Below are positions 1-64,000 of a stretch of DNA of 64,000 nucleotides, piece by piece; the first letter of the stretch is position 1; every line of letters starts with the position of its first letter. The notes beneath the pieces were generated by a model. That model saw only the letters and a list, made by a program, of their open reading frames with translations, searched no databases and had not been told where the DNA came from. Position numbers and translations under genes: made by a program. The stretch spans positions 310,001 to 374,000 of the forward strand of contig MKSR01000008.1 of assembly GCA_001898145.1 (NCBI GenBank), given 5' to 3'. The DNA is from Dyadobacter sp. 50-39 (GTDB taxonomy: Bacteria > Bacteroidota > Bacteroidia > Cytophagales > Spirosomataceae).

Positions 1-1650
1 TAACCTTCCGATACCGATGTCAACAGTGTGGTCACCGGCCGTATTCTCGTTCCAATCACCCTCATTCGCATCCATAAATCCGAAATAATCGTCGGACGAA
101 TACGTGTAAACGGGGTTCAGCGACTCCCGGCTCTCATACACGGGCACCCATGCGGCGCGCTGCGCCTGCGACTGGTTACGGAGCAGGTTCCGGAAGTCGT
201 AAGTCGCGTCGCCGAACAGCAGAAGATATTTCAGCTTGCCCGGCGTTTTCTGGTAAAGCTGTCTGGCAAAATCGCGGATCGCCGAAACGTCCGGCCTGCC
301 GGAAGCATATTCGTTGTAAATCTGTTCGGTGGTAACTACGAGCACGTCCAGCCCGTCACGACTGTTCCTGAATCCGGCAAGGCGGTTCGCTTCCTGAGCC
401 CAGGCCGGCGGCGTTACGATAAGCATGTCGGGCGTGTTGGAGGCAGCGATATTCTGCGGGGCGACCCCTTTCCAGTTTGCAGGCACCAAAGCATCCCCCG
501 GCTTGAAACCGATGTACGTTTGGAGGGTTCGGGCGCCTCTGGCAGTCCATTTAAACGCGCCGGCGGCGTCCTTCGAAGCCACCGCAAGCGGCACAAGCGG
601 GTTGGTGATGTTCCAGAGACTAACGCCCTCGGCTGTCCCGGCAAACTGGTAAGTAGCGGTATCGGCCGTTTGCGGCAGGAAATAATAGGTTTGCTGTCCC
701 TGATAGCTTCTCAATTCGCGTTTCACTTGCAGGCCTATGTAGTCGAGATATGCCTCCGCCGAGCTCTGCCCATTCTTACTATAAGTGACGCCGATAGTAA
801 AATTCCCCGAAGCCGGCGCATTCCTGACTATATACGTACTCCCGGTTTGCAATGCCTTCACGTCGTAGGTACCGGGGCTCACCGTACCAATGGCTTCCTG
901 CCCCACTTCGCCGCCATTTACCTGCCATATAAAACGAGTCGGGACCTGTGCGGCGCCGATTGTGGAAGTCCTTAGTTTAAAATCCGAAGAGGGTACCACA
1001 CCCGGCATACTCACCTGGATGCTGAAACCCTGCGTCCCCCCTAAGTATTCCCCCCACCAATCACGCCCAGATTTGAGCGTATTGGATGATTCGGTTTCAT
1101 GAAACCAGTAGTCATCGAACTGGCGTATGGTTTGGGAAGCCGGTGTAGCAAGCCCGGCATCGGATTTGACCCTCAAACCATTGGTTTCGCCGAATGTGAT
1201 AAAGTAGAAACTCGAATCGGAATAGTAGTTGATCTGATGCCGGAGTTCCGCATTTGCTGCATCATACCGGACCACATGTGGTCCCTGTGCATAAAAATAA
1301 ACAGCATCGCCCTTATCAAACTTCCCGTCGTCTTCACCGCTAACCCAGATCGCATTCTCCGTTAATGCATTCACATAGCCCGATTTGTTGGATTGCGGGA
1401 GCATGGCCCCGCCATTTCCATAAATACGGATACCCGACGGATAAATACCGGTGATATCGACGCCCATTCGGGCAATCAGGTCTTCATCCAGCCGATAAAT
1501 GCCGGTTTCGGTCACGGCCAGTTTGAACCACTGCCCTTCCGACAATACCGATTTTTGTGCATAGGAAAATAAGGCAAGCAGCACGGCCAGACAGCTTAAA
1601 GCTGTTCGGCTAGCTATTTTGCGGACATCAGCATGCTTCAACCAATGCAT
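1..1650 (-). CDS. porU: Type IX secretion system sortase PorU (N-terminal part, runs off window)
   Basis: PorU is the gingipain-like (peptidase C25) surface sortase that cleaves T9SS C-terminal signals and attaches cargo at the cell surface. In the minus-strand frame the protein has an N-terminal hydrophobic signal segment ending SYAQ, then SVLSEGQWFKLAVTETG, matching the start of mature PorU. Around residues 455-475 is LKYLLLFGDATYDF, followed by VPVYESRESLNPVYTYSSDDY and DHTVDIGIGRL, all hallmarks of the family. 550 codons lie in the window with no stop; the C-terminal half, probably including catalytic residues, lies outside. The start at 1650 overlaps the end of the SprT-like gene by 23 bp, suggesting co-transcription. 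Confidence 0.93.
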   Translation of the reverse strand, partial: MHWLKHADVRKIASRTALSCLAVLLALFSYAQKSVLSEGQWFKLAVTETGIYRLDEDLIARMGVDITGIYPSGIRIYGNGGAMLPQSNKSGYVNALTENAIWVSGEDDGKFDKGDAVYFYAQGPHVVRYDAANAELRHQINYYSDSSFYFITFGETNGLRVKSDAGLATPASQTIRQFDDYWFHETESSNTLKSGRDWWGEYLGGTQGFSIQVSMPGVVPSSDFKLRTSTIGAAQVPTRFIWQVNGGEVGQEAIGTVSPGTYDVKALQTGSTYIVRNAPASGNFTIGVTYSKNGQSSAEAYLDYIGLQVKRELRSYQGQQTYYFLPQTADTATYQFAGTAEGVSLWNITNPLVPLAVASKDAAGAFKWTARGARTLQTYIGFKPGDALVPANWKGVAPQNIAASNTPDMLIVTPPAWAQEANRLAGFRNSRDGLDVLVVTTEQIYNEYASGRPDVSAIRDFARQLYQKTPGKLKYLLLFGDATYDFRNLLRNQSQAQRAAWVPVYESRESLNPVYTYSSDDYFGFMDANEGDWNENTAGDHTVDIGIGRL

Positions 1651-2242
1651 GAGCAGGGATCGTGTAGAGACGTTGAGAGGCCTTGTCCGTGCAAAGTACG
1701 CGTGTGCGCCTGAGCGTGCCGCGGGTGAAAGTCCTGTTCTGGAAGACGAAATTACTTCCTTCATCCAGCTGAAACAGACATACCTTGCCGGAGGTCAATT
1801 CCTGCTCATCGTATTTTCTGAGCGCATTAAACAATTTCTGGTCACCACCGGTAGACGCGGCGGGATTTTGAGCATAACGAAGCAAATGCACGAGAATGTC
1901 TTTTGGAAAAATACTTTCATGCATGACCGGTAACAGCAATTCCCGGAACTCGTGCTTCCATTCGGCACCATGCGGAGCGACTCTTTTACGGCTCCGGCCT
2001 TTATACTTGTAATGGACCACGCAATGCGCTACTTCGTGCAGATAAGTGATGAGAAAACCGTAGGGATTCAGATTGATATTGACGGTGATCCGGGGTACCA
2101 AGCCCGGCTTCACGGTGAAATCGCCGAGGCGGGTGCGGCGCGGGCGCGAGAGTAAAAAATCAAAGCGGTGGATGCGATACAACTCCTGGCAATATTTAGC
2201 TGCCCCATCCGGCACATACGAACCCAAAGACACGTTTTTCAT
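1628..2242 (-). CDS. SprT-like zinc metalloprotease domain protein
   Basis: A 204-residue protein with a SprT-like zinc-binding site, HEVAHCVVHYKYKG followed by a third histidine in the APHGAEWKHEF segment, as in SprT/Spartan-type proteases. There is no signal peptide, so it should be cytoplasmic. The ATG at 2242 gives an N-terminus MKNVSLGSYVPDG. A longer reading to 2395 is rejected because it would translate through a terminator hairpin and a Leu-rich shadow of the upstream gene. The start codon sits only about 9 bp after that terminator's T-tract, so a separate promoter is hard to place. It overlaps porU by 23 bp. It should not be confused with the gliding protein also called SprT. Confidence 0.85.
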   Translation of the reverse strand: MKNVSLGSYVPDGAAKYCQELYRIHRFDFLLSRPRRTRLGDFTVKPGLVPRITVNINLNPYGFLITYLHEVAHCVVHYKYKGRSRKRVAPHGAEWKHEFRELLLPVMHESIFPKDILVHLLRYAQNPAASTGGDQKLFNALRKYDEQELTSGKVCLFQLDEGSNFVFQNRTFTRGTLRRTRVLCTDKASQRLYTIPAHALVEAC

Positions 2243-2250
2243 CCCCGAAT

Positions 2251-2284
2251 AAAAAAAGAAAAGCCCTACTTTCATAGGGCTTTT
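2251..2284 (-). terminator. Intrinsic terminator of the small lipoprotein gene
   Basis: On the minus strand the stem AAAAGCCCTA / TAGGGCTTTT (10 bp) closes a 6-nt loop and is followed by CTTTTTTT. It lies 26 bp past the stop of the 62-residue lipoprotein gene and ends about 9 bp before the start codon of the SprT-like gene. Confidence 0.85.
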
Positions 2285-2309
2285 CAAGATTTTCGACTTG
2301 TACGTCTGA

Positions 2310-2498
2310 TTACTTCTTAGTAGTATCAGCAGCAGCAGTGTCAGCAGCAGCAGCAGCTGTGTCAACAACAGTTGTATCAACCGCAGGAGTTTCAACAGTT
2401 ACAGCAGTAGTATCAGCTGATTCGTCAGCAGGTTTGCTAGTACAAGCAGCGAAAGCTACCATCCCGGCAACAAACGCAAATGCAAAGAATTTTTTCAT
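2310..2498 (-). CDS. Small Ala/Asp/Thr-rich lipoprotein, function unknown
   Basis: A 62-residue protein with a signal sequence (MKKFFAFAFVAGMVAFAAC) whose FAAC ending looks like a lipobox with Cys19. The mature part is low complexity, built of repeated DTTAV, ETPAVDTT and ADTA units with a KK end. No catalytic motif is visible. It has its own -7 box 27 bp upstream (TACATTTG, 2525-2532) and its own terminator, so it appears to be a monocistronic, possibly abundant, envelope protein. Similar low-complexity lipoproteins are common in Cytophagales. A structural or spacer role would be a guess. Confidence 0.7.
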   Translation of the reverse strand: MKKFFAFAFVAGMVAFAACTSKPADESADTTAVTVETPAVDTTVVDTAAAAADTAAADTTKK

Positions 2499-2524
2499 TT
2501 CTTGGGTGTAATTAAGGTTCGATA

Positions 2525-2532
2525 CAAATGTA
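2525..2532 (-). promoter_or_regulatory. Bacteroidota -7 box (TACATTTG) for the small lipoprotein
   Basis: TACATTTG on the minus strand fits the Bacteroidota TAnnTTTG consensus and lies 27 nt before the ATG at 2498. A clear -33 TTG at normal spacing is not seen. Confidence 0.5.
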
Positions 2533-2647
2533 ACAGGATCGAATTGAATATTCCTACATTTTGAGTTTGTATTTTTCCAAGAACTTAAAATTTCCTTAGA
2601 AAATTCTTCAATCGCTTTAATTTGTCCTATTATTTCACCCGATCCCC

Positions 2648-3421
2648 CTAAACGCTCTGTAACTTCTCGTTATAAGCCCTTACGCAGGCGGCGACTTCGG
2701 GGAGCAGCTCCTGATTGGCCTCGATGCCATTTCCTACCACGATCACATCCGCGCCGGCGCTCAATGCTGCATCGGCTTTTTCATAAGAATCGATCCCGCC
2801 GCCTACGATAATCGGTGTGCCCACCGCTGCGCGCACGGCCGCAATAGTTTCGCCCGGCACCGGATACAATGCGCCACTCCCGGCATCTAGGAAAATGTTC
2901 TGAAGGCCCAGATATTCGCCGGCCAGTGCGGTGCAGGCAGCGATGCCCGGCTTGTCGCGCGGGAGCGGTGTAGTATTGCTGATGTAGGATACGGTAGTGA
3001 GCTTACCGCTTTCGATGAGCATATAGCCCGTAGGAAGCACTTCGAGCCCGCTTCTTTTAAGTAACGGTGCGGCAATAACGTGCTGGCCGATCAGCAACTC
3101 GGGATTACGGCCGGAAATCAGCGAAAGCAGCAGAATTGCATCGGCAGAGGGCTCGATATGCAGGCTGCTGCCGGGGAAAAGTATCGCAGGAATGTCGGTA
3201 TATTCATGAATAGCGGCGATCAGCTTGTCGATGGCGTAGTTGGTAATGAGGCTTCCGCCCACAAAAAAAAAGTCAACGCCATGCCCTGCCGCGTATTCGA
3301 GGAATTTCGGAAATGTGGAAAGGTTAATTTTATCCGGATCAAGGAGAACAGCAAACGATTTCCTTTTTTCTGCTTTACGTTCGGAAAGGAGGTCTGCGAT
3401 TTGATGTTTCGCTGCTTTCAT
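2648..3421 (-). CDS. Geranylgeranylglyceryl/heptaprenylglyceryl phosphate synthase (PcrB-like)
   Basis: A 257-residue TIM-barrel enzyme that joins a polyprenyl diphosphate to sn-glycerol-1-phosphate. Family signatures are LLDPDK near residue 27, FFFVGGSLIT, ILFPGSS, LLKRSGLEVLPTGYML, YLEAG-like LDAGSGA, IIVGGGID and ADVIVVGNGIE. The length is normal for the bacterial/archaeal group. Its start overlaps the end of the upstream 134-residue gene by 4 bp (ATGA type), so it belongs to the same transcript, at the far end of the his operon. Enzymes of this family are known in Bacteroidota, but their lipid product in vivo is poorly defined. The prenyl chain length cannot be read from the sequence. Confidence 0.9.
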   Translation of the reverse strand: MKAAKHQIADLLSERKAEKRKSFAVLLDPDKINLSTFPKFLEYAAGHGVDFFFVGGSLITNYAIDKLIAAIHEYTDIPAILFPGSSLHIEPSADAILLLSLISGRNPELLIGQHVIAAPLLKRSGLEVLPTGYMLIESGKLTTVSYISNTTPLPRDKPGIAACTALAGEYLGLQNIFLDAGSGALYPVPGETIAAVRAAVGTPIIVGGGIDSYEKADAALSAGADVIVVGNGIEANQELLPEVAACVRAYNEKLQSV

Positions 3422-3822
3422 TCGGTTTTACGTTCGTCATCAATTAAATGTTTCAGCTTCTGGCGCGCCCACCCCACAGCCAATGTCCAGGCTAAACTTT
3501 GAACGGCTTGTCCGACCGCAGACTGGGTTTTGATTTTGGTGACTTTCTTTTCAACAGGCTTAACCGGCTCCACCAAAATTTCCTTTTTCCTTTTCGACTT
3601 CGGCAGCAATGCATTCATGACAACGAAAGTCGTTGCAACGACCCCGCCGATCACCAGCGCCTGCTTGCCATAAGTTGTGGCCTCCTTTTTAAGCCCGCTC
3701 CATTGGGTTTCCAGTTTGTCGCGGTACAGATCTGCATCCTGCAACAAATCTTCTTTGTCCTTATCCGTGTCCGATGAAAACGGTTTGGTGATTTTAACCG
3801 AAGAATCTATTGAAGAACTCAT
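3418..3822 (-). CDS. Small membrane protein, function unknown
   Basis: A 134-residue protein with a charged, probably helical N-terminal half (about 1-50), one hydrophobic segment at roughly 54-72 (ALVIGGVVATTFVVMNALL), a lysine-rich stretch (KSKRKK), and a second, weaker hydrophobic helix near 104-118. The plan resembles small YtxH-like or cell-envelope stress proteins, but no diagnostic motif is present. It lies between the holin-like genes and the GGGP synthase and is translationally coupled to the latter by a 4-bp overlap. I do not recognise a function. Confidence 0.75.
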   Translation of the reverse strand: MSSSIDSSVKITKPFSSDTDKDKEDLLQDADLYRDKLETQWSGLKKEATTYGKQALVIGGVVATTFVVMNALLPKSKRKKEILVEPVKPVEKKVTKIKTQSAVGQAVQSLAWTLAVGWARQKLKHLIDDERKTE

Positions 3823-3919
3823 TTCATATCTGTTTAAATAGTGCCTGAGAATTTTTCAAAAGGAATCCAAAAATAGCAATTCAGAGAAACTAATTGCCAA
3901 ATAAAGCAGCCAAAAAGCA

Positions 3920-4258
3920 TTATTCCTCCTTCGCGCTGACAAAACGAACGATTATTTTCCGGATCAATTTGATCCAGGTTTCTTTCCAGATGATGGTAAT
4001 GGCTAGTTTAAGAATGAAAACACCGAGCAGGATCACAAAGCCCAGGTAATCGCTGTGCAGCCACTTGTTGAGGAATGTTCCGAGCAATATGACCAGCAAA
4101 ATCAGGATCGTAAGGCCGAGGCAAAGTAGTATGGAGGCAAATATCCCCATCACGACGGCCCGCTCGATCTTGTCGCGGGTCTCAATTTTAAACAGATCGA
4201 TCCGTGTCTCGAAATATTTAAAAAGGGTATCCTTGATTTCTTCCAGTTGACTCAGCAT
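3920..4258 (-). CDS. Phage holin family-like two-helix membrane protein
   Basis: A 112-residue protein with an amphipathic N-terminus (MLSQLEEIKDTLFKYFETRIDLFKIETRDKIE) followed by two hydrophobic segments at about 34-60 and 70-90 and a basic tail. This is the layout of the so-called Actinobacterial Holin-X / phage holin 3_6 family, which is chromosomal and widespread in Bacteroidota and need not be a true holin. There are no phage genes nearby. Operon neighbours are a second holin-family protein and a small membrane protein, so a role in envelope or membrane homeostasis is more plausible than lysis. Confidence 0.75.
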   Translation of the reverse strand: MLSQLEEIKDTLFKYFETRIDLFKIETRDKIERAVVMGIFASILLCLGLTILILLVILLGTFLNKWLHSDYLGFVILLGVFILKLAITIIWKETWIKLIRKIIVRFVSAKEE

Positions 4259-4316
4259 AGCGGTATATTCAAATCATGTGAAATGTTTTACGGTCTGAAC
4301 GACAGACTTTTCCACA

Positions 4317-4652
4317 TTAATCCAAAAACATACCAAGGATAGCCGAAACAACGGAGACAATGAACCCGAAGAACAATGCGGAAATGAATCCATCGACCCG
4401 GAAGCCGTCTACGAGCGAGGCTGCGAGGTAAATGATGAAAACGTTGACGACAAAATAGAACAACCCCAGCGTCAGGATCGTAATGGGCAATGCAAGGATT
4501 TGCAGAATGGGTTTGAGGAATGTGTTCAAAATCCCCAACACAATGGCCACGATGACGGCCGTACCCGTGCTGGCTACCACAACTCCGGGCACCAAATTGG
4601 CGGCGACGATAATCGCCAAAGTACTGATTACAAGACGCAGGAGTAGTTTCAT
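4317..4652 (-). CDS. Phage holin 4_2 family (YvlD-like) membrane protein
   Basis: A 111-residue protein with four hydrophobic segments. The pattern MKLLLRLVISTLAIIVAANL, LGILNTFLKPILQILALPIT and LGLFYFVVNVFIIYLAASLVDGF is typical of the Phage_holin_4_2/YvlD family, including the conserved N-x-x-x-x-P-I-L region and the GF...F pair. The ATG at 4652 gives the normal N-terminus and a 13-bp gap to hisIE. A longer start at 4694 would overlap hisIE and add a polar leader. The family function is unknown; members are often linked to envelope stress. Confidence 0.85.
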   Translation of the reverse strand: MKLLLRLVISTLAIIVAANLVPGVVVASTGTAVIVAIVLGILNTFLKPILQILALPITILTLGLFYFVVNVFIIYLAASLVDGFRVDGFISALFFGFIVSVVSAILGMFLD

Positions 4653-4665
4653 ACAGTTCTGGTTT

Positions 4666-5307
4666 TTATTGGTGACGGCTACGAAGTACGTCAATTACCT
4701 CATCTAAGTCAATGTTTTTTTGTTCCAGCAAAACGAGCAGGTGGAACAGTAAATCCGACACTTCATTCTTGAAAAGGCTGTCGTCATTATCCTTCGATTC
4801 GATGACAACCTCCACTGCTTCCTCCCCTACTTTCTGCGCAATTTTATTGATTCCTTTTTTGAACAGGCTGCTCGTGTATGACGCATCCGACGGGTTCAGT
4901 TTCCTTTCGCGGATCACGTTTTTTTGGAGATAATTCAGGAATGCGGCTTCGCCCGAACGTGTGTCAGCAATTTCCGGCTGACTATTTTTTTCCCCAAAAC
5001 AAGTGTCCGCCCCCGTGTGGCAAACAGGGCCGGCGGGCGTGGCTTTGATAAGCAACGTATCCCCGTCGCAATCGGCCGCGATGTCATTTACAAACAAAAA
5101 GTTACCCGACGTCTCCCCTTTTGTCCAGAGACGCTGTTTGCTCCGGCTGAAAAAAGTAACGGTTCCCTGCTGCCGGGTCACGTCCAGCGCTTCGGCGTTC
5201 ATATAGCCGAGCATCAGCACCTTACCGGTATTTACGTCCTGAATAACGGCGGGTACCAGGCCGTCGGCCGATTTATTAAAGTCAATGGATGAAAACGTCT
5301 CGCTCAT
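4666..5307 (-). CDS. hisIE: Bifunctional phosphoribosyl-AMP cyclohydrolase / phosphoribosyl-ATP pyrophosphatase
   Basis: Catalyses the second and third steps of histidine synthesis. The N-terminal HisI domain (about 1-105) contains VLMLGYMN, TVTFFSRSKQRLWTKGETSGN, and the metal-binding DCDGDTLL and CHTGADTCF segments. The C-terminal HisE domain (about 120-213) shows SYTSSLFKKGINKIAQKVGEEAVE and the ES/DLLFHLLVLL helix of the MazG-like fold. At 213 residues it is the usual fused size. It is the last true his gene of the operon; 91 bp separate it from hisF. Confidence 0.95.
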   Translation of the reverse strand: MSETFSSIDFNKSADGLVPAVIQDVNTGKVLMLGYMNAEALDVTRQQGTVTFFSRSKQRLWTKGETSGNFLFVNDIAADCDGDTLLIKATPAGPVCHTGADTCFGEKNSQPEIADTRSGEAAFLNYLQKNVIRERKLNPSDASYTSSLFKKGINKIAQKVGEEAVEVVIESKDNDDSLFKNEVSDLLFHLLVLLEQKNIDLDEVIDVLRSRHQ

Positions 5308-5398
5308 TGTTGGTTGTTAATTAAAAGATTCCGCATGGTCGCAGCGTTTGGCTTGCCGGACAACCGGTTCAGTATTAATTGGATAAAACTCCGCGCCA

Positions 5399-6172
5399 CT
5401 ACCGGGTTACCCGGATCGGCAGGTCCTTGTTTTTGAGGTATTCTTTCAAATCCGGAATATCGATTTCCCGGAAGTGGAAAATACTGGCCGCCAGCCCGGC
5501 ATCTGCTTTTCCGGCTGTAAAGACATCATAAAAATGTTCCATATTGCCTGCGCCGCCGGATGCGATTACCGGGATGTTCGCGTTGCCCGAAATCGTGGCC
5601 GTCAGTTCCAGCGCAAAACCGGCCTTCGTGCCGTCGGTATCCATGGAGGTGAGCAGGATTTCGCCTGCGCCCCGCTCTTCCACTTCTTTGGCCCAGGGTA
5701 TCGAACGGATTTCTGTTGCCTTCCTGCCCCCGTGCGTGTGCACGATGTGCTCAAAACCATTCTCCGTTTCAATATAGCGCGTATCGATGGCTACCACAAT
5801 GCATTGGCTCCCGAATTCGAGCGACAGCTCATTGATCAGGTCGGGGTTCCGGACTGCTGCCGAGTTGATCGAAACTTTATCCGCGCCCGCATGCAGGAGC
5901 GCCGATACATCCGCGATCGAGGAAATGCCTCCGCCTACGGTAAAAGGAATGTTGATGGTCTGCGCTACTCTGCGGACGAGATCGATAAATGTCGAGCGGC
6001 CATCGACGGTCGCCGTAATGTCAAGATAAACCAGTTCGTCGGCTCCCTGGGCGGCATACATCGCGCCCAGTTCCACGGCGTCACCCGCATCGCGCAGATT
6101 CACAAAGTTGACCCCTTTGACCGTCCGGCCGTCTTTGACATCCAGACAGGGAATGATTCGTTTCGTAAGCAT
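5399..6172 (-). CDS. hisF: Imidazole glycerol phosphate synthase cyclase subunit
   Basis: The synthase half of IGP synthase, which uses ammonia from HisH to form IGP and AICAR from PRFAR. This 257-residue TIM barrel begins [23 protein letters not shown], with the catalytic Asp in CLDVKDG. It has the phosphate-binding FTVGGGI and [10 protein letters not shown] segments, second catalytic Asp in [11 protein letters not shown], and IASGGAG. Only 3 bp separate it from hisA, indicating coupled translation. Confidence 0.97.
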
Positions 6173-6175
6173 ATT

Positions 6176-6898
6176 TTAAACTGAAAAACGCTGTAAATCG
6201 GCCAGGCTGATCCGGTTTTCGTAAATGGCTTTACCAATGATCACACCGTAGATGTTCATTTCCGCCAGTTTCTCCACATCCTCAATGCCCGCAATACCGC
6301 CGCTGGCGATGACATTCAGGTCGGGACATTTGTCCTGAAGGTTTTTGTATAAATCGAAAGAAGGGCCTTGCAGCAGACCATCCTTTGCTACGTCGGTGCT
6401 GATCGTATATTTCACTCCCTTTTCCACATATTCTTCCACAAAATCATACACCCAGATGCTCGTACCTTCCTCCCAGCCACTTACCGCGATCTTCTCATTC
6501 TTCGCGTCCGCGCCGAGGATGATCTTTTCGCCGCCGTAAGTTTTGAGCCAATGCTCGAACAAATCGGGCTGCTTCACGGCAATACTGCCACCGGTAACCT
6601 GCTTCGCACCGCTTTCGAATACGATTTTAATGTCGTCCTCCGATTGTACACCTCCACCAAAATCGACATGCAGGGAAGTTTTGGAAGCAATTTTTTCCAG
6701 CACTTTCCAATTCACAACCTTCTTGGCCTTCGCACCGTCGAGGTCCACCAAATGCAGCCTTTTCAGTCCGGCGTCTTCGAATTGCAACGCTACTTCCAGC
6801 GGGTTTTCATTGTAAATCTTCTTCTGACCATAATCTCCCTGGGTAAGGCGTACGCATTTGCCTTCAATCAGGTCGATAGCGGGGATAATCTGGATCAT
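6176..6898 (-). CDS. hisA: ProFAR isomerase (1-(5-phosphoribosyl)-5-[(5-phosphoribosylamino)methylideneamino]imidazole-4-carboxamide isomerase)
   Basis: The fourth step of histidine synthesis. This 240-residue TIM barrel begins MIQIIPAIDLIEGKCVRLTQGDY, with the catalytic Asp in PAIDL, followed by HLVDLDGAK, VDFGGGVQ, the second Asp region YTISTDVAKDGLLQGPS and VIASGGI. It resembles hisF, its evolutionary half-barrel relative. It lies 20 bp after hisH and 3 bp before hisF. Confidence 0.97.
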   Translation of the reverse strand: MIQIIPAIDLIEGKCVRLTQGDYGQKKIYNENPLEVALQFEDAGLKRLHLVDLDGAKAKKVVNWKVLEKIASKTSLHVDFGGGVQSEDDIKIVFESGAKQVTGGSIAVKQPDLFEHWLKTYGGEKIILGADAKNEKIAVSGWEEGTSIWVYDFVEEYVEKGVKYTISTDVAKDGLLQGPSFDLYKNLQDKCPDLNVIASGGIAGIEDVEKLAEMNIYGVIIGKAIYENRISLADLQRFSV

Positions 6899-6918
6899 GG
6901 GTCGTTGGCAGGCGGTTA

Positions 6919-7506
6919 TCAGAGTTTAAGAAAATTTTCGAGGATTTGCTGGCCCGCGTTTCCGCTGATCTCGCAGTGGAACTGGGCGGCATAAAAGTTG
7001 TCCTTATGCAGCATCGCGCTGAACGGCGATGCGTAATCGCAGCTGGCCACGGTGTAATCGCACACCGGTGCCGCATAGCTGTGTACGAAATAGACGTACG
7101 CATTATCGGGCAGGCCCGCGGTAAGCGGCGACTGGTAATTGGAAATATTGTTCCAGCCCATATGCGGCACTTTCAGCCCGGAAGCAGCCGGGAAGCGCTT
7201 CACATCCACATCGAAAATACCCATGCATTCGGTATTGTTCTCTTCGGAAAAGCGGCACATGAGCTGCATGCCCACGCAAGTCCCGAACACCGGTTGTTTG
7301 AGGGAAGGGATCACCTTATCGAGGCCGACATTACGTAGGTAGCTCATGGTGGTGCTGGCCTCGCCTACGCCCGGAAAAATCACCTTGTCGGCGGAGCGGA
7401 TCTCGGCCTCGTCGTCGGTGTAGAGATAGCTCGCGCCTATGCGGTCGAGCGCGTACATGACCGACTGCACGTTGCCTGCATTGTATTTGATAATGACGGT
7501 TTTCAT
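6919..7506 (-). CDS. hisH: Imidazole glycerol phosphate synthase glutaminase subunit
   Basis: A class I glutamine amidotransferase that supplies ammonia to HisF. The 195-residue protein has the nucleophile motif FGTCVGMQLM (Cys near residue 76), the oxyanion VFPGVG segment, the conserved VPHMGWN, YFVHSYA, and the catalytic His/Glu in QFHCEISG near the C-terminus. It is the first gene of the hisHAF-IE operon. Its start lies 27 nt downstream of the T-tract of an intrinsic terminator, which, with the upstream leader peptide, forms an attenuator. hisG, hisD, hisB and hisC are not in the window. Confidence 0.97.
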   Translation of the reverse strand: MKTVIIKYNAGNVQSVMYALDRIGASYLYTDDEAEIRSADKVIFPGVGEASTTMSYLRNVGLDKVIPSLKQPVFGTCVGMQLMCRFSEENNTECMGIFDVDVKRFPAASGLKVPHMGWNNISNYQSPLTAGLPDNAYVYFVHSYAAPVCDYTVASCDYASPFSAMLHKDNFYAAQFHCEISGNAGQQILENFLKL

Positions 7507-7532
7507 ACCAATCTGTGCTTGAAATCGACAAC

Positions 7533-7561
7533 AAAAAAGCCCGATCTTGACAATCGGGCTT
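7533..7561 (-). terminator. his attenuator terminator
   Basis: On the minus strand, AAGCCCGAT / ATCGGGCTT form a 9-bp stem with a 7-nt loop followed by six T residues. It lies between the His-rich leader peptide and hisH, so it can only act as a conditional terminator of the his operon. The segment CCAGAAGCC (7557-7565), which includes the start of its 5' arm, can alternatively pair with GGCTTTCGG (7625-7633) in the leader. Confidence 0.85.
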
Positions 7562-7611
7562 CTGGGATACTATGTATTCAACCTTATTACAACACTACTT
7601 GCAAAAACACA

Positions 7612-7674
7612 TCACCCTAGACGTCCGAAAGCCGTGCGGCTATGATGCAAATGATATGTTTCAGCTGTTAACAT
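7612..7674 (-). CDS. his operon leader peptide (predicted)
   Basis: A 20-codon reading frame upstream of hisH containing the run Tyr-His-Leu-His-His (His codons CAT at 7651-7653, 7645-7647 and 7642-7644). Immediately after the His codons, AGCC-GCAC-GGCT (7630-7641) can form a small hairpin. If a ribosome stalls at His codons it would cover AGCC and free GGCTTTCGG to pair with CCAGAAGCC, blocking the terminator. This is the logic of trp/his attenuation. The start codon is only 4 nt past a TACATTTG -7 box, so the transcript may be nearly leaderless. It has not been tested experimentally here. Confidence 0.7.
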   Translation of the reverse strand: MLTAETYHLHHSRTAFGRLG

Positions 7675-7678
7675 GGCA

Positions 7679-7686
7679 CAAATGTA
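7679..7686 (-). promoter_or_regulatory. Candidate -7 box (TACATTTG) of the his operon
   Basis: Matches TAnnTTTG and lies just before the leader peptide ATG. A slightly poorer match (TAATTTTTG) lies about 11 bp further upstream and would leave a longer 5' end. The actual start site cannot be decided from sequence. Confidence 0.45.
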
Positions 7687-7704
7687 AGCAAAAATTACAA
7701 TAAG

Positions 7705-7719
7705 CGGACACGCTGTCCG
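7705..7719. promoter_or_regulatory. Palindrome CGGACA-CGC-TGTCCG between divergent his and M14 promoters
   Basis: Perfect 6-bp arms around a 3-bp centre, in the middle of the 110-bp divergent region between the his leader and the M14 carboxypeptidase gene. It is flanked on both sides by TAAGCAAA-type sequences in inverted orientation. An operator is plausible; no regulator is identified. Confidence 0.4.
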
Positions 7720-7785
7720 TAAATATTACATTAAAATTTGCTTAGAGAAAACTCGTACCTTGCGGGTAACAAATGGCCCTGAACC

Positions 7786-9279
7786 ATGACAAAGCCTATC
7801 ATTCTGCCACTATTTTTCCTGTTCATCACCTTGATCACCGTTGATTCCCAGGCACAAGCACAAGCGCTTGCCGACCGCCTTTTCAAAATTCACGATACCT
7901 ACCGCGAGAGCTCCCTTACCCAGCGCCGTTTCAAACAAAAAGACATTCTCCCGCTGATTGCCCGGCGGCAGGGAAATGCGATGTACCAGATCGAAAAGGT
8001 GGGAGAATCCTTTGAAGGCCGGACGATTCAGATGATCAAAATCGGGAATGGGAAGAAGAAGGTGCTGCTATGGACGCAAATGCACGGAGATGAACCTACC
8101 GCCACGATGGCAAGCTTCGATATTTTCAATTTCCTGGAAGGTAAAAACGATGGTTTCGACGATCTCCGCAAGAAGCTGCTCGATAATACTACATTGTATT
8201 TCGTGCCGATGCTCAACCCCGACGGGGCAGAACGCTACCAGCGCCGGACCATGCAGGGCATCGATATGAACCGCGACGCCGCAGCCCGCCAGACACCCGA
8301 GGCGCAGATTCTCAAAGGCCTGGTGGACCGCCTGAAACCCGACTACGGTTTCAACCTCCACGACCAAAGCCCGCGCTACTCGGCCGGCCGCAGCCCTAAG
8401 GTGGCGACGATATCCTTCCTGGCGACTTCCTATGACTACGAACTGTCGATTAACGACGTGCGCGAGCGCTCGATGCAGCTGATCGTGGGCATGAACAAGG
8501 TCCTCCAAAAGTACATCCCGGGCCAGGTAGCCCGCTATGCCGACGACCACGAGCCGCGCGGGTTCGGGGATAACGTGCAAAAATGGGGTACCACATTGGT
8601 ATTGATCGAGTCGGGGGGCTATGTAGGCGACCCTGAGAAACAATACATCCGTCAGCTCAACTTTATGGCCATTTTGTCTGCATTGGATAAAATTTCAGAC
8701 AATTCATTGACCAAGGAGAAACGGGACGAATATTACAACATCCCCGAAAACGGTCGCTGGGTGTACGACCTCGTGGTGCGCAATGCTACCGTGCGGCAAT
8801 CCGGCAAATCATTCACAGCGGACCTCGGGATAAATCGTAATGAGGTTAGCTATTCCAATGCCACCAAGTTTTTCTATTACAGCAAGGTGGAGGACTTCGG
8901 AGACCTGCATCCGCAATACGGCAGCCAGGAACTCGACGCCACGGGCCTCACCATCGAAAAAGGGAAAATATACCCGACAGCATATAAGAATGTGAGCGAG
9001 ATCAGCAAGCTGAATGCCCTGAACCTGCTCCGGGAAGGCTACACGTACGTACGCCTCGCGCCCGACGCCAGCACACGTGCGCTAGGCCTGTATTTCACCA
9101 CCACCCCGCTGCATATCCTGCGAAGCGGGCAGGCAGCGCCGTCCGGCACGCCCGGCCTGGGCGCTACCGCCACGTTCATTCTCAAAAAGGCCGGAAAGGT
9201 GAAATATGCCGTCATCAACGGTTTCGTGCATGATTTGGACGACTTCAATGCCGAAAAAGGACAAGGAATTGTGGAATAA
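7786..9279 (+). CDS. Secreted M14 family zinc carboxypeptidase-like protein
   Basis: A 497-residue exported peptidase. A signal peptide (about 1-23, ending DSQAQA) is followed by the M14 domain at about 40-300. Zinc ligands are seen in TQMHGDEPT (His100, Glu103) and NLHDQ (His192). The family motifs NPDGAERYQR and MNRDAA are present, and LIESGG near residue 275 carries the likely catalytic Glu. The remaining 180 residues form a C-terminal beta-rich domain typical of Cytophagales members. The gene is divergent from the his operon and 113 bp before a TonB receptor gene. It probably trims periplasmic or extracellular peptides; the substrate is unknown. Confidence 0.9.
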   Translation: MTKPIILPLFFLFITLITVDSQAQAQALADRLFKIHDTYRESSLTQRRFKQKDILPLIARRQGNAMYQIEKVGESFEGRTIQMIKIGNGKKKVLLWTQMHGDEPTATMASFDIFNFLEGKNDGFDDLRKKLLDNTTLYFVPMLNPDGAERYQRRTMQGIDMNRDAAARQTPEAQILKGLVDRLKPDYGFNLHDQSPRYSAGRSPKVATISFLATSYDYELSINDVRERSMQLIVGMNKVLQKYIPGQVARYADDHEPRGFGDNVQKWGTTLVLIESGGYVGDPEKQYIRQLNFMAILSALDKISDNSLTKEKRDEYYNIPENGRWVYDLVVRNATVRQSGKSFTADLGINRNEVSYSNATKFFYYSKVEDFGDLHPQYGSQELDATGLTIEKGKIYPTAYKNVSEISKLNALNLLREGYTYVRLAPDASTRALGLYFTTTPLHILRSGQAAPSGTPGLGATATFILKKAGKVKYAVINGFVHDLDDFNAEKGQGIVE

Positions 9280-9341
9280 GTCGCTGATTTTTAAGGAAAA
9301 ATACAATTTCGAAATAATTGACGCGTAACATAGGGTTAACA

Positions 9342-9369
9342 TTGAGGTAATATTGGCGATCTACTTTTG
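9342..9369 (+). promoter_or_regulatory. Promoter of the TonB receptor gene (TTG-N17-TACTTTTG)
   Basis: TTG at 9342-9344 and TACTTTTG at 9362-9369 match the Bacteroidota -33/-7 consensus with 17 bp spacing, 23 bp before the ATG. An imperfect dyad TGTCGAAA/TTTGACA follows the -7 box. Confidence 0.6.
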
Positions 9370-9392
9370 TGTCGAAAATTTGACACCTTAAG

Positions 9393-12275
9393 ATGAAAAC
9401 CAAACTTCTTGCATTACTGTTTACCCTCGCCGCCGTCGTCACGGCATTTGCAGATCCGGGCTCGATACGCGGCTCGATCAAAGACGCGAAAACCAAAGAG
9501 GCACTGATCGGAGCCTCCGTTCTCATAGAAGGCACACAAATAGGTGCTGCCGCCGATGTCGACGGGAACTTTGTACTGAACAATGTTCCTGTCGGCACCC
9601 ACAAAATCATCATCTCCTTCGTTTCGTACCAAACCAAAGAAATCCCGAATGTCCGCGTGGAATCCGGCAACATTACGGTGATCGATACCGAGCTGGACGA
9701 AGAAGGCAAAGCCTTGCAGGAAGTTGTGGTTCGCGGCAACCGCGCTACCAACACCGAAGTTGCGGTGATCAGCGAAATCAAGCAGCTCAAACCTATTGCC
9801 GTCGGTATTTCGGCTGCACAAATTCAGAAGTCGCAGGACCGTGACGCTGCTGCCGCTATACGCCGGGTGCCGGGTATCAGCATCGTCGACAACCGCTTCG
9901 TGATGATCCGCGGCCTGGGCTCGCGCTACAATGCGGTGCTGATCAACGACGTGATCACCCCTTCCACCGAAGTAGATACCCGCTCTTTCTCATTTGACCT
10001 TATCCCCAGCAATATCATCGACCGGATGATCGTCTACAAATCCGGTTCAGCCGAATCTCCGGGCGACTTCGCCGGTGGTGTGATCAAGATTTATACCAAA
10101 CGCCGTCCTGATCAGAACTTCACCGACGGAGCCTTTACGGTAGGTTACCGTGCCAATACTACCTTCCAGAACGTTCAGTCGCATTCGCGCAGCGGCGCCA
10201 ATTTCCTTGGCCTGTGGGGCGCCGACCAGACGCTTTCCAGCGCATTCCCCAAACGCTCGGCAGATTTCAACACCCTCAGCGCTGCCGACCGGGCCGCTTA
10301 CGGACGCATCCTGCCTAATAGCTGGGCACTGAAAAACGTGAACGTTTCGCCTGACCTACGCCTTGCATTCAACCTCGGCCGCCGTTTCGACATCGGCAAT
10401 GTGGATGTGAGCAACATCACGAACATCAACTATTCGATGACCAACCAGGTTTCGAACATCGATCTAAAACTGTACCAGAATGGATTGAATGCGAATGATG
10501 TTTTCGAACAATACAAAGACTCCAATTACTCCCGCCAGACCCGTATCGGTGTGCTGCACAACTGGACGTTCCGCCTTTCCCCTGTGTTCAACCTGGAATG
10601 GAAGACTTTGTTCAACCAAATGGGTAACACCGAGACCGTTGCCCGTGTCGGCCAGCGTGTAATAGACGGTTACGATGTTAAAAACTACTCTCAGCGTTTT
10701 GAAAACCGCAGTATTGTGACAACCCAGGTTTCGGGTGACCACAAAATCGGCGACCTGACGAAATTGAACTGGATTACCGGCTTCGGCTATACCGGCCGCT
10801 GGGAGCCGGACTGGAAAAGGATCCGTTTCCAACGCCCGACAGCCGATGCAGGCAGCGAGGCTACGCCTTACCAGGCAGTGGCGCCGATTGACCCTAACCC
10901 GATCGACCTCGGACGTTTTTACTCCAAACTGCACGAACGCGTCGTGACACTGGCTGTGAACGGCGAGCACGCATTCGGCAACCCGGTTGACCGCGAACCT
11001 AACAAGATCCGCTTCGGGGTATACGGTGAGCGGAAAGACCGCGATTATTCAGCCCGCTTTTATGGGTATACCAATGTAGGCAATGCTTCTGAAATCCTGC
11101 GTGGCGACATCGGCTCGATTTTCACTCCTCAAAATGTTACCGGCGTGGATGGTGGCCTGACCATTAAAGACGGCACCAAAGACCTGGATTCTTACAACGG
11201 TATCAACAATTACTATGCAGCTTACCTGAGCGGCGATGTGAATTTCGGTTCCAAAGCCATCCTGACCCTCGGTTTCCGTGGCGAATACAACAACCAGCAG
11301 CTGCATTCAACGATCGTTAACGAGCGGAAAGAGCTTGTAAACAACATTGTGTTCATCCCGCTCCCATCCCTGAACTTTACTTACAAGGTAGGCGAGAAGC
11401 AGAACTTGCGTCTGGCTTATTCTTCAACCCTTAACCGTGCCGAATTCCGTGAAATGGCACCGTTTACCTACTTCGATTTCAACCTCCTGGCTGACATCCG
11501 TGGTAACACTGCGCTGAAAACCGCGAAAATCCAGAACATCGATGCAAAATGGGAGTTTTACCCGACTACCAACGAGCTGATCTCGGTGACCGGTTTCTAC
11601 AAGCACTTCAAAAACCCGATCGAAACATTCCTGATCCCGACCGGCAATGGCCTGGCCTACACATTCATCAACGCAGGCTCGGCACAGAGCTACGGGGTTG
11701 AAGCGGAAATCCGCAAGGGCTTTGCACAGTCTACAAACCGCTTTTTCCAGAACCTGACATTGGTGGCGAATGCATCGCTGATCAAAAGCAGCGTAAACCT
11801 CGGACAAACGGTGGAAGGGCCGGATTTGAGCGGCGCCATCCAGAAATACGACCTCACCGGCATTACCGACAGCAAACGTCCGATGGCCAACCAGTCGCCT
11901 TACCTCGTGAATGCGGGCGTTTATTACGCCGAACCAAGCGGCTGGCAATGGAACGTGCTTTACAATGTGTTCGGACAAAGAATCTTCGCGGTGGGTAATG
12001 TCGACAACCCGACGGTGTACGAAATGCCCCGCAACGTGATCGACCTGAACATCAGCAAGAAATTCAAAAACAACCTCGAACTGCGCCTGGGTATCCAGGA
12101 CCTGCTGAACCAGCCGGTACGTTTCTCGCAGGATTTCAACCACGACGGAAAGATCGGCAGCGACGTAACGACAAAAGGACCGAATGCTGACCAGGATATC
12201 CGCAAGTTCAGACGCGGCAGCTACTTCACCCTGACCGCCGCCTACAATTTCGGAAGAAGGACAGTCATACCATAA
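9393..12275 (+). CDS. TonB-dependent receptor with N-terminal carboxypeptidase-like regulatory domain
   Basis: A 960-residue outer-membrane transporter. After a signal peptide (about 1-20) comes a carboxypeptidase-D-like beta-sandwich (about 23-110: IRGSIKDAKTKEALIGASVL...DGNFVLNNVPVGTHKI). The plug domain starts near 140 (RDAAAAIRRVPGISIVDNRFV, IRGLGSRYNAVLINDV), and a 22-strand-type barrel runs to the end, closing with YFTLTAAYNFGRR. It is followed after 89 bp by a lipoprotein with a TIG domain and beta-helix, a pairing that may form a receptor/surface-binding system. The substrate cannot be read; there is no SusD gene, so it is not a standard glycan PUL. Confidence 0.92.
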   Translation: MKTKLLALLFTLAAVVTAFADPGSIRGSIKDAKTKEALIGASVLIEGTQIGAAADVDGNFVLNNVPVGTHKIIISFVSYQTKEIPNVRVESGNITVIDTELDEEGKALQEVVVRGNRATNTEVAVISEIKQLKPIAVGISAAQIQKSQDRDAAAAIRRVPGISIVDNRFVMIRGLGSRYNAVLINDVITPSTEVDTRSFSFDLIPSNIIDRMIVYKSGSAESPGDFAGGVIKIYTKRRPDQNFTDGAFTVGYRANTTFQNVQSHSRSGANFLGLWGADQTLSSAFPKRSADFNTLSAADRAAYGRILPNSWALKNVNVSPDLRLAFNLGRRFDIGNVDVSNITNINYSMTNQVSNIDLKLYQNGLNANDVFEQYKDSNYSRQTRIGVLHNWTFRLSPVFNLEWKTLFNQMGNTETVARVGQRVIDGYDVKNYSQRFENRSIVTTQVSGDHKIGDLTKLNWITGFGYTGRWEPDWKRIRFQRPTADAGSEATPYQAVAPIDPNPIDLGRFYSKLHERVVTLAVNGEHAFGNPVDREPNKIRFGVYGERKDRDYSARFYGYTNVGNASEILRGDIGSIFTPQNVTGVDGGLTIKDGTKDLDSYNGINNYYAAYLSGDVNFGSKAILTLGFRGEYNNQQLHSTIVNERKELVNNIVFIPLPSLNFTYKVGEKQNLRLAYSSTLNRAEFREMAPFTYFDFNLLADIRGNTALKTAKIQNIDAKWEFYPTTNELISVTGFYKHFKNPIETFLIPTGNGLAYTFINAGSAQSYGVEAEIRKGFAQSTNRFFQNLTLVANASLIKSSVNLGQTVEGPDLSGAIQKYDLTGITDSKRPMANQSPYLVNAGVYYAEPSGWQWNVLYNVFGQRIFAVGNVDNPTVYEMPRNVIDLNISKKFKNNLELRLGIQDLLNQPVRFSQDFNHDGKIGSDVTTKGPNADQDIRKFRRGSYFTLTAAYNFGRRTVIP

Positions 12276-12364
12276 TTCAATCAGTACCAGCAACGGCGAG
12301 CGCCGGAGTAATATCAGTCCAAGTCAGTAAAACCATCCAATTTGTAAACAAACTTGAGTTCACT

Positions 12365-14035
12365 ATGATTAGCTTAAAAAACAAACTGTATTCATTACTC
12401 CTTCTGACAGGCTTGGTTGCAGGCTTGACGGCTTGCGACAATGATGACGAGCCGGACACCACGCCGCAACCTGTATTGGCGGTTACGGCTATCGCTCCTG
12501 CATCCGGTCCTGTTGGTACCAAAGTAACGATTACAGGTACGAAGTTCGACCCGACTCCTGCTAACAACACCGTATTGTTCAACACGACTCAGGCTACGGT
12601 GACTGCTGCTACTGCTACTTCATTGGAAGTTACCGTGCCAGCTGGTGCAACGAGCGGTGTGATCTCGGTAACAGTAGGCGGTGCAACTGTAAAAAGCAGC
12701 ACAAGCTTCACTATCTCGGATCGTGCTCCCGTGGAAATAACAGGCGAAATCAAAGCCAACACTACCTGGACCAAAGACAAAGTTTACCTTTTGAAAGGCT
12801 TTGTTTATGTAACAGCAGGCAATACCCTGACTATCGAAAAAGGAACGATCATCAAAGGTGCCGGTAAAGATGCAGATCCTACTGCTTCCGGAAAAGGTGG
12901 TGCGCTCATCATTGAAGCTGGCGCGAAACTGGTAGCGATCGGTACTGCCGAAGAGCCTATCGTGTTCACTTCTGCCAACGATCCAGGCAAACGCAGCTAC
13001 GGTGACTGGGGTGGTGTTGTATTGATCGGCAAGGCCCCTAACAACCGCCCGGGTTCAACTGCATTCGAAGGCGGTATCCGCGGAACTATCGGAACAGGCA
13101 CAGCTGCTGACGACAATTCAGGAACATTGCAATATGTACGTATCGAATTCGGTGGTATCGCATTGAGTTCTACTGCCAACAGCGAAATCAATGGTTTGAC
13201 ACTTTATTCAGTAGGTTCAGGCACGACGATCGACCACGTACAGGTTTCTTACTCGGGTGATGACTCATACGAATGGTTCGGTGGAACTGTAAATGCTAAA
13301 AACCTGATCGCATTCCGTGGCTTTGACGATGATTTCGATACTGACTGGGGTTTCACAGGAAAAGTTCAGTACGCCGTTTCACTGCGTGACCCTGAATATG
13401 CGGATCAATCTGCATCGAACGGTTTCGAATCGGACAACTTCAACTCGGGTGAGCCTGCAACAGGCCCTAACAACGGTCTGCCATTGACAGAGCCTACTTT
13501 CGCTAACGTTTCACATTTCGTAACTGCCGGAACTCCTTCCACCGCTACCATTAAAGGAAGCGGCGGCTACCAGTCGGCCATGCACTTGCGCAGAAACACG
13601 GCGATCAGCATCCTTAACTCGGTATTCGTAGGATCTCCGGAAGGTCTTCGCCTGGACGGAACTGCAACCGGAACATGGAAAAACGCACAGGATGGCAAAC
13701 TTGACCTGAGAGGTATCGTATTGTCGAACAACCTGACTGCGGTTCTGGGCAAAGGGGAAATTACCAACGATCAGGCTACTACCTACTTCAACACCGCAGC
13801 CCGTAAAAATGAAACGAAGGACCTGGCTTCCCTGCAACTGAACAGCGCGAATTTCAGCCTTACAGCTCCAAACTTCCTGCCACAGTCTACTTCCCCTCTT
13901 TTGACTGGTGCTACCTGGGAAGGCAAAGGTGCCGATTCATTCTTCACAAAAGAACTTTTCAGAGGTGCTTTCGGAACAACAGACTGGACCAAAGGATGGG
14001 CCAACTGGGATCCGCAGAACACTATCTACAAATAA
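12365..14035 (+). CDS. IPT/TIG-domain lipoprotein with right-handed beta-helix
   Basis: A 556-residue lipoprotein. The signal sequence ends in a lipobox (GLTAC, Cys24) followed by an acidic DNDDEPD stretch that fits surface export in Bacteroidota. Residues about 40-118 form an IPT/TIG immunoglobulin-like domain (VTAIAPASGPVGTKVTITGTKFD). The rest has repeated short beta strands (TLTIEKGTIIKG, ALIIEAGAKLVAIG, IVFTSANDPGKRS), consistent with a beta-helix. It lies downstream of the TonB receptor and ends at a strong terminator. A role in binding the receptor's ligand is inferred from the pairing only. Confidence 0.85.
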   Translation: MISLKNKLYSLLLLTGLVAGLTACDNDDEPDTTPQPVLAVTAIAPASGPVGTKVTITGTKFDPTPANNTVLFNTTQATVTAATATSLEVTVPAGATSGVISVTVGGATVKSSTSFTISDRAPVEITGEIKANTTWTKDKVYLLKGFVYVTAGNTLTIEKGTIIKGAGKDADPTASGKGGALIIEAGAKLVAIGTAEEPIVFTSANDPGKRSYGDWGGVVLIGKAPNNRPGSTAFEGGIRGTIGTGTAADDNSGTLQYVRIEFGGIALSSTANSEINGLTLYSVGSGTTIDHVQVSYSGDDSYEWFGGTVNAKNLIAFRGFDDDFDTDWGFTGKVQYAVSLRDPEYADQSASNGFESDNFNSGEPATGPNNGLPLTEPTFANVSHFVTAGTPSTATIKGSGGYQSAMHLRRNTAISILNSVFVGSPEGLRLDGTATGTWKNAQDGKLDLRGIVLSNNLTAVLGKGEITNDQATTYFNTAARKNETKDLASLQLNSANFSLTAPNFLPQSTSPLLTGATWEGKGADSFFTKELFRGAFGTTDWTKGWANWDPQNTIYK

Positions 14036-14077
14036 CGATTTTCAAAATCTTATATAATTGGTGTCAGAATTTGGAAA

Positions 14078-14106
14078 GGCCGGGAGCAGATGCTTCCGGT
14101 CTTTTT
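14078..14106 (+). terminator. Intrinsic terminator after the receptor/lipoprotein pair
   Basis: GGCCGGGAGC / GCTTCCGGTC form a 10-bp stem (with two G-T pairs) around AGAT, followed by TTTTTC. Confidence 0.85.
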
Positions 14107-14234
14107 CTTATATGCCCCTCACAGCATTTTCACCATAATGTTGGTTTCCACCACCGAAAGAAATATCTTCGGGTTTACCTATTTTGTCTTGACAATTAAT
14201 TATCGGGACTTGTCCTTTTCCTAACCCCGTTTCA

Positions 14235-14861
14235 ATGTCCGAGTTTCAGGCTTATCTTCAATTAGGATTCAGCCATATCACTGATTCCAACGGCTATGAT
14301 CATATTCTTTTCATCATGGCCATATGTTCCGTCTATACGCTGGTGGACTGGCAAAAAGTAGTGGTGCTGGTGACCGCATTTACGGCGGGGCATTCCATTA
14401 CGCTCGCGTTGGCCACATTGGGTTATGTCAATGTCAACCCGGACGTGATAGAGCTGCTGATCCCGGTTACCATTGTCATTACCGCTTTTCTCAACTTTTT
14501 TTACAAAGTCCCTAAGACTGCCTTTGCGTCCAAAGAGAAGGTGCAGGCATTCAGGTACCCGCTTGCGCTGGGCTTCGGTCTGATCCACGGGCTGGGTTTT
14601 TCCAACTATCTGAGAACATTGCTGGGCAAGGAAGCCTCTATCTTCACCCCTTTGCTCGGATTCAATGTCGGGCTGGAACTGGGGCAGCTCATTATTGTCT
14701 TTATTATCTTACTCATTGCGTTTGTAATGATAGAATTGCTGCGCGTACAGAAATTGAGCTGGATTCAGATACTTTCCGGTATTATTTTTGGCATGGCGCT
14801 CTCGCTGATCCTCAACAACGAACTTTTCCGCACACTCGCAGGCTCGCCTGCGGATTCATGA
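14235..14861 (+). CDS. HupE/UreJ family membrane protein
   Basis: A 208-residue polytopic protein with six or so membrane segments. The family features are SNGYDHILFIMAI near residue 20 and TAFTAGHSITLALATLG near 47, with conserved His residues, then GFGLIHGLGFSNYLR and FNVGLELGQL. The family includes nickel permease-like hydrogenase/urease accessory proteins and many stand-alone members of unknown substrate. There is no hydrogenase or urease gene here. It lies 28 bp before an M1 aminopeptidase gene, so co-transcription is likely, but the functional link is unclear. Confidence 0.88.
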   Translation: MSEFQAYLQLGFSHITDSNGYDHILFIMAICSVYTLVDWQKVVVLVTAFTAGHSITLALATLGYVNVNPDVIELLIPVTIVITAFLNFFYKVPKTAFASKEKVQAFRYPLALGFGLIHGLGFSNYLRTLLGKEASIFTPLLGFNVGLELGQLIIVFIILLIAFVMIELLRVQKLSWIQILSGIIFGMALSLILNNELFRTLAGSPADS

Positions 14862-14889
14862 AAACCAAACTATTTATGACCTACCAATT

Positions 14890-17271
14890 ATGAAAAAAAC
14901 GCTGCTCCCGTTACTTATGCTGCTCGTGTCAATCGGCACCAGGGCACAGCAGCTCCCCACTTCCCCCAACTACCAGGCTAACGACCGTTTTGAGCAACTG
15001 GGCACTACATTGCCCACGCCCAATACTTACCGGACGGCCTCCGGCGCGCCGGGCAAGGAGTACTGGCAACAACGGGCCGATTACGACATCAAGGCCGAAC
15101 TCGACGACGATAACCGTCGCATTATCGGTACCGAGACCATCACATTTTACAATCAGTCGCCGGATGACCTGAAATACATCTGGATGCAGCTGGACCAGAA
15201 CCTTTTCAAGAACGACGGCATCGCCGCCCGGTCGCGTACCGGCACCGTCAATGAGAAGGGCATGACCACGACCCAGTTGCAAGACCTTAACAGTGCCCGC
15301 GGCGCAACGCTCGACCCGAAAATCAAATATGGCTACAATATCACGGCTGTAAAAGACAAATCGGGGAAGGCACTGCCCTACACGATCAATGGAACGATGA
15401 TGCGCATCGATCTTCCGGTGGTGATGAAAACCGGTGCTGCATTCGTGTTCAGCGTGGATTGGAATTACAATATCACCGAATACTATGGCCGCAGCGGCTA
15501 CGAGTATTTCCCGAAAGACGGTAATGCCAACTACTTCATCGCGCACTGGTTCCCGCGCATGGCCCCCTACGACGATGTGAACGGCTGGAATCACAAGCAA
15601 TTCCTCGGCCAGGGTGAGTTTGCATTGATTTTCGGCAACTACAAAGTGGCCATTACCGTCCCTGCCGACCACGTGGTGGCAGCGAGCGGCGAATGCCAGA
15701 ACTACGCGCAGGTGTTGACCGCCGCGCAAAAGCAGCGCCTCAAACAAGCCGAAACTTCCAAAACCCCGGTGATGATCGTGACGCAGGCCGAAGCGGAAAA
15801 GGCGGAAAAACGCGAGAATAAAAATCCGGGGAAGAAAACATGGATCTACAAAGCGGATAATGTCCGCGACTTCGCATTTGCCAGCAGCCGGAAATTTATC
15901 TGGGATGCCATGCAGAGCGATGTGTACAAAAGCGGCCGCAAGATCTGGTGTATGTCGGTGTATCCCAAAGAGGGAAACCCGCTATGGGAGCAGTACTCGA
16001 CCCGCGCCGTAGCCCACACATTGAAATCCTACGGTGCACGCACATTTGAATATCCTTATCCTGTGGCTATCTCTTGCCATTCGGTAGCCGGCGGCGGAAT
16101 GGAATACCCGATGATCAGCTTCAACGGCGGCCGCCCGGAAGAAGACGGCACCTACACCGAAGCAACGAAGTATGGCATGATCGGTGTGATTATCCACGAG
16201 GTTGGCCACAACTTCTTCCCGATGATCGTCAACTCCGACGAGCGCCAGTGGGCATGGATGGACGAAGGCCTGAACACATTCTGCCAGTATCTGGCCGAGA
16301 AGGAATGGGACTACAACTTCCCTACCCGCCGCGGAGAGCCGAATCAGATCACAGAATATATGTCGTCGGACAAATCGGTACTGAGCCCGATCATGGCTTC
16401 CGCTGAAAACGTCATCGGCCTGGGACCTAATGCCTACGGCAAACCTGCCACGGCGCTCAACATCCTGCGCGAAACCGTCATGGGCCGCGAGCTGTTCGAT
16501 CATGCATTTAAGGAATACGCCACACGCTGGCGCTTCAAAAGCCCTACCCCGGCCGATTTCTTCCGTACCATGGAAGACGCTTCCGGCGTAGATCTCGACT
16601 GGTTCTGGAAAGGCTGGTTCTACGGTACCGAGCCGGTGGATCAGGACCTGGTAACGGTCAATTGGTTCAGCATCGATACGCAAAACCCGGCTATTGAGAA
16701 GGAAATTGCCCGTAAGGAAGATGCCCGCAAGAAGACTACCATGAGCAAAATGCAGGACGCCAATACCAAGGGTGAAACCGTGGTGGCCCAGGATTCGACC
16801 ATGGCCGATTTCTATAACCGATATGATCCGTTCAAGGTTACCGAGGCCGACAAGCAGAGGTACGAGCAATACCTGGCGACATTGTCGGATAGCGAACGCG
16901 AGCTGATCCAGCAGAATACCAATTTTTACACTTTGTCCATCAAAAACAAAGGTGGTGTACCGATGCCGGTCATTGTAAAAATGGGCTTCGAGGACGGCAC
17001 GGACTCGGTAGCGGTTTACCCGGCCGAAATCTGGCGGTTCAACGATGTGCAGATCAACAAAGTGATCTCGACCAAGAAGAAAGTCGTGCAATGGACGCTT
17101 GACCCGTATCAGCAAATCGCCGATATTGATACGGAAAACAACTCGTTCCCGCGCATTGCGCAACCGACGCGTTTCCAGATCTTCAAACAGCAACAGCAGA
17201 AAAAAGCGCCTAACCCGATGCAAATGCAGGGTGCAGGCGGAGCGAAGATCAGTACCGATCCGAAGAATTAG
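14890..17271 (+). CDS. Secreted M1 family metallopeptidase (aminopeptidase N-like)
   Basis: A 793-residue exported peptidase. A signal peptide (about 1-19, ending TRAQQ) is followed by the M1 N-terminal beta domain. The catalytic domain has GGGMEYPMISF (the exopeptidase GxMEN-like motif) and the gluzincin site HEVGH (436-440) with the third zinc ligand Glu459 in MDEGLNTF, exactly 18 residues on. The C-terminal part is beta-rich and ends in a disordered Gln/Lys tail. A strong terminator follows 22 bp later. It probably cleaves N-terminal residues from peptides in the periplasm or outside. Confidence 0.93.
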   Translation: MKKTLLPLLMLLVSIGTRAQQLPTSPNYQANDRFEQLGTTLPTPNTYRTASGAPGKEYWQQRADYDIKAELDDDNRRIIGTETITFYNQSPDDLKYIWMQLDQNLFKNDGIAARSRTGTVNEKGMTTTQLQDLNSARGATLDPKIKYGYNITAVKDKSGKALPYTINGTMMRIDLPVVMKTGAAFVFSVDWNYNITEYYGRSGYEYFPKDGNANYFIAHWFPRMAPYDDVNGWNHKQFLGQGEFALIFGNYKVAITVPADHVVAASGECQNYAQVLTAAQKQRLKQAETSKTPVMIVTQAEAEKAEKRENKNPGKKTWIYKADNVRDFAFASSRKFIWDAMQSDVYKSGRKIWCMSVYPKEGNPLWEQYSTRAVAHTLKSYGARTFEYPYPVAISCHSVAGGGMEYPMISFNGGRPEEDGTYTEATKYGMIGVIIHEVGHNFFPMIVNSDERQWAWMDEGLNTFCQYLAEKEWDYNFPTRRGEPNQITEYMSSDKSVLSPIMASAENVIGLGPNAYGKPATALNILRETVMGRELFDHAFKEYATRWRFKSPTPADFFRTMEDASGVDLDWFWKGWFYGTEPVDQDLVTVNWFSIDTQNPAIEKEIARKEDARKKTTMSKMQDANTKGETVVAQDSTMADFYNRYDPFKVTEADKQRYEQYLATLSDSERELIQQNTNFYTLSIKNKGGVPMPVIVKMGFEDGTDSVAVYPAEIWRFNDVQINKVISTKKKVVQWTLDPYQQIADIDTENNSFPRIAQPTRFQIFKQQQQKKAPNPMQMQGAGGAKISTDPKN

Positions 17272-17292
17272 CGTTAATATGTGATAGTTCTC

Positions 17293-17327
17293 AAATCCCT
17301 CCCGAGGCTTTTCGGGAGGGATTTTTT
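17293..17327 (+). terminator. Intrinsic terminator after the M1 peptidase gene
   Basis: AAATCCCTCCCGA / TCGGGAGGGATTT form a 13-bp stem with loop GGCTTT, followed by further T residues. Because the stem ends in A and T runs, it could act on both strands. Confidence 0.92.
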
Positions 17328-17415
17328 ATGCAAATTCAAAATAGAAGCTATGTAATTTCAAAGTTTAGTCTATGTAATTTCAAAATAAAGTTCATGCAAT
17401 TTCAAAATAGAAGTA
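17328..17415 (+). repeat. Four tandem 22-bp direct repeats upstream of a DUF4143 ATPase gene
   Basis: Units start at 17328, 17350, 17372 and 17394, each 22 bp with the core ATGyAATTTCAAAATA. The last unit runs into the -7 box of the downstream gene. The 22-bp period is two helical turns, so a protein bound at each unit would sit on one face of the DNA. There are no spacers, so this is not a CRISPR array. It is an iteron-like operator array. Confidence 0.85.
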
Positions 17416-17440
17416 TCTTTGCATTGATAATAAGATACTT
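17411..17440 (+). promoter_or_regulatory. -7 box inside an inverted repeat before the DUF4143 ATPase gene
   Basis: AAGTATCTT (17411-17419) and AAGATACTT (17432-17440) are a 9-bp inverted repeat that ends immediately at the ATG. The left arm overlaps TATCTTTG (17414-17421), a good -7 box. The transcript would start inside the dyad, giving a very short leader. Confidence 0.65.
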
Positions 17441-18595
17441 ATGGATTTCATAGCACGACATCTTGAAGCAACGATCAGGAAACATAAAGAACAATATCCG
17501 GTACTTGCCATTACAGGCCCCAGGCAGTCGGGCAAAACCACGCTTCTCAAAACCGTATTTGAGGATTACCGGTATATATCCCTGGAAAATCCCGATAACC
17601 GGGCATTCGCGACTGACGATCCGGTTGGCTTCCTGCGCGAGTATCCCGAACGTGTGATATTTGATGAAGTACAACAAACTCCCACCCTGTTTTCATACAT
17701 CCAAACCATTGTCGACGAATCGCGGCAAATGGGCCAATTCATATTGTCCGGCTCGCAGAACTTTCAGCTGCTCAATAATATTACCCAGAGCCTGGCTGGT
17801 CGTGTGGCCCTTTGTAAACTGCTTCCATTCGATTTCGCTGAAATGAAGTCGGCAAACCTGCTCGCCGAAACATTTCCCGAAGCATGCCTCAATGGCTTTT
17901 ACCCCGCCATCTACGACCGCCATATTGACCCCACAACATTTTACGCCAACTACATTAAAACCTATGTGGAGCGCGACGTGACCGAGCTCGCCAACATTCG
18001 CGACTTGCGCCAGTTTCGTACATTTTTAAGCCTTTGTGCGGCACGGACGGGACAGTTGATGAACCTCTCGTCCATTGCCAATGAATGCGGAATATCACAG
18101 CCGACGGCAAAAGCCTGGCTGTCCATTCTTGAGAGCAGCTACATTACCTTTCAATTACAGCCATTTTACCGGAATTTCAGCAAACGGGTTGTAAAAACTC
18201 CCAAAGTCTATTTTTACGACACCGGGCTTTTATGCCATTTGCTGGGAATCCGGGACGCGGCCACTTTCGCCGAAAATCCGTTGCGCGGAAGCATTTTCGA
18301 AAATCTGGTCATTGCCGAAATCTACAAGCAGAACGAGCACCGTTATCTACATCGCGACTACTGGTTCTGGCGAGATTCGAATGGCCATGAAATCGACTTG
18401 CTATCGCAAAACGGCAATAAGTACGATATTTTCGAAATCAAATCGACGCAGACCATTATGACCGATCATTTCGCAGGGCTTGATTATTTCAGCGAAATCT
18501 CGGGGAACAATACCGGAGAAAAGACTTTAATATACGGCGGTGGTACCAATCAGTCCAGAACGCAGTATACAGTATCATCTTGGAAAAACATTTAA
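17441..18595 (+). CDS. AAA_14 / DUF4143 ATPase
   Basis: A 384-residue P-loop ATPase of the archaeal-type AAA_14 family. It has Walker A GPRQSGKTT near residues 27-35, Walker B VIFDEVQQ, sensor-like FILSGSQNF, and an N-terminal ATPase domain to about 150. A winged-helix-like segment follows (IANECGISQPTAKAWLSILESSYI), then the C-terminal DUF4143 domain, which is nuclease-like (FENLVIAEIYKQ, FWRDSNGHEIDLL, FEIKSTQT) with the E...D...ExK pattern of a PD-(D/E)xK fold. These ATPases are common, often transferred, and of unknown function. The upstream repeats suggest self-regulation. A paralogue lies at 56139-57278. Confidence 0.9.
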   Translation: MDFIARHLEATIRKHKEQYPVLAITGPRQSGKTTLLKTVFEDYRYISLENPDNRAFATDDPVGFLREYPERVIFDEVQQTPTLFSYIQTIVDESRQMGQFILSGSQNFQLLNNITQSLAGRVALCKLLPFDFAEMKSANLLAETFPEACLNGFYPAIYDRHIDPTTFYANYIKTYVERDVTELANIRDLRQFRTFLSLCAARTGQLMNLSSIANECGISQPTAKAWLSILESSYITFQLQPFYRNFSKRVVKTPKVYFYDTGLLCHLLGIRDAATFAENPLRGSIFENLVIAEIYKQNEHRYLHRDYWFWRDSNGHEIDLLSQNGNKYDIFEIKSTQTIMTDHFAGLDYFSEISGNNTGEKTLIYGGGTNQSRTQYTVSSWKNI

Positions 18596-18605
18596 ACAGC
18601 AACGC

Positions 18606-19553
18606 ATGAACATCGTAATTCTCGACGGATATACTCTGAACCCGGGTGATCAGGACTGGGCACCTATTGAAAAACTGGGCCACGTGACTATCTATGACCG
18701 TTCTGCCCGGGAGGAGATTGTGGAGCGGGCCGGTGAGGCGGAAGTATTGCTGGTGAATAAGGTTGTGCTTTCCGGAGAAACGCTGGCGCAGATACCGAAT
18801 GTGAAGTATATCGGGGTAATGGCGACGGGTTTCAATAACATCGATATTGAAGCAGCCGGAAAACAAGGCATTACCGTCACCAATGTGAAAGCCTACGGTC
18901 CGGCTTCGGTGGCGCAGCAAACTTTCGCATTGCTGCTGGCGATCGTGAACCGCGTGGAAACGCACAGCCAAAGCGTATTTGCAGGCGAATGGGCTGCTTC
19001 GGCCGATTTCTGTTACTGGAAAACCCCGCTGACCGAGTTGACAGGAAAAACAATGGGACTGATCGGCCTTGGAGATATCGGCTCGCAGGTAGCGAAAATC
19101 GCCGCGGCATTTGGGATGAAGGTGATCGCCTACCGCAAACACCCCGTGCCGACCGAGGGCGTGGACATGGTACCTCTCGATCAAATTTTCGGGCAAAGCG
19201 ATGTCATAAGCCTGCATTGCCCGCTTACCGAGGAAACGCGAGAGATTATTAACCGGGACAGTCTTTCCAGAATGAAGACGGGTGCCATTGTGCTCAATAC
19301 AGGCCGGGGGCCTCTTATTCACGAGCAGGACCTTGCCCATGCACTCCGAAACGGCACGATCGCGGCGGCCGGGCTGGATGTGCTTTCCGTGGAACCGCCC
19401 AAGGCTGATAACCCGCTGCTGTCGGCACCCAACTGCGTCATCACACCGCATGTGGCGTGGGCGACGTTCGAGGCGCGCCAGCGGCTGCTTCAAATGGTAG
19501 CCGACAATCTGGAAGGTTTTCAATCCGGAAATCCGCGTAACGTGGTGTCATAG
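18606..19553 (+). CDS. D-2-hydroxyacid dehydrogenase (glycerate dehydrogenase-like)
   Basis: A 315-residue NAD-dependent oxidoreductase that reduces 2-keto acids to D-2-hydroxyacids. It has the Rossmann motif MGLIGLGDIGSQVA (about 146-159), the substrate Arg in NTGRGPLI, a catalytic Glu in the segment before VEPP, and the catalytic His in TPHVAWATFEAR. Length and VKAYGPASVAQQTFALLLAI resemble glycerate dehydrogenases. The ATG at 18606 gives the standard MNIVILDGY start. It lies 10 bp after the DUF4143 ATPase stop and may share its transcript, though the pairing looks accidental. Confidence 0.9.
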   Translation: MNIVILDGYTLNPGDQDWAPIEKLGHVTIYDRSAREEIVERAGEAEVLLVNKVVLSGETLAQIPNVKYIGVMATGFNNIDIEAAGKQGITVTNVKAYGPASVAQQTFALLLAIVNRVETHSQSVFAGEWAASADFCYWKTPLTELTGKTMGLIGLGDIGSQVAKIAAAFGMKVIAYRKHPVPTEGVDMVPLDQIFGQSDVISLHCPLTEETREIINRDSLSRMKTGAIVLNTGRGPLIHEQDLAHALRNGTIAAAGLDVLSVEPPKADNPLLSAPNCVITPHVAWATFEARQRLLQMVADNLEGFQSGNPRNVVS

Positions 19554-19622
19554 GAAGACGATAAAAAGCGCTTTCATTACACACGTACACTAACAAACCT
19601 GTTCCGGGCCCGAATAATCGCG

Positions 19623-19630
19623 TACCTTTG
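19623..19630 (+). promoter_or_regulatory. Candidate -7 box (TACCTTTG) for the GT-C-like gene
   Basis: Matches TAnnTTTG, 73 bp before the ATG. No convincing -33 TTG at 17-23 bp. Confidence 0.4.
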
Positions 19631-19703
19631 CGCCATCTACATCCGCGGGGCGGGTTTACGCAGCCCGGAATCTGAAATTTTCCAGTCCGTTTTCATTCCG
19701 TTT

Positions 19704-21869
19704 ATGGGTATTTGTTTACTCCTCATTTCGTTTGCCTGTTTTTTTGCAATCTTTTTTCTCCGCTCGTCCGAGACGGGTGTTTATACCAACCTTCGCCGGT
19801 CGTTCATTTTGTCGCTGATCGCCAACGCAGGCATTATATTCATTTACAACGAGATAGCCTCGTTCTTCAACGCTATCAACGCCACGTCGGCGCTGGTCTT
19901 CTGGACCATGGAGGCAGTGGCATTGTTGGCGCTGGTATATTACCTGCACCAGTCGGGGAAAGTCAGACTGGAAAAGCTGGGAACGTTGAAGAATGCCTTT
20001 CGCCTCAGCGGACTCAGCAGAATCCATCAGCTGGTGACCGGCGCCGTGGCGCTGCTCTATCTATTACCGCTGTTGTTCCTGGCCATTTATGCCGCTCCCA
20101 ACAACTTCGATTCCCATATGTACCATCTGAACCGGATCCTGATCTGGATTTACAATGGTAACCTGGACCATTTTCCCACCATGCATTTGCAGCAGCTGTA
20201 TCTCAATGTATTTGCAGAATACCTCGTGCTGGATACGGTCCTGCTGTCAGGTTCTGATCAGTTTTCGGGCCTTATACAGTTCGGCGCATTTATCGGCTCT
20301 ATTTGCGGTATTGGCTTGATAGCCAGAACATTCGGACTGGGCAAAGAGGGACAATTGCTGGCATCGGTGTGCTTCCTCACCATACCGATCGTGATTTTTG
20401 AAAGCACCAGTACGCAGGTGGATCTTTGCGGGTGCTTTTTCTTCATTGCATTCGTGTATTTCGGTTTGGAGCTATTGGAAAAAAAATCGGCCTTGGCACT
20501 CGCGGCCATGATGCAATCGCTCGCATTCGGCGGCTTTTCGAAATATACGATCCTGATATTCGCGATCCCGTTTGCCATCTATTTCGGGGTCCGCATTCTC
20601 ATGCAATACCGCTTCGCCTACGCCATGAAAGTATTGGGTGTAGCCCTTGCGATGATGATCGTCACGTTTTCGCCTTTCTTTTATCGCAACTATACCTTGT
20701 TCGGGCACATTATGAGCCCGTTGCAAAACACGCCGTTCGCTTCGGAGGAATTGCCGGCTAAAAAGCATTCCGTGGTATTCACATTATCCAATATCATTAA
20801 AAATGCCGGACTGAATATCGGCCTGCCCGTTACAAGCTTCAACCAGGCCGTCGATGCCCGGATCAGGGCATTTCATGAAACCATAGGCGTGAATATCGAT
20901 GATCCGGACCTGAGCATCGATCCGTTCTCCGTCAAATACTCGGTTCATGAGGATATGGTCCCCAACACGATCCACTTCTGGCTGATCGTCGGCATGGGCC
21001 TGTTACTGATGTTCCTGCCTTTGAAGCGGGAGATCAAATGGTTCTGGGCCTGCTCGGCGCTGGGCTTCCTGCTTTTTTGTACACTCATGAAATTCCAGCT
21101 CTGGAGCACGCGCACGCAGATGCCCCTGTTTGCAATGGGCGCGGTCATGATCGCCTGCGTGTATTCCCTCAAATTCCGGTGGAAAGCCATTTTTCTGATC
21201 ATCCCACTGCTGCTGTCTTCCCTGCCGTTCGTCTACGGCAACCCCAGCAAAGAGCTAGTTTCCATCAATTTTGTAACCAGAAAAGCATTAGGGCATATCC
21301 CCATCGCCATTTGCGAAAGCACGGCCGAAATAGGGAAAGTTTACGAAAAATACCTGAGCGACTATTACGAGTTCCCCGGCAAAGACAATTGCCACCCCCT
21401 GAAAAGGTGGCCCGGCTACGCGGAAAGAAGAAAAGTATTTTCATTACTGGAAAAAGCGGGCTACTATGATCATGACCGCACCTCCAACATCCTTTCCATG
21501 AACCGCGACAGGGCCTATTTCCTGAGCAACCCGGACAATTACCTCAGCTTTAAAGAGCTTCGCCCGCACATTCCTGCGGACCGTAACGTAGGCGTGATGT
21601 TCCGGAGAAATGTGGGATATTACCATTTCTGGAGCGCTACCGACAATGACGCTCGGCGGCCCGGCCAAATGGACTACATCCGCTATATGAAGGAACTCTC
21701 CCCGCTGAAAAACGCGCAGAAGAAATTCTGCTACGAGTACATTCTCTCCGACGACCCGACGCTGATTGACTCGTTTATCCCGAGGGGCAACATTGCACGC
21801 ATTTATTCCAGCGAGCTGCTGCATTTGGTAGAGCTCAAAAAGACCAGTTGCGAGAAGTACCCTTTCTGA
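19704..21869 (+). CDS. Polytopic membrane protein, probable GT-C-type glycosyltransferase
   Basis: A 721-residue protein with about 11-13 membrane segments in the first 510 residues and a soluble extracytoplasmic C-terminal domain of about 200 residues. The first large loop contains APNNFDSHMYHLNRI near residue 134-148, an acidic-residue-plus-YH..R arrangement like that of GT39/ArnT-type lipid-linked sugar transferases. A glycosyltransferase using a polyprenyl-phosphate sugar is therefore likely, but donor and acceptor are unknown. An EamA transporter begins 20 bp downstream. Confidence 0.65.
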   Translation: MGICLLLISFACFFAIFFLRSSETGVYTNLRRSFILSLIANAGIIFIYNEIASFFNAINATSALVFWTMEAVALLALVYYLHQSGKVRLEKLGTLKNAFRLSGLSRIHQLVTGAVALLYLLPLLFLAIYAAPNNFDSHMYHLNRILIWIYNGNLDHFPTMHLQQLYLNVFAEYLVLDTVLLSGSDQFSGLIQFGAFIGSICGIGLIARTFGLGKEGQLLASVCFLTIPIVIFESTSTQVDLCGCFFFIAFVYFGLELLEKKSALALAAMMQSLAFGGFSKYTILIFAIPFAIYFGVRILMQYRFAYAMKVLGVALAMMIVTFSPFFYRNYTLFGHIMSPLQNTPFASEELPAKKHSVVFTLSNIIKNAGLNIGLPVTSFNQAVDARIRAFHETIGVNIDDPDLSIDPFSVKYSVHEDMVPNTIHFWLIVGMGLLLMFLPLKREIKWFWACSALGFLLFCTLMKFQLWSTRTQMPLFAMGAVMIACVYSLKFRWKAIFLIIPLLLSSLPFVYGNPSKELVSINFVTRKALGHIPIAICESTAEIGKVYEKYLSDYYEFPGKDNCHPLKRWPGYAERRKVFSLLEKAGYYDHDRTSNILSMNRDRAYFLSNPDNYLSFKELRPHIPADRNVGVMFRRNVGYYHFWSATDNDARRPGQMDYIRYMKELSPLKNAQKKFCYEYILSDDPTLIDSFIPRGNIARIYSSELLHLVELKKTSCEKYPF

Positions 21870-21888
21870 CACCTGACTGTATCGTACC

Positions 21889-22740
21889 ATGGCCCCCACA
21901 ACGCAATCGCTGACAGTAAAGGTAGTCGTGCAAGTGGTGCTGGCCCTGGTGGCATTTGCCGCCAATTCGCTGCTGTGCAGAATGGCGCTTACCCATACCT
22001 CCACGGATCCGGCTGCTTTCACGGTGATACGGGTGCTGGCCGGGGCCGCTACATTAAGCCTCATCGTGGTAGCGCGCAAGCGTGCGCTGCGCGGGAGTGG
22101 GAGCTGGCCAGGTGCAGTCAGCCTCCTTACCTACGCCGTAGCGTTCTCTTTTGCCTATGTGAATTTGCCCGCGGGAACCGGCGCTCTGCTCCTGTTCGGG
22201 TCGGTACAGGGGACCATGATCATCACCGGTCTTTACCAGGGCGAGCATTTACGCACCTTGCAATGGGTAGGATTACTGACTGCATTCGGCGGCCTGGTCG
22301 TCCTCGTCGCGCCGGGCATTCACGCGCCCGACCCATACAGCGCAATGCTGATGGCCGTTGCAGGTATGGCCTGGGGTATCTATTCTCTTCTTGGGAGAAA
22401 GCAGGGCGATCCCCTTGTGGCGACGGCCGGTAATTTTCTGAGGGCGGCCCCGTTTTCGTTGCTGCTTCTCCCGGTTGTCGACTCGGTTGATTCGCAGGGG
22501 GCTGTTTTCGCGGTATTATCCGGCAGTATTTCTTCGGGTGTCGGCTATGCGATCTGGTACAGTGTCCTACCGTCTCTCAAAGCCACGCAAGCAGCCTCCG
22601 TGCAGCTTACCGTACCCGTTATCGCTTCCACGGCGGCCGTCGTTGTCCTGAACGAGCACTTCACCATCAACCTGGCCATTGCTTCGGCAGCCATTCTGGG
22701 CGGGATTGCATGGGTGATTTCGGGAAGAAACCGTCGGTAG
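21889..22740 (+). CDS. EamA/DMT family transporter
   Basis: A 283-residue membrane protein with ten predicted helices in two homologous five-helix halves, the layout of EamA (drug/metabolite transporter) proteins. Characteristic segments are FAANSLLCRMAL near the start, FSFAYVNLPAGTGALLLFGSVQ in the first repeat and SSGVGYAIWYSVLPSLKATQAASVQLTVPVIA in the second. It starts 20 bp after the GT-C-like gene, so the two are probably co-transcribed. The substrate cannot be predicted. Confidence 0.9.
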   Translation: MAPTTQSLTVKVVVQVVLALVAFAANSLLCRMALTHTSTDPAAFTVIRVLAGAATLSLIVVARKRALRGSGSWPGAVSLLTYAVAFSFAYVNLPAGTGALLLFGSVQGTMIITGLYQGEHLRTLQWVGLLTAFGGLVVLVAPGIHAPDPYSAMLMAVAGMAWGIYSLLGRKQGDPLVATAGNFLRAAPFSLLLLPVVDSVDSQGAVFAVLSGSISSGVGYAIWYSVLPSLKATQAASVQLTVPVIASTAAVVVLNEHFTINLAIASAAILGGIAWVISGRNRR

Positions 22741-22755
22741 TCCGGTGCGGGGGCA

Positions 22756-25191
22756 CTATTCGCTCCGTAAGCTTTTAACCGGATTGGTCAGTGCGGCTTT
22801 AATGCTCTGCAAACCGACCGTAGCCACTGCAATGCCCACAGCCACGAGGCCCGATAATGCGAATACCCACCACTCAATGTCGATTTTATAGGCGAATTCC
22901 TGTAACCACCGGCTCATACCATACCACGCGACGGGTGAAGCAACGACGATAGCAATCAGGACGGGTTTCAGGAAATCCTTCGTCAGCAACGCGGTAATAC
23001 CCGCCACGGAAGCACCCATTACCTTGCGTACGCCGATTTCCTTGGTGCGCTGCTCCGCCGCGAATACGCTGAGCCCGAAAAGACCGAGGCAGGCAATCAG
23101 GATAGCGACAATGGCAAAGCAAGTGAATAACTGGCCGACCCGCTGTTCGGTGCGGTAGAGCGCATCGAACTCGTCGCTCAGAAAAGTATATTCAAATGGC
23201 CTTCCGGGCGCAGCTTTTTTCCAGATAGCCGCCATCGATTGCAGGGTTCCCGCCATGTCCCGCGTGTTCAGCCGGAATGAGACCGCGTCCAGCGACATTT
23301 TCTCAACGCTGCTTCCAAGCATTTTGGCATTGATCACCAAAGCAACCGGTTCGATCATCGTTCGCAGCGATTCATAGTGAAAATCCTGTACTACGCCGAT
23401 GATCGTTAACGCTTCTCCGCCGCTTTTGTGAATGGTTTTGCCGACGGGCTGTGCATAGCCCAGGCGCCTGGCGGCCTGCTCGTTGATGATAACGGCGGTG
23501 CTGTCGGCAACCCTGCCGGAGGCAAAGTTGCGCCCTTGCAGCAGTTTCAATTCCAGTGTCGGTATATAATCGGGATCTACTTTCCATTCCTGTATATTGA
23601 CCGACTGCTTTTGATCGGTACTTCCGGCCGGATACCACATGTCGTTCCAGCGGTTCGATGCTACGGGCAAAAAGCCGCTCACTGTACCCATTTTCACGGC
23701 TGCATTACGCATTACCTCCTGCTTAAAAGTCAGGATGTCCGACTCCGCGGCTTCACTGGTTTTGACCACTACCACCTGCTCTTTGGTAAACCCTATTTTT
23801 TTGGTTTGAATGTAACGGAGCTGCTGGTGGATCAGCAGCGTCCCGATCATGAGCATCACCGAGAGCGTAAATTGGAATACTACCAAAACCCCGCGCAGGT
23901 TGTAGCGCCCGGGAACGATCCAGAACTTGCTTTTTAATACCTCGACAGGCTGAAATGAAGATAAATAGAACGCCGGATAAAGTCCCGCCAGAATACCTAC
24001 CAGCAAAGTGCCCAATACCAGGGCTCCGATCGAGAACCCATCCGTGATATTGCTGACGGATAGGGATTTTCCAGATAATGTATTAAAATCAGGCAGCAGC
24101 CCATACACCAGCCCAAGGCCGGCCACCGACGCCAGAGCGGTAAACAACAGGGATTCTGCCAGAAACTGGCCAATAAGATCCGCTCGGGAGGAGCCCATTA
24201 CCTTGCGAACGCCCACCTCCCTCGCCCGCCTGGCCGAACGGGCCGTGGAAAGATTAATAAAGTTAAAAACAGCGATCAGCAGGATCAGGAATGCGATGCT
24301 CAGAAAGAGGTAGATGTACTCCACGCTGTTGTTCGGCTGCAACTCCCCGGCACGATCGGAATGCAGGTGAATGTCGCGCAGCGGCATGAGGGAGTAGCTG
24401 AAATTGTTGCCCGCCTTACGCGTCTCTGCGAGGGTAGTCTGAAAGAACTGCCGCAATGCCGGATCCATGTAAGTCTGAAGCAACTGCTCGAACTTGGATT
24501 CCACTGCCGCGGGGTCGGTTCCGGGGCGGAGGAGCAGGTAAGTGTTGAAAACGTGGTTTCCCCATTTATTGACCCGGGCTTCTTCGGTTTCGTGCAGGGG
24601 CAACAGAAAATCCGCCTGGAAATGCGATTGGGCGGGAATGTCGGAGATAACGGCCGTTACCCGTCTGAGCTGTCCGGTATCAAAAGTAAGGGTCCGGTTC
24701 AATGCGTGGGTCGTTCCGAAATACTTTTCGGCCATACGCTGTGTGATCACCACCGAATTGGGTTCGGCCAGTGCCTTTTTCGGATTTCCCGCGATTACCG
24801 GCAGCGTGAAGACGTCGAAAACAGTGGAGTCGGCGTACAACACCCGCGGCTCACGGATGCTCAGCTTATCGCTTTTGACCAGGTGGCTGCCATATTTTCC
24901 CAAACGCGTCGCTTCCTCTACTTCCGGAAAGTCCCGCTTCAAAGTCTGCGCCATCGGAGTAGGCGCAACCGCTATCCGGGATTCTTTCTGCGAATAGGTA
25001 ATGTTCCCATTGACGCGGTAAATCCGGTCGGCTTTCCGGTTGAAGCGATCATAACGCAACTCGTCGGCCACGTAAAGAATGCTCAGCAGGCTGACAGCCA
25101 ATCCGAGGGCCAGTCCAAAAATGGTGATAGCCGAAAACACCTTACTTTGCGTGAGGTTCCGGTAGGCGATTTTGATGTATTTCTGACGCAT
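22756..25191 (-). CDS. MacB/FtsX-type ABC transporter permease
   Basis: An 811-residue permease of the double-FtsX form common in Bacteroidota. It has an N-terminal membrane helix (about 20-42, ITIFGLALGLAVSLLSILYV), a large periplasmic MacB-PCD domain, an FtsX block near 290-420 (RSARRAREVGVRKVMGSSRADL), a second periplasmic domain and a final FtsX block (RTKEIGVRKVMGASVAGI, residues about 690-805). No ATPase gene is adjacent, so the cognate ATPase is elsewhere. Such permeases typically drive mechanotransmission or export of peptides or lipids. It is convergent with the EamA gene and divergent from the ACP cluster. Confidence 0.9.
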   Translation of the reverse strand: MRQKYIKIAYRNLTQSKVFSAITIFGLALGLAVSLLSILYVADELRYDRFNRKADRIYRVNGNITYSQKESRIAVAPTPMAQTLKRDFPEVEEATRLGKYGSHLVKSDKLSIREPRVLYADSTVFDVFTLPVIAGNPKKALAEPNSVVITQRMAEKYFGTTHALNRTLTFDTGQLRRVTAVISDIPAQSHFQADFLLPLHETEEARVNKWGNHVFNTYLLLRPGTDPAAVESKFEQLLQTYMDPALRQFFQTTLAETRKAGNNFSYSLMPLRDIHLHSDRAGELQPNNSVEYIYLFLSIAFLILLIAVFNFINLSTARSARRAREVGVRKVMGSSRADLIGQFLAESLLFTALASVAGLGLVYGLLPDFNTLSGKSLSVSNITDGFSIGALVLGTLLVGILAGLYPAFYLSSFQPVEVLKSKFWIVPGRYNLRGVLVVFQFTLSVMLMIGTLLIHQQLRYIQTKKIGFTKEQVVVVKTSEAAESDILTFKQEVMRNAAVKMGTVSGFLPVASNRWNDMWYPAGSTDQKQSVNIQEWKVDPDYIPTLELKLLQGRNFASGRVADSTAVIINEQAARRLGYAQPVGKTIHKSGGEALTIIGVVQDFHYESLRTMIEPVALVINAKMLGSSVEKMSLDAVSFRLNTRDMAGTLQSMAAIWKKAAPGRPFEYTFLSDEFDALYRTEQRVGQLFTCFAIVAILIACLGLFGLSVFAAEQRTKEIGVRKVMGASVAGITALLTKDFLKPVLIAIVVASPVAWYGMSRWLQEFAYKIDIEWWVFALSGLVAVGIAVATVGLQSIKAALTNPVKSLRSE

Positions 25192-25447
25192 GGTTGAATG
25201 TGCTGTGCAAATACCCGGCCAAAAGCTTGGAGTGTTCCGGTTCGCGTAAAAATGGCGATTTCAAGCGCGCCATGGGTGTTTTAGCTGTCCATTTACGGAC
25301 AAGGCCGTCGCGGAAGCGGACATGCGTCGCCGGGCGCGGCACCCACCCACTTTTCAACCGGATACTAACATTTATCTGATTCCGAAGTTATATTATCCTG
25401 CGGAGCGACTTTCTTTGAATATATTCTATACCGACCTCAACGCATTC
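25192..25447. other. Divergent intergenic region between the permease and the ACP cluster
   Basis: 256 bp without a convincing gene. It must hold the promoters of both the permease (minus) and the ACP-P450-MBOAT-SGNH cluster (plus). I see no perfect TAnnTTTG box; AT-rich sequence at 25380-25430 is the likeliest location of the cluster promoter. No terminator or strong dyad was found. Confidence 0.5.
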
Positions 25448-25696
25448 ATGCCGAAAACTTTTGCTGAAATTTCCGGGTGGATCTCCGCCAATATCTCCAA
25501 ACACGCAGGAATAGATCCTTCCGAAGTGGCGCTCGACGCCGACATCGCTCATTTTCGGCTGGATTCGCTCATCCTCGTCAACATCACTACCGAGCTGGAA
25601 GAATACATTCCGATGGAATTAAGTCCCTCTATTTTTTGGGAAATGCGCACCATCGCCGCTACCAGCCAATGGATTGCGGAAAACCAGGAAGAATAA
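25448..25696 (+). CDS. Acyl carrier protein
   Basis: An 82-residue carrier protein. The phosphopantetheine site is FRLDSLILVNI with Ser40 in the DSL motif, and the four-helix pattern is visible (FAEISGWISANISKHAG; LVNITTELEEYI; WEMRTIAATSQWIAEN). It differs from the housekeeping AcpP sequence, being most like dedicated carriers in secondary pathways. The ATG at 25448 gives the normal length; upstream in-frame sequence is rejected as non-coding. It is the first gene of a tight cluster (21 bp to the P450 gene) and would present an acyl chain to the P450 and/or the MBOAT protein. Confidence 0.88.
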   Translation: MPKTFAEISGWISANISKHAGIDPSEVALDADIAHFRLDSLILVNITTELEEYIPMELSPSIFWEMRTIAATSQWIAENQEE

Positions 25697-25717
25697 AAGG
25701 CCATCCCCGTTTTGACC

Positions 25718-26926
25718 ATGCAAAATCCCCTCATGTCCGCAACGTCTATCTGGTCAGCCAGCAAGGACGTCAATCAAAATTACGCCGAATTGATCGCGGA
25801 TGTGCGTAAGTCGGACCCGCTGCATTTCAACATGTACGGCGACCTGGTGGCGATGGATTATGCAAATGTGAAAAGGATCCTGTCCGATTCGGACAATTTC
25901 AAGAACTTCGACTTCACGGAAAGATTCAAAATTGTATCCGCCCTTTCGAACAACGACCCCGGCCTGCTGGAATTCGGGGAAAGTCTGCGGTACTGGCTGC
26001 TGTTTATGAATGGCGAGAAGCACGCCGAACACCGGCGTTTCGTAAACCAGAAATTTTACCAGGCCGACTACGAAAAAATCACCCTTGACGCAATCGGGGA
26101 GATCATCGCCGGACTGGACGGACAACCGGAAACCGATCTGGTGGAAATGGCGCGGCAATTCAGCTTTCTGATTATCAGCAAGATCATCCATCTCGAAAAA
26201 TCGGATTTCGATTTCATCCAGAAGTTCTCTTACGTGATCACATTCATATTCGAGAAAACGCTGTCCGTCACTGAGCTGCTGGAATGCGCCGCCATGTCGC
26301 GGACTTTTCACAGCTACCTGTCTGAAACCTTCACCCGTCACGAACGGGAGGCAACAAATAGCCTGTTACTCGAAATGCGGGAGATCATGGGAAGCGCCAG
26401 GGCCGCGCAGCTGATCGGCACCTGGGAATTCCTCGTCAATGCCGCCACCGAAACCACCACCCTGCTGTTGACCAAAAGCATTGCCACGCTGATCGAAAAC
26501 CGCGACAAGGTGATCAACTGGCATACACATAACGAATGTGCCATTGCCGTAGAAGAACTGATCCGGTATGTGAGCCCCGTGAACTGGATACCACGGCAGA
26601 TCGCGCACAATATGGAATTTGAAGGATTGCAGCTGCTCAAAGGCAAAACCGTTCTCCTCGGTCTGGCTTCTGCCAACAGGGACCCGGCAGTGTTTCAAAA
26701 CCCCGATTCGTTCACGCCCTCGCGCAAGCCTAACCCGCACATCGGTTTTGGTTTTGGCATGCACCATTGCCTTGGCGCACGGCTCTCCCGGTTTGAATTG
26801 CAAAAATTCCTCCCGCGTTTCATGGCTGCATTCCCAGACATCCGCATGCATCCCGCGAAAGCCCCTGAATGGGATTCCAAGATTTTCTTCAGAGGCTACA
26901 AGACTTTACCTGTGCTTTTAAGATAA
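25718..26926 (+). CDS. Cytochrome P450
   Basis: A 402-residue soluble bacterial P450. The heme-binding loop is FGFGMHHCLGARL with Cys351 as axial ligand, ExxR is in VEELIRYVSP, and the I-helix has NAATETTTLLL with the oxygen-activating Thr pair. There is no membrane anchor. The start is taken at the ATG at 25718 rather than the TTG at 25712. No ferredoxin or reductase gene is nearby, so redox partners must be shared. Position directly after the ACP suggests that the substrate is an ACP-bound acyl chain, as for known carrier-dependent P450s. The MBOAT gene starts 6 bp downstream. Confidence 0.93.
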   Translation: MQNPLMSATSIWSASKDVNQNYAELIADVRKSDPLHFNMYGDLVAMDYANVKRILSDSDNFKNFDFTERFKIVSALSNNDPGLLEFGESLRYWLLFMNGEKHAEHRRFVNQKFYQADYEKITLDAIGEIIAGLDGQPETDLVEMARQFSFLIISKIIHLEKSDFDFIQKFSYVITFIFEKTLSVTELLECAAMSRTFHSYLSETFTRHEREATNSLLLEMREIMGSARAAQLIGTWEFLVNAATETTTLLLTKSIATLIENRDKVINWHTHNECAIAVEELIRYVSPVNWIPRQIAHNMEFEGLQLLKGKTVLLGLASANRDPAVFQNPDSFTPSRKPNPHIGFGFGMHHCLGARLSRFELQKFLPRFMAAFPDIRMHPAKAPEWDSKIFFRGYKTLPVLLR

Positions 26927-26932
26927 AGGCAC

Positions 26933-28342
26933 ATGATCAAATTCACGGATTTCAGCTATTTACTCCTACTGTCCCTGGCCGTTGCGGCATACTACAAAGT
27001 TCCTGAAACCAAAAAATGGATCTTTTTGCTGGTCACGAGCATCTTGTTCAACCTGAGTTGGAGCGGGAAGTACAGCGTCGTATGGCTGGTACTAGTGCTG
27101 GTCTGCTACGTATCCGGTAAAGCGTTAAGTAATCAGGAATATTCCAAAAAACACCGGAAAGCGCTGCTATCGGTCTCGATCGTGATCTGCCTGATGCCGC
27201 TTCTGTTTTTCAAATACCTGGTACCTGTCCATAATTCCATGTCGCTGGTGGCACTTAACTGGATCGCCCCGATTGGCATTTCCTATTACACATTTCTGAT
27301 CATCGGTTATCTGCACGACGTGTACCGGCGGTATATCAAACCCGAGAGCCATTTGGGTTACCTGATGATCTACCTTAGCTTTTTCCCTACCCTGCTAGCC
27401 GGGCCGCTGGAACGCACGCGCCAGCTGGTGCCTCAGCTCCGCAGCCCGAAACCTTATCTCCCCGAAAATATCAAAGCGGGCATCTACTTCATTGTCTGGG
27501 GTTTATTTAAAAAAATAGTCCTCGCAGCCAGGCTGGCCGACACCACCGGCCCCGTGTTCGACCAGCCCGAATCCTACACGGGCATGTCCGTGACACTGGC
27601 CATTCTGCTGTTCTCGATCCAGCTTTACTGCGATTTTTCGGGTTACACCGACATTGCCACAGGTTCGGCCCGGCTGTTCGGGATCCGGCTCAGCAAAAAC
27701 TTTTCAAACCGCTACTATTTCGCCCCGTCGCGGACGGAATCATGGAGCGCATGGAACATCACAGTCACCTCTTGGTTCCGGGATTATGTCTTTTTCAACA
27801 TCAGCAAAGGCGTCACAAGTCAGAAACGACTGGAATTCAACCGGTTGTTGACATTTGTCATCACTGGTCTCTGGCATGGCCCCAGTTGGTCGTTTGTGAT
27901 CTGGGGATCGCTGCAATGGGCCTACATCAATTTTGAAATGCGCACGAAGCATTTCTGGCAGCAGTTTTATCCGAAACTGGGCCTTTCTACCGGTTCGCAG
28001 GCGCATTTTGTCTGCCGGGTAGTGGTAAGGCTGCTTACCGGAACCCTCATTATGGGATGGTTTCGGGCGGCCGAACTGGGCAGCGGCATCCGGCTGTACA
28101 GCAGCATGTTCGGGTTCAGCTCCGGCGCGGGTTCTCTGCTCACATCCGGTTTCCTGCTGACGATCGCCTTGTTCCTCGTGATGGATTTTTTCAACTACAA
28201 AATGGGCGAGAAAGAGGACATTGCCTCCTACCTGTTGAAGAAGAGCACATTATACCGCACATTATCCATGGTGCTGCTCGTGCAGCTCGTGCTGATATTC
28301 GGCAGACCGTCGGTGGCTAATTTTTACTACATTCAGTTCTGA
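26933..28342 (+). CDS. MBOAT family O-acyltransferase (AlgI/DltB-like)
   Basis: A 469-residue polytopic enzyme that moves acyl groups across or at the membrane onto hydroxyls of a surface acceptor. Family signatures are WSAWNITVTSWFRDYVFFNI (about 273-292) and TGLWHGPSWSFVIWGSLQ with the catalytic His315. An ALGLYCDFSGY-type motif appears as LYCDFSGYTDIATGSARLFGI. It has about 10-12 membrane helices and normal length. It sits between P450 and SGNH genes with gaps of 6 and 17 bp. By analogy with DltB it would accept the acyl chain from the cluster's ACP; the acceptor is unknown. Confidence 0.93.
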   Translation: MIKFTDFSYLLLLSLAVAAYYKVPETKKWIFLLVTSILFNLSWSGKYSVVWLVLVLVCYVSGKALSNQEYSKKHRKALLSVSIVICLMPLLFFKYLVPVHNSMSLVALNWIAPIGISYYTFLIIGYLHDVYRRYIKPESHLGYLMIYLSFFPTLLAGPLERTRQLVPQLRSPKPYLPENIKAGIYFIVWGLFKKIVLAARLADTTGPVFDQPESYTGMSVTLAILLFSIQLYCDFSGYTDIATGSARLFGIRLSKNFSNRYYFAPSRTESWSAWNITVTSWFRDYVFFNISKGVTSQKRLEFNRLLTFVITGLWHGPSWSFVIWGSLQWAYINFEMRTKHFWQQFYPKLGLSTGSQAHFVCRVVVRLLTGTLIMGWFRAAELGSGIRLYSSMFGFSSGAGSLLTSGFLLTIALFLVMDFFNYKMGEKEDIASYLLKKSTLYRTLSMVLLVQLVLIFGRPSVANFYYIQF

Positions 28343-28359
28343 CAATCGTTGCGGGCATT

Positions 28360-29322
28360 ATGATCATCAAACTCACCAAATGGCTGCTGCTGATTATCAG
28401 TTTCAAAATCATCGTGGCGCTCGTCGTCGCGCATTACTACACCGATCCCCGCCGCGACATCCGGGCGCGGAAACAGTATTGCCATGCATTTGCGCCGAAC
28501 GTGGTATTCATCGGCACCAGCCGTACGCTCTACGGCATTGATCCGGCCGTTTTCGATTCGGCAAACCTGCAAAAAACACGGAGTTATAACTTCGGGACAT
28601 TCAGCCTTTCACCTTACAGTTCCATGCGGCTTGCGGATGAGCTGCTCGCTGAAAATACGGCCATCAGTACCATTTACATTGAACTGAGTGCGCTCGATTA
28701 CAGCACCGTGGCCTTGCCGCCGCAGCAGGTTATTCCCGATGCGATTTTCCGGGCTAATGTGCTGGCGAACTGCCCTGGCACCGAGTTCCTCGACAATGCG
28801 GCCAGTTTTCTGGCCGGCCTCAACACGACGCTATTTCAAATGGTATCCATTGCTCCGCAGATATTATCAGTCAAAAAACTGCTCAACCCCGGAAACGATC
28901 CCATCGAAGGCCAGGTCGATTTGGTGGCCAACGGGTACCAGTCCGTGGCAGCAAGCCTTTCCGCCACAAATGACCGGCTCGCGGCCAATCAAGACGCAAC
29001 GAGACAGTTGCTCCGCACGCCCCGTCAAGCAGCTCCCAATACCTACTTCATCTCCCGAATCAACCAACTGATCGCACGCGCCGCAAGCCAGGGAAGGAAA
29101 GTCGTTTTTTATTATCCCAACAACATCACCGGTGGTGAATACAGGATATTGTCGCAGGTAGCGCCATTTCTGCCGGCCGAAAACCTGATTCCTTTACCCG
29201 AACCTCCCCTGCTGGACTCGCTTTTCAACCCACGGAATTTGTTCGACGCACATCATTTGAACAGACAAGGGGCGGGGATTTATACGCGGTTTTTACGGGA
29301 AAAGTCCGGCAGGCAGGAGTGA
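28360..29322 (+). CDS. Membrane-anchored SGNH/DltD-like protein
   Basis: A 320-residue protein with one N-terminal membrane helix (about 6-25) and an extracytoplasmic domain. FIGTSRTLYGIDP (Ser54) looks like SGNH block I, and FDAHHLNRQGAGIYTRFL with Asp296 and His299 looks like block V, giving a Ser-Asp-His set. This matches the accessory hydrolase/transferase partners of MBOAT proteins (DltD, AlgJ/AlgX, PatB). It is the last gene of the ACP-P450-MBOAT cluster, 17 bp after the MBOAT gene. It may complete acyl transfer to the final acceptor. Family assignment rests on motifs and context. Confidence 0.75.
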   Translation: MIIKLTKWLLLIISFKIIVALVVAHYYTDPRRDIRARKQYCHAFAPNVVFIGTSRTLYGIDPAVFDSANLQKTRSYNFGTFSLSPYSSMRLADELLAENTAISTIYIELSALDYSTVALPPQQVIPDAIFRANVLANCPGTEFLDNAASFLAGLNTTLFQMVSIAPQILSVKKLLNPGNDPIEGQVDLVANGYQSVAASLSATNDRLAANQDATRQLLRTPRQAAPNTYFISRINQLIARAASQGRKVVFYYPNNITGGEYRILSQVAPFLPAENLIPLPEPPLLDSLFNPRNLFDAHHLNRQGAGIYTRFLREKSGRQE

Positions 29323-29391
29323 CGATTTTTTCTCCTTTCTGCCAAGACCCCGTGCAATAGCCGCTTCACGCAAGCACAAAGTTTTGTTACC

Positions 29392-31938
29392 TTAAGCTTG
29401 AATCACGCTCTTTTCATCACAGATCTTTTGTAACTCAAGAGGAATGGCATTGCGCCAAAGCTCCCGGATAAATTTTCTGAAACCTACCAATGCTCCGCCG
29501 TCGGAAATCTCCTTTTTAAGAAACTTGTGATCCCTGTCGATCGACTCCTTATTCCGTGAAATCCGCTCGGTAACAATCTGATCATCGATCCCTGTCAGTT
29601 TATCGAAATAGATCAGGCTCACGGCGAAACCATGGATGTAAGACCTTTGCAGGTAATCCTCGATGATAACCTTGCTTTTAATCGGGTCTGCCGTGGCGAG
29701 ATAGCATGCCGAAAAGAAATGCGCTCTGCGTATTCTGGACACCCTGGGGAAGAAAATGTCGGTTTTCTGAGGGAGCGAAATGTACCGGTCGATGCTTCCG
29801 CGGAGGAACGAAACCACGCCATTATAACTCAGATTGGCCCGACCCAGCCCAAAGAGGTCCGATTTGAGATTCACCTTTTTGTGCCGCTCCTTATCATAGC
29901 ATAAACGTCCGTCCGTAACCCTTATCAGCACCTCCGCACGGGCTTCGGGGCTGTGACCATGGCGCCAGATGGATGCACAGGGCGTCCGGTTCTCCTTCAC
30001 ATCCTGAACGTTGCCGACGATATGAATAGAGCTTTTATCGTGCAATACGGTGATATTCAGCTCAGAGTCACGCAGCGTCGCAGTTCCGCGAAACTCCCCT
30101 GATTCCCCTTTCAAAAGCACCTCCCCGTCAGGCATGATCCTTAACGGGCAGACTTCAATGAAGAAGCTCGTTTTCCCTTCATCAATCTTCTCATAATAGG
30201 AACACGAAACGAAATCTCCATGATAGGCTACACGCGGAGTCGGAGGCAGCAGCAATTGCGGATTGCTGTGAAAAAGCCCTAAATCGGTCAGGTTCGAATC
30301 CGTGAAGCCGAGCAGAAAACGGAGAGGCTTCGCAGCCAGGATTGGTGCCTCAACTTCTGTCAGCAAGGTGCTTTTCAGGGTAGTAGCGACAGTTGTTTTC
30401 TGTTGCAGGTAGATCCGGCCGGATATAACGGTATTTACAGCATTTTTTTCGACGCCTGCGTAAATTCCTTTGAGCGTGAGCACGCCCGATTCTTTGGTAC
30501 GGCTCAGCAGAAAATAGGCCCTGCTGTTGGTGATCTTTTGCTGTTCTTTGCTGGTAATCTCCTTGGCATCGGTCAGAACATGTCCGATAATAACCTTGTT
30601 TCCAATGTGTTTTTTGAAATACAGCTGATATTCCGACTGATCGACCATATCTGAAAGCACCATTACTGCCTGACCGGATGGCTCGATCGTGATCGTACAT
30701 TCATCGAGCGTCGGCTCTCCCGAAATGTTCAGCAAATGGCCCTCATACCGACCAGGCAGGTCAGCCGGCAGCATCGAGGGGCGCTTGGCCGCCAGGTCCG
30801 GTTTGGACGATTTTCCATCGGAGTGAATGAGGTCTGACTCCGTAATTTCGAAACGGTTCTGGAACAGAAAATTGAAAATAGACGCTTCTGCATCCGCATT
30901 GAGCCGTGCCTCGTAGTCTTTTTCATCACACGCCACACAAACAACCGCACCTGCTACCCCCAGCCCTTTGTTTTCCCTGGACGAAGAATAGACACCCGTC
31001 AGATAGTCCATCGACCCATTCAGCGTCAAGTGACTGTATATCGGTTTCTGCCTCGTGTTTTTATCCGGATCATCTCCGAACAGCACACTGATGTGCAGCT
31101 CAGTCACGTTCCCCGCGTTCTTATTGAGGTGGATCGCTTTTAATGCCAGGTGTCTGGACCGGTTCCTGGGCAGGGTAAAGGTTGTATTCCCTGCCTCTTG
31201 CCAGCCGTCCGTCCGGATCGTGGCCTTGCCCACGGTATTCAGATGCGTCCAGTAGTAGCATACATACAGGATATTATCGCTTTTTAGCGCTGGAAGGGAT
31301 ACCAGTGGAGGGAGCTGGGGCCCGGGATTTACCGGAAACTCTGTCTGTCCCAATCCTTCGCGATACGCATTGTCGAATTTTGTGACCTTTACACGGACTT
31401 TGGTCCCGTCTCCCGGGTATACTTCCTCGGATTTTACAAACGGATGGAACGTATTGTCCTGCACGGTAGTATCCCGACCGGAAGGCAATACCGCACAAAC
31501 GCCATAGATCTCGCGGTAAAATACGAGCAGTTCAATGCATCGCCGGCTAAAATTTCTTGGAAAATAAGGATTCTCCTTCCTATGATCTATACGGGCCGTT
31601 ACCTTTTCGGTCTTATTCTCAATGTGGTCTTTAATAGAGCTGTACGAATTCAGGATTTTCACATTGTCGGAATCTGGCCCGAATTGCAGTTCGCGGAATC
31701 TGTCGGAGTAACCATACGTCCGCAGAGCTTCATTTCTAATATCGCGACCTATACAATACCTTTTGGTTCTGCTAGTTGATTCGGTCGAAACGAAACTTTC
31801 TTCGTTAACAACCTCCTTGTGTACCGACCTTAGGGCTTTGCGTAGAAGAGCAATTTTTTCGAGGGTAATCTGCTCACCAAAATAATGGAGCAATTCTTTG
31901 TGATACGATTCAATATCGTCGGGTGAGTAGGACAGCAT
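29392..31938 (-). CDS. Large orphan protein with two beta-rich repeat domains, function unknown
   Basis: An 848-residue protein without signal peptide or membrane helices, so probably cytoplasmic. I do not recognise it. The N-terminal 130 residues are helical and charged. Two related beta-rich domains follow, at about 395-500 (starting LPGRYEGHLL, with CTITIEPSGQ) and about 575-680 (starting RVAYHGDFVSCSYY, with CPLRIMPDGE), looking like lipocalin-like sandwiches. The last 170 residues are mixed and basic (FFPRVSRIRRAHFFSACYLA, LKKEISDGGALVGFRKFIREL). The ATG at 31938 is chosen over an upstream TTG. It is divergent from the RHS toxin gene across 230 bp; a regulatory or immunity link is only conjecture. 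Confidence 0.8.
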   Translation of the reverse strand: MLSYSPDDIESYHKELLHYFGEQITLEKIALLRKALRSVHKEVVNEESFVSTESTSRTKRYCIGRDIRNEALRTYGYSDRFRELQFGPDSDNVKILNSYSSIKDHIENKTEKVTARIDHRKENPYFPRNFSRRCIELLVFYREIYGVCAVLPSGRDTTVQDNTFHPFVKSEEVYPGDGTKVRVKVTKFDNAYREGLGQTEFPVNPGPQLPPLVSLPALKSDNILYVCYYWTHLNTVGKATIRTDGWQEAGNTTFTLPRNRSRHLALKAIHLNKNAGNVTELHISVLFGDDPDKNTRQKPIYSHLTLNGSMDYLTGVYSSSRENKGLGVAGAVVCVACDEKDYEARLNADAEASIFNFLFQNRFEITESDLIHSDGKSSKPDLAAKRPSMLPADLPGRYEGHLLNISGEPTLDECTITIEPSGQAVMVLSDMVDQSEYQLYFKKHIGNKVIIGHVLTDAKEITSKEQQKITNSRAYFLLSRTKESGVLTLKGIYAGVEKNAVNTVISGRIYLQQKTTVATTLKSTLLTEVEAPILAAKPLRFLLGFTDSNLTDLGLFHSNPQLLLPPTPRVAYHGDFVSCSYYEKIDEGKTSFFIEVCPLRIMPDGEVLLKGESGEFRGTATLRDSELNITVLHDKSSIHIVGNVQDVKENRTPCASIWRHGHSPEARAEVLIRVTDGRLCYDKERHKKVNLKSDLFGLGRANLSYNGVVSFLRGSIDRYISLPQKTDIFFPRVSRIRRAHFFSACYLATADPIKSKVIIEDYLQRSYIHGFAVSLIYFDKLTGIDDQIVTERISRNKESIDRDHKFLKKEISDGGALVGFRKFIRELWRNAIPLELQKICDEKSVIQA

Positions 31939-32168
31939 GATTAGTCGAGGGGGTGAGTCAGGATTCGTAAACAGCAAGTAAATTAATTAGCGGTTAATTC
32001 CCAGTTGTTACCGGCTAATAATTTTTTTAGCGCGGTACAATAGCGGCTGCGAGGTTCAAACGGCCGGAATTTACCGCCAACCCAGAAACAAATTATATTT
32101 TGTTGCGGGATTGTTTGATGATATAAATAGCCGTGAATTTGTATATCTATTCACTAAAATTCCGTCAA

Positions 32169-35100
32169 ATGACCCAAATCTACCTTAATCCTCACAGACC
32201 AATAATCCGATTATTGGTCTGTGCCTTCCTGCTTTTCCAGGCAGTTGACGGCGTGGCTCAGATGACTTTGCCGGAGTCATCGAACTGGGCGTACTCCACC
32301 GGAACATTCGAAGTGGATGAAAAGGGAGGAGCGAATTTCTCAATGCCGATCATGGTCGCCCCCGGGACCAACGGTCTAGCTCCTACGTTCCTCTCGGTGA
32401 GTTACAATCACCGGAACGGGAATGGCTTGCTGGGACGAGGTTTTACGCTCAATGGCTTCTCGTCTATTTCGCTCACAGGCCTCTCCCGAGCGCATGACGA
32501 AGACTGGCGCACCACGCGCAATGCAGCAACAGGATTTACGCTCGATATGGCAAATACCAGGCTTGCCAAGGATGGCAAAAGACTGGTGATGGCTAATCCG
32601 GTCAATTCCCAACCGCTCAACGCAGGTTACTGGAAAGAAGATGCTCAATTCGTAACCGAACAATTCGACGGCTCCCGCTTTCGCGTCGGGCAGTGGAAAA
32701 ACGGCAGGCCGGTGTACATTCTCGAAGAAACAAAGGATGGCCTGAAAAAATACTACGGCCTTGGAACAGGCGTAGTTTACCTGCCGGGGACTGACACGCC
32801 GGTCAGGTACCTGCTGAGTATGATCACCGACAACTACGGGAATGAGCTCACGATCAGCTATTCGAAGGGGCCCAATGCAAACGTGATCGAATTCTACCCG
32901 CGGCAGATCAAATACACCCAGAACAATGCCAACAAGGTCAGTAGCTACGCCGAGGTGAACTTCCATTACACCAGCAGACCGGACATCATTACGGAATATT
33001 TCTCAGGATATAAATCCGTCGTGAACCAGCGGCTTTCCATGATCCAGGTAACCGGGCTCGCGGGCGTTGTCCGCACCTACATGTTCGACTACGCGCAACT
33101 CTTGTCGACATCGCTGAAAACGAGTCTGCTGAAAGCGATCAGGGAGTCCGCCCCACCAGACTACCAATTGAAGCCCATCGTCTTCAACTGGAACGAGAAA
33201 AAGCTGCAAAGCCTTAACCCGACGCTGAACACCGTACTACCCTCTTCGGTAAAAGACCCGGTATGGGCCGACTGGAACAATGATGGCCTGACGGACTACG
33301 CACGGCTGGAAGGCGAAGAACTGTACATTTATACGAATGGCGGCAACAACAACTACGTAGTTCAGCCGGTGATCAAGGAAATGAAAATGAAGGACTTCCG
33401 GATCGCCGATTTCGACGGGGACACGCGGATCGACCTGCTGGGCTGGGATCCTGCCAGCGGGCAATTCACTTTCTGGATCAATAAATCGGATGGAAAAGGG
33501 GTGCGATTCGTAGCTGTGTCCGATGTTGCGGCCTTCCGGCTGACGGGTTTATCCAAAGACCACTTCAAAGGACGTAAGCAAATCTACTGCAAGGATGTCA
33601 ACGAAGATGGCCAGGCCGATCTGGAAATCTTCAATCAGGATGCGAACGGAAATCTGCTGACGCAGACGGGCGTTTGTTACCTCACCGCATTCCGATGGGG
33701 CGATGCCGTGAAAGCCAGTTTTCAGGTAGCCTACAAATATGCTGAGACATTTCCCGAGACCGTTGCGCTGTACCAGGATCTTGACGACAACGGGCTGCTG
33801 GAAACCATTTTCTGGAATCAAAAGACCGGTGCCAATTGGGTCGTGCGCAAAGACTCCTACGTCACAAAATCAGATGTAAGTGCGCAAAAGAACCAGTATG
33901 GCATCCGGCTTCCCGGAACGAAAGCAAACCTGCTTCCTGCCGCGGCGCTGACACAGACCACCAACCGGCAGATTTACTGGAATGCGAGCCTGAACGATGA
34001 CAACCTCCCCGACGTAGTCATTTTGGACAACAAAGCGCGCTCCCTTACCTATTACATCAACAAAGGGAATTACGCTTACGAACCCGCAGTTGCTGTAAAC
34101 CTCGACAATGCAACCGAAAAGTTCGTGGACACCCAGTCTAAGCTGATTATGGCCGATTTTACGGGTGATGGTGTGGATGATTTCCTGTTCACCAAACCCA
34201 ATGCTTCCGGCCAGCTGGTTAACCGGCTGTATGCCAACTCGGGGCCGGGTTCTTCGATGCTTATGACCAACAAGGTGGACAACTTCCTGCCCTCGGGCAC
34301 GCTTAGAGAGTCCGGCCTTAACCTCGATTTTGGAAATTTTCATCCATCGGCAACGTATGGCGCATGCTTCATCAGTCCGGAGCCCAATAAAGCGCTGAGA
34401 CTCGTCACTTTTGACATGGCACGGATAGAGGAAGACAAGATCACTTCCATTGCATTGGGGAATGGAATGGTTATTACCCCGAAATACGCTCAACTGTCAG
34501 GCACTTTCTATAACCGACTGATCGCAAACGACACCTACGGCCTCAATCTGAAGGAAAACGAATGGTGGATCGCCCCCCTGCATTCGGGATTGGTGGTCGT
34601 GAGCGGATATGACATAGCGGCGAGCAACGTTACACGGACAGTTTCGTACCAATATTCCGTTGGTACCATGGATCTGATCCGTGGCTTCCAGGGATTCAAG
34701 GCGATCACTTCCTCGGGCAATCACGCGGGGCTCAATAGCCGGCGGTATTTCAACTTTCCCGGTTCCGGGGTACCCCAGCTGATCAAATTCAGAGAGGAGT
34801 CTTTCGGCTTGAACGGAAGTGTAATATCCATAACAGCGTACGTGCAGAAAGCCCTGCAGTTCGGAAACAGTAAGGCCTTTTCCGAATGGGTGGGAGAAAA
34901 AACTTTCCAGGAACTCGACATTAACGGCCGGATGAAGTTTATGACGCGGGAGAATGTCACCTGTGACTATTACCTGAATTTGCTGAGGGTTGAAGTGGAT
35001 TTCGGTGGTGGCCACAAAGACATTACAATTTCTGAATATGCCAATTCCGTCAGTCAATGGACATTAGGCCGGGTGGTCAAGGCAAGTTTGCAAAGGCTCG

Positions 35101-38100
35101 CTCCCGATAAACCGGCTCTCAATCGTGTTTCTACATTTGAATACAACACTCAGACCGGGAACCTGGTTAAAGAAACGTCTTTTGCGAACCTGTCTGAAAA
35201 CCTTCGGAAGACGAAAGTTTATGCTTATGATAAGCTGGGCAACATTGTCTCCAGCACCGAAACGGCCTGGAACGGGACCAGGATGGAATCACGGGAAACC
35301 AAAACCACATTCGACGGAACGGCCCGCTTTGTTTCCTCGGTCACCAATGCGAAAGGGCACACCGAGCGGTTTGCCTATGACCAGCGCATTGGCAAAATAA
35401 CGGCCAAAACCGACGCGAACGGGCTGGTTTATAAAATGACCTACGATCCGCTGGGCCGGGAAACGGGCATCGTCAATCCCGATGGGACCTGGGCGAAGAC
35501 TTTCATCGTGCACTACAACAGCAGCATGCACCCTTTTGCACCGGCCGGCACGGCGTACCTGATCGTCCAGGCCTTTTCGAATGGAATGCAGAAAATCACC
35601 TGCTACAATGGCTGGGACTGGAAACTGCGTGAAATACAAACGGGCTTCAATGGGAAGAACATCTTCAAAGATTTCAGCTACGATGCGGGCACGGGCTTGC
35701 TCGTCCGCGAATCGCTACCTTATTTTCAGAATGGCACCCCCGAATGGCGGACCACACGGTATGACAACCAGTTCCAGGTTTCCGGTGTAACCAATCCGGA
35801 TCGATCTACCGAAGGCTGGGCCTATTCGGACAGGAGCATGACGCATACCAATGCAAAAGGACAACGAAATGTGCTGTTTTATAATGAGAGGCGCGCATTG
35901 GTCCGAAAGCAAAACGGCCTGGGGCAGGGCATTACCTTCGATGTGGATCAGGACGGGAACCCGCTTACCATCACGGATCCCGGGGGCATCGCTTCTGTAA
36001 AAAACCGCTACGACGGACGGGGACTACGCATATCGAACACCACGCCGGACCGCGGGACTATCCAGACTTCATTTAACGGATTTGAAGAAACCATTTCAGA
36101 AATCAATGCAAAGGGACAGACCACGCAGCTGACCAGGGACGTGCTGGGCCGGGAAGTCGAAAGAAAAACGGCTGAGGGCGTAACCAAGTTGGTTTACGAC
36201 ACAGGCAACAAAGCTATTGGCAAGGTCTCGGAAGTCCGGCAATGGAATGGCGCATACTTTGTTTATTCCTACGACAACCTAGGACGCGCGCAGAAGAAGC
36301 GCACACAAATCGATGGACGGGAGTTCAACGAATCGGTTGGTTATGACAATCAGGGACGCGTCGCTGGCAAGACCAGGTCGAATGGCTCGGGCGAAAAATA
36401 TCAATATAGTCCTCAGGGATATCTCACCGCCGTCACCGGGCACGACAACAAGATATTGTGGACAACGGGCGGATACGACGCCCGGGGCCTTCAGCAATCC
36501 GAAAACCTGTGGGAAGGACGCTATAAGAGCTCCTACGAATACGATCTCAATGGGCTGCTGACGTCGTCCAATTCACAGATCAGCAGTTCGCAGGCCACTT
36601 TGCAGTCGTTCCGGTTCGCGTATGATCCATTGGGAAACCTTAAAACCCGCACGGACCTGCGGATCAACAAAACCGAGAGCTTTGCCTTCGACGAAATTAA
36701 CCGGCTAACTTTCTCGCAGGTGGCCGGGCAGGCGTCGGTCACACTTTCGTACGACGCGTCGTCGCGCATCAGCACGAAGTCTGATGTGGGTAACTACAAG
36801 TACGCGCCCGGCACTTACAAGCTGACCGGTGTTGATCTGAACGACCCGGACAAATGCATTACCGCATTTCAGGTCAGTTCCACTTACTGGTCTTTCTCGA
36901 GGCTGAAAACGGCTGAGCTGGACTCCATTCGGACGGAATATCATTACGATTGGAACAATCAGCTTATCAAAACGCAGCGGCTCAACAAGAAAACGGGCGT
37001 CTCGGTTACCACCTACCATATGGGCGATTACCAGGAAGAGGTCACGAACGGAAAGACCTCCCGTCAAAGTACTTTCGTAAACATCCTCGGTAAAAAGAAA
37101 GCTGCATACGTGGTCATTCCGGGAAAAAGCACGGGTTGGAATTTCTATTTCCACGACCACCTGGGCTCGATCACAACGGTAGTGAATGACAAAGGTGGTG
37201 TATCAAGACTGGCCTACAACGCCTGGGGCGAACGGCGCAATGCCGATACCTGGGCATCCGTGCCCAAGGGCCGCGATACCACGACGCCATTCGGATTTAC
37301 GGGCCATATTGAAGCCGATGATTTTGGACTGGTGTTCACAGGGGCGCGACTTTATGATCCGTCTCTCGGGATGTTTATTTCCCCGGACGAAATCATCCAG
37401 GACCTGACCGACGTCACCGCATTAAACAGCTACTCCTATTGTGCCTTCAACCCAGTATCCCTGGTTGACCCGACCGGCTTCTCCTGGTTGTCCAAAATTT
37501 TCAAAAAAGCCGTCAAGGTTGTGGTGAACATTGTAAAAGTGGTGGTTCCCGTGGTTGTAGGCGCGGTAGTAACCGCCATAGCCGCCCCACTAGGACCGGT
37601 TGTGGCCGGGGCTGTCGGGAACTTCGCTAAAACCGCCACCGCGGCTGTACTCAATGGGTCCTCCGTCTCGGACGCCCTTAAAGCCGGGTTGAAGGGAGGT
37701 ATTGCCGGGGGCCTTTCCGCGGGCCTTGCATTTGGTGTGGGTGACCTCGCCGAAAAAGCGGGCAGCGCGTGGGGAACCGCGGCGGAATACGGCACGAAGG
37801 TTATCGGTCATGGCGTGAGTCAGGGAGCGGTCAGTTATGCTTCGGGCGGCCAATTTGCACACGGGTTCATGAGCGGTGCATTCACAGCCGCAGCATCGCC
37901 ACTCATCGACGATATTCCGAACTATTCGGGACGCGTAGCTGCCGCAGCCATGGTGGGCGGTACAGCATCCTCACTCGGAGGCGGCTCGTTTTCCAACGGT
38001 GCCATGACCGGAGCGTTTGTGCGGATGTTTAATGATGAGCAACACAGAAGCGTCGTTCGTTACAATGGACAAAAACTGACTGCTTATGACGGTACTGGAA

Positions 38101-38471
38101 AAATTGCTGCAAGCTGTATAGCAATTTCGGGACGATCAGGACATGACCCGCTTCCAAATGGCAGATATTATATTGATACGCCTAACCTTCAAGATGGCAG
38201 TTGGTTTGAGATCAGGTCACATGTAAAGGTGTTCCTATTTGGAGATATGGGTACCTATCGTATTCCATTGCATCCACTTTCCGGAACTGATCTGGGAGGC
38301 AGAAGCGGCTTTTTCATCCATGGTGGCTTTAATGACCAACCTGGCGACACAATGTATGGCACAAATGGGTGTATCAGCACTGCAATGTGCGAGGATGTGA
38401 AGGACTTCCTCAAACAACCCACTTCATTTGGCCCCCACGTACTAGAGGTAAACATTCCAAAAAATCAATGA
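32169..38471 (+). CDS. Sec-exported SpvB/Tc-like RHS protein with L,D-transpeptidase-like C-terminal toxin domain
   Basis: A 2100-residue protein. A signal peptide (about 1-31, ending DGVAQ) leads to an SpvB/TcB-like N-terminus (FSMPIMVAPGTNGLAPTFLSVSYNH, GNGLLGRGF), FG-GAP-type repeats (DWNNDGLTDYARL, IADFDGDTRIDL, ADFTGDGVDDF) and many YD/RHS repeats. The RHS core lies at about 1664-1770 (LGSITTVVNDKGG... GARLYDPSLGMFISPDE... NPVSLVDPTGF). A Gly/Ala-rich segment (about 1775-1950) precedes a distinct tip (1955-2100). The tip contains IHGG (His2051) and YGTNGCIS (Cys2068), the H...S/T-x-G-C site of YkuD/Tlde1-type L,D-transpeptidases. Tip GC is about 43% against about 65% before it, a sign of exchange. 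The ATG at 32169 is preferred over GTG at 32133 because it yields a clean signal peptide. Confidence 0.88.
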   Translation: MTQIYLNPHRPIIRLLVCAFLLFQAVDGVAQMTLPESSNWAYSTGTFEVDEKGGANFSMPIMVAPGTNGLAPTFLSVSYNHRNGNGLLGRGFTLNGFSSISLTGLSRAHDEDWRTTRNAATGFTLDMANTRLAKDGKRLVMANPVNSQPLNAGYWKEDAQFVTEQFDGSRFRVGQWKNGRPVYILEETKDGLKKYYGLGTGVVYLPGTDTPVRYLLSMITDNYGNELTISYSKGPNANVIEFYPRQIKYTQNNANKVSSYAEVNFHYTSRPDIITEYFSGYKSVVNQRLSMIQVTGLAGVVRTYMFDYAQLLSTSLKTSLLKAIRESAPPDYQLKPIVFNWNEKKLQSLNPTLNTVLPSSVKDPVWADWNNDGLTDYARLEGEELYIYTNGGNNNYVVQPVIKEMKMKDFRIADFDGDTRIDLLGWDPASGQFTFWINKSDGKGVRFVAVSDVAAFRLTGLSKDHFKGRKQIYCKDVNEDGQADLEIFNQDANGNLLTQTGVCYLTAFRWGDAVKASFQVAYKYAETFPETVALYQDLDDNGLLETIFWNQKTGANWVVRKDSYVTKSDVSAQKNQYGIRLPGTKANLLPAAALTQTTNRQIYWNASLNDDNLPDVVILDNKARSLTYYINKGNYAYEPAVAVNLDNATEKFVDTQSKLIMADFTGDGVDDFLFTKPNASGQLVNRLYANSGPGSSMLMTNKVDNFLPSGTLRESGLNLDFGNFHPSATYGACFISPEPNKALRLVTFDMARIEEDKITSIALGNGMVITPKYAQLSGTFYNRLIANDTYGLNLKENEWWIAPLHSGLVVVSGYDIAASNVTRTVSYQYSVGTMDLIRGFQGFKAITSSGNHAGLNSRRYFNFPGSGVPQLIKFREESFGLNGSVISITAYVQKALQFGNSKAFSEWVGEKTFQELDINGRMKFMTRENVTCDYYLNLLRVEVDFGGGHKDITISEYANSVSQWTLGRVVKASLQRLAPDKPALNRVSTFEYNTQTGNLVKETSFANLSENLRKTKVYAYDKLGNIVSSTETAWNGTRMESRETKTTFDGTARFVSSVTNAKGHTERFAYDQRIGKITAKTDANGLVYKMTYDPLGRETGIVNPDGTWAKTFIVHYNSSMHPFAPAGTAYLIVQAFSNGMQKITCYNGWDWKLREIQTGFNGKNIFKDFSYDAGTGLLVRESLPYFQNGTPEWRTTRYDNQFQVSGVTNPDRSTEGWAYSDRSMTHTNAKGQRNVLFYNERRALVRKQNGLGQGITFDVDQDGNPLTITDPGGIASVKNRYDGRGLRISNTTPDRGTIQTSFNGFEETISEINAKGQTTQLTRDVLGREVERKTAEGVTKLVYDTGNKAIGKVSEVRQWNGAYFVYSYDNLGRAQKKRTQIDGREFNESVGYDNQGRVAGKTRSNGSGEKYQYSPQGYLTAVTGHDNKILWTTGGYDARGLQQSENLWEGRYKSSYEYDLNGLLTSSNSQISSSQATLQSFRFAYDPLGNLKTRTDLRINKTESFAFDEINRLTFSQVAGQASVTLSYDASSRISTKSDVGNYKYAPGTYKLTGVDLNDPDKCITAFQVSSTYWSFSRLKTAELDSIRTEYHYDWNNQLIKTQRLNKKTGVSVTTYHMGDYQEEVTNGKTSRQSTFVNILGKKKAAYVVIPGKSTGWNFYFHDHLGSITTVVNDKGGVSRLAYNAWGERRNADTWASVPKGRDTTTPFGFTGHIEADDFGLVFTGARLYDPSLGMFISPDEIIQDLTDVTALNSYSYCAFNPVSLVDPTGFSWLSKIFKKAVKVVVNIVKVVVPVVVGAVVTAIAAPLGPVVAGAVGNFAKTATAAVLNGSSVSDALKAGLKGGIAGGLSAGLAFGVGDLAEKAGSAWGTAAEYGTKVIGHGVSQGAVSYASGGQFAHGFMSGAFTAAASPLIDDIPNYSGRVAAAAMVGGTASSLGGGSFSNGAMTGAFVRMFNDEQHRSVVRYNGQKLTAYDGTGKIAASCIAISGRSGHDPLPNGRYYIDTPNLQDGSWFEIRSHVKVFLFGDMGTYRIPLHPLSGTDLGGRSGFFIHGGFNDQPGDTMYGTNGCISTAMCEDVKDFLKQPTSFGPHVLEVNIPKNQ

Positions 38472-38472
38472 C

Positions 38473-39168
38473 ATGAGATACATCTTCATCGTCTTCATAT
38501 TGTGCTTAGCTCTGCTTAATGATGCTAAGGCGCAAATCGTCATCAGCTACGACGCGCAGGGAAACCGTGTTGTGCTGGACAACAAGGGTTTCAAGCCGAA
38601 ACTTACGGCGGCGGCGTTGTCCGTCAAGGCCGGGAAAAGCGTCACCGTCACCATGCAGGGCTGCAAGGGAACCCCGGCATGGTCCATATCGGGAAATACC
38701 GGGAGCCTGCAATCCAGTACATCGGGCAGTTCAGTGACCATCACGTCAAAAAACGCGGGAACCATCTCCGTGCAGGGTGCATGCGTATATGAAGGCGGAT
38801 GCAAGTCCCCGCTATCGGAAATTCTCAGCATCACCTTCACCGGCAGCGGTGCCAGAACAAGCGCGGACTCTACCGCGGAACTGACAAGCGCTACCCCCAG
38901 GGAACCGGAAATGCCAGAGGTTGCCAAACAGGATTTCATAATCCAGCCTAACCCGGTGCAAGGGCAAGTCATCCGAATGGTGACCACGCTGCCCGAGTCG
39001 GCACTTTTTGAGATTTTCGAGAAAAACGGGCGCCAGGTTCCGCATAGTCAGAAGCGGAACGGTAACGCAATCGAGTTAATACCCTGTAACTCCATTCAAC
39101 CCGGCATTTACATTATCTCAACCCTGTCGGGTGGCAAGATGGTCAGCAAGAGGGTGCTGATCGAATAG
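38473..39168 (+). CDS. Secreted protein with Ig-like domain and T9SS C-terminal sorting domain
   Basis: A 231-residue protein starting 1 bp after the RHS stop, so translation is probably coupled. A signal peptide ends LNDAKAQ. Residues about 35-125 form an Ig-like beta domain with four Cys (GCKGTP, GACVYEGGCK). After a linker, residues about 155-231 form a T9SS type A sorting domain (FIIQPNPVQGQVIRM... ALFEIFEKNGRQV... PGIYIISTLSGGKMVSKRVLIE). Position makes it a candidate partner of the RHS protein, but its domains are generic and it does not look like a dedicated immunity protein. Confidence 0.85.
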   Translation: MRYIFIVFILCLALLNDAKAQIVISYDAQGNRVVLDNKGFKPKLTAAALSVKAGKSVTVTMQGCKGTPAWSISGNTGSLQSSTSGSSVTITSKNAGTISVQGACVYEGGCKSPLSEILSITFTGSGARTSADSTAELTSATPREPEMPEVAKQDFIIQPNPVQGQVIRMVTTLPESALFEIFEKNGRQVPHSQKRNGNAIELIPCNSIQPGIYIISTLSGGKMVSKRVLIE

Positions 39169-39198
39169 TTAATGCATTACACCAGTCGGTGGCGCGGG

Positions 39199-40914
39199 TT
39201 AAAGGTTCTGCCTCTTCAACTCCGCCACCGCGTGGTTTGCTGCCCTGGCGGTCATAGCCATGTAGGTAATAGACGGGTTCACACATGAAGCGGACACCAT
39301 GGCTGCGCCGTCAGTAACGAACACATTTTTGCAGGCGTGCACCTGGTTGAATTTATTGAGTACCGAAGTTTTTGGGTCTTTTCCCATTCGCGCGGTGCCC
39401 ATGTCGTGGATACCCAGGCCCGGATGCGTGTCCTGCCGGTTGAAGCCAGTCACGTTTTTAAAGCCCGCGACTTCCAGCATTTCCACAGCCGAAGCCATCA
39501 TGTCTTTGCGCATCGCGAGCTCGTTTTCACCGAAGGCCGCGTCGAAAACGATCATCGGGATACCCCATTGGTCTTTCTTGTCCTTATCGAGAAACATACG
39601 GTTCGACGGGTCGGGCAGGATTTCGCCAAAGCCGCCGAAACCCATTGTCCAGGTGCCCGGGCGCGTCATATCTTCCTTAAAACCGGCTCCGAAGCCGTTC
39701 ATGGTGATTCCGCGTTTCCAATCCGATTTGCTCGCGCCGCCCTGGTAACCGTATCCCCGCAGGAAGTCTTTTTTATCCGTTCCCCAGTTCCGGAAACGCG
39801 GGATGTACAGCGCATTAGGCCTCTGACCAAATATGTAGTCGTTTTCAAATCCTTCCACGGTCGCATTGGCGCCTACGCCCAGGTGGTGGTCCATGATGTT
39901 CCTGCCGACCTGGTCGCTGTCATTGCCCAATCCGGTAGGGAATCGGTTCGATTTCGAGTTCAGCATAAGCGCCGCCGAGTTCATCGAGCCGGCATTCAGA
40001 AATACGATTTTGGCAAAAAACTCTTCCACGGCCATCGTGTGCTGGTTGACCACACGAACACCTTTGGCCTGCTGCGTTTTTTCGTCGTAAATGATCTCGC
40101 TGGCAATGGTATCGTGCAGGACGGTCAGCTTGTTTGTCTTCCTCGCTGCCGGTATAGAACCCGACAAAGAGCTGTAATAACCACCGTAAGGGCATCCGCG
40201 GGCGCATTTGCTGCGGTATTGGCACGACGCCCGCCCGAGGTCCGTATGCCACGGCTGCGGTTTGGTAAGGTTGGCTACGCGCCCGATCGTTACGGGGCGG
40301 TTCAGCTTTTTCATCATCGTCTCCTTGAAATAGCGCTCCGGCGCACTCATAGGCATAGCGGGCAGGTAATGTCCGTCCGGCAAAACCTCCCAGCCCTCCG
40401 TCTGGCCGCTGATACCCACAAATTTTTCAACATGCGTATACCACGGTTCCAGGTCTTCGTACCGGATCGGCCAGTCTATCGCGATGCCTTCTTTGGCATT
40501 GGCCTCGAAATCCTTCCGGTTCATCCGGTACGACTGCCGGCCCCAGTGCATGGACTTCCCGCCGGTATGGTATGCCCGGATCCAGTCGAACGGGCGCTTT
40601 TCTATATATGGGTTCTTCTTATCGTCGGTAAAAAACGGGCCGGTCTCCTCATTGGCCAATGTACCAAAACGGTTGTTGGCCCAATATTCCTCTGCCGAAT
40701 GGATGGAAACTTTGCCCCTGTGTTCAAATTCCCACGGTCCTTTCATGGCCGTGTCGTAGTCTTCGATGTGTTTCACTTCCCGTCCGCGCTCGATCATCAG
40801 CACCTGCAAGCCTCTTTCGGTCAGTTCCTTTGCGGCCATGCCGCCCGTCATTCCCGAACCGACCACGATGGCGTCGAATGTATGGGCTTTATCGGATTTC
40901 AAATTCAAGTTCAT
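39199..40914 (-). CDS. GMC family FAD-dependent oxidoreductase
   Basis: A 571-residue flavoprotein similar to the large subunit of gluconate/sorbosone-type membrane dehydrogenases. The FAD-binding site is FDAIVVGSGMTGGMAAKELTERGLQVLMIERG near the start. Conserved active-site parts include HTGGKSMHWGRQSYRMN, CARGCPYGGYYS, VFLNAGSMNSAALML, and the C-terminal HDMGTARMG and VTDGAAMVSASCVNPSITYMAMTARAANH. The ATG at 40914 is used; an upstream TTG is rejected. It lies 13 bp after its probable small subunit gene. There is no Tat signal of its own, so it is probably carried by the partner. Confidence 0.93.
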   Translation of the reverse strand: MNLNLKSDKAHTFDAIVVGSGMTGGMAAKELTERGLQVLMIERGREVKHIEDYDTAMKGPWEFEHRGKVSIHSAEEYWANNRFGTLANEETGPFFTDDKKNPYIEKRPFDWIRAYHTGGKSMHWGRQSYRMNRKDFEANAKEGIAIDWPIRYEDLEPWYTHVEKFVGISGQTEGWEVLPDGHYLPAMPMSAPERYFKETMMKKLNRPVTIGRVANLTKPQPWHTDLGRASCQYRSKCARGCPYGGYYSSLSGSIPAARKTNKLTVLHDTIASEIIYDEKTQQAKGVRVVNQHTMAVEEFFAKIVFLNAGSMNSAALMLNSKSNRFPTGLGNDSDQVGRNIMDHHLGVGANATVEGFENDYIFGQRPNALYIPRFRNWGTDKKDFLRGYGYQGGASKSDWKRGITMNGFGAGFKEDMTRPGTWTMGFGGFGEILPDPSNRMFLDKDKKDQWGIPMIVFDAAFGENELAMRKDMMASAVEMLEVAGFKNVTGFNRQDTHPGLGIHDMGTARMGKDPKTSVLNKFNQVHACKNVFVTDGAAMVSASCVNPSITYMAMTARAANHAVAELKRQNL

Positions 40915-40927
40915 GGTGAGTCGGCGG

Positions 40928-41536
40928 CTAGTAGGCAAAAGATTTCTGGTTCGGCTTCATGGTGATCATTTCCAGTTTACCGGGGATAGGTACATATTCA
41001 AACGATGATTTAATACCTTCCTCGGAGGTGAAATAGCCCAGCATAGTGAGTTCCTTCATCAATCGCCAATACGGCAACCCTTTGGCCTGGGCCGCCATTT
41101 GTTCCCGGTCTTCATTGTCCCCCATTTTGGTCTGCTGCACCTGATAAGCCTTCATTTCTTCCACCGAATCGGCTTCCACCTGGGTGAGCAGCGCATTTCG
41201 CTCGCCGGCATTAAGGCTCAGAAACTGCTTAGCTTCCAGCCTGTTCAAGCCTTCCGTGAAACTCTTGTGTTCCGGGGTCTTGTAACAATCCTGCAACATC
41301 ATCACGATGAACGCGGGTACCCCCACATCCTTTGCCCCCGGTGTCGCCGTCTTCGGGATGATCATTTCCGCGACTTCCGCAACGATCAGTCGCTGGTTTT
41401 CGGTCAAAGTGAACCCGGCTGGAAAACTTCCAGACGGCAGGCGGTCTTCCCAACGCTTCATTGCCAGCAGGGTCGGAGCGGAAAATGCTCCCCCAAGCAT
41501 AGCGGCGACGTGGGTAATGGCGGTTCTTCTGTTCAT
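40928..41536 (-). CDS. Gluconate 2-dehydrogenase subunit 3-like protein with Tat signal
   Basis: A 202-residue protein with a twin-arginine signal (MNRRTAITHVAAMLGGAFSAP) and the subunit-3 domain (LIVAEVAEMIIPKTATPGAKDVGVPAFIVMMLQDC, then helices to residue 150, and LGYFTSEEGIKSSFEYVPIPG). In this family the small subunit carries the GMC flavoprotein across the membrane. The start at 41536 places RR at the N-terminus; an ATG at 41572 would add 12 residues. It is directly upstream of the GMC gene. Confidence 0.88.
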   Translation of the reverse strand: MNRRTAITHVAAMLGGAFSAPTLLAMKRWEDRLPSGSFPAGFTLTENQRLIVAEVAEMIIPKTATPGAKDVGVPAFIVMMLQDCYKTPEHKSFTEGLNRLEAKQFLSLNAGERNALLTQVEADSVEEMKAYQVQQTKMGDNEDREQMAAQAKGLPYWRLMKELTMLGYFTSEEGIKSSFEYVPIPGKLEMITMKPNQKSFAY

Positions 41537-41635
41537 GGTTTTGCTCAGGCTGGTAGGCGGATGATCGAACATGGATTATAAAGCCTTCCCAGCCTGATGT
41601 TTACCCAAAGTCAGCGGCGTGTAAAATTTCCGGCC

Positions 41636-42043
41636 CTATTTTATGACCTCACTCACGAGAATAACCGGACTTATATTGGTGTAATTGGCAAAATCGGCGC
41701 GAATGGCGTCCCTGTTCGGACCGATTGCCGCCTGATATTCGCTGAGGCTTTTAACATAAAATGTACCGATAGCCATGAACGGCAATGGCTGGTTCGGAAT
41801 CCCGCTGGCCACCCCTTTCTCGATGGTATATTTGACCAGATTTGATCCGATAAACTTGGCTACCATGGGCATATGCTTGGTCTCATAATAGTCCATGTTG
41901 AAAGTTTTCCCTTCGGCATAAGGATACATGATGGACACTTTTGTTAAGCCTTTTTCAGCGGCGGGCGAGGTCTGTTTCTCCTGGCCGAACGCGGCGAAAC
42001 AAACTGCAAAGAGGATAAACGACGCAAATAATCTTAATTTCAT
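41636..42043 (-). CDS. Exported EthD-domain protein
   Basis: A 135-residue protein with a signal peptide (about 1-20, ending AAFGQ) followed by an EthD/dimeric alpha-beta barrel domain: KVSIMYPYAEGKTFNMDYYETKHMPMVAKFIG, containing the conserved D-Y-Y...H-M-P motif, and a C-terminal strand ISPVILVSEV. EthD proteins are usually cytoplasmic and assist oxidative pathways, so an exported member is unusual. It lies upstream of the subunit-3/GMC pair and divergent from a LysR regulator, suggesting one regulon. Confidence 0.85.
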   Translation of the reverse strand: MKLRLFASFILFAVCFAAFGQEKQTSPAAEKGLTKVSIMYPYAEGKTFNMDYYETKHMPMVAKFIGSNLVKYTIEKGVASGIPNQPLPFMAIGTFYVKSLSEYQAAIGPNRDAIRADFANYTNISPVILVSEVIK

Positions 42044-42166
42044 GGTCAATTCATTTAAAGTGTTAAAATGTTCAATAAGAGTTCATTGGGCAAATATTAA
42101 AATATCACCTTTATTCGCAAAACGCTATTTTTCGATGGAATCAATCGAAAAAATCGATTTAGAGAG

Positions 42167-43033
42167 ATGGAATTACGACAGCTCAGATACTTTTTGAAGG
42201 CCAAGGAGTTACTCAATTTTACGGAAGCGGCAGCGGCATTGAATATCAGTCAAAGCACATTATCGCAGCAGGTCAAGCAGCTGGAAGATGAATTGAATAT
42301 CCCGCTCTTCAACCGGATCGGAAAAAGAATTACCGTGACGGAAGCCGGCCATTTATTCAGCGAATATGCTTTACAAAGTATTAACAGGGCTAATGAAGGC
42401 CTGCTGCTTTTAAGGGACCTGAAGAATTTGAATACAGGAAAAATTACGATTGGCGTCATTTATTCCATGCGGATTCTTTTTGCCAAAATATTGATCCGCT
42501 TTGCCAATCAGTATCCCAATATTCAGATTAAGGTTGTATTCGGCACGACAAAAGACCTGCTCGAACGGCTTAATCAACACCATTTCGACTTTATCCTCAC
42601 GTTTCACGACGAGCCGTTGGAGCCCCATTTAAAATACCAGACACTCCTGAAAGCCAATATGGTATTGGTAACCGCCAGAAATTCATCCCTCGCGCACAAG
42701 GCTACCATTTCACTTCAGGAGGTAGCGGAACTGCCGCTGGCTTTACCATTCAGCGGCAACAACAGCATACAATTCTTCGACGAATCTTTTGGTCAAAAAA
42801 ACCTCGTCCCCAACATCTGCATGGAAATAAATGATATACCGACGCTTTTCGAGATTGTCAAATCGGGGCGTTGGCACACCATCCTGAGCGAGACCAGCGT
42901 AAACGATCCCGACGTTGCGGCTATCCCTATCGACGGCAAAAACATGCGGCGAACAATCAGGATCATTTCGCTCAGAGAAGCCTACGAAAAGAAAGCCGTG
43001 ACAAAATTCTGTGAGATGCTGACGGAGATTTGA
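42167..43033 (+). CDS. LysR family transcriptional regulator
   Basis: A 288-residue regulator. The N-terminal winged helix is MELRQLRYFLKAKELLNFTEAAAALNISQSTLSQQVKQLEDELNIPLF, typical of LysR, followed by a linker helix and the periplasmic-binding-like effector domain (ITIGVIYSMRILFAKILIRF... LPLALPFSGNNSIQFFDE). It belongs to the CynR/CysB-like subgroup in length. It is divergent from the EthD/G2DH/GMC genes across 123 bp and so most probably controls them. The inducer is unknown. Confidence 0.93.
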   Translation: MELRQLRYFLKAKELLNFTEAAAALNISQSTLSQQVKQLEDELNIPLFNRIGKRITVTEAGHLFSEYALQSINRANEGLLLLRDLKNLNTGKITIGVIYSMRILFAKILIRFANQYPNIQIKVVFGTTKDLLERLNQHHFDFILTFHDEPLEPHLKYQTLLKANMVLVTARNSSLAHKATISLQEVAELPLALPFSGNNSIQFFDESFGQKNLVPNICMEINDIPTLFEIVKSGRWHTILSETSVNDPDVAAIPIDGKNMRRTIRIISLREAYEKKAVTKFCEMLTEI

Positions 43034-43103
43034 GGGACTATCCTGCTGGCTTATGGGAGCTTGAAATGGTATGACGAGCCCGTTAGGGCATGCATAGGAT
43101 ACC

Positions 43104-44159
43104 TTACTCCGATATCGTCGAAACCGTGCCGGAGTTCATTAATGTGGAAAGTTGTTTTTCAAATTGCTCCATTTTTGCTTTTAGTGACTGAGTTTCAGCT
43201 TTCATGGATGCCTCTGCTTGTTTCAGGCTTTTGTTTTCTGCTTTCAGCGCTTCCACTTCTTTGATCAATGCCTGGATGGCGATCAGGTTTACGCCGTCAA
43301 AATCGGCCTGGTTAATGGACTTATCTTCTCCGATTGTCCCCAGTTCGTCGTGTCCGAAGGCTTTAAAAAAGTCTTGTGCCATAGGGCCGTAATGGCGGTT
43401 TTGCTTCGTGTCCTGCCCCTTGTAGTTCCAGCTTCCCAGCCGCATCTTGCTGATCTTTTCCAGAAACAATGCCCCATTGGCAGTACGGAAGTTTTCTTTC
43501 CGTGTCGAGTCGGATATCACCGACCATGCATTGGCATTGGGTTGGAGCTGTATTCCGGATGGGGAGTTCTCTTGGCGGGCGTTGCTGGTATACAAAATAT
43601 AGCCGCCTGCAAAATGCATCATCATCTGATTGACAGCTGTGGTATTGTAGGTACAACCCAAACAATTGCTATCATCACCAATAATAAATGAACCTTTATG
43701 ATCTGCCCTAACAGAAGAACCCATAGCCGTTGAACGATCCCCACTTGCAGCTGTCCAATAACCAAAGGCCGTTGAGCTTTCTCCGCTTGCTTGAGCGCCA
43801 AACCCCATAGCTGTTGAATAAATCCCGCTAGCTTTGGTCATAGCACCGGTGGCGAAGGAATACTCGCCTACATTCGCATTGTCCCAATGGGTATAGTGGT
43901 TTGCTTCAATTGAGATCGCGCCGGCCCGAAAGGCGCCCTTACTGCCATACCAGATCATTTTGGGTAAATACCCGTGTATGCTTGGAATCGCTGATTGTAC
44001 GCCCGCAGTGTCAGCTCCGAACAGCACTGTTTTTCCTTCCGCAACGTTTAAAAAAGCCTTGGGCTGTGTCAAACCGATCCCTACCTGAGCCTGGGCTTGC
44101 AATGCAATAAGTAACAGCACAATCACTGCTGCCAGACGATCTAATGATTTAAGACGCAT
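43104..44159 (-). CDS. YadA-head-repeat fibre protein with C-terminal S74 chaperone domain
   Basis: A 351-residue secreted protein. Following a signal peptide (ending LQAQAQ) are trimeric-autotransporter head repeats (SFATGAMTKASGIYSTAMGFGAQASGESSTAFGYWTAASGDRSTAMG). Residues about 215-290 contain the peptidase S74 intramolecular chaperone of tail fibres (SDSTRKENFRTANGALFLEKISKMRLGSWNYKGQ... HYGPMAQDFFKAFG). A coiled coil of about 50 residues ends the chain (LIKEVEALKAENKSLKQAEASMKAE). There is no YadA membrane anchor, so it is not an autotransporter. The upstream T9SS gene is 57 bp away and in the same direction. Confidence 0.88.
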   Translation of the reverse strand: MRLKSLDRLAAVIVLLLIALQAQAQVGIGLTQPKAFLNVAEGKTVLFGADTAGVQSAIPSIHGYLPKMIWYGSKGAFRAGAISIEANHYTHWDNANVGEYSFATGAMTKASGIYSTAMGFGAQASGESSTAFGYWTAASGDRSTAMGSSVRADHKGSFIIGDDSNCLGCTYNTTAVNQMMMHFAGGYILYTSNARQENSPSGIQLQPNANAWSVISDSTRKENFRTANGALFLEKISKMRLGSWNYKGQDTKQNRHYGPMAQDFFKAFGHDELGTIGEDKSINQADFDGVNLIAIQALIKEVEALKAENKSLKQAEASMKAETQSLKAKMEQFEKQLSTLMNSGTVSTISE

Positions 44160-44216
44160 TCTAACCTGAAAATAGGATGTATATAAATTGTTCATTTCTG
44201 AGCTGAGTTAAATAAG

Positions 44217-45194
44217 TTATTGTTTGATGACTTTGATTGTTGCTGTGCTTCCATCGTTCAAAAGGAGCTGTACCACGTACAAACCGGCAGACAAATCTTT
44301 CATATCGATTTCGTGAAACAGCGGTTTTTTGTGAAATGCAGAAAGCGTGGTTCCCTCTGCATTTAGAAGCTTCATAGCGGCAATGTTCTCCCACTGAGCC
44401 GTGCGGATCTGGACTTTCTCTACGGCTGGATTAGGGTAAATGACAGCCTGAAAAGATGGCTCAAAATAAAGCACACGGATCGTGCTGTAAGCGTACGATT
44501 CGTCTTTATCCACCATTTTCAGCCGGTAATAGTTAGCTCCTGCTGTTGGTGCCATGTGCGAAAAACCATAGTTTTTCAAACCACTGCCCTGATTGGCCGC
44601 CACAATCGTTGAAAGCGTGTTCCAGTCTTTGGCGTTAATGCTATGTTCCACATTAAAATAGTCGCTGTTCGATTCGTAGGTAGTCGACCAGCTCAGACTG
44701 GCAACCGGCCCTTCCTTTTTAGCTGCAAATTCCTGCAAGGTAACCGGCAGCGCACCCGGCTGCGCTGCTGTGACGGCGCTGAATGTAACCGGCGCGAGTA
44801 AATCATTATAGATGTAATGCGAAGCGGTATTGACCACGCTTCCAGTCGTAGTGACAGATACTACATTTTTATAAGCCACTTGCAGCAGGCTTTCAGTATT
44901 ACCGTTAAGCTCCGAAGTAAGATAAAAATGCCCTATGCGGCCCGCAATAGTAATGGGTAAGTCCCAGGTGTAAACCCGTGCAATGCTGGGAGGACTTCCC
45001 GGCAATGCGGTTGGGGAGACTGTCAGGCGGTTGTTCTCAATATGTAAAGGGGATATTGGCTGGAATGTGAGCCCGTTGATGGATACGGTCGTACCTGCTG
45101 ACACGTGCAATCCATTGCTTCCTGCGGAAAATTGAGCCCTGGCATTAAAGGAAGATAGTAAAGCGAGCTGGCAAAAGAGTAAATAATACCTCAT
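44217..45194 (-). CDS. T9SS type A sorting domain-containing secreted protein
   Basis: A 325-residue protein with signal peptide (ending FNARAQ), a beta-rich N-terminal half without recognisable enzyme motifs, a fibronectin-like middle (LPVTLQEFAAKKEGPVASLSWSTTYESNSDYFNVEHS), and a T9SS sorting domain at about 250-325 (AVIYPNPAVEKVQIRT... MKLLNAEGTTLS... LSAGLYVVQLLLNDGSTATIKVIKQ). The ATG at 45194 is preferred to the TTG six bp upstream. It is probably co-transcribed with the S74 fibre gene, a common pairing in Cytophagales. Confidence 0.88.
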   Translation of the reverse strand: MRYYLLFCQLALLSSFNARAQFSAGSNGLHVSAGTTVSINGLTFQPISPLHIENNRLTVSPTALPGSPPSIARVYTWDLPITIAGRIGHFYLTSELNGNTESLLQVAYKNVVSVTTTGSVVNTASHYIYNDLLAPVTFSAVTAAQPGALPVTLQEFAAKKEGPVASLSWSTTYESNSDYFNVEHSINAKDWNTLSTIVAANQGSGLKNYGFSHMAPTAGANYYRLKMVDKDESYAYSTIRVLYFEPSFQAVIYPNPAVEKVQIRTAQWENIAAMKLLNAEGTTLSAFHKKPLFHEIDMKDLSAGLYVVQLLLNDGSTATIKVIKQ

Positions 45195-45406
45195 AGACAA
45201 TGAGTTAAATGATAAGTGTAAAAGAAACGGTAATAGCGGAATAACTTGCTAATAAATTTAAAAGGACATTTGGCGAGTAGATAAATTGCCGTAAGTAAAC
45301 TCTTTTTTACAAAACCACCGAGCATCCTACACCGTTACGCTCACAAATTATCTGGAAACTTCCTGACGGATTCTATAAATTGCCTTTTTAACAAGCCCCA
45401 TTCCAC
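45195..45406. other. Divergent region between the T9SS/fibre pair and an XRE regulator
   Basis: 212 bp of AT-rich DNA with no gene. Promoters of both flanking genes must lie here, but no clear TAnnTTTG box or strong dyad was found. Confidence 0.45.
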
Positions 45407-45826
45407 ATGGCACATACTACCTCCGACCGGACTATCCACGAGGGCCGTAACCTGAAACGCTTTCGCGAAATGCTTGGAATCAAGCAAGATCACCTTGCAT
45501 TCGAGCTCGGCGACGACTGGAACCAGCAAAAAGTCTCGGTTCTCGAACAACGCGAGAGAATCGATACGGATATTTTGGAGCAGGTTTCAGCGATACTCAA
45601 AATCCCTGTGGAAGCGATCCGGAATTTTGATGAAGTGCAGGCGATCAACAACATTTCGTGTAACTTCTCAGGCAATGCCGTGAACAATAATGGGGTCAAT
45701 ATCCAGCACATCGACCCCATTGACAAAATTCTCAAACTTCATGAAGAGAAGATCGCGCTATACGAGCGGATGTTGAAGGAGAAGGATGAGATGATGGGGA
45801 GGTTGGAGCGGTTGATTGGGAAATGA
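45407..45826 (+). CDS. XRE-like helix-turn-helix regulator with C-terminal coiled coil
   Basis: A 139-residue DNA-binding protein. Residues about 14-70 form an XRE/Cro-type domain (GRNLKRFREMLGIKQDHLAFELGDDWNQQKVSVLEQRERID...). A short Asn-rich segment (NFSGNAVNNNGVNIQHID) separates it from a C-terminal coiled coil (IDKILKLHEEKIALYERMLKEKDEMMGRLERLIGK) that probably mediates dimerisation. This layout is common in Bacteroidota. Target genes are unknown; the divergent T9SS/fibre genes are the nearest candidates. Confidence 0.88.
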   Translation: MAHTTSDRTIHEGRNLKRFREMLGIKQDHLAFELGDDWNQQKVSVLEQRERIDTDILEQVSAILKIPVEAIRNFDEVQAINNISCNFSGNAVNNNGVNIQHIDPIDKILKLHEEKIALYERMLKEKDEMMGRLERLIGK

Positions 45827-45829
45827 ATG

Positions 45830-46012
45830 CTAGTTCAGAAACTCCTTTGGAACCGGGTTTCGCTTCAAAAAAACCTTCATTTCGTCTGCCTTCCGATCAA
45901 ATGTCGATTGGCTCGTATTGGTAAATCCCACATACACGCATTGCGATATGGACGGAGCATCGGGACGTTTCTGACCTCTTTGTTTCAGTGTTCTTGGATC
46001 TTGATTGGCCAT
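45830..46012 (-). CDS. Small basic hypothetical protein
   Basis: A possible 60-residue protein (MANQDPRTLKQRGQKRPDAP...) with no recognised motif, starting 31 bp after the DUF6934 gene in the same direction. Its composition is protein-like, with few rare codons, and the pairing suggests an operon. It could be a small partner of the DUF6934 protein or a random reading frame. It is convergent with the XRE regulator gene, leaving 3 bp between stops. Confidence 0.45.
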   Translation of the reverse strand: MANQDPRTLKQRGQKRPDAPSISQCVYVGFTNTSQSTFDRKADEMKVFLKRNPVPKEFLN

Positions 46013-46043
46013 AGTGCAACTTCTGTTTAACAACAATTTACAA

Positions 46044-46547
46044 CTATTTTTTCAGATTTAATAAGAAGGCGTCGTAGTTGGTACCTGGTACAAAGCGAAC
46101 CCATTTGCCGTCCCAATCTGGCCATTCTCCCATTATCACTCCATCAACCTTATTCGCTTTAAATCCGTATATATTACAAAATTCAGATAGCTCGCTATAA
46201 TATTTGCTAATGCCCATCTGATATTTGCGAGTCCTTAGTGGCATTTCACCAGGCAAAACAGATCCGGTTGCGGCAATATTGGCTTCTGGATTTTGCCGGA
46301 GAAATTCCAATGCTTTTTGACTAACTGTTGCCAAGATACGATCTGTATCGCCATTTCTAATGGTAGTCTTATCGTTAATATCCTCTCTCCACAGCTCCCA
46401 AACTCCAAATCCAATATTGTAAAACCTGGTTCCAGCATCCATTAAAGTAATACGCATTCGCAGCTCAATTACTCCGGTGTGCCCTACACTATAAAAACTA
46501 TATTCAAGACTTCCAGTTTCGTAAGTTGGATATGGTATAATGTCCAT
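46044..46547 (-). CDS. DUF6934 family protein
   Basis: A 167-residue protein resembling the DUF6934 group found in Bacteroidota accessory regions. It contains YSFYSVGHTGVIELRMRITLM, FYNIGFGVWE, NGDTDRILATVSQKALEFLRQNPEANIAATGS, RTRKYQMGISKYYSEL and a C-terminal FVPGTNYDAFLLNLK. The TVxxxxxEFLxxxPxxxIxxxGSxxxRxxxYxxxIxxxY layout is the family hallmark. The start at 46547 is used; upstream in-frame sequence would run into the tRNA terminator. The function is unknown; a link to toxin-antitoxin or defence islands has not been shown. DNA here is AT-rich compared with its surroundings. Confidence 0.75.
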   Translation of the reverse strand: MDIIPYPTYETGSLEYSFYSVGHTGVIELRMRITLMDAGTRFYNIGFGVWELWREDINDKTTIRNGDTDRILATVSQKALEFLRQNPEANIAATGSVLPGEMPLRTRKYQMGISKYYSELSEFCNIYGFKANKVDGVIMGEWPDWDGKWVRFVPGTNYDAFLLNLKK

Positions 46548-46604
46548 ATTACATAGTGTGTTAGTAAGATATGCAATGCAAAATATCTCAAAATCGACTA
46601 GAAA

Positions 46605-46635
46605 CAAAAAAGCGCCAATCTCCCGAAAGGCGCTT
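46605..46635 (-). terminator. Intrinsic terminator of the tRNA-Arg gene
   Basis: On the minus strand AAGCGCC / GGCGCTT form a 7-bp stem around a 12-nt loop and are followed by TTTTT, just after the tRNA. Confidence 0.75.
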
Positions 46636-46642
46636 AATTCTG

Positions 46643-46716
46643 TGGTCACGTAGGGATTCGAACCCCAAACCTCCTGATCCGTAGTCAGGTGCTCTATCCA
46701 ATTGAGCTACGCAACC
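46643..46716 (-). tRNA. tRNA-Arg (anticodon ACG)
   Basis: A 74-nt cloverleaf. The acceptor stem GGTTGCG/CGTGACC has G-T pairs, followed by a D-arm starting GCTC and ending GAGC. The anticodon stem CCTGA/TCAGG encloses CTACGGA (anticodon ACG, to be read as ICG for CGN codons). The T-arm loop is TTCGAAT. The discriminator base is A and CCA is not encoded. Confidence 0.95.
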
Positions 46717-46806
46717 GTTTCCGAATTGGACTGCAAAGGTAAGTGATGACTTTTTTAGTACCAAATCCCGATGAAATAAATTTAGGGATTTTTTCCACAA
46801 AAACCC

Positions 46807-47586
46807 TTAATACCCCTGAAAATCAGCCTTTCTCTTTTCCAAAAAAGCCGCAATACCTTCCCCTACATCCCGCGTCCCGAACAGCATTTCCTGACTTTCC
46901 CGCTCGGTTTCCAACATCTGCGGCAGGGTGGAATGCATCGATTGGTTGAATGCACGCTTCATTTCGCCAATGGCGCGGGTGGGCGCGTGGCGGTAGTAGG
47001 CTATGAGTTTGTCGGTTTCTGCGTCGAGGGACTCGCGCGGGACGGCGTGGGCGATGAGGCCTATTTGCTGCGCTTCGACAGCGGGAATGCGGCGGCCGGT
47101 GGAGGCTAGTTCGAAGGCCCGGGAAGTGCCGATCAGCCTTGGCAGCATGAATGTCGCACCGGCGTCGGGCATTAGGCCTATTTGTACGAACAGCAGACTA
47201 AGATATGTGTCGTCGGCAGCAATAATTGTGTCGCAGGCCAGCGCAAGTGAGCAACCGGCGCCGACGGCCAGGCCGTTTAGGCGGCACACCACCGGTTTGG
47301 GAATGTCGCGAATGGCGGTAATCATCGGCTCGTAATAGTCGCGCAGGATTTCGCCGGCGTTCATGCCCGAGGCGGAAGCTTCTTTAAGGTCGGCACCGGA
47401 GCAGAATGCCTTCTCGCCGGTGGCCGTGAGGAATACTACACGCACGGAATCGTCCTCGGCGGCAGTTTGGACGGCGCCCGTGATTTCGGCGATGAGGGCC
47501 GGGCTCAATGCGTGGAATACGTCCGGCCTGTCAAGCGCAATGCGGACGACGCCGTCGCGGTTTTCAAAAATGAGATTTTGGTACAT
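46807..47586 (-). CDS. Enoyl-CoA hydratase/isomerase family protein
   Basis: A 259-residue crotonase-fold enzyme. The oxyanion-hole segments are EKAFCSGADLKEA (about 59-71) and LNGLAVGAGCSLALACDTIIA (about 103-123). SLLFVQIGLMPDAGATFMLPRLIG carries Asp/Gly near the position of the second catalytic acid, resembling PaaG-type isomerases more than classical hydratases. No other beta-oxidation genes are adjacent. The PAP2-like gene ends 18 bp upstream in the same direction. Confidence 0.88.
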   Translation of the reverse strand: MYQNLIFENRDGVVRIALDRPDVFHALSPALIAEITGAVQTAAEDDSVRVVFLTATGEKAFCSGADLKEASASGMNAGEILRDYYEPMITAIRDIPKPVVCRLNGLAVGAGCSLALACDTIIAADDTYLSLLFVQIGLMPDAGATFMLPRLIGTSRAFELASTGRRIPAVEAQQIGLIAHAVPRESLDAETDKLIAYYRHAPTRAIGEMKRAFNQSMHSTLPQMLETERESQEMLFGTRDVGEGIAAFLEKRKADFQGY

Positions 47587-47604
47587 GCCGAGAAGTGTTT
47601 TCTT

Positions 47605-48309
47605 TCAAAAGAAGAAATACACAGTGGCGCTACTGACGAAAAGACCGCAAAATACACCTGCTGCAATCTGCGAAGGCGTGTGCGCATTCAGTTGCAAGCG
47701 CGCACTCATGAGCCAGCCGCCGATGAGAATGGTTAGTATCAACGGCGCGAGCAATGCGCTTTCATCAAAGCGGATCATTAACCCCGACAGCATTCCAATA
47801 GTACCGCCGATTCCCGTGGCATGGGCGCTGATTTTCCAGAAATAGCTCACCATCGCAATGAGCGCAAGCGAAAAAGTAACGCTGGCAAGGATAACGGAAA
47901 TCTGCGTGGCGAGTTCACCGATCGGTTGCAGCTGCCAGCCAAACAAATAGGTAGCCAGCCCGTAAATGATCACGCAGGCGACGTAAGGTATGCGGCGCTC
48001 TGCGGCATCTTCCACATACAGCGATGTGATCATGCCCATCTTCTTAAAATAAAACATCATGATCGCCGGCGCAATGAAGGTATTGAGCCAAAGGAGCATC
48101 AGCAGGCTTCCCAGCGCAGGCATTTCGAATGCACTCACGCCCACCAGGTCCGGCGCGAGAAAAAAGAGCAATGCAAACAGGTATGTGGTAATGATCAGCG
48201 GATGGAAAACCACCGATAGTATGATGGCAAGTCGGTTATTCAAAGTAACAGGGTCTTTAATCAGGATGATGCTGGCAAAATTACGTTGAAAACCAGACTG
48301 TACAATCAT
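47605..48309 (-). CDS. PAP2-like integral membrane protein
   Basis: A 234-residue protein with six or seven membrane segments. The C-terminal half contains KISAHATGIGG and SARLQLNAHTPSQIAAGVFCG, remnants of the SGH and S-R-x5-H-x3-D motifs of type 2 phosphatidic-acid phosphatases. The first (KxxxxxxRP) motif is not convincing, so activity is uncertain. A start at 48309 (MIVQSGFQRN) is used; an upstream in-frame start at 48342 lacks an ATG. It is divergent from asnS. Confidence 0.7.
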   Translation of the reverse strand: MIVQSGFQRNFASIILIKDPVTLNNRLAIILSVVFHPLIITTYLFALLFFLAPDLVGVSAFEMPALGSLLMLLWLNTFIAPAIMMFYFKKMGMITSLYVEDAAERRIPYVACVIIYGLATYLFGWQLQPIGELATQISVILASVTFSLALIAMVSYFWKISAHATGIGGTIGMLSGLMIRFDESALLAPLILTILIGGWLMSARLQLNAHTPSQIAAGVFCGLFVSSATVYFFF

Positions 48310-48366
48310 TGAGTTCCCGCGAAAAGTAAGTTGCAGCAGCACAATAGGTTTTCGGGGGCGAATTTG

Positions 48367-48374
48367 TAATTTTG
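48367..48374 (+). promoter_or_regulatory. Candidate -7 box (TAATTTTG) of asnS
   Basis: Matches TAnnTTTG and lies 60 bp before the asnS ATG. The -33 element is not clear. Confidence 0.45.
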
Positions 48375-48434
48375 CGCCTCATTCGTAAAAAACCGGGCAT
48401 TTCCGGCTGACATTTAAAGATTGAATTGAACAAA

Positions 48435-49874
<1,440 letters not shown>

Positions 49875-49958
49875 TTATTCTACAAGGCGTTACCTTTTTC
49901 ATGGCTTTACGTAAAAAGTAAAGCAGTTAGTGTAAGTTTTACTTTAAACAACACGCAC

Positions 49959-51095
49959 ATGAAAAGGAACATGCAATGCTTTAAGAGCAGTATGGTGGCC
50001 ATGGCCGCTATACTGCTCTTTGTTTTTGATGCCCTTGCCAATGATCCCTTCCACGTCAGATGGACGATGGATTACACCCAGGCCGGCGTTTCGGACCACG
50101 CCAATTTCTCGCCCTCGGACGCCCAGCTGGCCGGTGGTGCCAACACATTTACCTTGCCCACGGTTTACAGCGGAGGCGGAGGCGCCAATGTGGTAGGCTA
50201 TATTATCCGTCCCTGGCCTGTAAGCTTTTCAGCCTCCCGCTACATGGAGTTTACATTTACCGCCAACTCCTTCAAATACAACATTACTTCCATCGGCTTT
50301 CGGCTGCGCCGCTCACCCAATGGGCCGAACAGTGTGAAGGTCCGCACGAGCATGGATGGTTTTACGGCAGACCTGAATGCATTCGTGATCGGCAATAGCG
50401 GCACTTTCAATACCTATAATATCCCGGTGAGCTACAATAACCTGTCCGGCAACAGCTTCACGATCAGGATCTATGCCTATAATTCGGTGGACATCTACGG
50501 CACATTGTGGTTTGACGAGATTGCTGTGAACGGTGATGTTCTCGCCATTATCCTGCCCGTGGACATTGTGTATTTCAAAGGGCATGCTCAGAACGGCCAT
50601 ACCGCCCTGGAATGGGAAACGGGATGGGAGAAAAATTCGGAGGAATTCATCGTTGAACGGAGCGGCGACATGCGGAAATTCTCAACAATAGGGGTAGTTC
50701 CAGCGTCGGGAGAAACTACGGGCCGAACGCGCTATTCCTGGCTGGACGATGATCCACCGGCAGGCATCAGCTATTATAGGTTAAAACTCCTTGACAGGGA
50801 TTCGAGCTTCACTACTTGCAGGCCGATCACCGTTGAGCATGCGCAAACGGCATTTAGGGCGAGCATAGCGCCCAATCCCGCCATTTCACACTGCATTATG
50901 GTTACGGGAACTGACCCTCGAAATGCGCTGCTTGGATTGTTCAATTCGGCGGGCACGCCCATTCCCTTCCGGCGCGAAGAGGATGCCGACGGACGCATCA
51001 GACTCTTGCCCGCGCAGCCGCTTGCCGCTGGCATTTATTTTGTACTATACGTAATGAATGGTCAAAAAGAACAGCTGAAAGTGTTAGTTCCGTAA
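49959..51095 (+). CDS. T9SS type A sorting domain-containing secreted protein
   Basis: A 378-residue protein with a signal peptide (about 1-27), an N-terminal beta-sandwich domain to about 195 (GANTFTLPTVYSGGGGANVVGYIIRPWPVSFSASRYMEFTFTA...), a fibronectin-like linker (LPVDIVYFKGHAQNGHTALEWETGWEKNSEEFIVERS) and a T9SS sorting domain at about 300-378 (ASIAPNPAISHCIMVTG... AAGIYFVLYVMNGQKEQLKVLVP). No enzyme signature is visible. It is probably displayed on the surface through PorU. It stands alone, 84 bp after asnS. Confidence 0.87.
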   Translation: MKRNMQCFKSSMVAMAAILLFVFDALANDPFHVRWTMDYTQAGVSDHANFSPSDAQLAGGANTFTLPTVYSGGGGANVVGYIIRPWPVSFSASRYMEFTFTANSFKYNITSIGFRLRRSPNGPNSVKVRTSMDGFTADLNAFVIGNSGTFNTYNIPVSYNNLSGNSFTIRIYAYNSVDIYGTLWFDEIAVNGDVLAIILPVDIVYFKGHAQNGHTALEWETGWEKNSEEFIVERSGDMRKFSTIGVVPASGETTGRTRYSWLDDDPPAGISYYRLKLLDRDSSFTTCRPITVEHAQTAFRASIAPNPAISHCIMVTGTDPRNALLGLFNSAGTPIPFRREEDADGRIRLLPAQPLAAGIYFVLYVMNGQKEQLKVLVP

Positions 51096-51191
51096 AGCAT
51101 TCTGCGCTTAATTTGTAATGGTAAAGTATAGAAAATGTTAACGCCGCGTCGTTAGCATGGCAACGTTCTGAATATTAAAGGCCACAAGCCT

Positions 51192-52403
51192 ATGTTGAAA
51201 AAAGTGCAGCCGAAAGTGTGGTGGACGGCCATTGCCGTCCTGGTTATTCTGTTGATTTCCTGGGGATTAGTCAGGAAAAATAAAACCGGCTCCCCGGACG
51301 TGTCCGTGTCTGGCGGATCCGTTAAAAATCTCGATCCGGTTCTGGTCACGAATCCCGATGCCGAAATGGCCGAAAAAATCTCGAAAATCGAGGACATTTT
51401 CAGGCGAAAAAGAAAGGCCGGTTTCAACGGCAATGTGCTGGTGGTGCAAAAAGGCAAAATACTTTACCAAAACTCCTTCGGCTTCGCGCATATGAGGGCA
51501 AAGGACACGCTAACGGCCGATTCCCGTTTCCAGCTGGCCTCGCTTTCCAAGCCATTCACAGCGGTAGCTGTTTTGAAGCTGATCCAGGAAGGCCGGGTAG
51601 CGCTCGACGACTCTGTACAGCGCTTTTTCCCCGATTTCCCTTACCACGGTGTGAAGGTCGATATGCTGCTGAGCCACCGCAGCGGGTTGCCTAATTACAT
51701 TTATTCATTTAACGACAGCGTCCGCCACGGCAGAAAATACCCCGACAACCTCGATATTCTCGACTGGTATGCCAAAGTGGTGCCCACCCCGACGCCCTAT
51801 AACCGTCCGGGCCGCTCATTCAACTATTGCAATACCAACTACTGCGTGCTGGCCGCCATCGTAGAGAAGGTGACCGGCGATTCATTCGGCAAATACCTCA
51901 ACAGCCAGATTTTCACGCCGCTGGGCATGCAGAATACCTATCTGGTAACCGACACCACCATTGCAGCCACCAAAAACCGCACCGACGGACACCAGTACGG
52001 CCGCAGGCTCGATAAGGATTATTACGACGAGGTAGTCGGTGACAAAGGCCTCTATTCCACCACGCTGGACATTTACCGGTTCTATAACGGGCTCACGAAA
52101 GGCCTCATTCTCGAAAAGAAAATGCTTGAAGAGGCATTCAAACCCCGCAGCTTCGAGCGCGACGGGATCCGCAACTACGGATATGGCTTTCGCATGCACA
52201 TCAAGGAGGATCACACGCCACGTTTCATCTACCACGGCGGGTGGTGGAAGGGTTACAACACCATGCTATGGGTTTGCCCCGAAGACGACGCGGTGATCAT
52301 TGTTCTCGGCAATACTTACAACCGTTCGACGTACGATTTGCGCGAACTGCTCGAAGTCGTCCACGGTTCGGTGAAGATCGACGATATTGAGAAAGACATC
52401 TAG
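51192..52403 (+). CDS. Membrane-anchored class C beta-lactamase-type serine hydrolase
   Basis: A 403-residue serine hydrolase with a single N-terminal membrane helix (about 11-26), so the catalytic domain is periplasmic. The SxxK motif is SLSK (Ser117, Lys120), the YxN motif is YCN in RSFNYCNTNYCVLA, and the third motif is HGGWWKG near residue 350. This fits D-alanyl-D-alanine carboxypeptidase, esterase or peptidase roles rather than an antibiotic resistance enzyme. There is no obvious operon partner. Confidence 0.9.
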   Translation: MLKKVQPKVWWTAIAVLVILLISWGLVRKNKTGSPDVSVSGGSVKNLDPVLVTNPDAEMAEKISKIEDIFRRKRKAGFNGNVLVVQKGKILYQNSFGFAHMRAKDTLTADSRFQLASLSKPFTAVAVLKLIQEGRVALDDSVQRFFPDFPYHGVKVDMLLSHRSGLPNYIYSFNDSVRHGRKYPDNLDILDWYAKVVPTPTPYNRPGRSFNYCNTNYCVLAAIVEKVTGDSFGKYLNSQIFTPLGMQNTYLVTDTTIAATKNRTDGHQYGRRLDKDYYDEVVGDKGLYSTTLDIYRFYNGLTKGLILEKKMLEEAFKPRSFERDGIRNYGYGFRMHIKEDHTPRFIYHGGWWKGYNTMLWVCPEDDAVIIVLGNTYNRSTYDLRELLEVVHGSVKIDDIEKDI

Positions 52404-52465
52404 CATTGTTTGAATTCGGCCACGAATTCAGGATATTTGCCGAAATTAAACGCATTCCCGCTCTC

Positions 52466-54418
52466 ATGCCCGACACCGCATTCCATTTACCTGCTTATTT
52501 GCTGTTGGGCTTGCCGTTTTCGTGCTTTTTGTTGCTGTGGATTGGTGGAAAAAGTCTAAATAAATTCGCAGGCTGGATCGGGGTGCTGGTCACTGCGGCG
52601 GGGCTGCTGATAAGCCTCACTTCCGCCGATCCGGGCGCTAACCATTACATTCGTTTTCAATGGCTCAGCATTGGCAGCCATTCTATCACGCTTTCCTTCC
52701 GGTTCGATACGCTTTCGGCCATGATGCTGGTCATCGTGCATTTCGTGGCATTGCTCGCGCAGCTCTTTTCGACTGCCTATATGCACGAAGACCGGAATGT
52801 GAACCGCTATTTTGCCTTTATCCAGCTCTTCCTTTTTTCGATGCTCGGCATTGTACTCGCGGGCAGTTTGCTGGTGATGTACATTTTCTGGGAGTTGGTC
52901 GGGCTGTCGTCTTACCTGCTGATTGGTTTTTGGTATACCAAAAAAAGACCCGTTTGGGCGGCACAGAAAGCATTTGTACTTAACCGCATCGGAGATGCTG
53001 CGTTTCTGACGGGTATATTAGTGCTCTTCTACTATACCGGTTCTACGGACTTTGAAGTGCTTTCACTGGAAACCGGCAACATTTCGCCGGGCATTCTGAC
53101 CGCCATCGGCATTTGCCTTTTTGGAGGATGCGTAGGGAAATCGGCGCAGTTTCCGCTTTCCGGCTGGCTGCCCGACGCGATGGAAGGCCCCACGCCTGTT
53201 TCGGCATTGATCCACGCGGCTACGATGGTAGCAGCGGGCATTTTTCTCCTGGCGAGGATATCCTTTTTACTCACCGTCGACGCGCGGATTGTCATACTCG
53301 TTATCGGGGCCATCACCATGGTGACGGGCGCTGTAAAAGCGCTAAAAGGCTGGGATATCAAAAAGGTACTCGCCTATTCGACGATGTCGCAGCTCGGCCT
53401 GATGGTTATGGCGGTTGGTTTCGGAAGCTGGCAAACAGCATTATTCCATCTTGCAACGCACGCATTCTTCAAGGCAGGGCTATTCCTTTCGGCCGGCTCG
53501 GTGATCCACGCGGTAACCCCGAATGAAGGACAACCCGATTTCGATCCGCAGGACATGCGCACAATGGGCGGCTTGCGGAAAGCATTGCCTGTAACATTCA
53601 TCTGCTTTTCCATTTGCGCGGCTGCATTGGCAGGGTTACCATTCTTTTCAGGCTTTCTTTCCAAAGACGCGATTATTACGGAGGGGTTCCTCTGGGCCGC
53701 GGAATTCGGAGCGGCAGGCTACCTTTTCCCGGTGCTCGTCATTCTTTCAGCCGGGTTGACGGCATTTTACATGACTCGCCAGGTGTGGCTGGTATTTTTC
53801 GGGGCGGGCCGTTTCCCCGCGACCGTACACCCGCATGAGTCGCCGGTGGCTATGTGGCTGCCTATGGCGCTCCTTTCGGCCCTATCGCTGTTTTTCTGGT
53901 TTTCAATTAACCCATTCAATGCCGAAGGCTGGTTCCTGCACTGGATCGGGAAAGAGCACGGCGCGCATTTGGCTTGGGTACCATTCGTGGCGAGTGCCGT
54001 TACATTCATTTCGATCTTCCTGGCTTATCGCCAAACCAAGGTGGAAAATCCGTTTAAAATGAATGACCCGGTACCAGCCGGCGGACCTGCCCAAAGCCGA
54101 TGGTCCGGGCTGCGTGGTTATTCCCGGGAAGAGTACTTCCTCATTCCCTTCGAGACGATCGCGAAGTACCTCAAAGCCTTTGAAAAAAATGTTGTCGACG
54201 CCCTCGTCGACCTCGTTGCGAAAGGCAGCGTGGTGTTCGGTCATTTCATTGCATGGGTCGACAGGCTTTTTGTTGACGGTGCGGTAAACCTGACTGTTTT
54301 CTCGATCCGTTCCGCCGGCCAGGCCGCCCGGAATATGCAGAGCGGCCGGATACAGTCGTACTATATTGTGACGGTAATGGGCGTCTTTTTGTTGATATTG
54401 TGGCTGGTTGCGATGTAA
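52466..54418 (+). CDS. nuoL: NADH-quinone oxidoreductase subunit L-like antiporter subunit
   Basis: A 650-residue proton-pumping membrane subunit of complex I. The antiporter core is visible as FIQLFLFSMLGIVLAGSLLVMYIFWELVGLSSYLLIGFWY, GKSAQFPLSGWLPDAMEGPTPVSALIHAATMVAAGIFLLARI, KALKGWDIKKVLAYSTMSQLGLM and LATHAFFKAGLFLSAGSVIHA. The long amphipathic C-terminal helix region typical of NuoL, not of Mrp subunits, is present to residue 650. An ATG at 52466 is used; an upstream TTG is rejected. nuoM follows 29 bp later. Other nuo genes are absent from the window. Confidence 0.92.
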   Translation: MPDTAFHLPAYLLLGLPFSCFLLLWIGGKSLNKFAGWIGVLVTAAGLLISLTSADPGANHYIRFQWLSIGSHSITLSFRFDTLSAMMLVIVHFVALLAQLFSTAYMHEDRNVNRYFAFIQLFLFSMLGIVLAGSLLVMYIFWELVGLSSYLLIGFWYTKKRPVWAAQKAFVLNRIGDAAFLTGILVLFYYTGSTDFEVLSLETGNISPGILTAIGICLFGGCVGKSAQFPLSGWLPDAMEGPTPVSALIHAATMVAAGIFLLARISFLLTVDARIVILVIGAITMVTGAVKALKGWDIKKVLAYSTMSQLGLMVMAVGFGSWQTALFHLATHAFFKAGLFLSAGSVIHAVTPNEGQPDFDPQDMRTMGGLRKALPVTFICFSICAAALAGLPFFSGFLSKDAIITEGFLWAAEFGAAGYLFPVLVILSAGLTAFYMTRQVWLVFFGAGRFPATVHPHESPVAMWLPMALLSALSLFFWFSINPFNAEGWFLHWIGKEHGAHLAWVPFVASAVTFISIFLAYRQTKVENPFKMNDPVPAGGPAQSRWSGLRGYSREEYFLIPFETIAKYLKAFEKNVVDALVDLVAKGSVVFGHFIAWVDRLFVDGAVNLTVFSIRSAGQAARNMQSGRIQSYYIVTVMGVFLLILWLVAM

Positions 54419-54447
54419 TGCAGCCCGGCCGGTTAAATTAATGTTTG

Positions 54448-56115
54448 ATGATTGATCATATACTCACCTTTTTAATTGCCATACCATTACTGGGCGCCGC
54501 TGCCATCGCATTCTGGCCGGCCGACAGCCAGCACAATTTCCGCCTCATTGCATTGGTGGCATTGCTGCTGGAAGTAGTCGTTGCCGCAACGTCCTTTTTG
54601 TCGTTCAACAGCCAGGAAGCAGGGCTGCAACTTTCCGAAGTGCGGGAATGGATCACATTGCCCATTGGCTCCCTGGGTGTCATTTCCATTGATTACGCGT
54701 TGGCTGTGGACGGGATCAGCTTTCCGCTGGTGCTACTGGCTGTGGTGGTGCTGTTGGTGGGCGTTGTGAGTTCGTGGAATGTCAATCACAAATCCAGGGC
54801 GTATTTCGGACTCTATTTGCTGCTCAGCGGCAGTGTAATGGGCTGTTTCCTCGCTCAGGACTTCTTTCTGTTCTACCTCTTTTTCGAATTCATGCTTCTG
54901 CCGATGTATTTTCTCATCGGCTTGTGGGGCGGCCCGCGGCGGGAGTATGCTGCATTGAAATTTTTCATTTACACATTCCTGGGCTCGCTGCTGATCCTGA
55001 TCGTGATGATCGGGCTGTACCTCTCGGTGATCGACCCGATCGAGACCGCCCGCGCCGTAGGCCTCATCGGCCCCGAAGACGCGGTTCATCCCGACATGAT
55101 CCCGCAAATCCAGCAATGGCTCTTCGACGGCAAAATCGCACCGGAGCAGCTGATCCACACTTTCCGTTTCACCTACCTGGCCGACCCGGGTAATTATATT
55201 CCGGGGTCCATTCTGAGCGCCGCTTCTGAGTTTTTCATTGCAGATGTCCCCGTACGTTTGCTCGCGTTCTGGTTTCTGTTCATCGGCTTTGCCGTGAAAC
55301 TACCCGTGGTCCCCGTACACACGTGGCTACCCGACGCACACGTGGAGGCACCTACGCCTATATCCGTCGTGCTGGCTGGTATTTTGCTAAAAATCGGAGG
55401 GTACGGTTTCATCCGCATCGTCGACGGCTTCTTCCCGGCGGAGGCACTTTACAGCGCCATTCCGCTGGCTATTTTGGGGATGATCTCGATCGTCTATGGC
55501 GGTTTCAATGCATTGGGCCAGCACGATCTGAAAAAGATGATCGCCTACTCGTCTGTATCGCACATGGGTTTCGTCCTGCTCGGTATCGCCGCGTTCACAC
55601 CCGAAGGCTTCAACGGCGCCATTTACCAGATGGTTAGCCATGGCATATTGTCGGCAATGCTCTTCCTGCTCACCGGCGTCCTGTACGACCGTACGCACGA
55701 CCGCCGCATCGACCATTACCGCGGGCTGATCTCCGTCATGCCGCAGTACACCGTCGTCACCGGTATTGCATTTTTCGCTTCCCTGGGCCTTCCCGGATTC
55801 TCGGGGTTCGTCGGAGAGCTGTTTACCCTCATGGGCGCCTTCCAGTCCGACGCTCTGCCGGTCTGGATCCCTGCATTGTCTACGCTGGGCATCGTCCTCG
55901 CTGCCGGCTATTTCCTCTGGACTTACCAGCGCATGTTTTTCAGCTCATTCTGGTTTAAGAACGCCACCACACAAGTCCTCACCGACCTCACGCGCCGCGA
56001 GAAGTTCATGCTGATCCCCCTCGTGATCCTCACGATCCTGATCGGTATCCTTCCGGGACCGCTATTCGACTTGTCAGGCCCTACGATCGAGGCCTGGCTG
56101 GAAGGGTTGAAGTAG
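54448..56115 (+). CDS. nuoM: NADH-quinone oxidoreductase subunit M-like protein
   Basis: A 555-residue antiporter-type complex I subunit. Family motifs are FFLFYLFFEFMLLPMYFLIGLWGGPRREYAALKFFIYTFLGSLLIL, VKLPVVPVHTWLPDAHVEAPTPISVVLAGILLKIGGYGFIRI and GQHDLKKMIAYSSVSHMGFVLLGI. The ionisable membrane residues (Glu in FFEFM, Lys in VKLP and LKK) are conserved. An insertion of about 50 residues after the fifth helix (IDPIETARAVGLIGPEDAVHPDM...) is seen in Bacteroidota. The next gene is convergent and unrelated, so nuoLM stand as a pair here. Confidence 0.93.
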   Translation: MIDHILTFLIAIPLLGAAAIAFWPADSQHNFRLIALVALLLEVVVAATSFLSFNSQEAGLQLSEVREWITLPIGSLGVISIDYALAVDGISFPLVLLAVVVLLVGVVSSWNVNHKSRAYFGLYLLLSGSVMGCFLAQDFFLFYLFFEFMLLPMYFLIGLWGGPRREYAALKFFIYTFLGSLLILIVMIGLYLSVIDPIETARAVGLIGPEDAVHPDMIPQIQQWLFDGKIAPEQLIHTFRFTYLADPGNYIPGSILSAASEFFIADVPVRLLAFWFLFIGFAVKLPVVPVHTWLPDAHVEAPTPISVVLAGILLKIGGYGFIRIVDGFFPAEALYSAIPLAILGMISIVYGGFNALGQHDLKKMIAYSSVSHMGFVLLGIAAFTPEGFNGAIYQMVSHGILSAMLFLLTGVLYDRTHDRRIDHYRGLISVMPQYTVVTGIAFFASLGLPGFSGFVGELFTLMGAFQSDALPVWIPALSTLGIVLAAGYFLWTYQRMFFSSFWFKNATTQVLTDLTRREKFMLIPLVILTILIGILPGPLFDLSGPTIEAWLEGLK

Positions 56116-56138
56116 GAGTAGGACCTACTGAGTATCAT

Positions 56139-57278
56139 TTATGGGATATCCGTGGCGGTCAAGAATTGGTCGCGGTTAGCAGGAGTTATCACCGAAGTTT
56201 TTGCGCGGGGATAATGAGTTAGAAAAGTAGACGGAAAACGAACGGAGGCTTCGGAATTCCACTTGAATTCGAAGGCGCGTAATTCCCCTTTTACTTCCTC
56301 GATATAATCTACTTCCTGTTGCAGTGTAGTACGCCAGAAATATATTCTTGCATCCAGCTGTTTTGCATTCAAAAACTTTTTACGCTCGCTGATAATGTAG
56401 TTTTCCCACAATGCACCAACGTCTTTCCGGTTTTGCAGCGGGTTAAAATTGTTCGTCACGGCATTGATAATCCCGTTATCATAAAAATAAATCTTCCTCC
56501 CCTTTTTGATCTCGGTGCGGACATTTCCCGAAAATGCAGGGACCGTAAAAAGCACGAATGCTTTTTCGAGCAAATCAATGTATTTCTCCACCGTTTTGTT
56601 ATCCGCCTGAATCAGCCGCCCTATTTCCGTAACACTTACTTCGCTTCCCACCTGCAATGCGAGTGCTTTCACAATTTTTTCAAGCAAAACAGGCTTCTTG
56701 ATTTGTTCCAGCACGAGCAAATCCTTGTAGAGATAACTGTTCGCAATGAGTTTGAGGTGCCTTTCCGCATTCACCGGGTCGGTTACTATTTCGGGATACG
56801 AGCCGAAAATAAGGCGTTGTTCCAAAAGCCGCTGCTCGGTAAGGTAATCGGTGTAACTGACCAATTCGTCGTACGAAATAGGTAGTAGCTGCATTTCATA
56901 TCGTCTGCCGGTAAGCGGCTCGTTGATATTCCCCGCCAATTCAAAAGAAGAGGAGCCAGTGGCGATTACCTGTACGTGCTTCAACCGGTCCACTATAATC
57001 TTGATCACGACGCCGATGTCCTGAATACGCTGTGCTTCGTCTATAAATACGATTTCGTGATCCCCGATAATCCTTTCGAGCAAAGTGACATTCGGTCGCA
57101 GGAAAGCTTCCCGGGTATCGGCATCGTCGCCATTGAGCCGTAGTGTTTTTTTGCCAATAATTTGAAGCAGTTGTTCGGAAAAAGTCGTTTTACCGGCCTG
57201 TCTCGGACCGTAAATAATCAATGCTTTTCCTTTAAACAAGGAGTCTAACGCAGCTTGCTGTTGGTTTCTGACGATCAT
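56139..57278 (-). CDS. AAA_14 / DUF4143 ATPase (second copy type)
   Basis: A 379-residue protein of the same family as the one at 17441-18595, but only distantly similar. It has Walker A YGPRQAGKTTF (about 23-33), Walker B VFIDEAQRIQ, sensor ATGSSSFELAG, and the winged-helix-like segment EIGRLIQADNKTVEKYIDLLEKAFVLF. A C-terminal DUF4143 nuclease-like domain has WENYIISERKKF, FWRTTLQQEVDYIEE and FEFKWN, giving the E...D...ExK pattern. It is preceded by three 32-bp-spaced dyads and convergent with nuoM. The biological role of the family is unresolved. Confidence 0.9.
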   Translation of the reverse strand: MIVRNQQQAALDSLFKGKALIIYGPRQAGKTTFSEQLLQIIGKKTLRLNGDDADTREAFLRPNVTLLERIIGDHEIVFIDEAQRIQDIGVVIKIIVDRLKHVQVIATGSSSFELAGNINEPLTGRRYEMQLLPISYDELVSYTDYLTEQRLLEQRLIFGSYPEIVTDPVNAERHLKLIANSYLYKDLLVLEQIKKPVLLEKIVKALALQVGSEVSVTEIGRLIQADNKTVEKYIDLLEKAFVLFTVPAFSGNVRTEIKKGRKIYFYDNGIINAVTNNFNPLQNRKDVGALWENYIISERKKFLNAKQLDARIYFWRTTLQQEVDYIEEVKGELRAFEFKWNSEASVRFPSTFLTHYPRAKTSVITPANRDQFLTATDIP

Positions 57279-57284
57279 AATTTC

Positions 57285-57360
57285 GGATTCAATTCCAATA
57301 AAATTATGATATTCAAGGATTCAAATCCAAAATAATCATGATATTTTTGGATTTTAATCC
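57285..57360 (-). repeat. Three 12-bp dyads at exact 32-bp spacing before a DUF4143 ATPase gene
   Basis: In plus-strand reading, GGATTCAATTCC (57285-57296), GGATTCAAATCC (57317-57328) and GGATTTTAATCC (57349-57360) are each GGATTnnAATCC-like inverted repeats, with starts 32 bp apart. The stretches between them also share ATGATATT. The first dyad ends 7 bp from the start codon of the ATPase gene. A 32-bp period is about three helical turns, so bound proteins would line up on one face. This is likely an operator array. Confidence 0.8.
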
Positions 57361-57392
57361 CAAATGATCACGTTTTTGATCCTTAGCAGCCG

Positions 57393-57857
57393 CTACCTTC
57401 CAAATAACTGATCCAAACTGAACCGCCCTTTTTTCGATAATCCTTCCAGTGTCTGCTGCTGGTCGGGGGTCAGGATTTCGATGATTTCAATGCGCTTTTC
57501 TTCGGCCAGACGCCTCCGGTCGCTGCGTTTGTTATCGCCGCGCCGCTTCATTTTTCTCTCCATTCTGGCGTAACGCCGGTCGATCTTTTTGAGCTGCTTC
57601 TGCTGACGCTTCGTGAGTTGGAGCTGGTCGGCGTACTTGTCCATGTTCTTTTCCAGTCGCCGGTTGTTCAGTTTGCTGTTACTGGCGTCGTCATTCTGGT
57701 AAATGTCGTCATCGCGGCGGTCGTAACCGCGGCGGTCGCTAGTGCGGTCATTGCTCTGATAACGATCTCTTTTGCGCGACTGACCAAACGAGTCGGATGT
57801 GGACAAGCCTCCTAGCAGCAGGCCTAGGGCGAAGAGCAGCGTCAGGATTTTTTTCAT
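57393..57857 (-). CDS. Basic periplasmic protein with Spy/CpxP-like LTxxQ motif
   Basis: A 154-residue exported protein with a signal peptide (about 1-25), a disordered Arg/Asp-rich stretch (RKRDRYQSNDRTSDRRGYDRRDDD) and a helical, highly basic C-terminal part. ILTPDQQQTLEGL near residue 132 resembles the LTxxQ motif of Spy/CpxP periplasmic chaperones, and LQLTKRQQKQLKKIDRRY resembles its partner. Low sequence identity makes this a structural guess. The ATG at 57857 gives a normal signal peptide. Confidence 0.72.
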   Translation of the reverse strand: MKKILTLLFALGLLLGGLSTSDSFGQSRKRDRYQSNDRTSDRRGYDRRDDDIYQNDDASNSKLNNRRLEKNMDKYADQLQLTKRQQKQLKKIDRRYARMERKMKRRGDNKRSDRRRLAEEKRIEIIEILTPDQQQTLEGLSKKGRFSLDQLFGR

Positions 57858-58088
57858 GGGGTGATGATGGGTTAAAATTCGATGCATATAACGGCAACTG
57901 CAACCGGTAGTATATAATGCAGCCGTTTTTTCACTATGTCACAGAGTTTTAGACTTATTCAAATAAATATGGTTTTGTGCAGGAGCACGGATGGTATTTT
58001 TTGCAATCTTTACAGTAGTTACTGTTAGTTTTATTTCAAACTACGTTCTATTTTCCAAATTTTATTTCCCTACACCCTGTTTTATCAG
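57858..58088. other. Divergent region with palindrome ACAGTA-GT-TACTGT
   Basis: 231 bp between the basic periplasmic protein gene and the DUF5009-type gene. It contains a 6-bp-arm dyad at 58012-58025, 64 bp before the ATG at 58089, a plausible operator. No other strong signal is seen. Confidence 0.45.
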
Positions 58089-59204
58089 ATGAAAGATAGT
58101 GCTCCTTCACAAAGGTTATTGTCCCTGGATACGTTGCGTGGTTTTGATATGTTCTGGATTTCGGGTGGCGAAGAAATTTTCCATATGCTTGCGAAAGTGA
58201 CCGGCTGGTCGTGGGCGATCGTGCTGGCCCACCAGTTTACCCACCCCGAATGGAATGGTTTCCGTGCCTATGACCTCATTTTCCCCACGTTTCTGTTCAT
58301 GGCCGGTGTTTCGACGCCGTTTTCACTGGGGAGCCGCCTCGAAAAAGGAGTCCCGCCGTCGCAACTGGTGCGCAAGGTGATCCAGCGCGGCATTATCCTC
58401 GTCATTCTGGGAATCATTTATAACAACGGCCTTTTCGAAACGGAATGGTCGCAGATGCGCTACCCGAGCGTACTTGCGCGCATCGGGCTCGCGGGCATGT
58501 TTGCCCAGATCATCTACCTCTATTTCGGTTACCGGGCGCGGTGGATCTGGTTCGGCGGGCTGCTCATCGGCTATTACCTGTTCATGATGTTCTACCCCGT
58601 GCCGGGCTGCGGCGCTGGGATGCTCACTATCGACTGCAACCCGGCGAGCTACTTCGACAAAATGCTGATCCCTGGACGTCTCCACCTAAAAATACACGAT
58701 CCCGAAGGCCTGGTCTCGACCATACCGGCTATCGCCACCGGCCTCATGGGCATATTCGCAGGTGAGTTGCTGCGCACGAGCCACGAGGTTATTTCTCAGA
58801 AGAGTAAAGTCGTTTACCTGGTTTTTGCAGGAATTGTCAGCCTGCTGCTGTGCCTGGTTTGGGATTATTTTTTCCCCATTAACAAAAACCTCTGGACCAG
58901 TTCCTTTGTACTCTGCGCGGGTGGGTTCAGTACCTTGCTGCTGGCGCTGTTTTATTGGATCGTCGATATACTCCAATATCGCAAATGGACGCTTTTCTTT
59001 GTCGTAATCGGCATGAATTCAATTGTCATTTACATGGTTGGCCGTTTCATCGACTTTGGTTACACAGCCCGCGCCTTGTTCGGCGGCATTCTCAGCTATT
59101 TCCCTCATGGCGTAGAAGCGGTGGGCGAAGTAATTGCATTTATCGCGGTACAATGGGCGTTTATGTATTTACTTTACAGGAATAAACTGTTCTTAAAAGT
59201 ATAA
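58089..59204 (+). CDS. DUF5009-type transmembrane acyltransferase (heparan-alpha-glucosaminide N-acetyltransferase-like)
   Basis: A 371-residue membrane protein with about 10 helices. It starts with RLLSLDTLRGFDMFWISGGEEIFH and has DLIFPTFLFMAGVSTPFSL, RGIILVILGIIYNNGLF, YPSVLARIGLAGMFAQIIYLYFGY and GMNSIVIYMVGRFIDF. These match the bacterial relatives of human HGSNAT and NagX, which move acetyl groups across membranes to sugars. The active His of the family is not confidently placed. Its position 77 bp before gldA looks unrelated; it may act in cell-wall or glycan recycling. Confidence 0.85.
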   Translation: MKDSAPSQRLLSLDTLRGFDMFWISGGEEIFHMLAKVTGWSWAIVLAHQFTHPEWNGFRAYDLIFPTFLFMAGVSTPFSLGSRLEKGVPPSQLVRKVIQRGIILVILGIIYNNGLFETEWSQMRYPSVLARIGLAGMFAQIIYLYFGYRARWIWFGGLLIGYYLFMMFYPVPGCGAGMLTIDCNPASYFDKMLIPGRLHLKIHDPEGLVSTIPAIATGLMGIFAGELLRTSHEVISQKSKVVYLVFAGIVSLLLCLVWDYFFPINKNLWTSSFVLCAGGFSTLLLALFYWIVDILQYRKWTLFFVVIGMNSIVIYMVGRFIDFGYTARALFGGILSYFPHGVEAVGEVIAFIAVQWAFMYLLYRNKLFLKV

Positions 59205-59242
59205 AATGTCATGAATGGTCAATGAGTCAGGAATTGTTCAAT

Positions 59243-59274
59243 ATTCACTCATTCACTCATTCAATCATTCAAAA
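59243..59274 (+). repeat. Four 8-bp tandem repeats before the gldA-like gene
   Basis: ATTCACTC, ATTCACTC, ATTCAATC, ATTCAAAA in tandem, ending 7 bp before the ATG at 59282. An AATGAGT at 59222-59228 is the inverse complement of ACTCATT in the array, so a hairpin could form. Repeat number could vary by slippage; it lies in the leader, not the coding region. Confidence 0.7.
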
Positions 59275-59281
59275 TTAAAGT

Positions 59282-59992
59282 ATGATCGAAGTCACCAACC
59301 TGACCAAAGTATACGGAACGCAGCGAGCGGTCGATGGGATTTCATTTACCCTTAAAAAAGGAGAAATCGTAGGCTTTCTCGGCCCCAACGGCGCAGGTAA
59401 GTCGACGACGATGAAAATCCTGACGGGTTATCTCAAACCCACAGAGGGACTGGCCAAAGTATCGGATTTCGACGTGATACAGCAGCCCATGCCCGCGCGC
59501 AAGGCCATTGGCTACCTGCCCGAGCATAACCCCTTGTACCTGGACATGTACGTGGCTGAATTCCTGCTTTTTTCCGGAAAACTTTACGGCATGAATGGTG
59601 TGGCATTGAGCGCGTGGGTCGATGAAGTGATCGCGATGTGCGGGCTGGAACCGGAGCGCCGCAAAAAGATCGGGCAGCTTTCCAAAGGCTACCGGCAGCG
59701 CGTCGGACTGGCGCAATCGTTTTTGCACAATCCGGATGTGCTCATCCTCGACGAGCCGACGACCGGCCTCGATCCGAACCAGATCCAGGAGATCCGCGAG
59801 GTGATACGCACGGCGGGGAAGGACAAAACCGTGCTTTTCTCCACGCACATTATGCAGGAAGTAGAAGCATTGTGTGACCGCGTCATCATCATTAATAAAG
59901 GAAAAGTAGTAAGTGACAGCTCTTTGCAGGCACTTCGCGACACAGGTGACTCGCTGGAAGACACTTTCAGAAAGCTCACGCAGCAGGGTTGA
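59282..59992 (+). CDS. gldA: GldA-like ABC transporter ATP-binding protein
   Basis: A 236-residue ATPase. Walker A is GPNGAGKSTTMK, signature QLSKGYRQRVGLAQSFLHNP, Walker B VLILDEPTTGLDPNQ and the switch His in LFSTHIMQEVEAL. YLPEHNPLYLDMYVAEFL and the KIGQLSKGYRQRVGLA stretch are the usual wording of GldA, the ABC ATPase linked to gliding motility in Bacteroidota. It ends at 236 residues, shorter than the roughly 300 I recall for flavobacterial GldA. No gldF/gldG permease genes are nearby, so assignment to gliding is tentative. Confidence 0.8.
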   Translation: MIEVTNLTKVYGTQRAVDGISFTLKKGEIVGFLGPNGAGKSTTMKILTGYLKPTEGLAKVSDFDVIQQPMPARKAIGYLPEHNPLYLDMYVAEFLLFSGKLYGMNGVALSAWVDEVIAMCGLEPERRKKIGQLSKGYRQRVGLAQSFLHNPDVLILDEPTTGLDPNQIQEIREVIRTAGKDKTVLFSTHIMQEVEALCDRVIIINKGKVVSDSSLQALRDTGDSLEDTFRKLTQQG

Positions 59993-60087
59993 TGTTCTGA
60001 CACTAATTACCATAACCATAGTCGGTTAAGCAAATATTAGAATTGCATTAAAACGTTATTTTAAAGGATTTAATGCGCCCCAAAATT

Positions 60088-60101
60088 GTTACTATTGTAA
60101 C
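60088..60101 (+). promoter_or_regulatory. Dyad GTTAC-TATT-GTAAC before the GH3/beta-lactamase fusion
   Basis: Five-bp perfect arms around a 4-bp centre, next to a near -7 box (TAACTTTTG, 60098-60106), about 75 bp before the ATG. Possibly an operator. Confidence 0.35.
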
Positions 60102-60175
60102 TTTTGATGGACTCCAATGTCAGTTGTTGTTGAGTTTAAACCTAACATTCCCTCGTTAAGTCTGTGTTTTCAGGT

Positions 60176-63100
60176 ATGAAAAGTTGGTGGTTCGGCCGGT
60201 TTCGTGTTGTTTTGATTGTAGTGGCATTGGTAGTGCTTACCTCCATGGGATCTGTTGCGTGGAAAATGATGGCGGTCAGGACTGTGACAGTCGAACGTGC
60301 ACCTGCCGTTGTCGAAGCCAAACACAAAGCTCCCAAGAAGCGCCGCGATCCGGTGCTGGTATTGCCGGAAAACGAATGGGTGGACAGCACCCTCAAATCC
60401 CTGAGTATCGAGCAGAAAATCGGCCAGCTATTCATGGTGGCAACCTTCTCGAACCGCGACGAATCGCATTATAAATACATCGACAAGCTGATCAACGACT
60501 ACCAGATCGGCGGCCTGATCTTCTTCCAGGGCGGCCCGGTGGGCCAGGCGCAGCTTACCAATCGCTATCAGTCGCATTCCAATATCCCGCTTTTTATCGG
60601 CATAGACGGCGAATGGGGCCTGGGTATGCGCCTCGACAGCACGATTTCCTTCCCTAAACAAATGGTACTCGGCTCGATCCAGGACGATCAGCTGATTTAC
60701 CGCATGGGCGACGACATTGCCCGCCAGTGTAAGCGGCTCGGCATCCAGATCAACTTCGCGCCGGTTGCCGACGTCAACAGCAACCCGGCCAACCCGGTGA
60801 TCGGTATACGTTCTTTCGGCGAGGACCGCGATAACGTGACCCGGAAGTCGATTGCCTACATGAAAGGCTTGCAGCACAATCGCATTATTGCCACAGCCAA
60901 GCATTTCCCCGGGCATGGGGATACGGATGCGGATTCGCATTTCACATTGCCTGTGCTGACGCATTCTCTCGAACAGCTTAACAATACCGACCTTTACCCT
61001 TACCGCGAGATGATCGCGGACAGCCTCATGGGTGTGCTCAACGCGCATTTGTACATTCCTGCGCTGGACAACACGCCCAACCAGGCCAGCTCGCTTTCGG
61101 ATAAAGTGGTAACCGGCCTCCTCCGAAAAGACCTCGGCTTCCGCGGCCTGGTGTTTACCGATGCCATGAATATGCGGGGCGTGCTGAAAAATGGCAAGGC
61201 CGCCGATGTGAACCTCAAAGCACTGGTAGCGGGCAATGACGTGCTGCTCTACCCCGAGAGCATTGCCGAGACGATTACGCGGATCAAAGACGCGATCAAT
61301 CAAAAACAGATCAGCGAGAAGATCATCGACGATAAAGTCAAACGCATTTTACAGGCCAAGTACTGGGCGGGCCTCAGCAAATACCAGCCTATCGACATCA
61401 ATAACCTGTATTCCGACCTGAATAGCGAGAAAAGCAAGGAGCTCTACCGCGAACTCTGCGAGGCGTCGGTGACTGTGGTGAAAAACGACAATAACCTGCT
61501 CCCGATCGGCTCGGTTATGGACAACAATATGGCTTCGGTGAGTATTGGAGAGGGCAGCAGCGTCGCATTCCAGAAAATGCTTTCGACCTACAAACCCATG
61601 CGGAGCTATTCTTTCTACGACGGACCTTCGTCTCAAGAGCAGATCAGCGAAATGCTGGGTTACCTGGAACCATACAATACCGTGATCGTAGACATTCACG
61701 GCATCAGCTCGAAGCCCGGCCGGAACTATGGTGTTACTACCGGTATGGTCGATTTTGTGAACCAGCTGAAACAGCAGCACAAAAAAGTAATCCTTTGTCT
61801 CTTTGGTACCCCATACAGCATTCCGTTTTTTCCCGAAACAGACGTGCTCATCTGCACCAGTCAGGACGGAAAGGACCAGCAGGAAATCGTACCTCAGATT
61901 ATCTTCGGCGCATTGCCCTCGAAGGGACGCCTGCCGGTGTCGGTACTGGCCTACAAAACAGGGGCCGGTGTAAACACCACGACCATCAACCGCATCGCAT
62001 TCGGGACGCCTGAGAGCGTGGGTATCGACGGTAATTCGCTCAAAAAAATCGATGAAATTGCCAACGCGGCGGTGAATGACCATGTATTTCCCGGCTGCGA
62101 GGTGCTGGTAGCCCGACAAGGCAAGATTATTTACGAAAAGCAGTTCGGCGGGCTGAGCTACCGCACCACCGACCGAGTAACGCCTGAAACCATTTACGAC
62201 CTGGCCTCACTCACCAAAGTTTCGGCCACATTACAGGCTGTGATGCTCCTTTACGACCGGAAACAGATCAGTCTGGACGAGAAAGCTTCGAAATACCTCC
62301 CGGAACTGGCTGGTACCAATAAGCAGAACTTCACCGTCCGCGACTTGCTCCTGCACCGCTCGGGGCTCATTTCTTTCTATCCATCGCTTTGGGACAGGAC
62401 CAAAACCAGCGCCGGAGGCCTGCTGCCTGAATATTACAGTTCAAAACAAGACACGGCCTATTATTTACAGGTAGCACCCAAACTTTTTGCCAAACCTGCC
62501 TTGCGCGATTCGGTGTGGAAATGGGTGGTGGAATCTCCTATGAACAACCGCCGCGACCGCGCCGGTAACTACGGGTACCTTTACAGCGATCTTGGCTTTC
62601 TGACGCTTCAAAAAATAGTTGAAAAAATAACCGGCCAGCCCCTGGATATTTTTGTGGCCGCCAACATTTACGAGCCGCTGGGACTGCCTTATCTCGGCTT
62701 CAATCCCCTGCGCCGTTTTCCTGAAAAACAGATTGCGCCTACGGAACAGGATTACCGTTTTCGCGGGCAGTTACTCCAAGGGACCGTGCATGATCAGATG
62801 GCGGCCATTGTAGGCGGTGTTTCGGGACATGCGGGGCTTTTCGGTACCGCCCGTGACCTTGCCGTCTTACTGCAGATGAACTTGTGGAAGGGCAATTATG
62901 CCGGCAAACGCTATTACGAACAGGCTACCGTGCCATTTTTTTCGCGCTTGTACGACGAATCGCACCACCGCGGATTAGGCTGGGACAAAGCACCCGCAGA
63001 CGGCAACAGTTCCTACGTTTCAGCACAGGCGTCGGTAAACTCATTCGGGCACACCGGCTTTACGGGTACTATGGTGTGGGTGGATCCGGAGGAAGATATT

Positions 63101-63232
63101 GTGTTTGTATTTCTTTCCAACCGCGTGAACCCGGATGCCGAAAACACTGCCATTACCACCCAACGTACACGGCGAAAAATCCAGGACGTAGTGTATAGTT
63201 CGTTGATCCAACGGAAAAGCCAGCTTCCATAA
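60176..63232 (+). CDS. GH3 beta-N-acetylhexosaminidase fused to class C beta-lactamase-type serine hydrolase
   Basis: A 1018-residue exported or membrane-anchored enzyme (hydrophobic segment about 10-30). The GH3 domain (about 65-400) has the NagZ motif KHFPGHGDTDADSH (Lys242-His255) and the nucleophile Asp329 in FTDAMNMRGV. A GH3 C-terminal domain follows to about 600. The serine hydrolase domain (about 630-1018) has SLTK (Ser678, Lys681), YSD in YLYSDLGFLTLQKI and HTGFTG as the third motif. NagZ cleaves GlcNAc-anhydroMurNAc peptides, and the second domain could hydrolyse D-amino acid or ester bonds, so both halves suit peptidoglycan recycling. Such fusions recur in Bacteroidota. The ATG at 60176 is used. 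Confidence 0.92.
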   Translation: MKSWWFGRFRVVLIVVALVVLTSMGSVAWKMMAVRTVTVERAPAVVEAKHKAPKKRRDPVLVLPENEWVDSTLKSLSIEQKIGQLFMVATFSNRDESHYKYIDKLINDYQIGGLIFFQGGPVGQAQLTNRYQSHSNIPLFIGIDGEWGLGMRLDSTISFPKQMVLGSIQDDQLIYRMGDDIARQCKRLGIQINFAPVADVNSNPANPVIGIRSFGEDRDNVTRKSIAYMKGLQHNRIIATAKHFPGHGDTDADSHFTLPVLTHSLEQLNNTDLYPYREMIADSLMGVLNAHLYIPALDNTPNQASSLSDKVVTGLLRKDLGFRGLVFTDAMNMRGVLKNGKAADVNLKALVAGNDVLLYPESIAETITRIKDAINQKQISEKIIDDKVKRILQAKYWAGLSKYQPIDINNLYSDLNSEKSKELYRELCEASVTVVKNDNNLLPIGSVMDNNMASVSIGEGSSVAFQKMLSTYKPMRSYSFYDGPSSQEQISEMLGYLEPYNTVIVDIHGISSKPGRNYGVTTGMVDFVNQLKQQHKKVILCLFGTPYSIPFFPETDVLICTSQDGKDQQEIVPQIIFGALPSKGRLPVSVLAYKTGAGVNTTTINRIAFGTPESVGIDGNSLKKIDEIANAAVNDHVFPGCEVLVARQGKIIYEKQFGGLSYRTTDRVTPETIYDLASLTKVSATLQAVMLLYDRKQISLDEKASKYLPELAGTNKQNFTVRDLLLHRSGLISFYPSLWDRTKTSAGGLLPEYYSSKQDTAYYLQVAPKLFAKPALRDSVWKWVVESPMNNRRDRAGNYGYLYSDLGFLTLQKIVEKITGQPLDIFVAANIYEPLGLPYLGFNPLRRFPEKQIAPTEQDYRFRGQLLQGTVHDQMAAIVGGVSGHAGLFGTARDLAVLLQMNLWKGNYAGKRYYEQATVPFFSRLYDESHHRGLGWDKAPADGNSSYVSAQASVNSFGHTGFTGTMVWVDPEEDIVFVFLSNRVNPDAENTAITTQRTRRKIQDVVYSSLIQRKSQLP

Positions 63233-63309
63233 ATCACCTTCAGGGTATTTGAAAAATATCTCTAACTTTACCAGTCAAAAGGTTAGCGGAAAGATATTAA
63301 GACAGATAC

Positions 63310-64000
63310 ATGAAAAAAACATTTATTAAAGAGAGTTTCCTTACCATTTTCGCCACGCTATTCAGCCTGGCAGCTTCATTCGGACAGACTACGATTACAC
63401 TAGATCCGATCACTTCTTTATCCTATTGTGCTGGAAGTAATATTACCGTCTCTTTCGCCACTACCGGCACTTTTACGGGCGGAAATACCTTTACAGCCCA
63501 GCTTTCGGATGAGACCGGCTCATTTACTACTCCGAAAGCTACCAAGTCCGGGGCTTCGCCGATTTCAATTACAATACCCGGAAATGCAACTGCGGGAGCA
63601 ACATATAAAGTGCGGGTGGTTGCATCTGCGCCTGCGACCACGAGCAATGAAAGCGGGGCTATTACCGTAGAAGTCGCACCTGGCGCACCAGGTGTTACAA
63701 ATAAAAGCTATAATGTCGGGGACACACCGGTTTCGCTGGCCTTGTCTGTGACAGGCACCAACCTGTTGTGGTATACCGCGGCAGGCGGTGGCACCGGATC
63801 GGCCACAGCTCCTACAATTTCGACTACCTCTCCGGGAACATTCAGCCATTGGGTAACACAATCCACCTCGGGCGGATGTGAAAGTCCAAGAGCCAAAATC
63901 GATGTAATCGTTTCGGCGGCTTGCGTTCCACCACCTGCTCCGGGTGTAACAAATAAAAACTATACAGTGGGTGATACGCCAGTTTCGCTCGCGTTGTCGG
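63310..64000 (+). CDS. Secreted Ig-like repeat protein (N-terminal part, runs off window)
   Basis: 230 codons lie inside the window without a stop. A signal peptide (about 1-23, ending ASFGQ) is followed by a beta domain to about 124 (SYCAGSNITVSFATTG...). An 84-residue unit starting PGVTNKSYNVGDTPVSLALS (DNA at 63691) then begins to repeat 252 bp later (63943) with very similar DNA. The Pro/Gly-rich GVTNK...VGDTPVSLALS...LWYTAAGGGTGSATAP unit is a surface-protein Ig-like repeat in Cytophagales. A T9SS C-terminal domain would be expected beyond the window. Confidence 0.85.
   Translation, partial: MKKTFIKESFLTIFATLFSLAASFGQTTITLDPITSLSYCAGSNITVSFATTGTFTGGNTFTAQLSDETGSFTTPKATKSGASPISITIPGNATAGATYKVRVVASAPATTSNESGAITVEVAPGAPGVTNKSYNVGDTPVSLALSVTGTNLLWYTAAGGGTGSATAPTISTTSPGTFSHWVTQSTSGGCESPRAKIDVIVSAACVPPPAPGVTNKNYTVGDTPVSLALS

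Follow-up and report, generated by a model that had tools for sequence, protein, structure and literature searches.

Do a carrier protein, a cytochrome P450, an MBOAT acyltransferase and an SGNH-type protein that are encoded side by side in Dyadobacter sp. 50-39 work as one pathway, and if so, which group is carried and where is it placed? The locus was analyzed within a stretch of 64,000 nucleotides of forward-strand DNA, called the window here.

Four adjoining genes in the window

The acyl carrier protein (ACP) gene (25448-25696, + strand) encodes 82 aa and matches Pfam PP-binding at 40.6 bits. It is followed by the P450 gene (25718-26926, +), which encodes 402 aa from its ATG and matches Pfam p450 at 75.2 bits; the ORF listing also gives an alternative TTG start at 25712. 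The MBOAT gene (26933-28342, +; 469 aa) matches Pfam MBOAT at 86.8 bits, and all three scores are over the cut-off. The fourth gene (28360-29322, +; 320 aa) encodes a predicted membrane-anchored protein carrying Ser54, Asp296 and His299, with an SGNH-type fold in the model; no Pfam or NCBIfam model matched it at E 0.001. The gaps between the four genes are 21, 6 and 17 bp. The open reading frames confirm this arrangement as described in an earlier note on the same DNA (four genes at 25448-29322), and the residues named there, namely ACP Ser40, P450 Cys351, MBOAT His315 and the three SGNH residues, are all present at conserved columns.

Distribution and selection of the quartet

The ACP-P450-MBOAT-SGNH quartet was found in at least 36 loci. 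The genus Dyadobacter holds 22 window-type and two divergent loci, other genomes of the order hold ten, and one each was found in a Chitinophagaceae MAG and in a cyanobacterial MAG, the latter with the genes reordered. The gene order is the same in 35 of the 36, and most quartets show short gaps or overlaps between genes. The earlier note would have given up its reading had the genes not co-occurred beyond this strain; the quartet is kept across the 36 loci. The flanks of the window quartet are not common to relatives, and the ACP and the P450 still adjoin the MBOAT after relocation to several unrelated contexts.

All four genes have dN/dS well below 1 among the 22 window-type loci, with medians of 0.055-0.14 (50-92 of 231 pairs, those with dS <2). 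The recurrence of the four genes in 36 loci, together with these ratios, rules out a chance adjacency. The SGNH ratio is about twice that of the other three genes in the window-type loci, as expected if the SGNH protein faces a varying acceptor.

A P450 scan of the genome contigs gave 80 loci among the matches listed, mostly generic P450s. Among these, an ACP or a fatty acyl-AMP ligase (FAAL) stood beside the P450 in eight by tblastn (L094, L095, L097, L102, L104, L107, L114 and L151; L094 and L114 duplicate G051 and G138). Weaker AMP-ligase matches with no ACP match by tblastn were seen, among the matches listed, in L116, L154 and L167. Outside the 22 orthologues, examination covered the best eight P450 matches and then five more, with weaker ones left out. 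Two matches above the profile cut-off, in G654 and G735, were rejected as P450-ferredoxin-like pairs without an ACP by ORF reading. No quartet was present at the P450 locus of G103, and the contig of G311 stops directly after the P450. Reading by eye, no ferredoxin gene was noticed inside the quartets.

A fatty acyl-AMP ligase as candidate loading enzyme

A DltA-like ligase was sought in the cluster and none is there; a FAAL occurs in relatives and at another site of the window's genome. The FAAL is the first gene of the set in 17 of the 36 loci (14 window-type Dyadobacter loci plus L056, L062 and L104), and a scan of three such linked ligases from relatives showed them to be FAAL-like. In eight others, the window's genome among them, it lies at a separate site beside a second ACP. 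The earlier note had expected loading to be supplied from elsewhere. This stands for 25 of the 36 loci or their genomes, where a linked (17) or unlinked (8) FAAL is found, and does not extend to ten quartet genomes in which no FAAL was detected at E ≤1e-20. The FAAL in 25 loci or genomes makes a fatty acyl cargo more likely than D-Ala or an amino acid, and the ten genomes without it indicate that the loading step is not uniform and that FAAL loading is not universal. In G056, the FAAL is interrupted.

Among 48 genomes of the genus Dyadobacter, a strong FAAL match (E <1e-60) was found in 24 and a window-type quartet in 22, and all 22 fall within the 24 (Fisher p 1e-11, a value inflated by relatedness). 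In the MBOAT tree, which carries a long-branch warning and is relied on here only for this nesting, the eight unlinked cassettes are nested within the FAAL-linked ones with support of 100/100. This indicates that the unlinked state is derived. All eight genomes retain the FAAL and an ACP at the old site.

The FAAL of the window's genome (G000:C19:98307-99977) adjoins the second ACP. Its best solved matches are 7r7f, 3kxw, FadD23 and FadD32 (E 3e-103 to 2e-65); we take the first two to be FAAL-type chains, and the last two were counted as such by name. Other adenylating enzymes follow from 5e-37 only, with the acyl-CoA ligase FadD13 at 1.5e-26, so that the enzyme is nearer to FAALs than to acyl-CoA ligases in sequence. 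In NCBIfam, the leading match was an NRPS/PKS model covering the N-terminal part; fatty-acid--AMP ligase models came next, and all scored below their curated cut-offs. As a putative FAAL, the enzyme would load an ACP rather than CoA. It could serve solely its neighbour ACP: G065 and G091 have the FAAL-ACP without the P450 cassette, so the pair may have another job.

In a survey of 390 genomes of the order, a FAAL at E 1e-100 was found in 26, comprising 14 quartet genomes and 12 others. The 12 others hold 15 FAAL loci; ORFs were called and read by eye at 12 of these, one in each genome. Nine appear to be linked to PKS/NRPS genes and three adjoin efflux genes; no MBOAT was seen at these 12 loci by reading the ORFs, a reading made by eye and not by HMM.

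Conserved residues and predicted structures

The phosphopantetheine site of the ACP, Ser40, is invariant in all 15 aligned ACPs. The solved relatives are 2n98, 4hkg, the Pks13 ACP 7wrp and Asl1650, and in NCBIfam the N-terminal ACP of Pks13 scores best; neither Pfam nor NCBIfam gave a DltC match at E 0.001.

The P450 residues E245, T246, E280, R283 and heme Cys351 are invariant in ten rows (the window and nine relatives). By pattern, the heme Cys, the ExxR and the acid-alcohol pair were found in 34, 34 and 32 of the other 35 loci. By eye, the P450s of L041, L214 and L219 keep the residues, and that of L104 keeps the Cys and ExxR, with the acid of the acid-alcohol pair seemingly absent. The best solved relatives are PksS (4yzr) and then P450BioI (3ejb). 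P450BioI acts on acyl-ACP and cleaves the chain to a pimeloyl unit. In a P450 tree of 60 rows, 35 carrier-linked P450s were separated from 25 others with support of 99/97; 26 of the 36 quartets are represented in the tree, and the 25 others were hand-picked, not random. The cyanobacterial relatives stand between a FAAL-ACP and a PKS-like gene, the test for PKS domains covering L097 only. Going by gene linkage and this tree, the P450 would act on a carrier-bound acyl chain.

In the MBOAT, His315 lies in GLWHG, and the WH is kept in all 35 other cluster MBOATs. The protein ends in a C-terminal acyl-shuttle motif, FYYIQF, with Tyr466. This motif is present in 22/22 window-type loci; across all 36, the Tyr at -4 and the Phe at -1 are kept, and A, N or S replaces the first Phe in 11. 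Asn275 was considered as a defect and dropped: it occurs in 22/22 window-type loci (21 by pattern, L047 by eye) and was treated as lineage-specific. DltB is the sole solved sequence relative at E 0.01. The predicted model (pLDDT 86.5) matches the fold of DltB, then those of PORCN and HHAT, which are long-chain enzymes. No DltB residue numbers were found in PMC11035591.

In the SGNH protein, Ser54 and His299 are invariant and Asp296 nearly so (23 rows). The catalytic Asp is replaced by Asn in three of the five proteins of a sister genus (g2), which are three of the other 35 loci. The AlphaFold model (pLDDT 86.7) shows an SGNH-type fold and a helix at residues 2-26, by which the protein is predicted to be anchored in the membrane. 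DltD, TesA and PatB are among the first fold matches, weakly (best E 7.5e-3, none ≤1e-3).

Proposed pathway and alternative explanations

The genes, their order and co-inheritance, the FAAL linkage in 17 loci, the motifs and the predicted folds make it reasonably probable that the quartet forms an MBOAT-SGNH acylation pathway that is fed by a carrier protein and includes an oxidation step. The FAAL, where present, would activate a fatty acid and load the ACP phosphopantetheine; in the window's genome, the C19 FAAL would act in trans on the quartet ACP. The P450 would oxidize the carrier-bound chain, most simply by hydroxylation. At the cytoplasmic face, the ACP would then hand the acyl group to the MBOAT, which would pass it via His315 to its own Tyr466, from which Ser54 of the SGNH protein may accept it and esterify an acceptor outside the inner membrane. 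The acceptor is most likely an envelope glycan. In g2, the quartet adjoins Wzi-like (capsule-type) genes, an assignment tested for two genes, both in L215 and both PF14052. Glycan-type genes were found beside the quartet only in g2, plus one opposite-strand gene in L056. The fuller version, in which a FAAL-activated long-chain acid is hydroxylated by the P450 on its dedicated ACP and ester-linked to a surface glycan or capsule by an MBOAT with a built-in Tyr shuttle and its SGNH partner, as an undescribed class of envelope lipidation, is put forward tentatively, with somewhat less than even confidence.

The product might instead be a small oxidized fatty acid or oxylipin that is made and exported, with the SGNH protein as a hydrolase or small-acceptor transferase and no envelope polymer modified. 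The thioesterase TesA among the SGNH fold matches, the related cyanobacterial FAAL-ACP-P450 sets preceding PKS-like genes, and the lack of recognized glycan genes alongside most quartets are all in line with this. However, a membrane helix is predicted at the N-terminus of the SGNH protein, whose partner is a shuttle-Tyr MBOAT as in polymer acylation, and Wzi-type genes adjoin the quartet in g2, which leaves the export of a small product unlikely. A little less likely again is a different cargo, namely an amino acid, short acyl or branched acid carried by the ACP in a Dlt/NRPS-like manner and hydroxylated by the P450. Such a cargo would fit the ten quartet genomes without FAAL and the relationship of the MBOAT to DltB, a D-Ala transferase; it fits poorly with the FAAL of the 25 loci or genomes, with the Pks13 N-terminal ACP as best NCBIfam match and one of the four solved relatives of an ACP that matches no DltC model, and with PORCN and HHAT as the fold matches after DltB.

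The MBOAT and SGNH proteins might also be an ordinary acetyl-CoA O-acetylation pair, with the ACP-P450 as an unrelated neighbour. Two MBOAT paralogues in the same genome (L185 and L186) are, by eye, followed by an SGNH-like gene, and they gave no ACP or P450 match. This explanation is disfavoured and very improbable, since all 36 loci have the ACP and P450 genes next to that of the MBOAT, even after relocation to unrelated contexts, and mostly with short gaps or overlaps.

Comparison with known systems

No description of the ACP-P450-MBOAT-SGNH combination was found among the open-licence PMC papers listed, and a term search of the FAAL review PMC11837247 returned neither MBOAT nor P450. The proposed four-gene pathway, often accompanied by a fatty-acid-activating enzyme, looks undescribed. 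With a carrier protein, an acyl group can be modified enzymatically before it is exported. If the proposed pathway is true, carrier-fed export is not confined to D-alanine, and a FAAL-ACP-P450 front joined to an MBOAT-SGNH back would show natural-product starter modules re-used for surface modification. A natural series is at hand in complete operons, as at L094 in Dyadobacter alkalitolerans DSM 23607, in split systems, as in the window, and in FAAL-less versions.

As described in passages of PMC12148441, MBOAT-SGNH pairs put small acyl groups on surface polymers, and Dlt is the sole such pathway presented there as carrier-fed: a carrier protein feeds the MBOAT, and a Tyr shuttle hands the acyl group to the SGNH protein DltD. 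The same passages describe the shuttle mechanism, with a C-terminal acyl-shuttle Tyr in PatA and DltX, and state that PatA uses acetyl-CoA and that PatA-type pathways are without a carrier protein (PMC12148441).

Like Dlt (DltA-DltC-DltB-DltX-DltD), the quartet pairs a carrier protein with a Tyr-shuttle MBOAT and an SGNH protein, and its MBOAT has DltB as the nearest solved relative by both sequence and fold. Unlike Dlt, the cluster is without DltA and has a FAAL instead in the 17 linked loci, a P450 is added, and the shuttle motif is fused to the MBOAT, whereas in Dlt it lies on DltX. The MBOAT scores 139.1 bits against a cut-off of 375 for the DltB equivalog TIGR04091, and no DltC or DltD family match was found among the four proteins (Pfam, NCBIfam, E 0.001). 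The quartet resembles PatA-PatB in an MBOAT that ends in an FXYXXF-type shuttle and an adjacent SGNH protein with Ser/Asp/His, and differs from it in being linked to an ACP and a P450, in many loci also to a FAAL. P450BioI of the biotin pathway, the second-best solved relative at about 112 bits only, stands in different gene company. The FAAL and the Pks13-like ACP recall the FAAL-ACP lipoinitiation of PKS/NRPS, and in the cyanobacterial relatives such a set includes a related P450 ahead of the PKS-like gene; the quartet loci, however, are without PKS or NRPS, and the chain would go to the MBOAT-SGNH pair.

Four co-linear genes in the window

The window carries four adjacent forward-strand genes for an acyl carrier protein (ACP, 25448-25696), a P450 (25718-26926), an MBOAT acyltransferase (26933-28342) and an SGNH protein (28360-29322). 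Their gaps are 21, 6 and 17 bp, exactly as the earlier note described. The first three genes were supported by Pfam. The SGNH protein matched no Pfam or NCBIfam model at E 0.001. For its AlphaFold model (pLDDT 86.7, N-terminal helix 2-26), the first Foldseek matches included DltD, TesA and PatB, with weak E values (7.5e-3, 0.016 and 0.032). The MBOAT model (pLDDT 86.5) matched DltB first (4.5e-14), followed by human PORCN and HHAT.

Other proteins of the window were also noted. For an 861-aa protein adjoining the cluster on the reverse strand (29392-31977), neither Pfam nor NCBIfam gave a match at E 0.001. A 2112-aa RHS/SpvB-like protein (32133-38471, forward), whose C-terminus matches YkuD weakly (21.2 bits, cut-off 23.4), looks like a polymorphic secreted protein. 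A 1022-aa fusion of a glycosyl hydrolase family 3 domain and a beta-lactamase-family domain lies at 60164-63232 (forward).

Distribution of the quartet

The P450 was found at 72-100% identity in 22 of 222 family genomes, the window genome counted, and the four genes were co-linear in all 21 others. Among the more distant P450 loci, the best 8 of many weaker matches (26-29% identity) were read. The whole quartet was present in five: L056, L059 and L060 (both Dyadobacter), L062 (Larkinella soli) and L063. The other three (L057, L058, L061) showed FAAL-ACP-P450, FAAL being a fatty acyl-AMP ligase, with an MBOAT match absent nearby; they come from three Larkinella genomes. When 390 genomes of the order were searched with a profile, 26 of them passed E 1e-60, and 11 of these brought additional loci. 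Seven were quartets (L213-L219; the L218 ACP, missed by tblastn, was identified by reading the locus), and two were ACP-P450 pairs without MBOAT in two genomes from another family of the order (L220:9240-10666, L221:9037-10494). L223 had neither arrangement, and L222 was at a contig end. The sole additions from 395 phylum genomes, G654 and G735, were rejected as quartet members. Among the matches listed, a scan of named genomes added quartets from two MAGs, one of Chitinophagaceae (L095) and one of Crocosphaera (L104, ordered FAAL-P450-ACP-MBOAT-SGNH).

The total is at least 36 loci, window included: 24 in Dyadobacter (22 window-type, 2 divergent), 10 in other order genomes, L095 and L104. The co-occurrence of ACP, P450 and MBOAT, for which the earlier note proposed a search, is conserved beyond this strain. 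The order ACP-P450-MBOAT-SGNH was kept in 35 of the 36, with gaps short or overlapping in most, as measured from mechanically taken ORF starts. Median dN/dS over the 22 window-type loci was 0.075 (ACP), 0.055 (P450), 0.063 (MBOAT) and 0.14 (SGNH), calculated from pairs with dS < 2, many of them near saturation at synonymous sites.

A candidate loading enzyme

A 583-589 aa protein lies upstream of the ACP in L056, L057 and L062. Pfam identified AMP-binding and DIP2-like C-terminal domains. In NCBIfam, an NRPS/PKS model was top over the N-terminal part, followed by fatty-acid--AMP ligase models, all scoring under curated cut-offs. Close relatives (63-64%) of this FAAL occur in L058 and L061. When 48 genus genomes were searched, a strong homologue (E < 1e-60) was found in 24, namely all 22 with a window-type quartet and two that lack the quartet, G065 and G091. 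The remaining 24, including G058 and G092, gave weak ligase matches only. In 14 of the 22 quartet genomes the FAAL gene immediately precedes the ACP gene; in the eight split genomes, the window genome among them, it lies elsewhere. At L050 (genome G056) the upstream FAAL is interrupted, its match falling in two pieces. The earlier note had the loading step supplied from elsewhere. A FAAL does stand at another site in the window genome; that it loads the cassette ACP in trans, here and in the other split genomes, is what we infer.

The FAAL was absent at E 1e-20 in ten quartet genomes (G058, G092, G002, G004, G005, G013, G023, G102, G265, G316), the L095 genome being outside this search. In these genomes the ACP must be loaded by some other route, perhaps by way of fatty acid synthesis. 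Their MBOATs form one group (96/87), which has 100/100 support when the L095 MBOAT is included. L182 (G065) and L183 (G091) hold FAAL-ACP at the ancestral site without the P450 cassette, so the pair may serve another role.

Relocation or re-acquisition of the cassette

In the 14 linked window-type genomes the complete five-gene set (FAAL-ACP-P450-MBOAT-SGNH) occupies one site, between gene families c2 and c3 (c3 resembles a symporter by eye). In the eight split genomes this site holds the FAAL and another ACP, which shares 64-69% identity with the window ACP; in seven they adjoin c3 by ORF calling. The split cassettes lie at other places: the window, L035, L036, L037 and L041 each in their own surroundings, L038-L040 in a common one. 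In the MBOAT tree the eight are nested within complete ones, beside L042 (100/100). In the ACP tree the window ACP groups with complete-operon ACPs (98/97), and nine of ten FAAL-site ACPs form a separate group (99/99), L182 standing apart. Synteny and both trees together indicate that the window cassette derives from a five-gene system by relocation or re-acquisition, the ligase having stayed behind.

Proposed oxidation, export and acceptor

The best two solved relatives of the window P450 are PksS and P450BioI. In a 60-row tree, a 99/97 branch separated 25 hand-picked P450s from 35 that are linked to a carrier gene; 26 of the latter come from the 36 quartet loci, 7 from FAAL-ACP-P450 sets and 2 from ACP-P450 pairs. 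Cyanobacterial L097, L102, L107 and L151 have FAAL-ACP, a related P450, then a large protein with a PKS-like start, PKS domains being confirmed for L097 only. The L151 P450 is seemingly broken into two ORFs. At L167:10001-13568 (Streptomyces chumphonensis), a P450 precedes a FAAL-like gene (E 9e-66), with no ACP match. Gene linkage fits, rather than proves, a P450 that acts on chains loaded by the FAAL and still bound to the carrier, before they pass to a PKS or to an MBOAT-SGNH pair. The oxidised-acyl surface modification proposed in the earlier note is partly supported, and sharpened, by quartet conservation and the FAAL, its P450-on-carrier step staying at the level of linkage.

The window MBOAT ends in FYYIQF. 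In all 36 cluster MBOATs position -4 is Tyr and position -1 is Phe, the first motif Phe being replaced in 11. At the place of the second His of DltB and the other aligned MBOATs, all 22 window-type proteins carry Asn (residue 275 in the window protein); some eukaryotic long-chain MBOATs have Asn or Asp at that position. SGNH Ser54 and His299 were invariant in a 23-row alignment. Three of the five members from the sister genus g2 (L063, L213, L215) have Asn in place of the catalytic Asp296.

The best clue to a candidate acceptor is the Wzi-like neighbourhood of the g2 quartets. Two such genes, both in L215, were tested and match PF14052; the others were assigned by eye or from their gene-family clusters. 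Near L063, genes of the glycosyltransferase, epimerase and heparinase types were confirmed. Outside g2 the flanks are uninformative on the acceptor because the cassette moves.

Comparison with known systems

Open-licence PMC papers, including PMC11837247 and PMC11035591 as covered by term searches, yielded no description of the FAAL/ACP-P450-MBOAT-SGNH combination. In the part of PMC12148441 consulted, only Dlt is described as carrier-fed among MBOAT-SGNH pathways. The donor here would be of the Dlt kind, carrier-fed, and the shuttle is of the PatA kind, a C-terminal motif of the MBOAT. A putatively ACP-fed MBOAT with its own C-terminal Tyr motif thus combines a Dlt-type donor with a PatA-type shuttle, and the system is best labelled a variant of the MBOAT-SGNH pathways.
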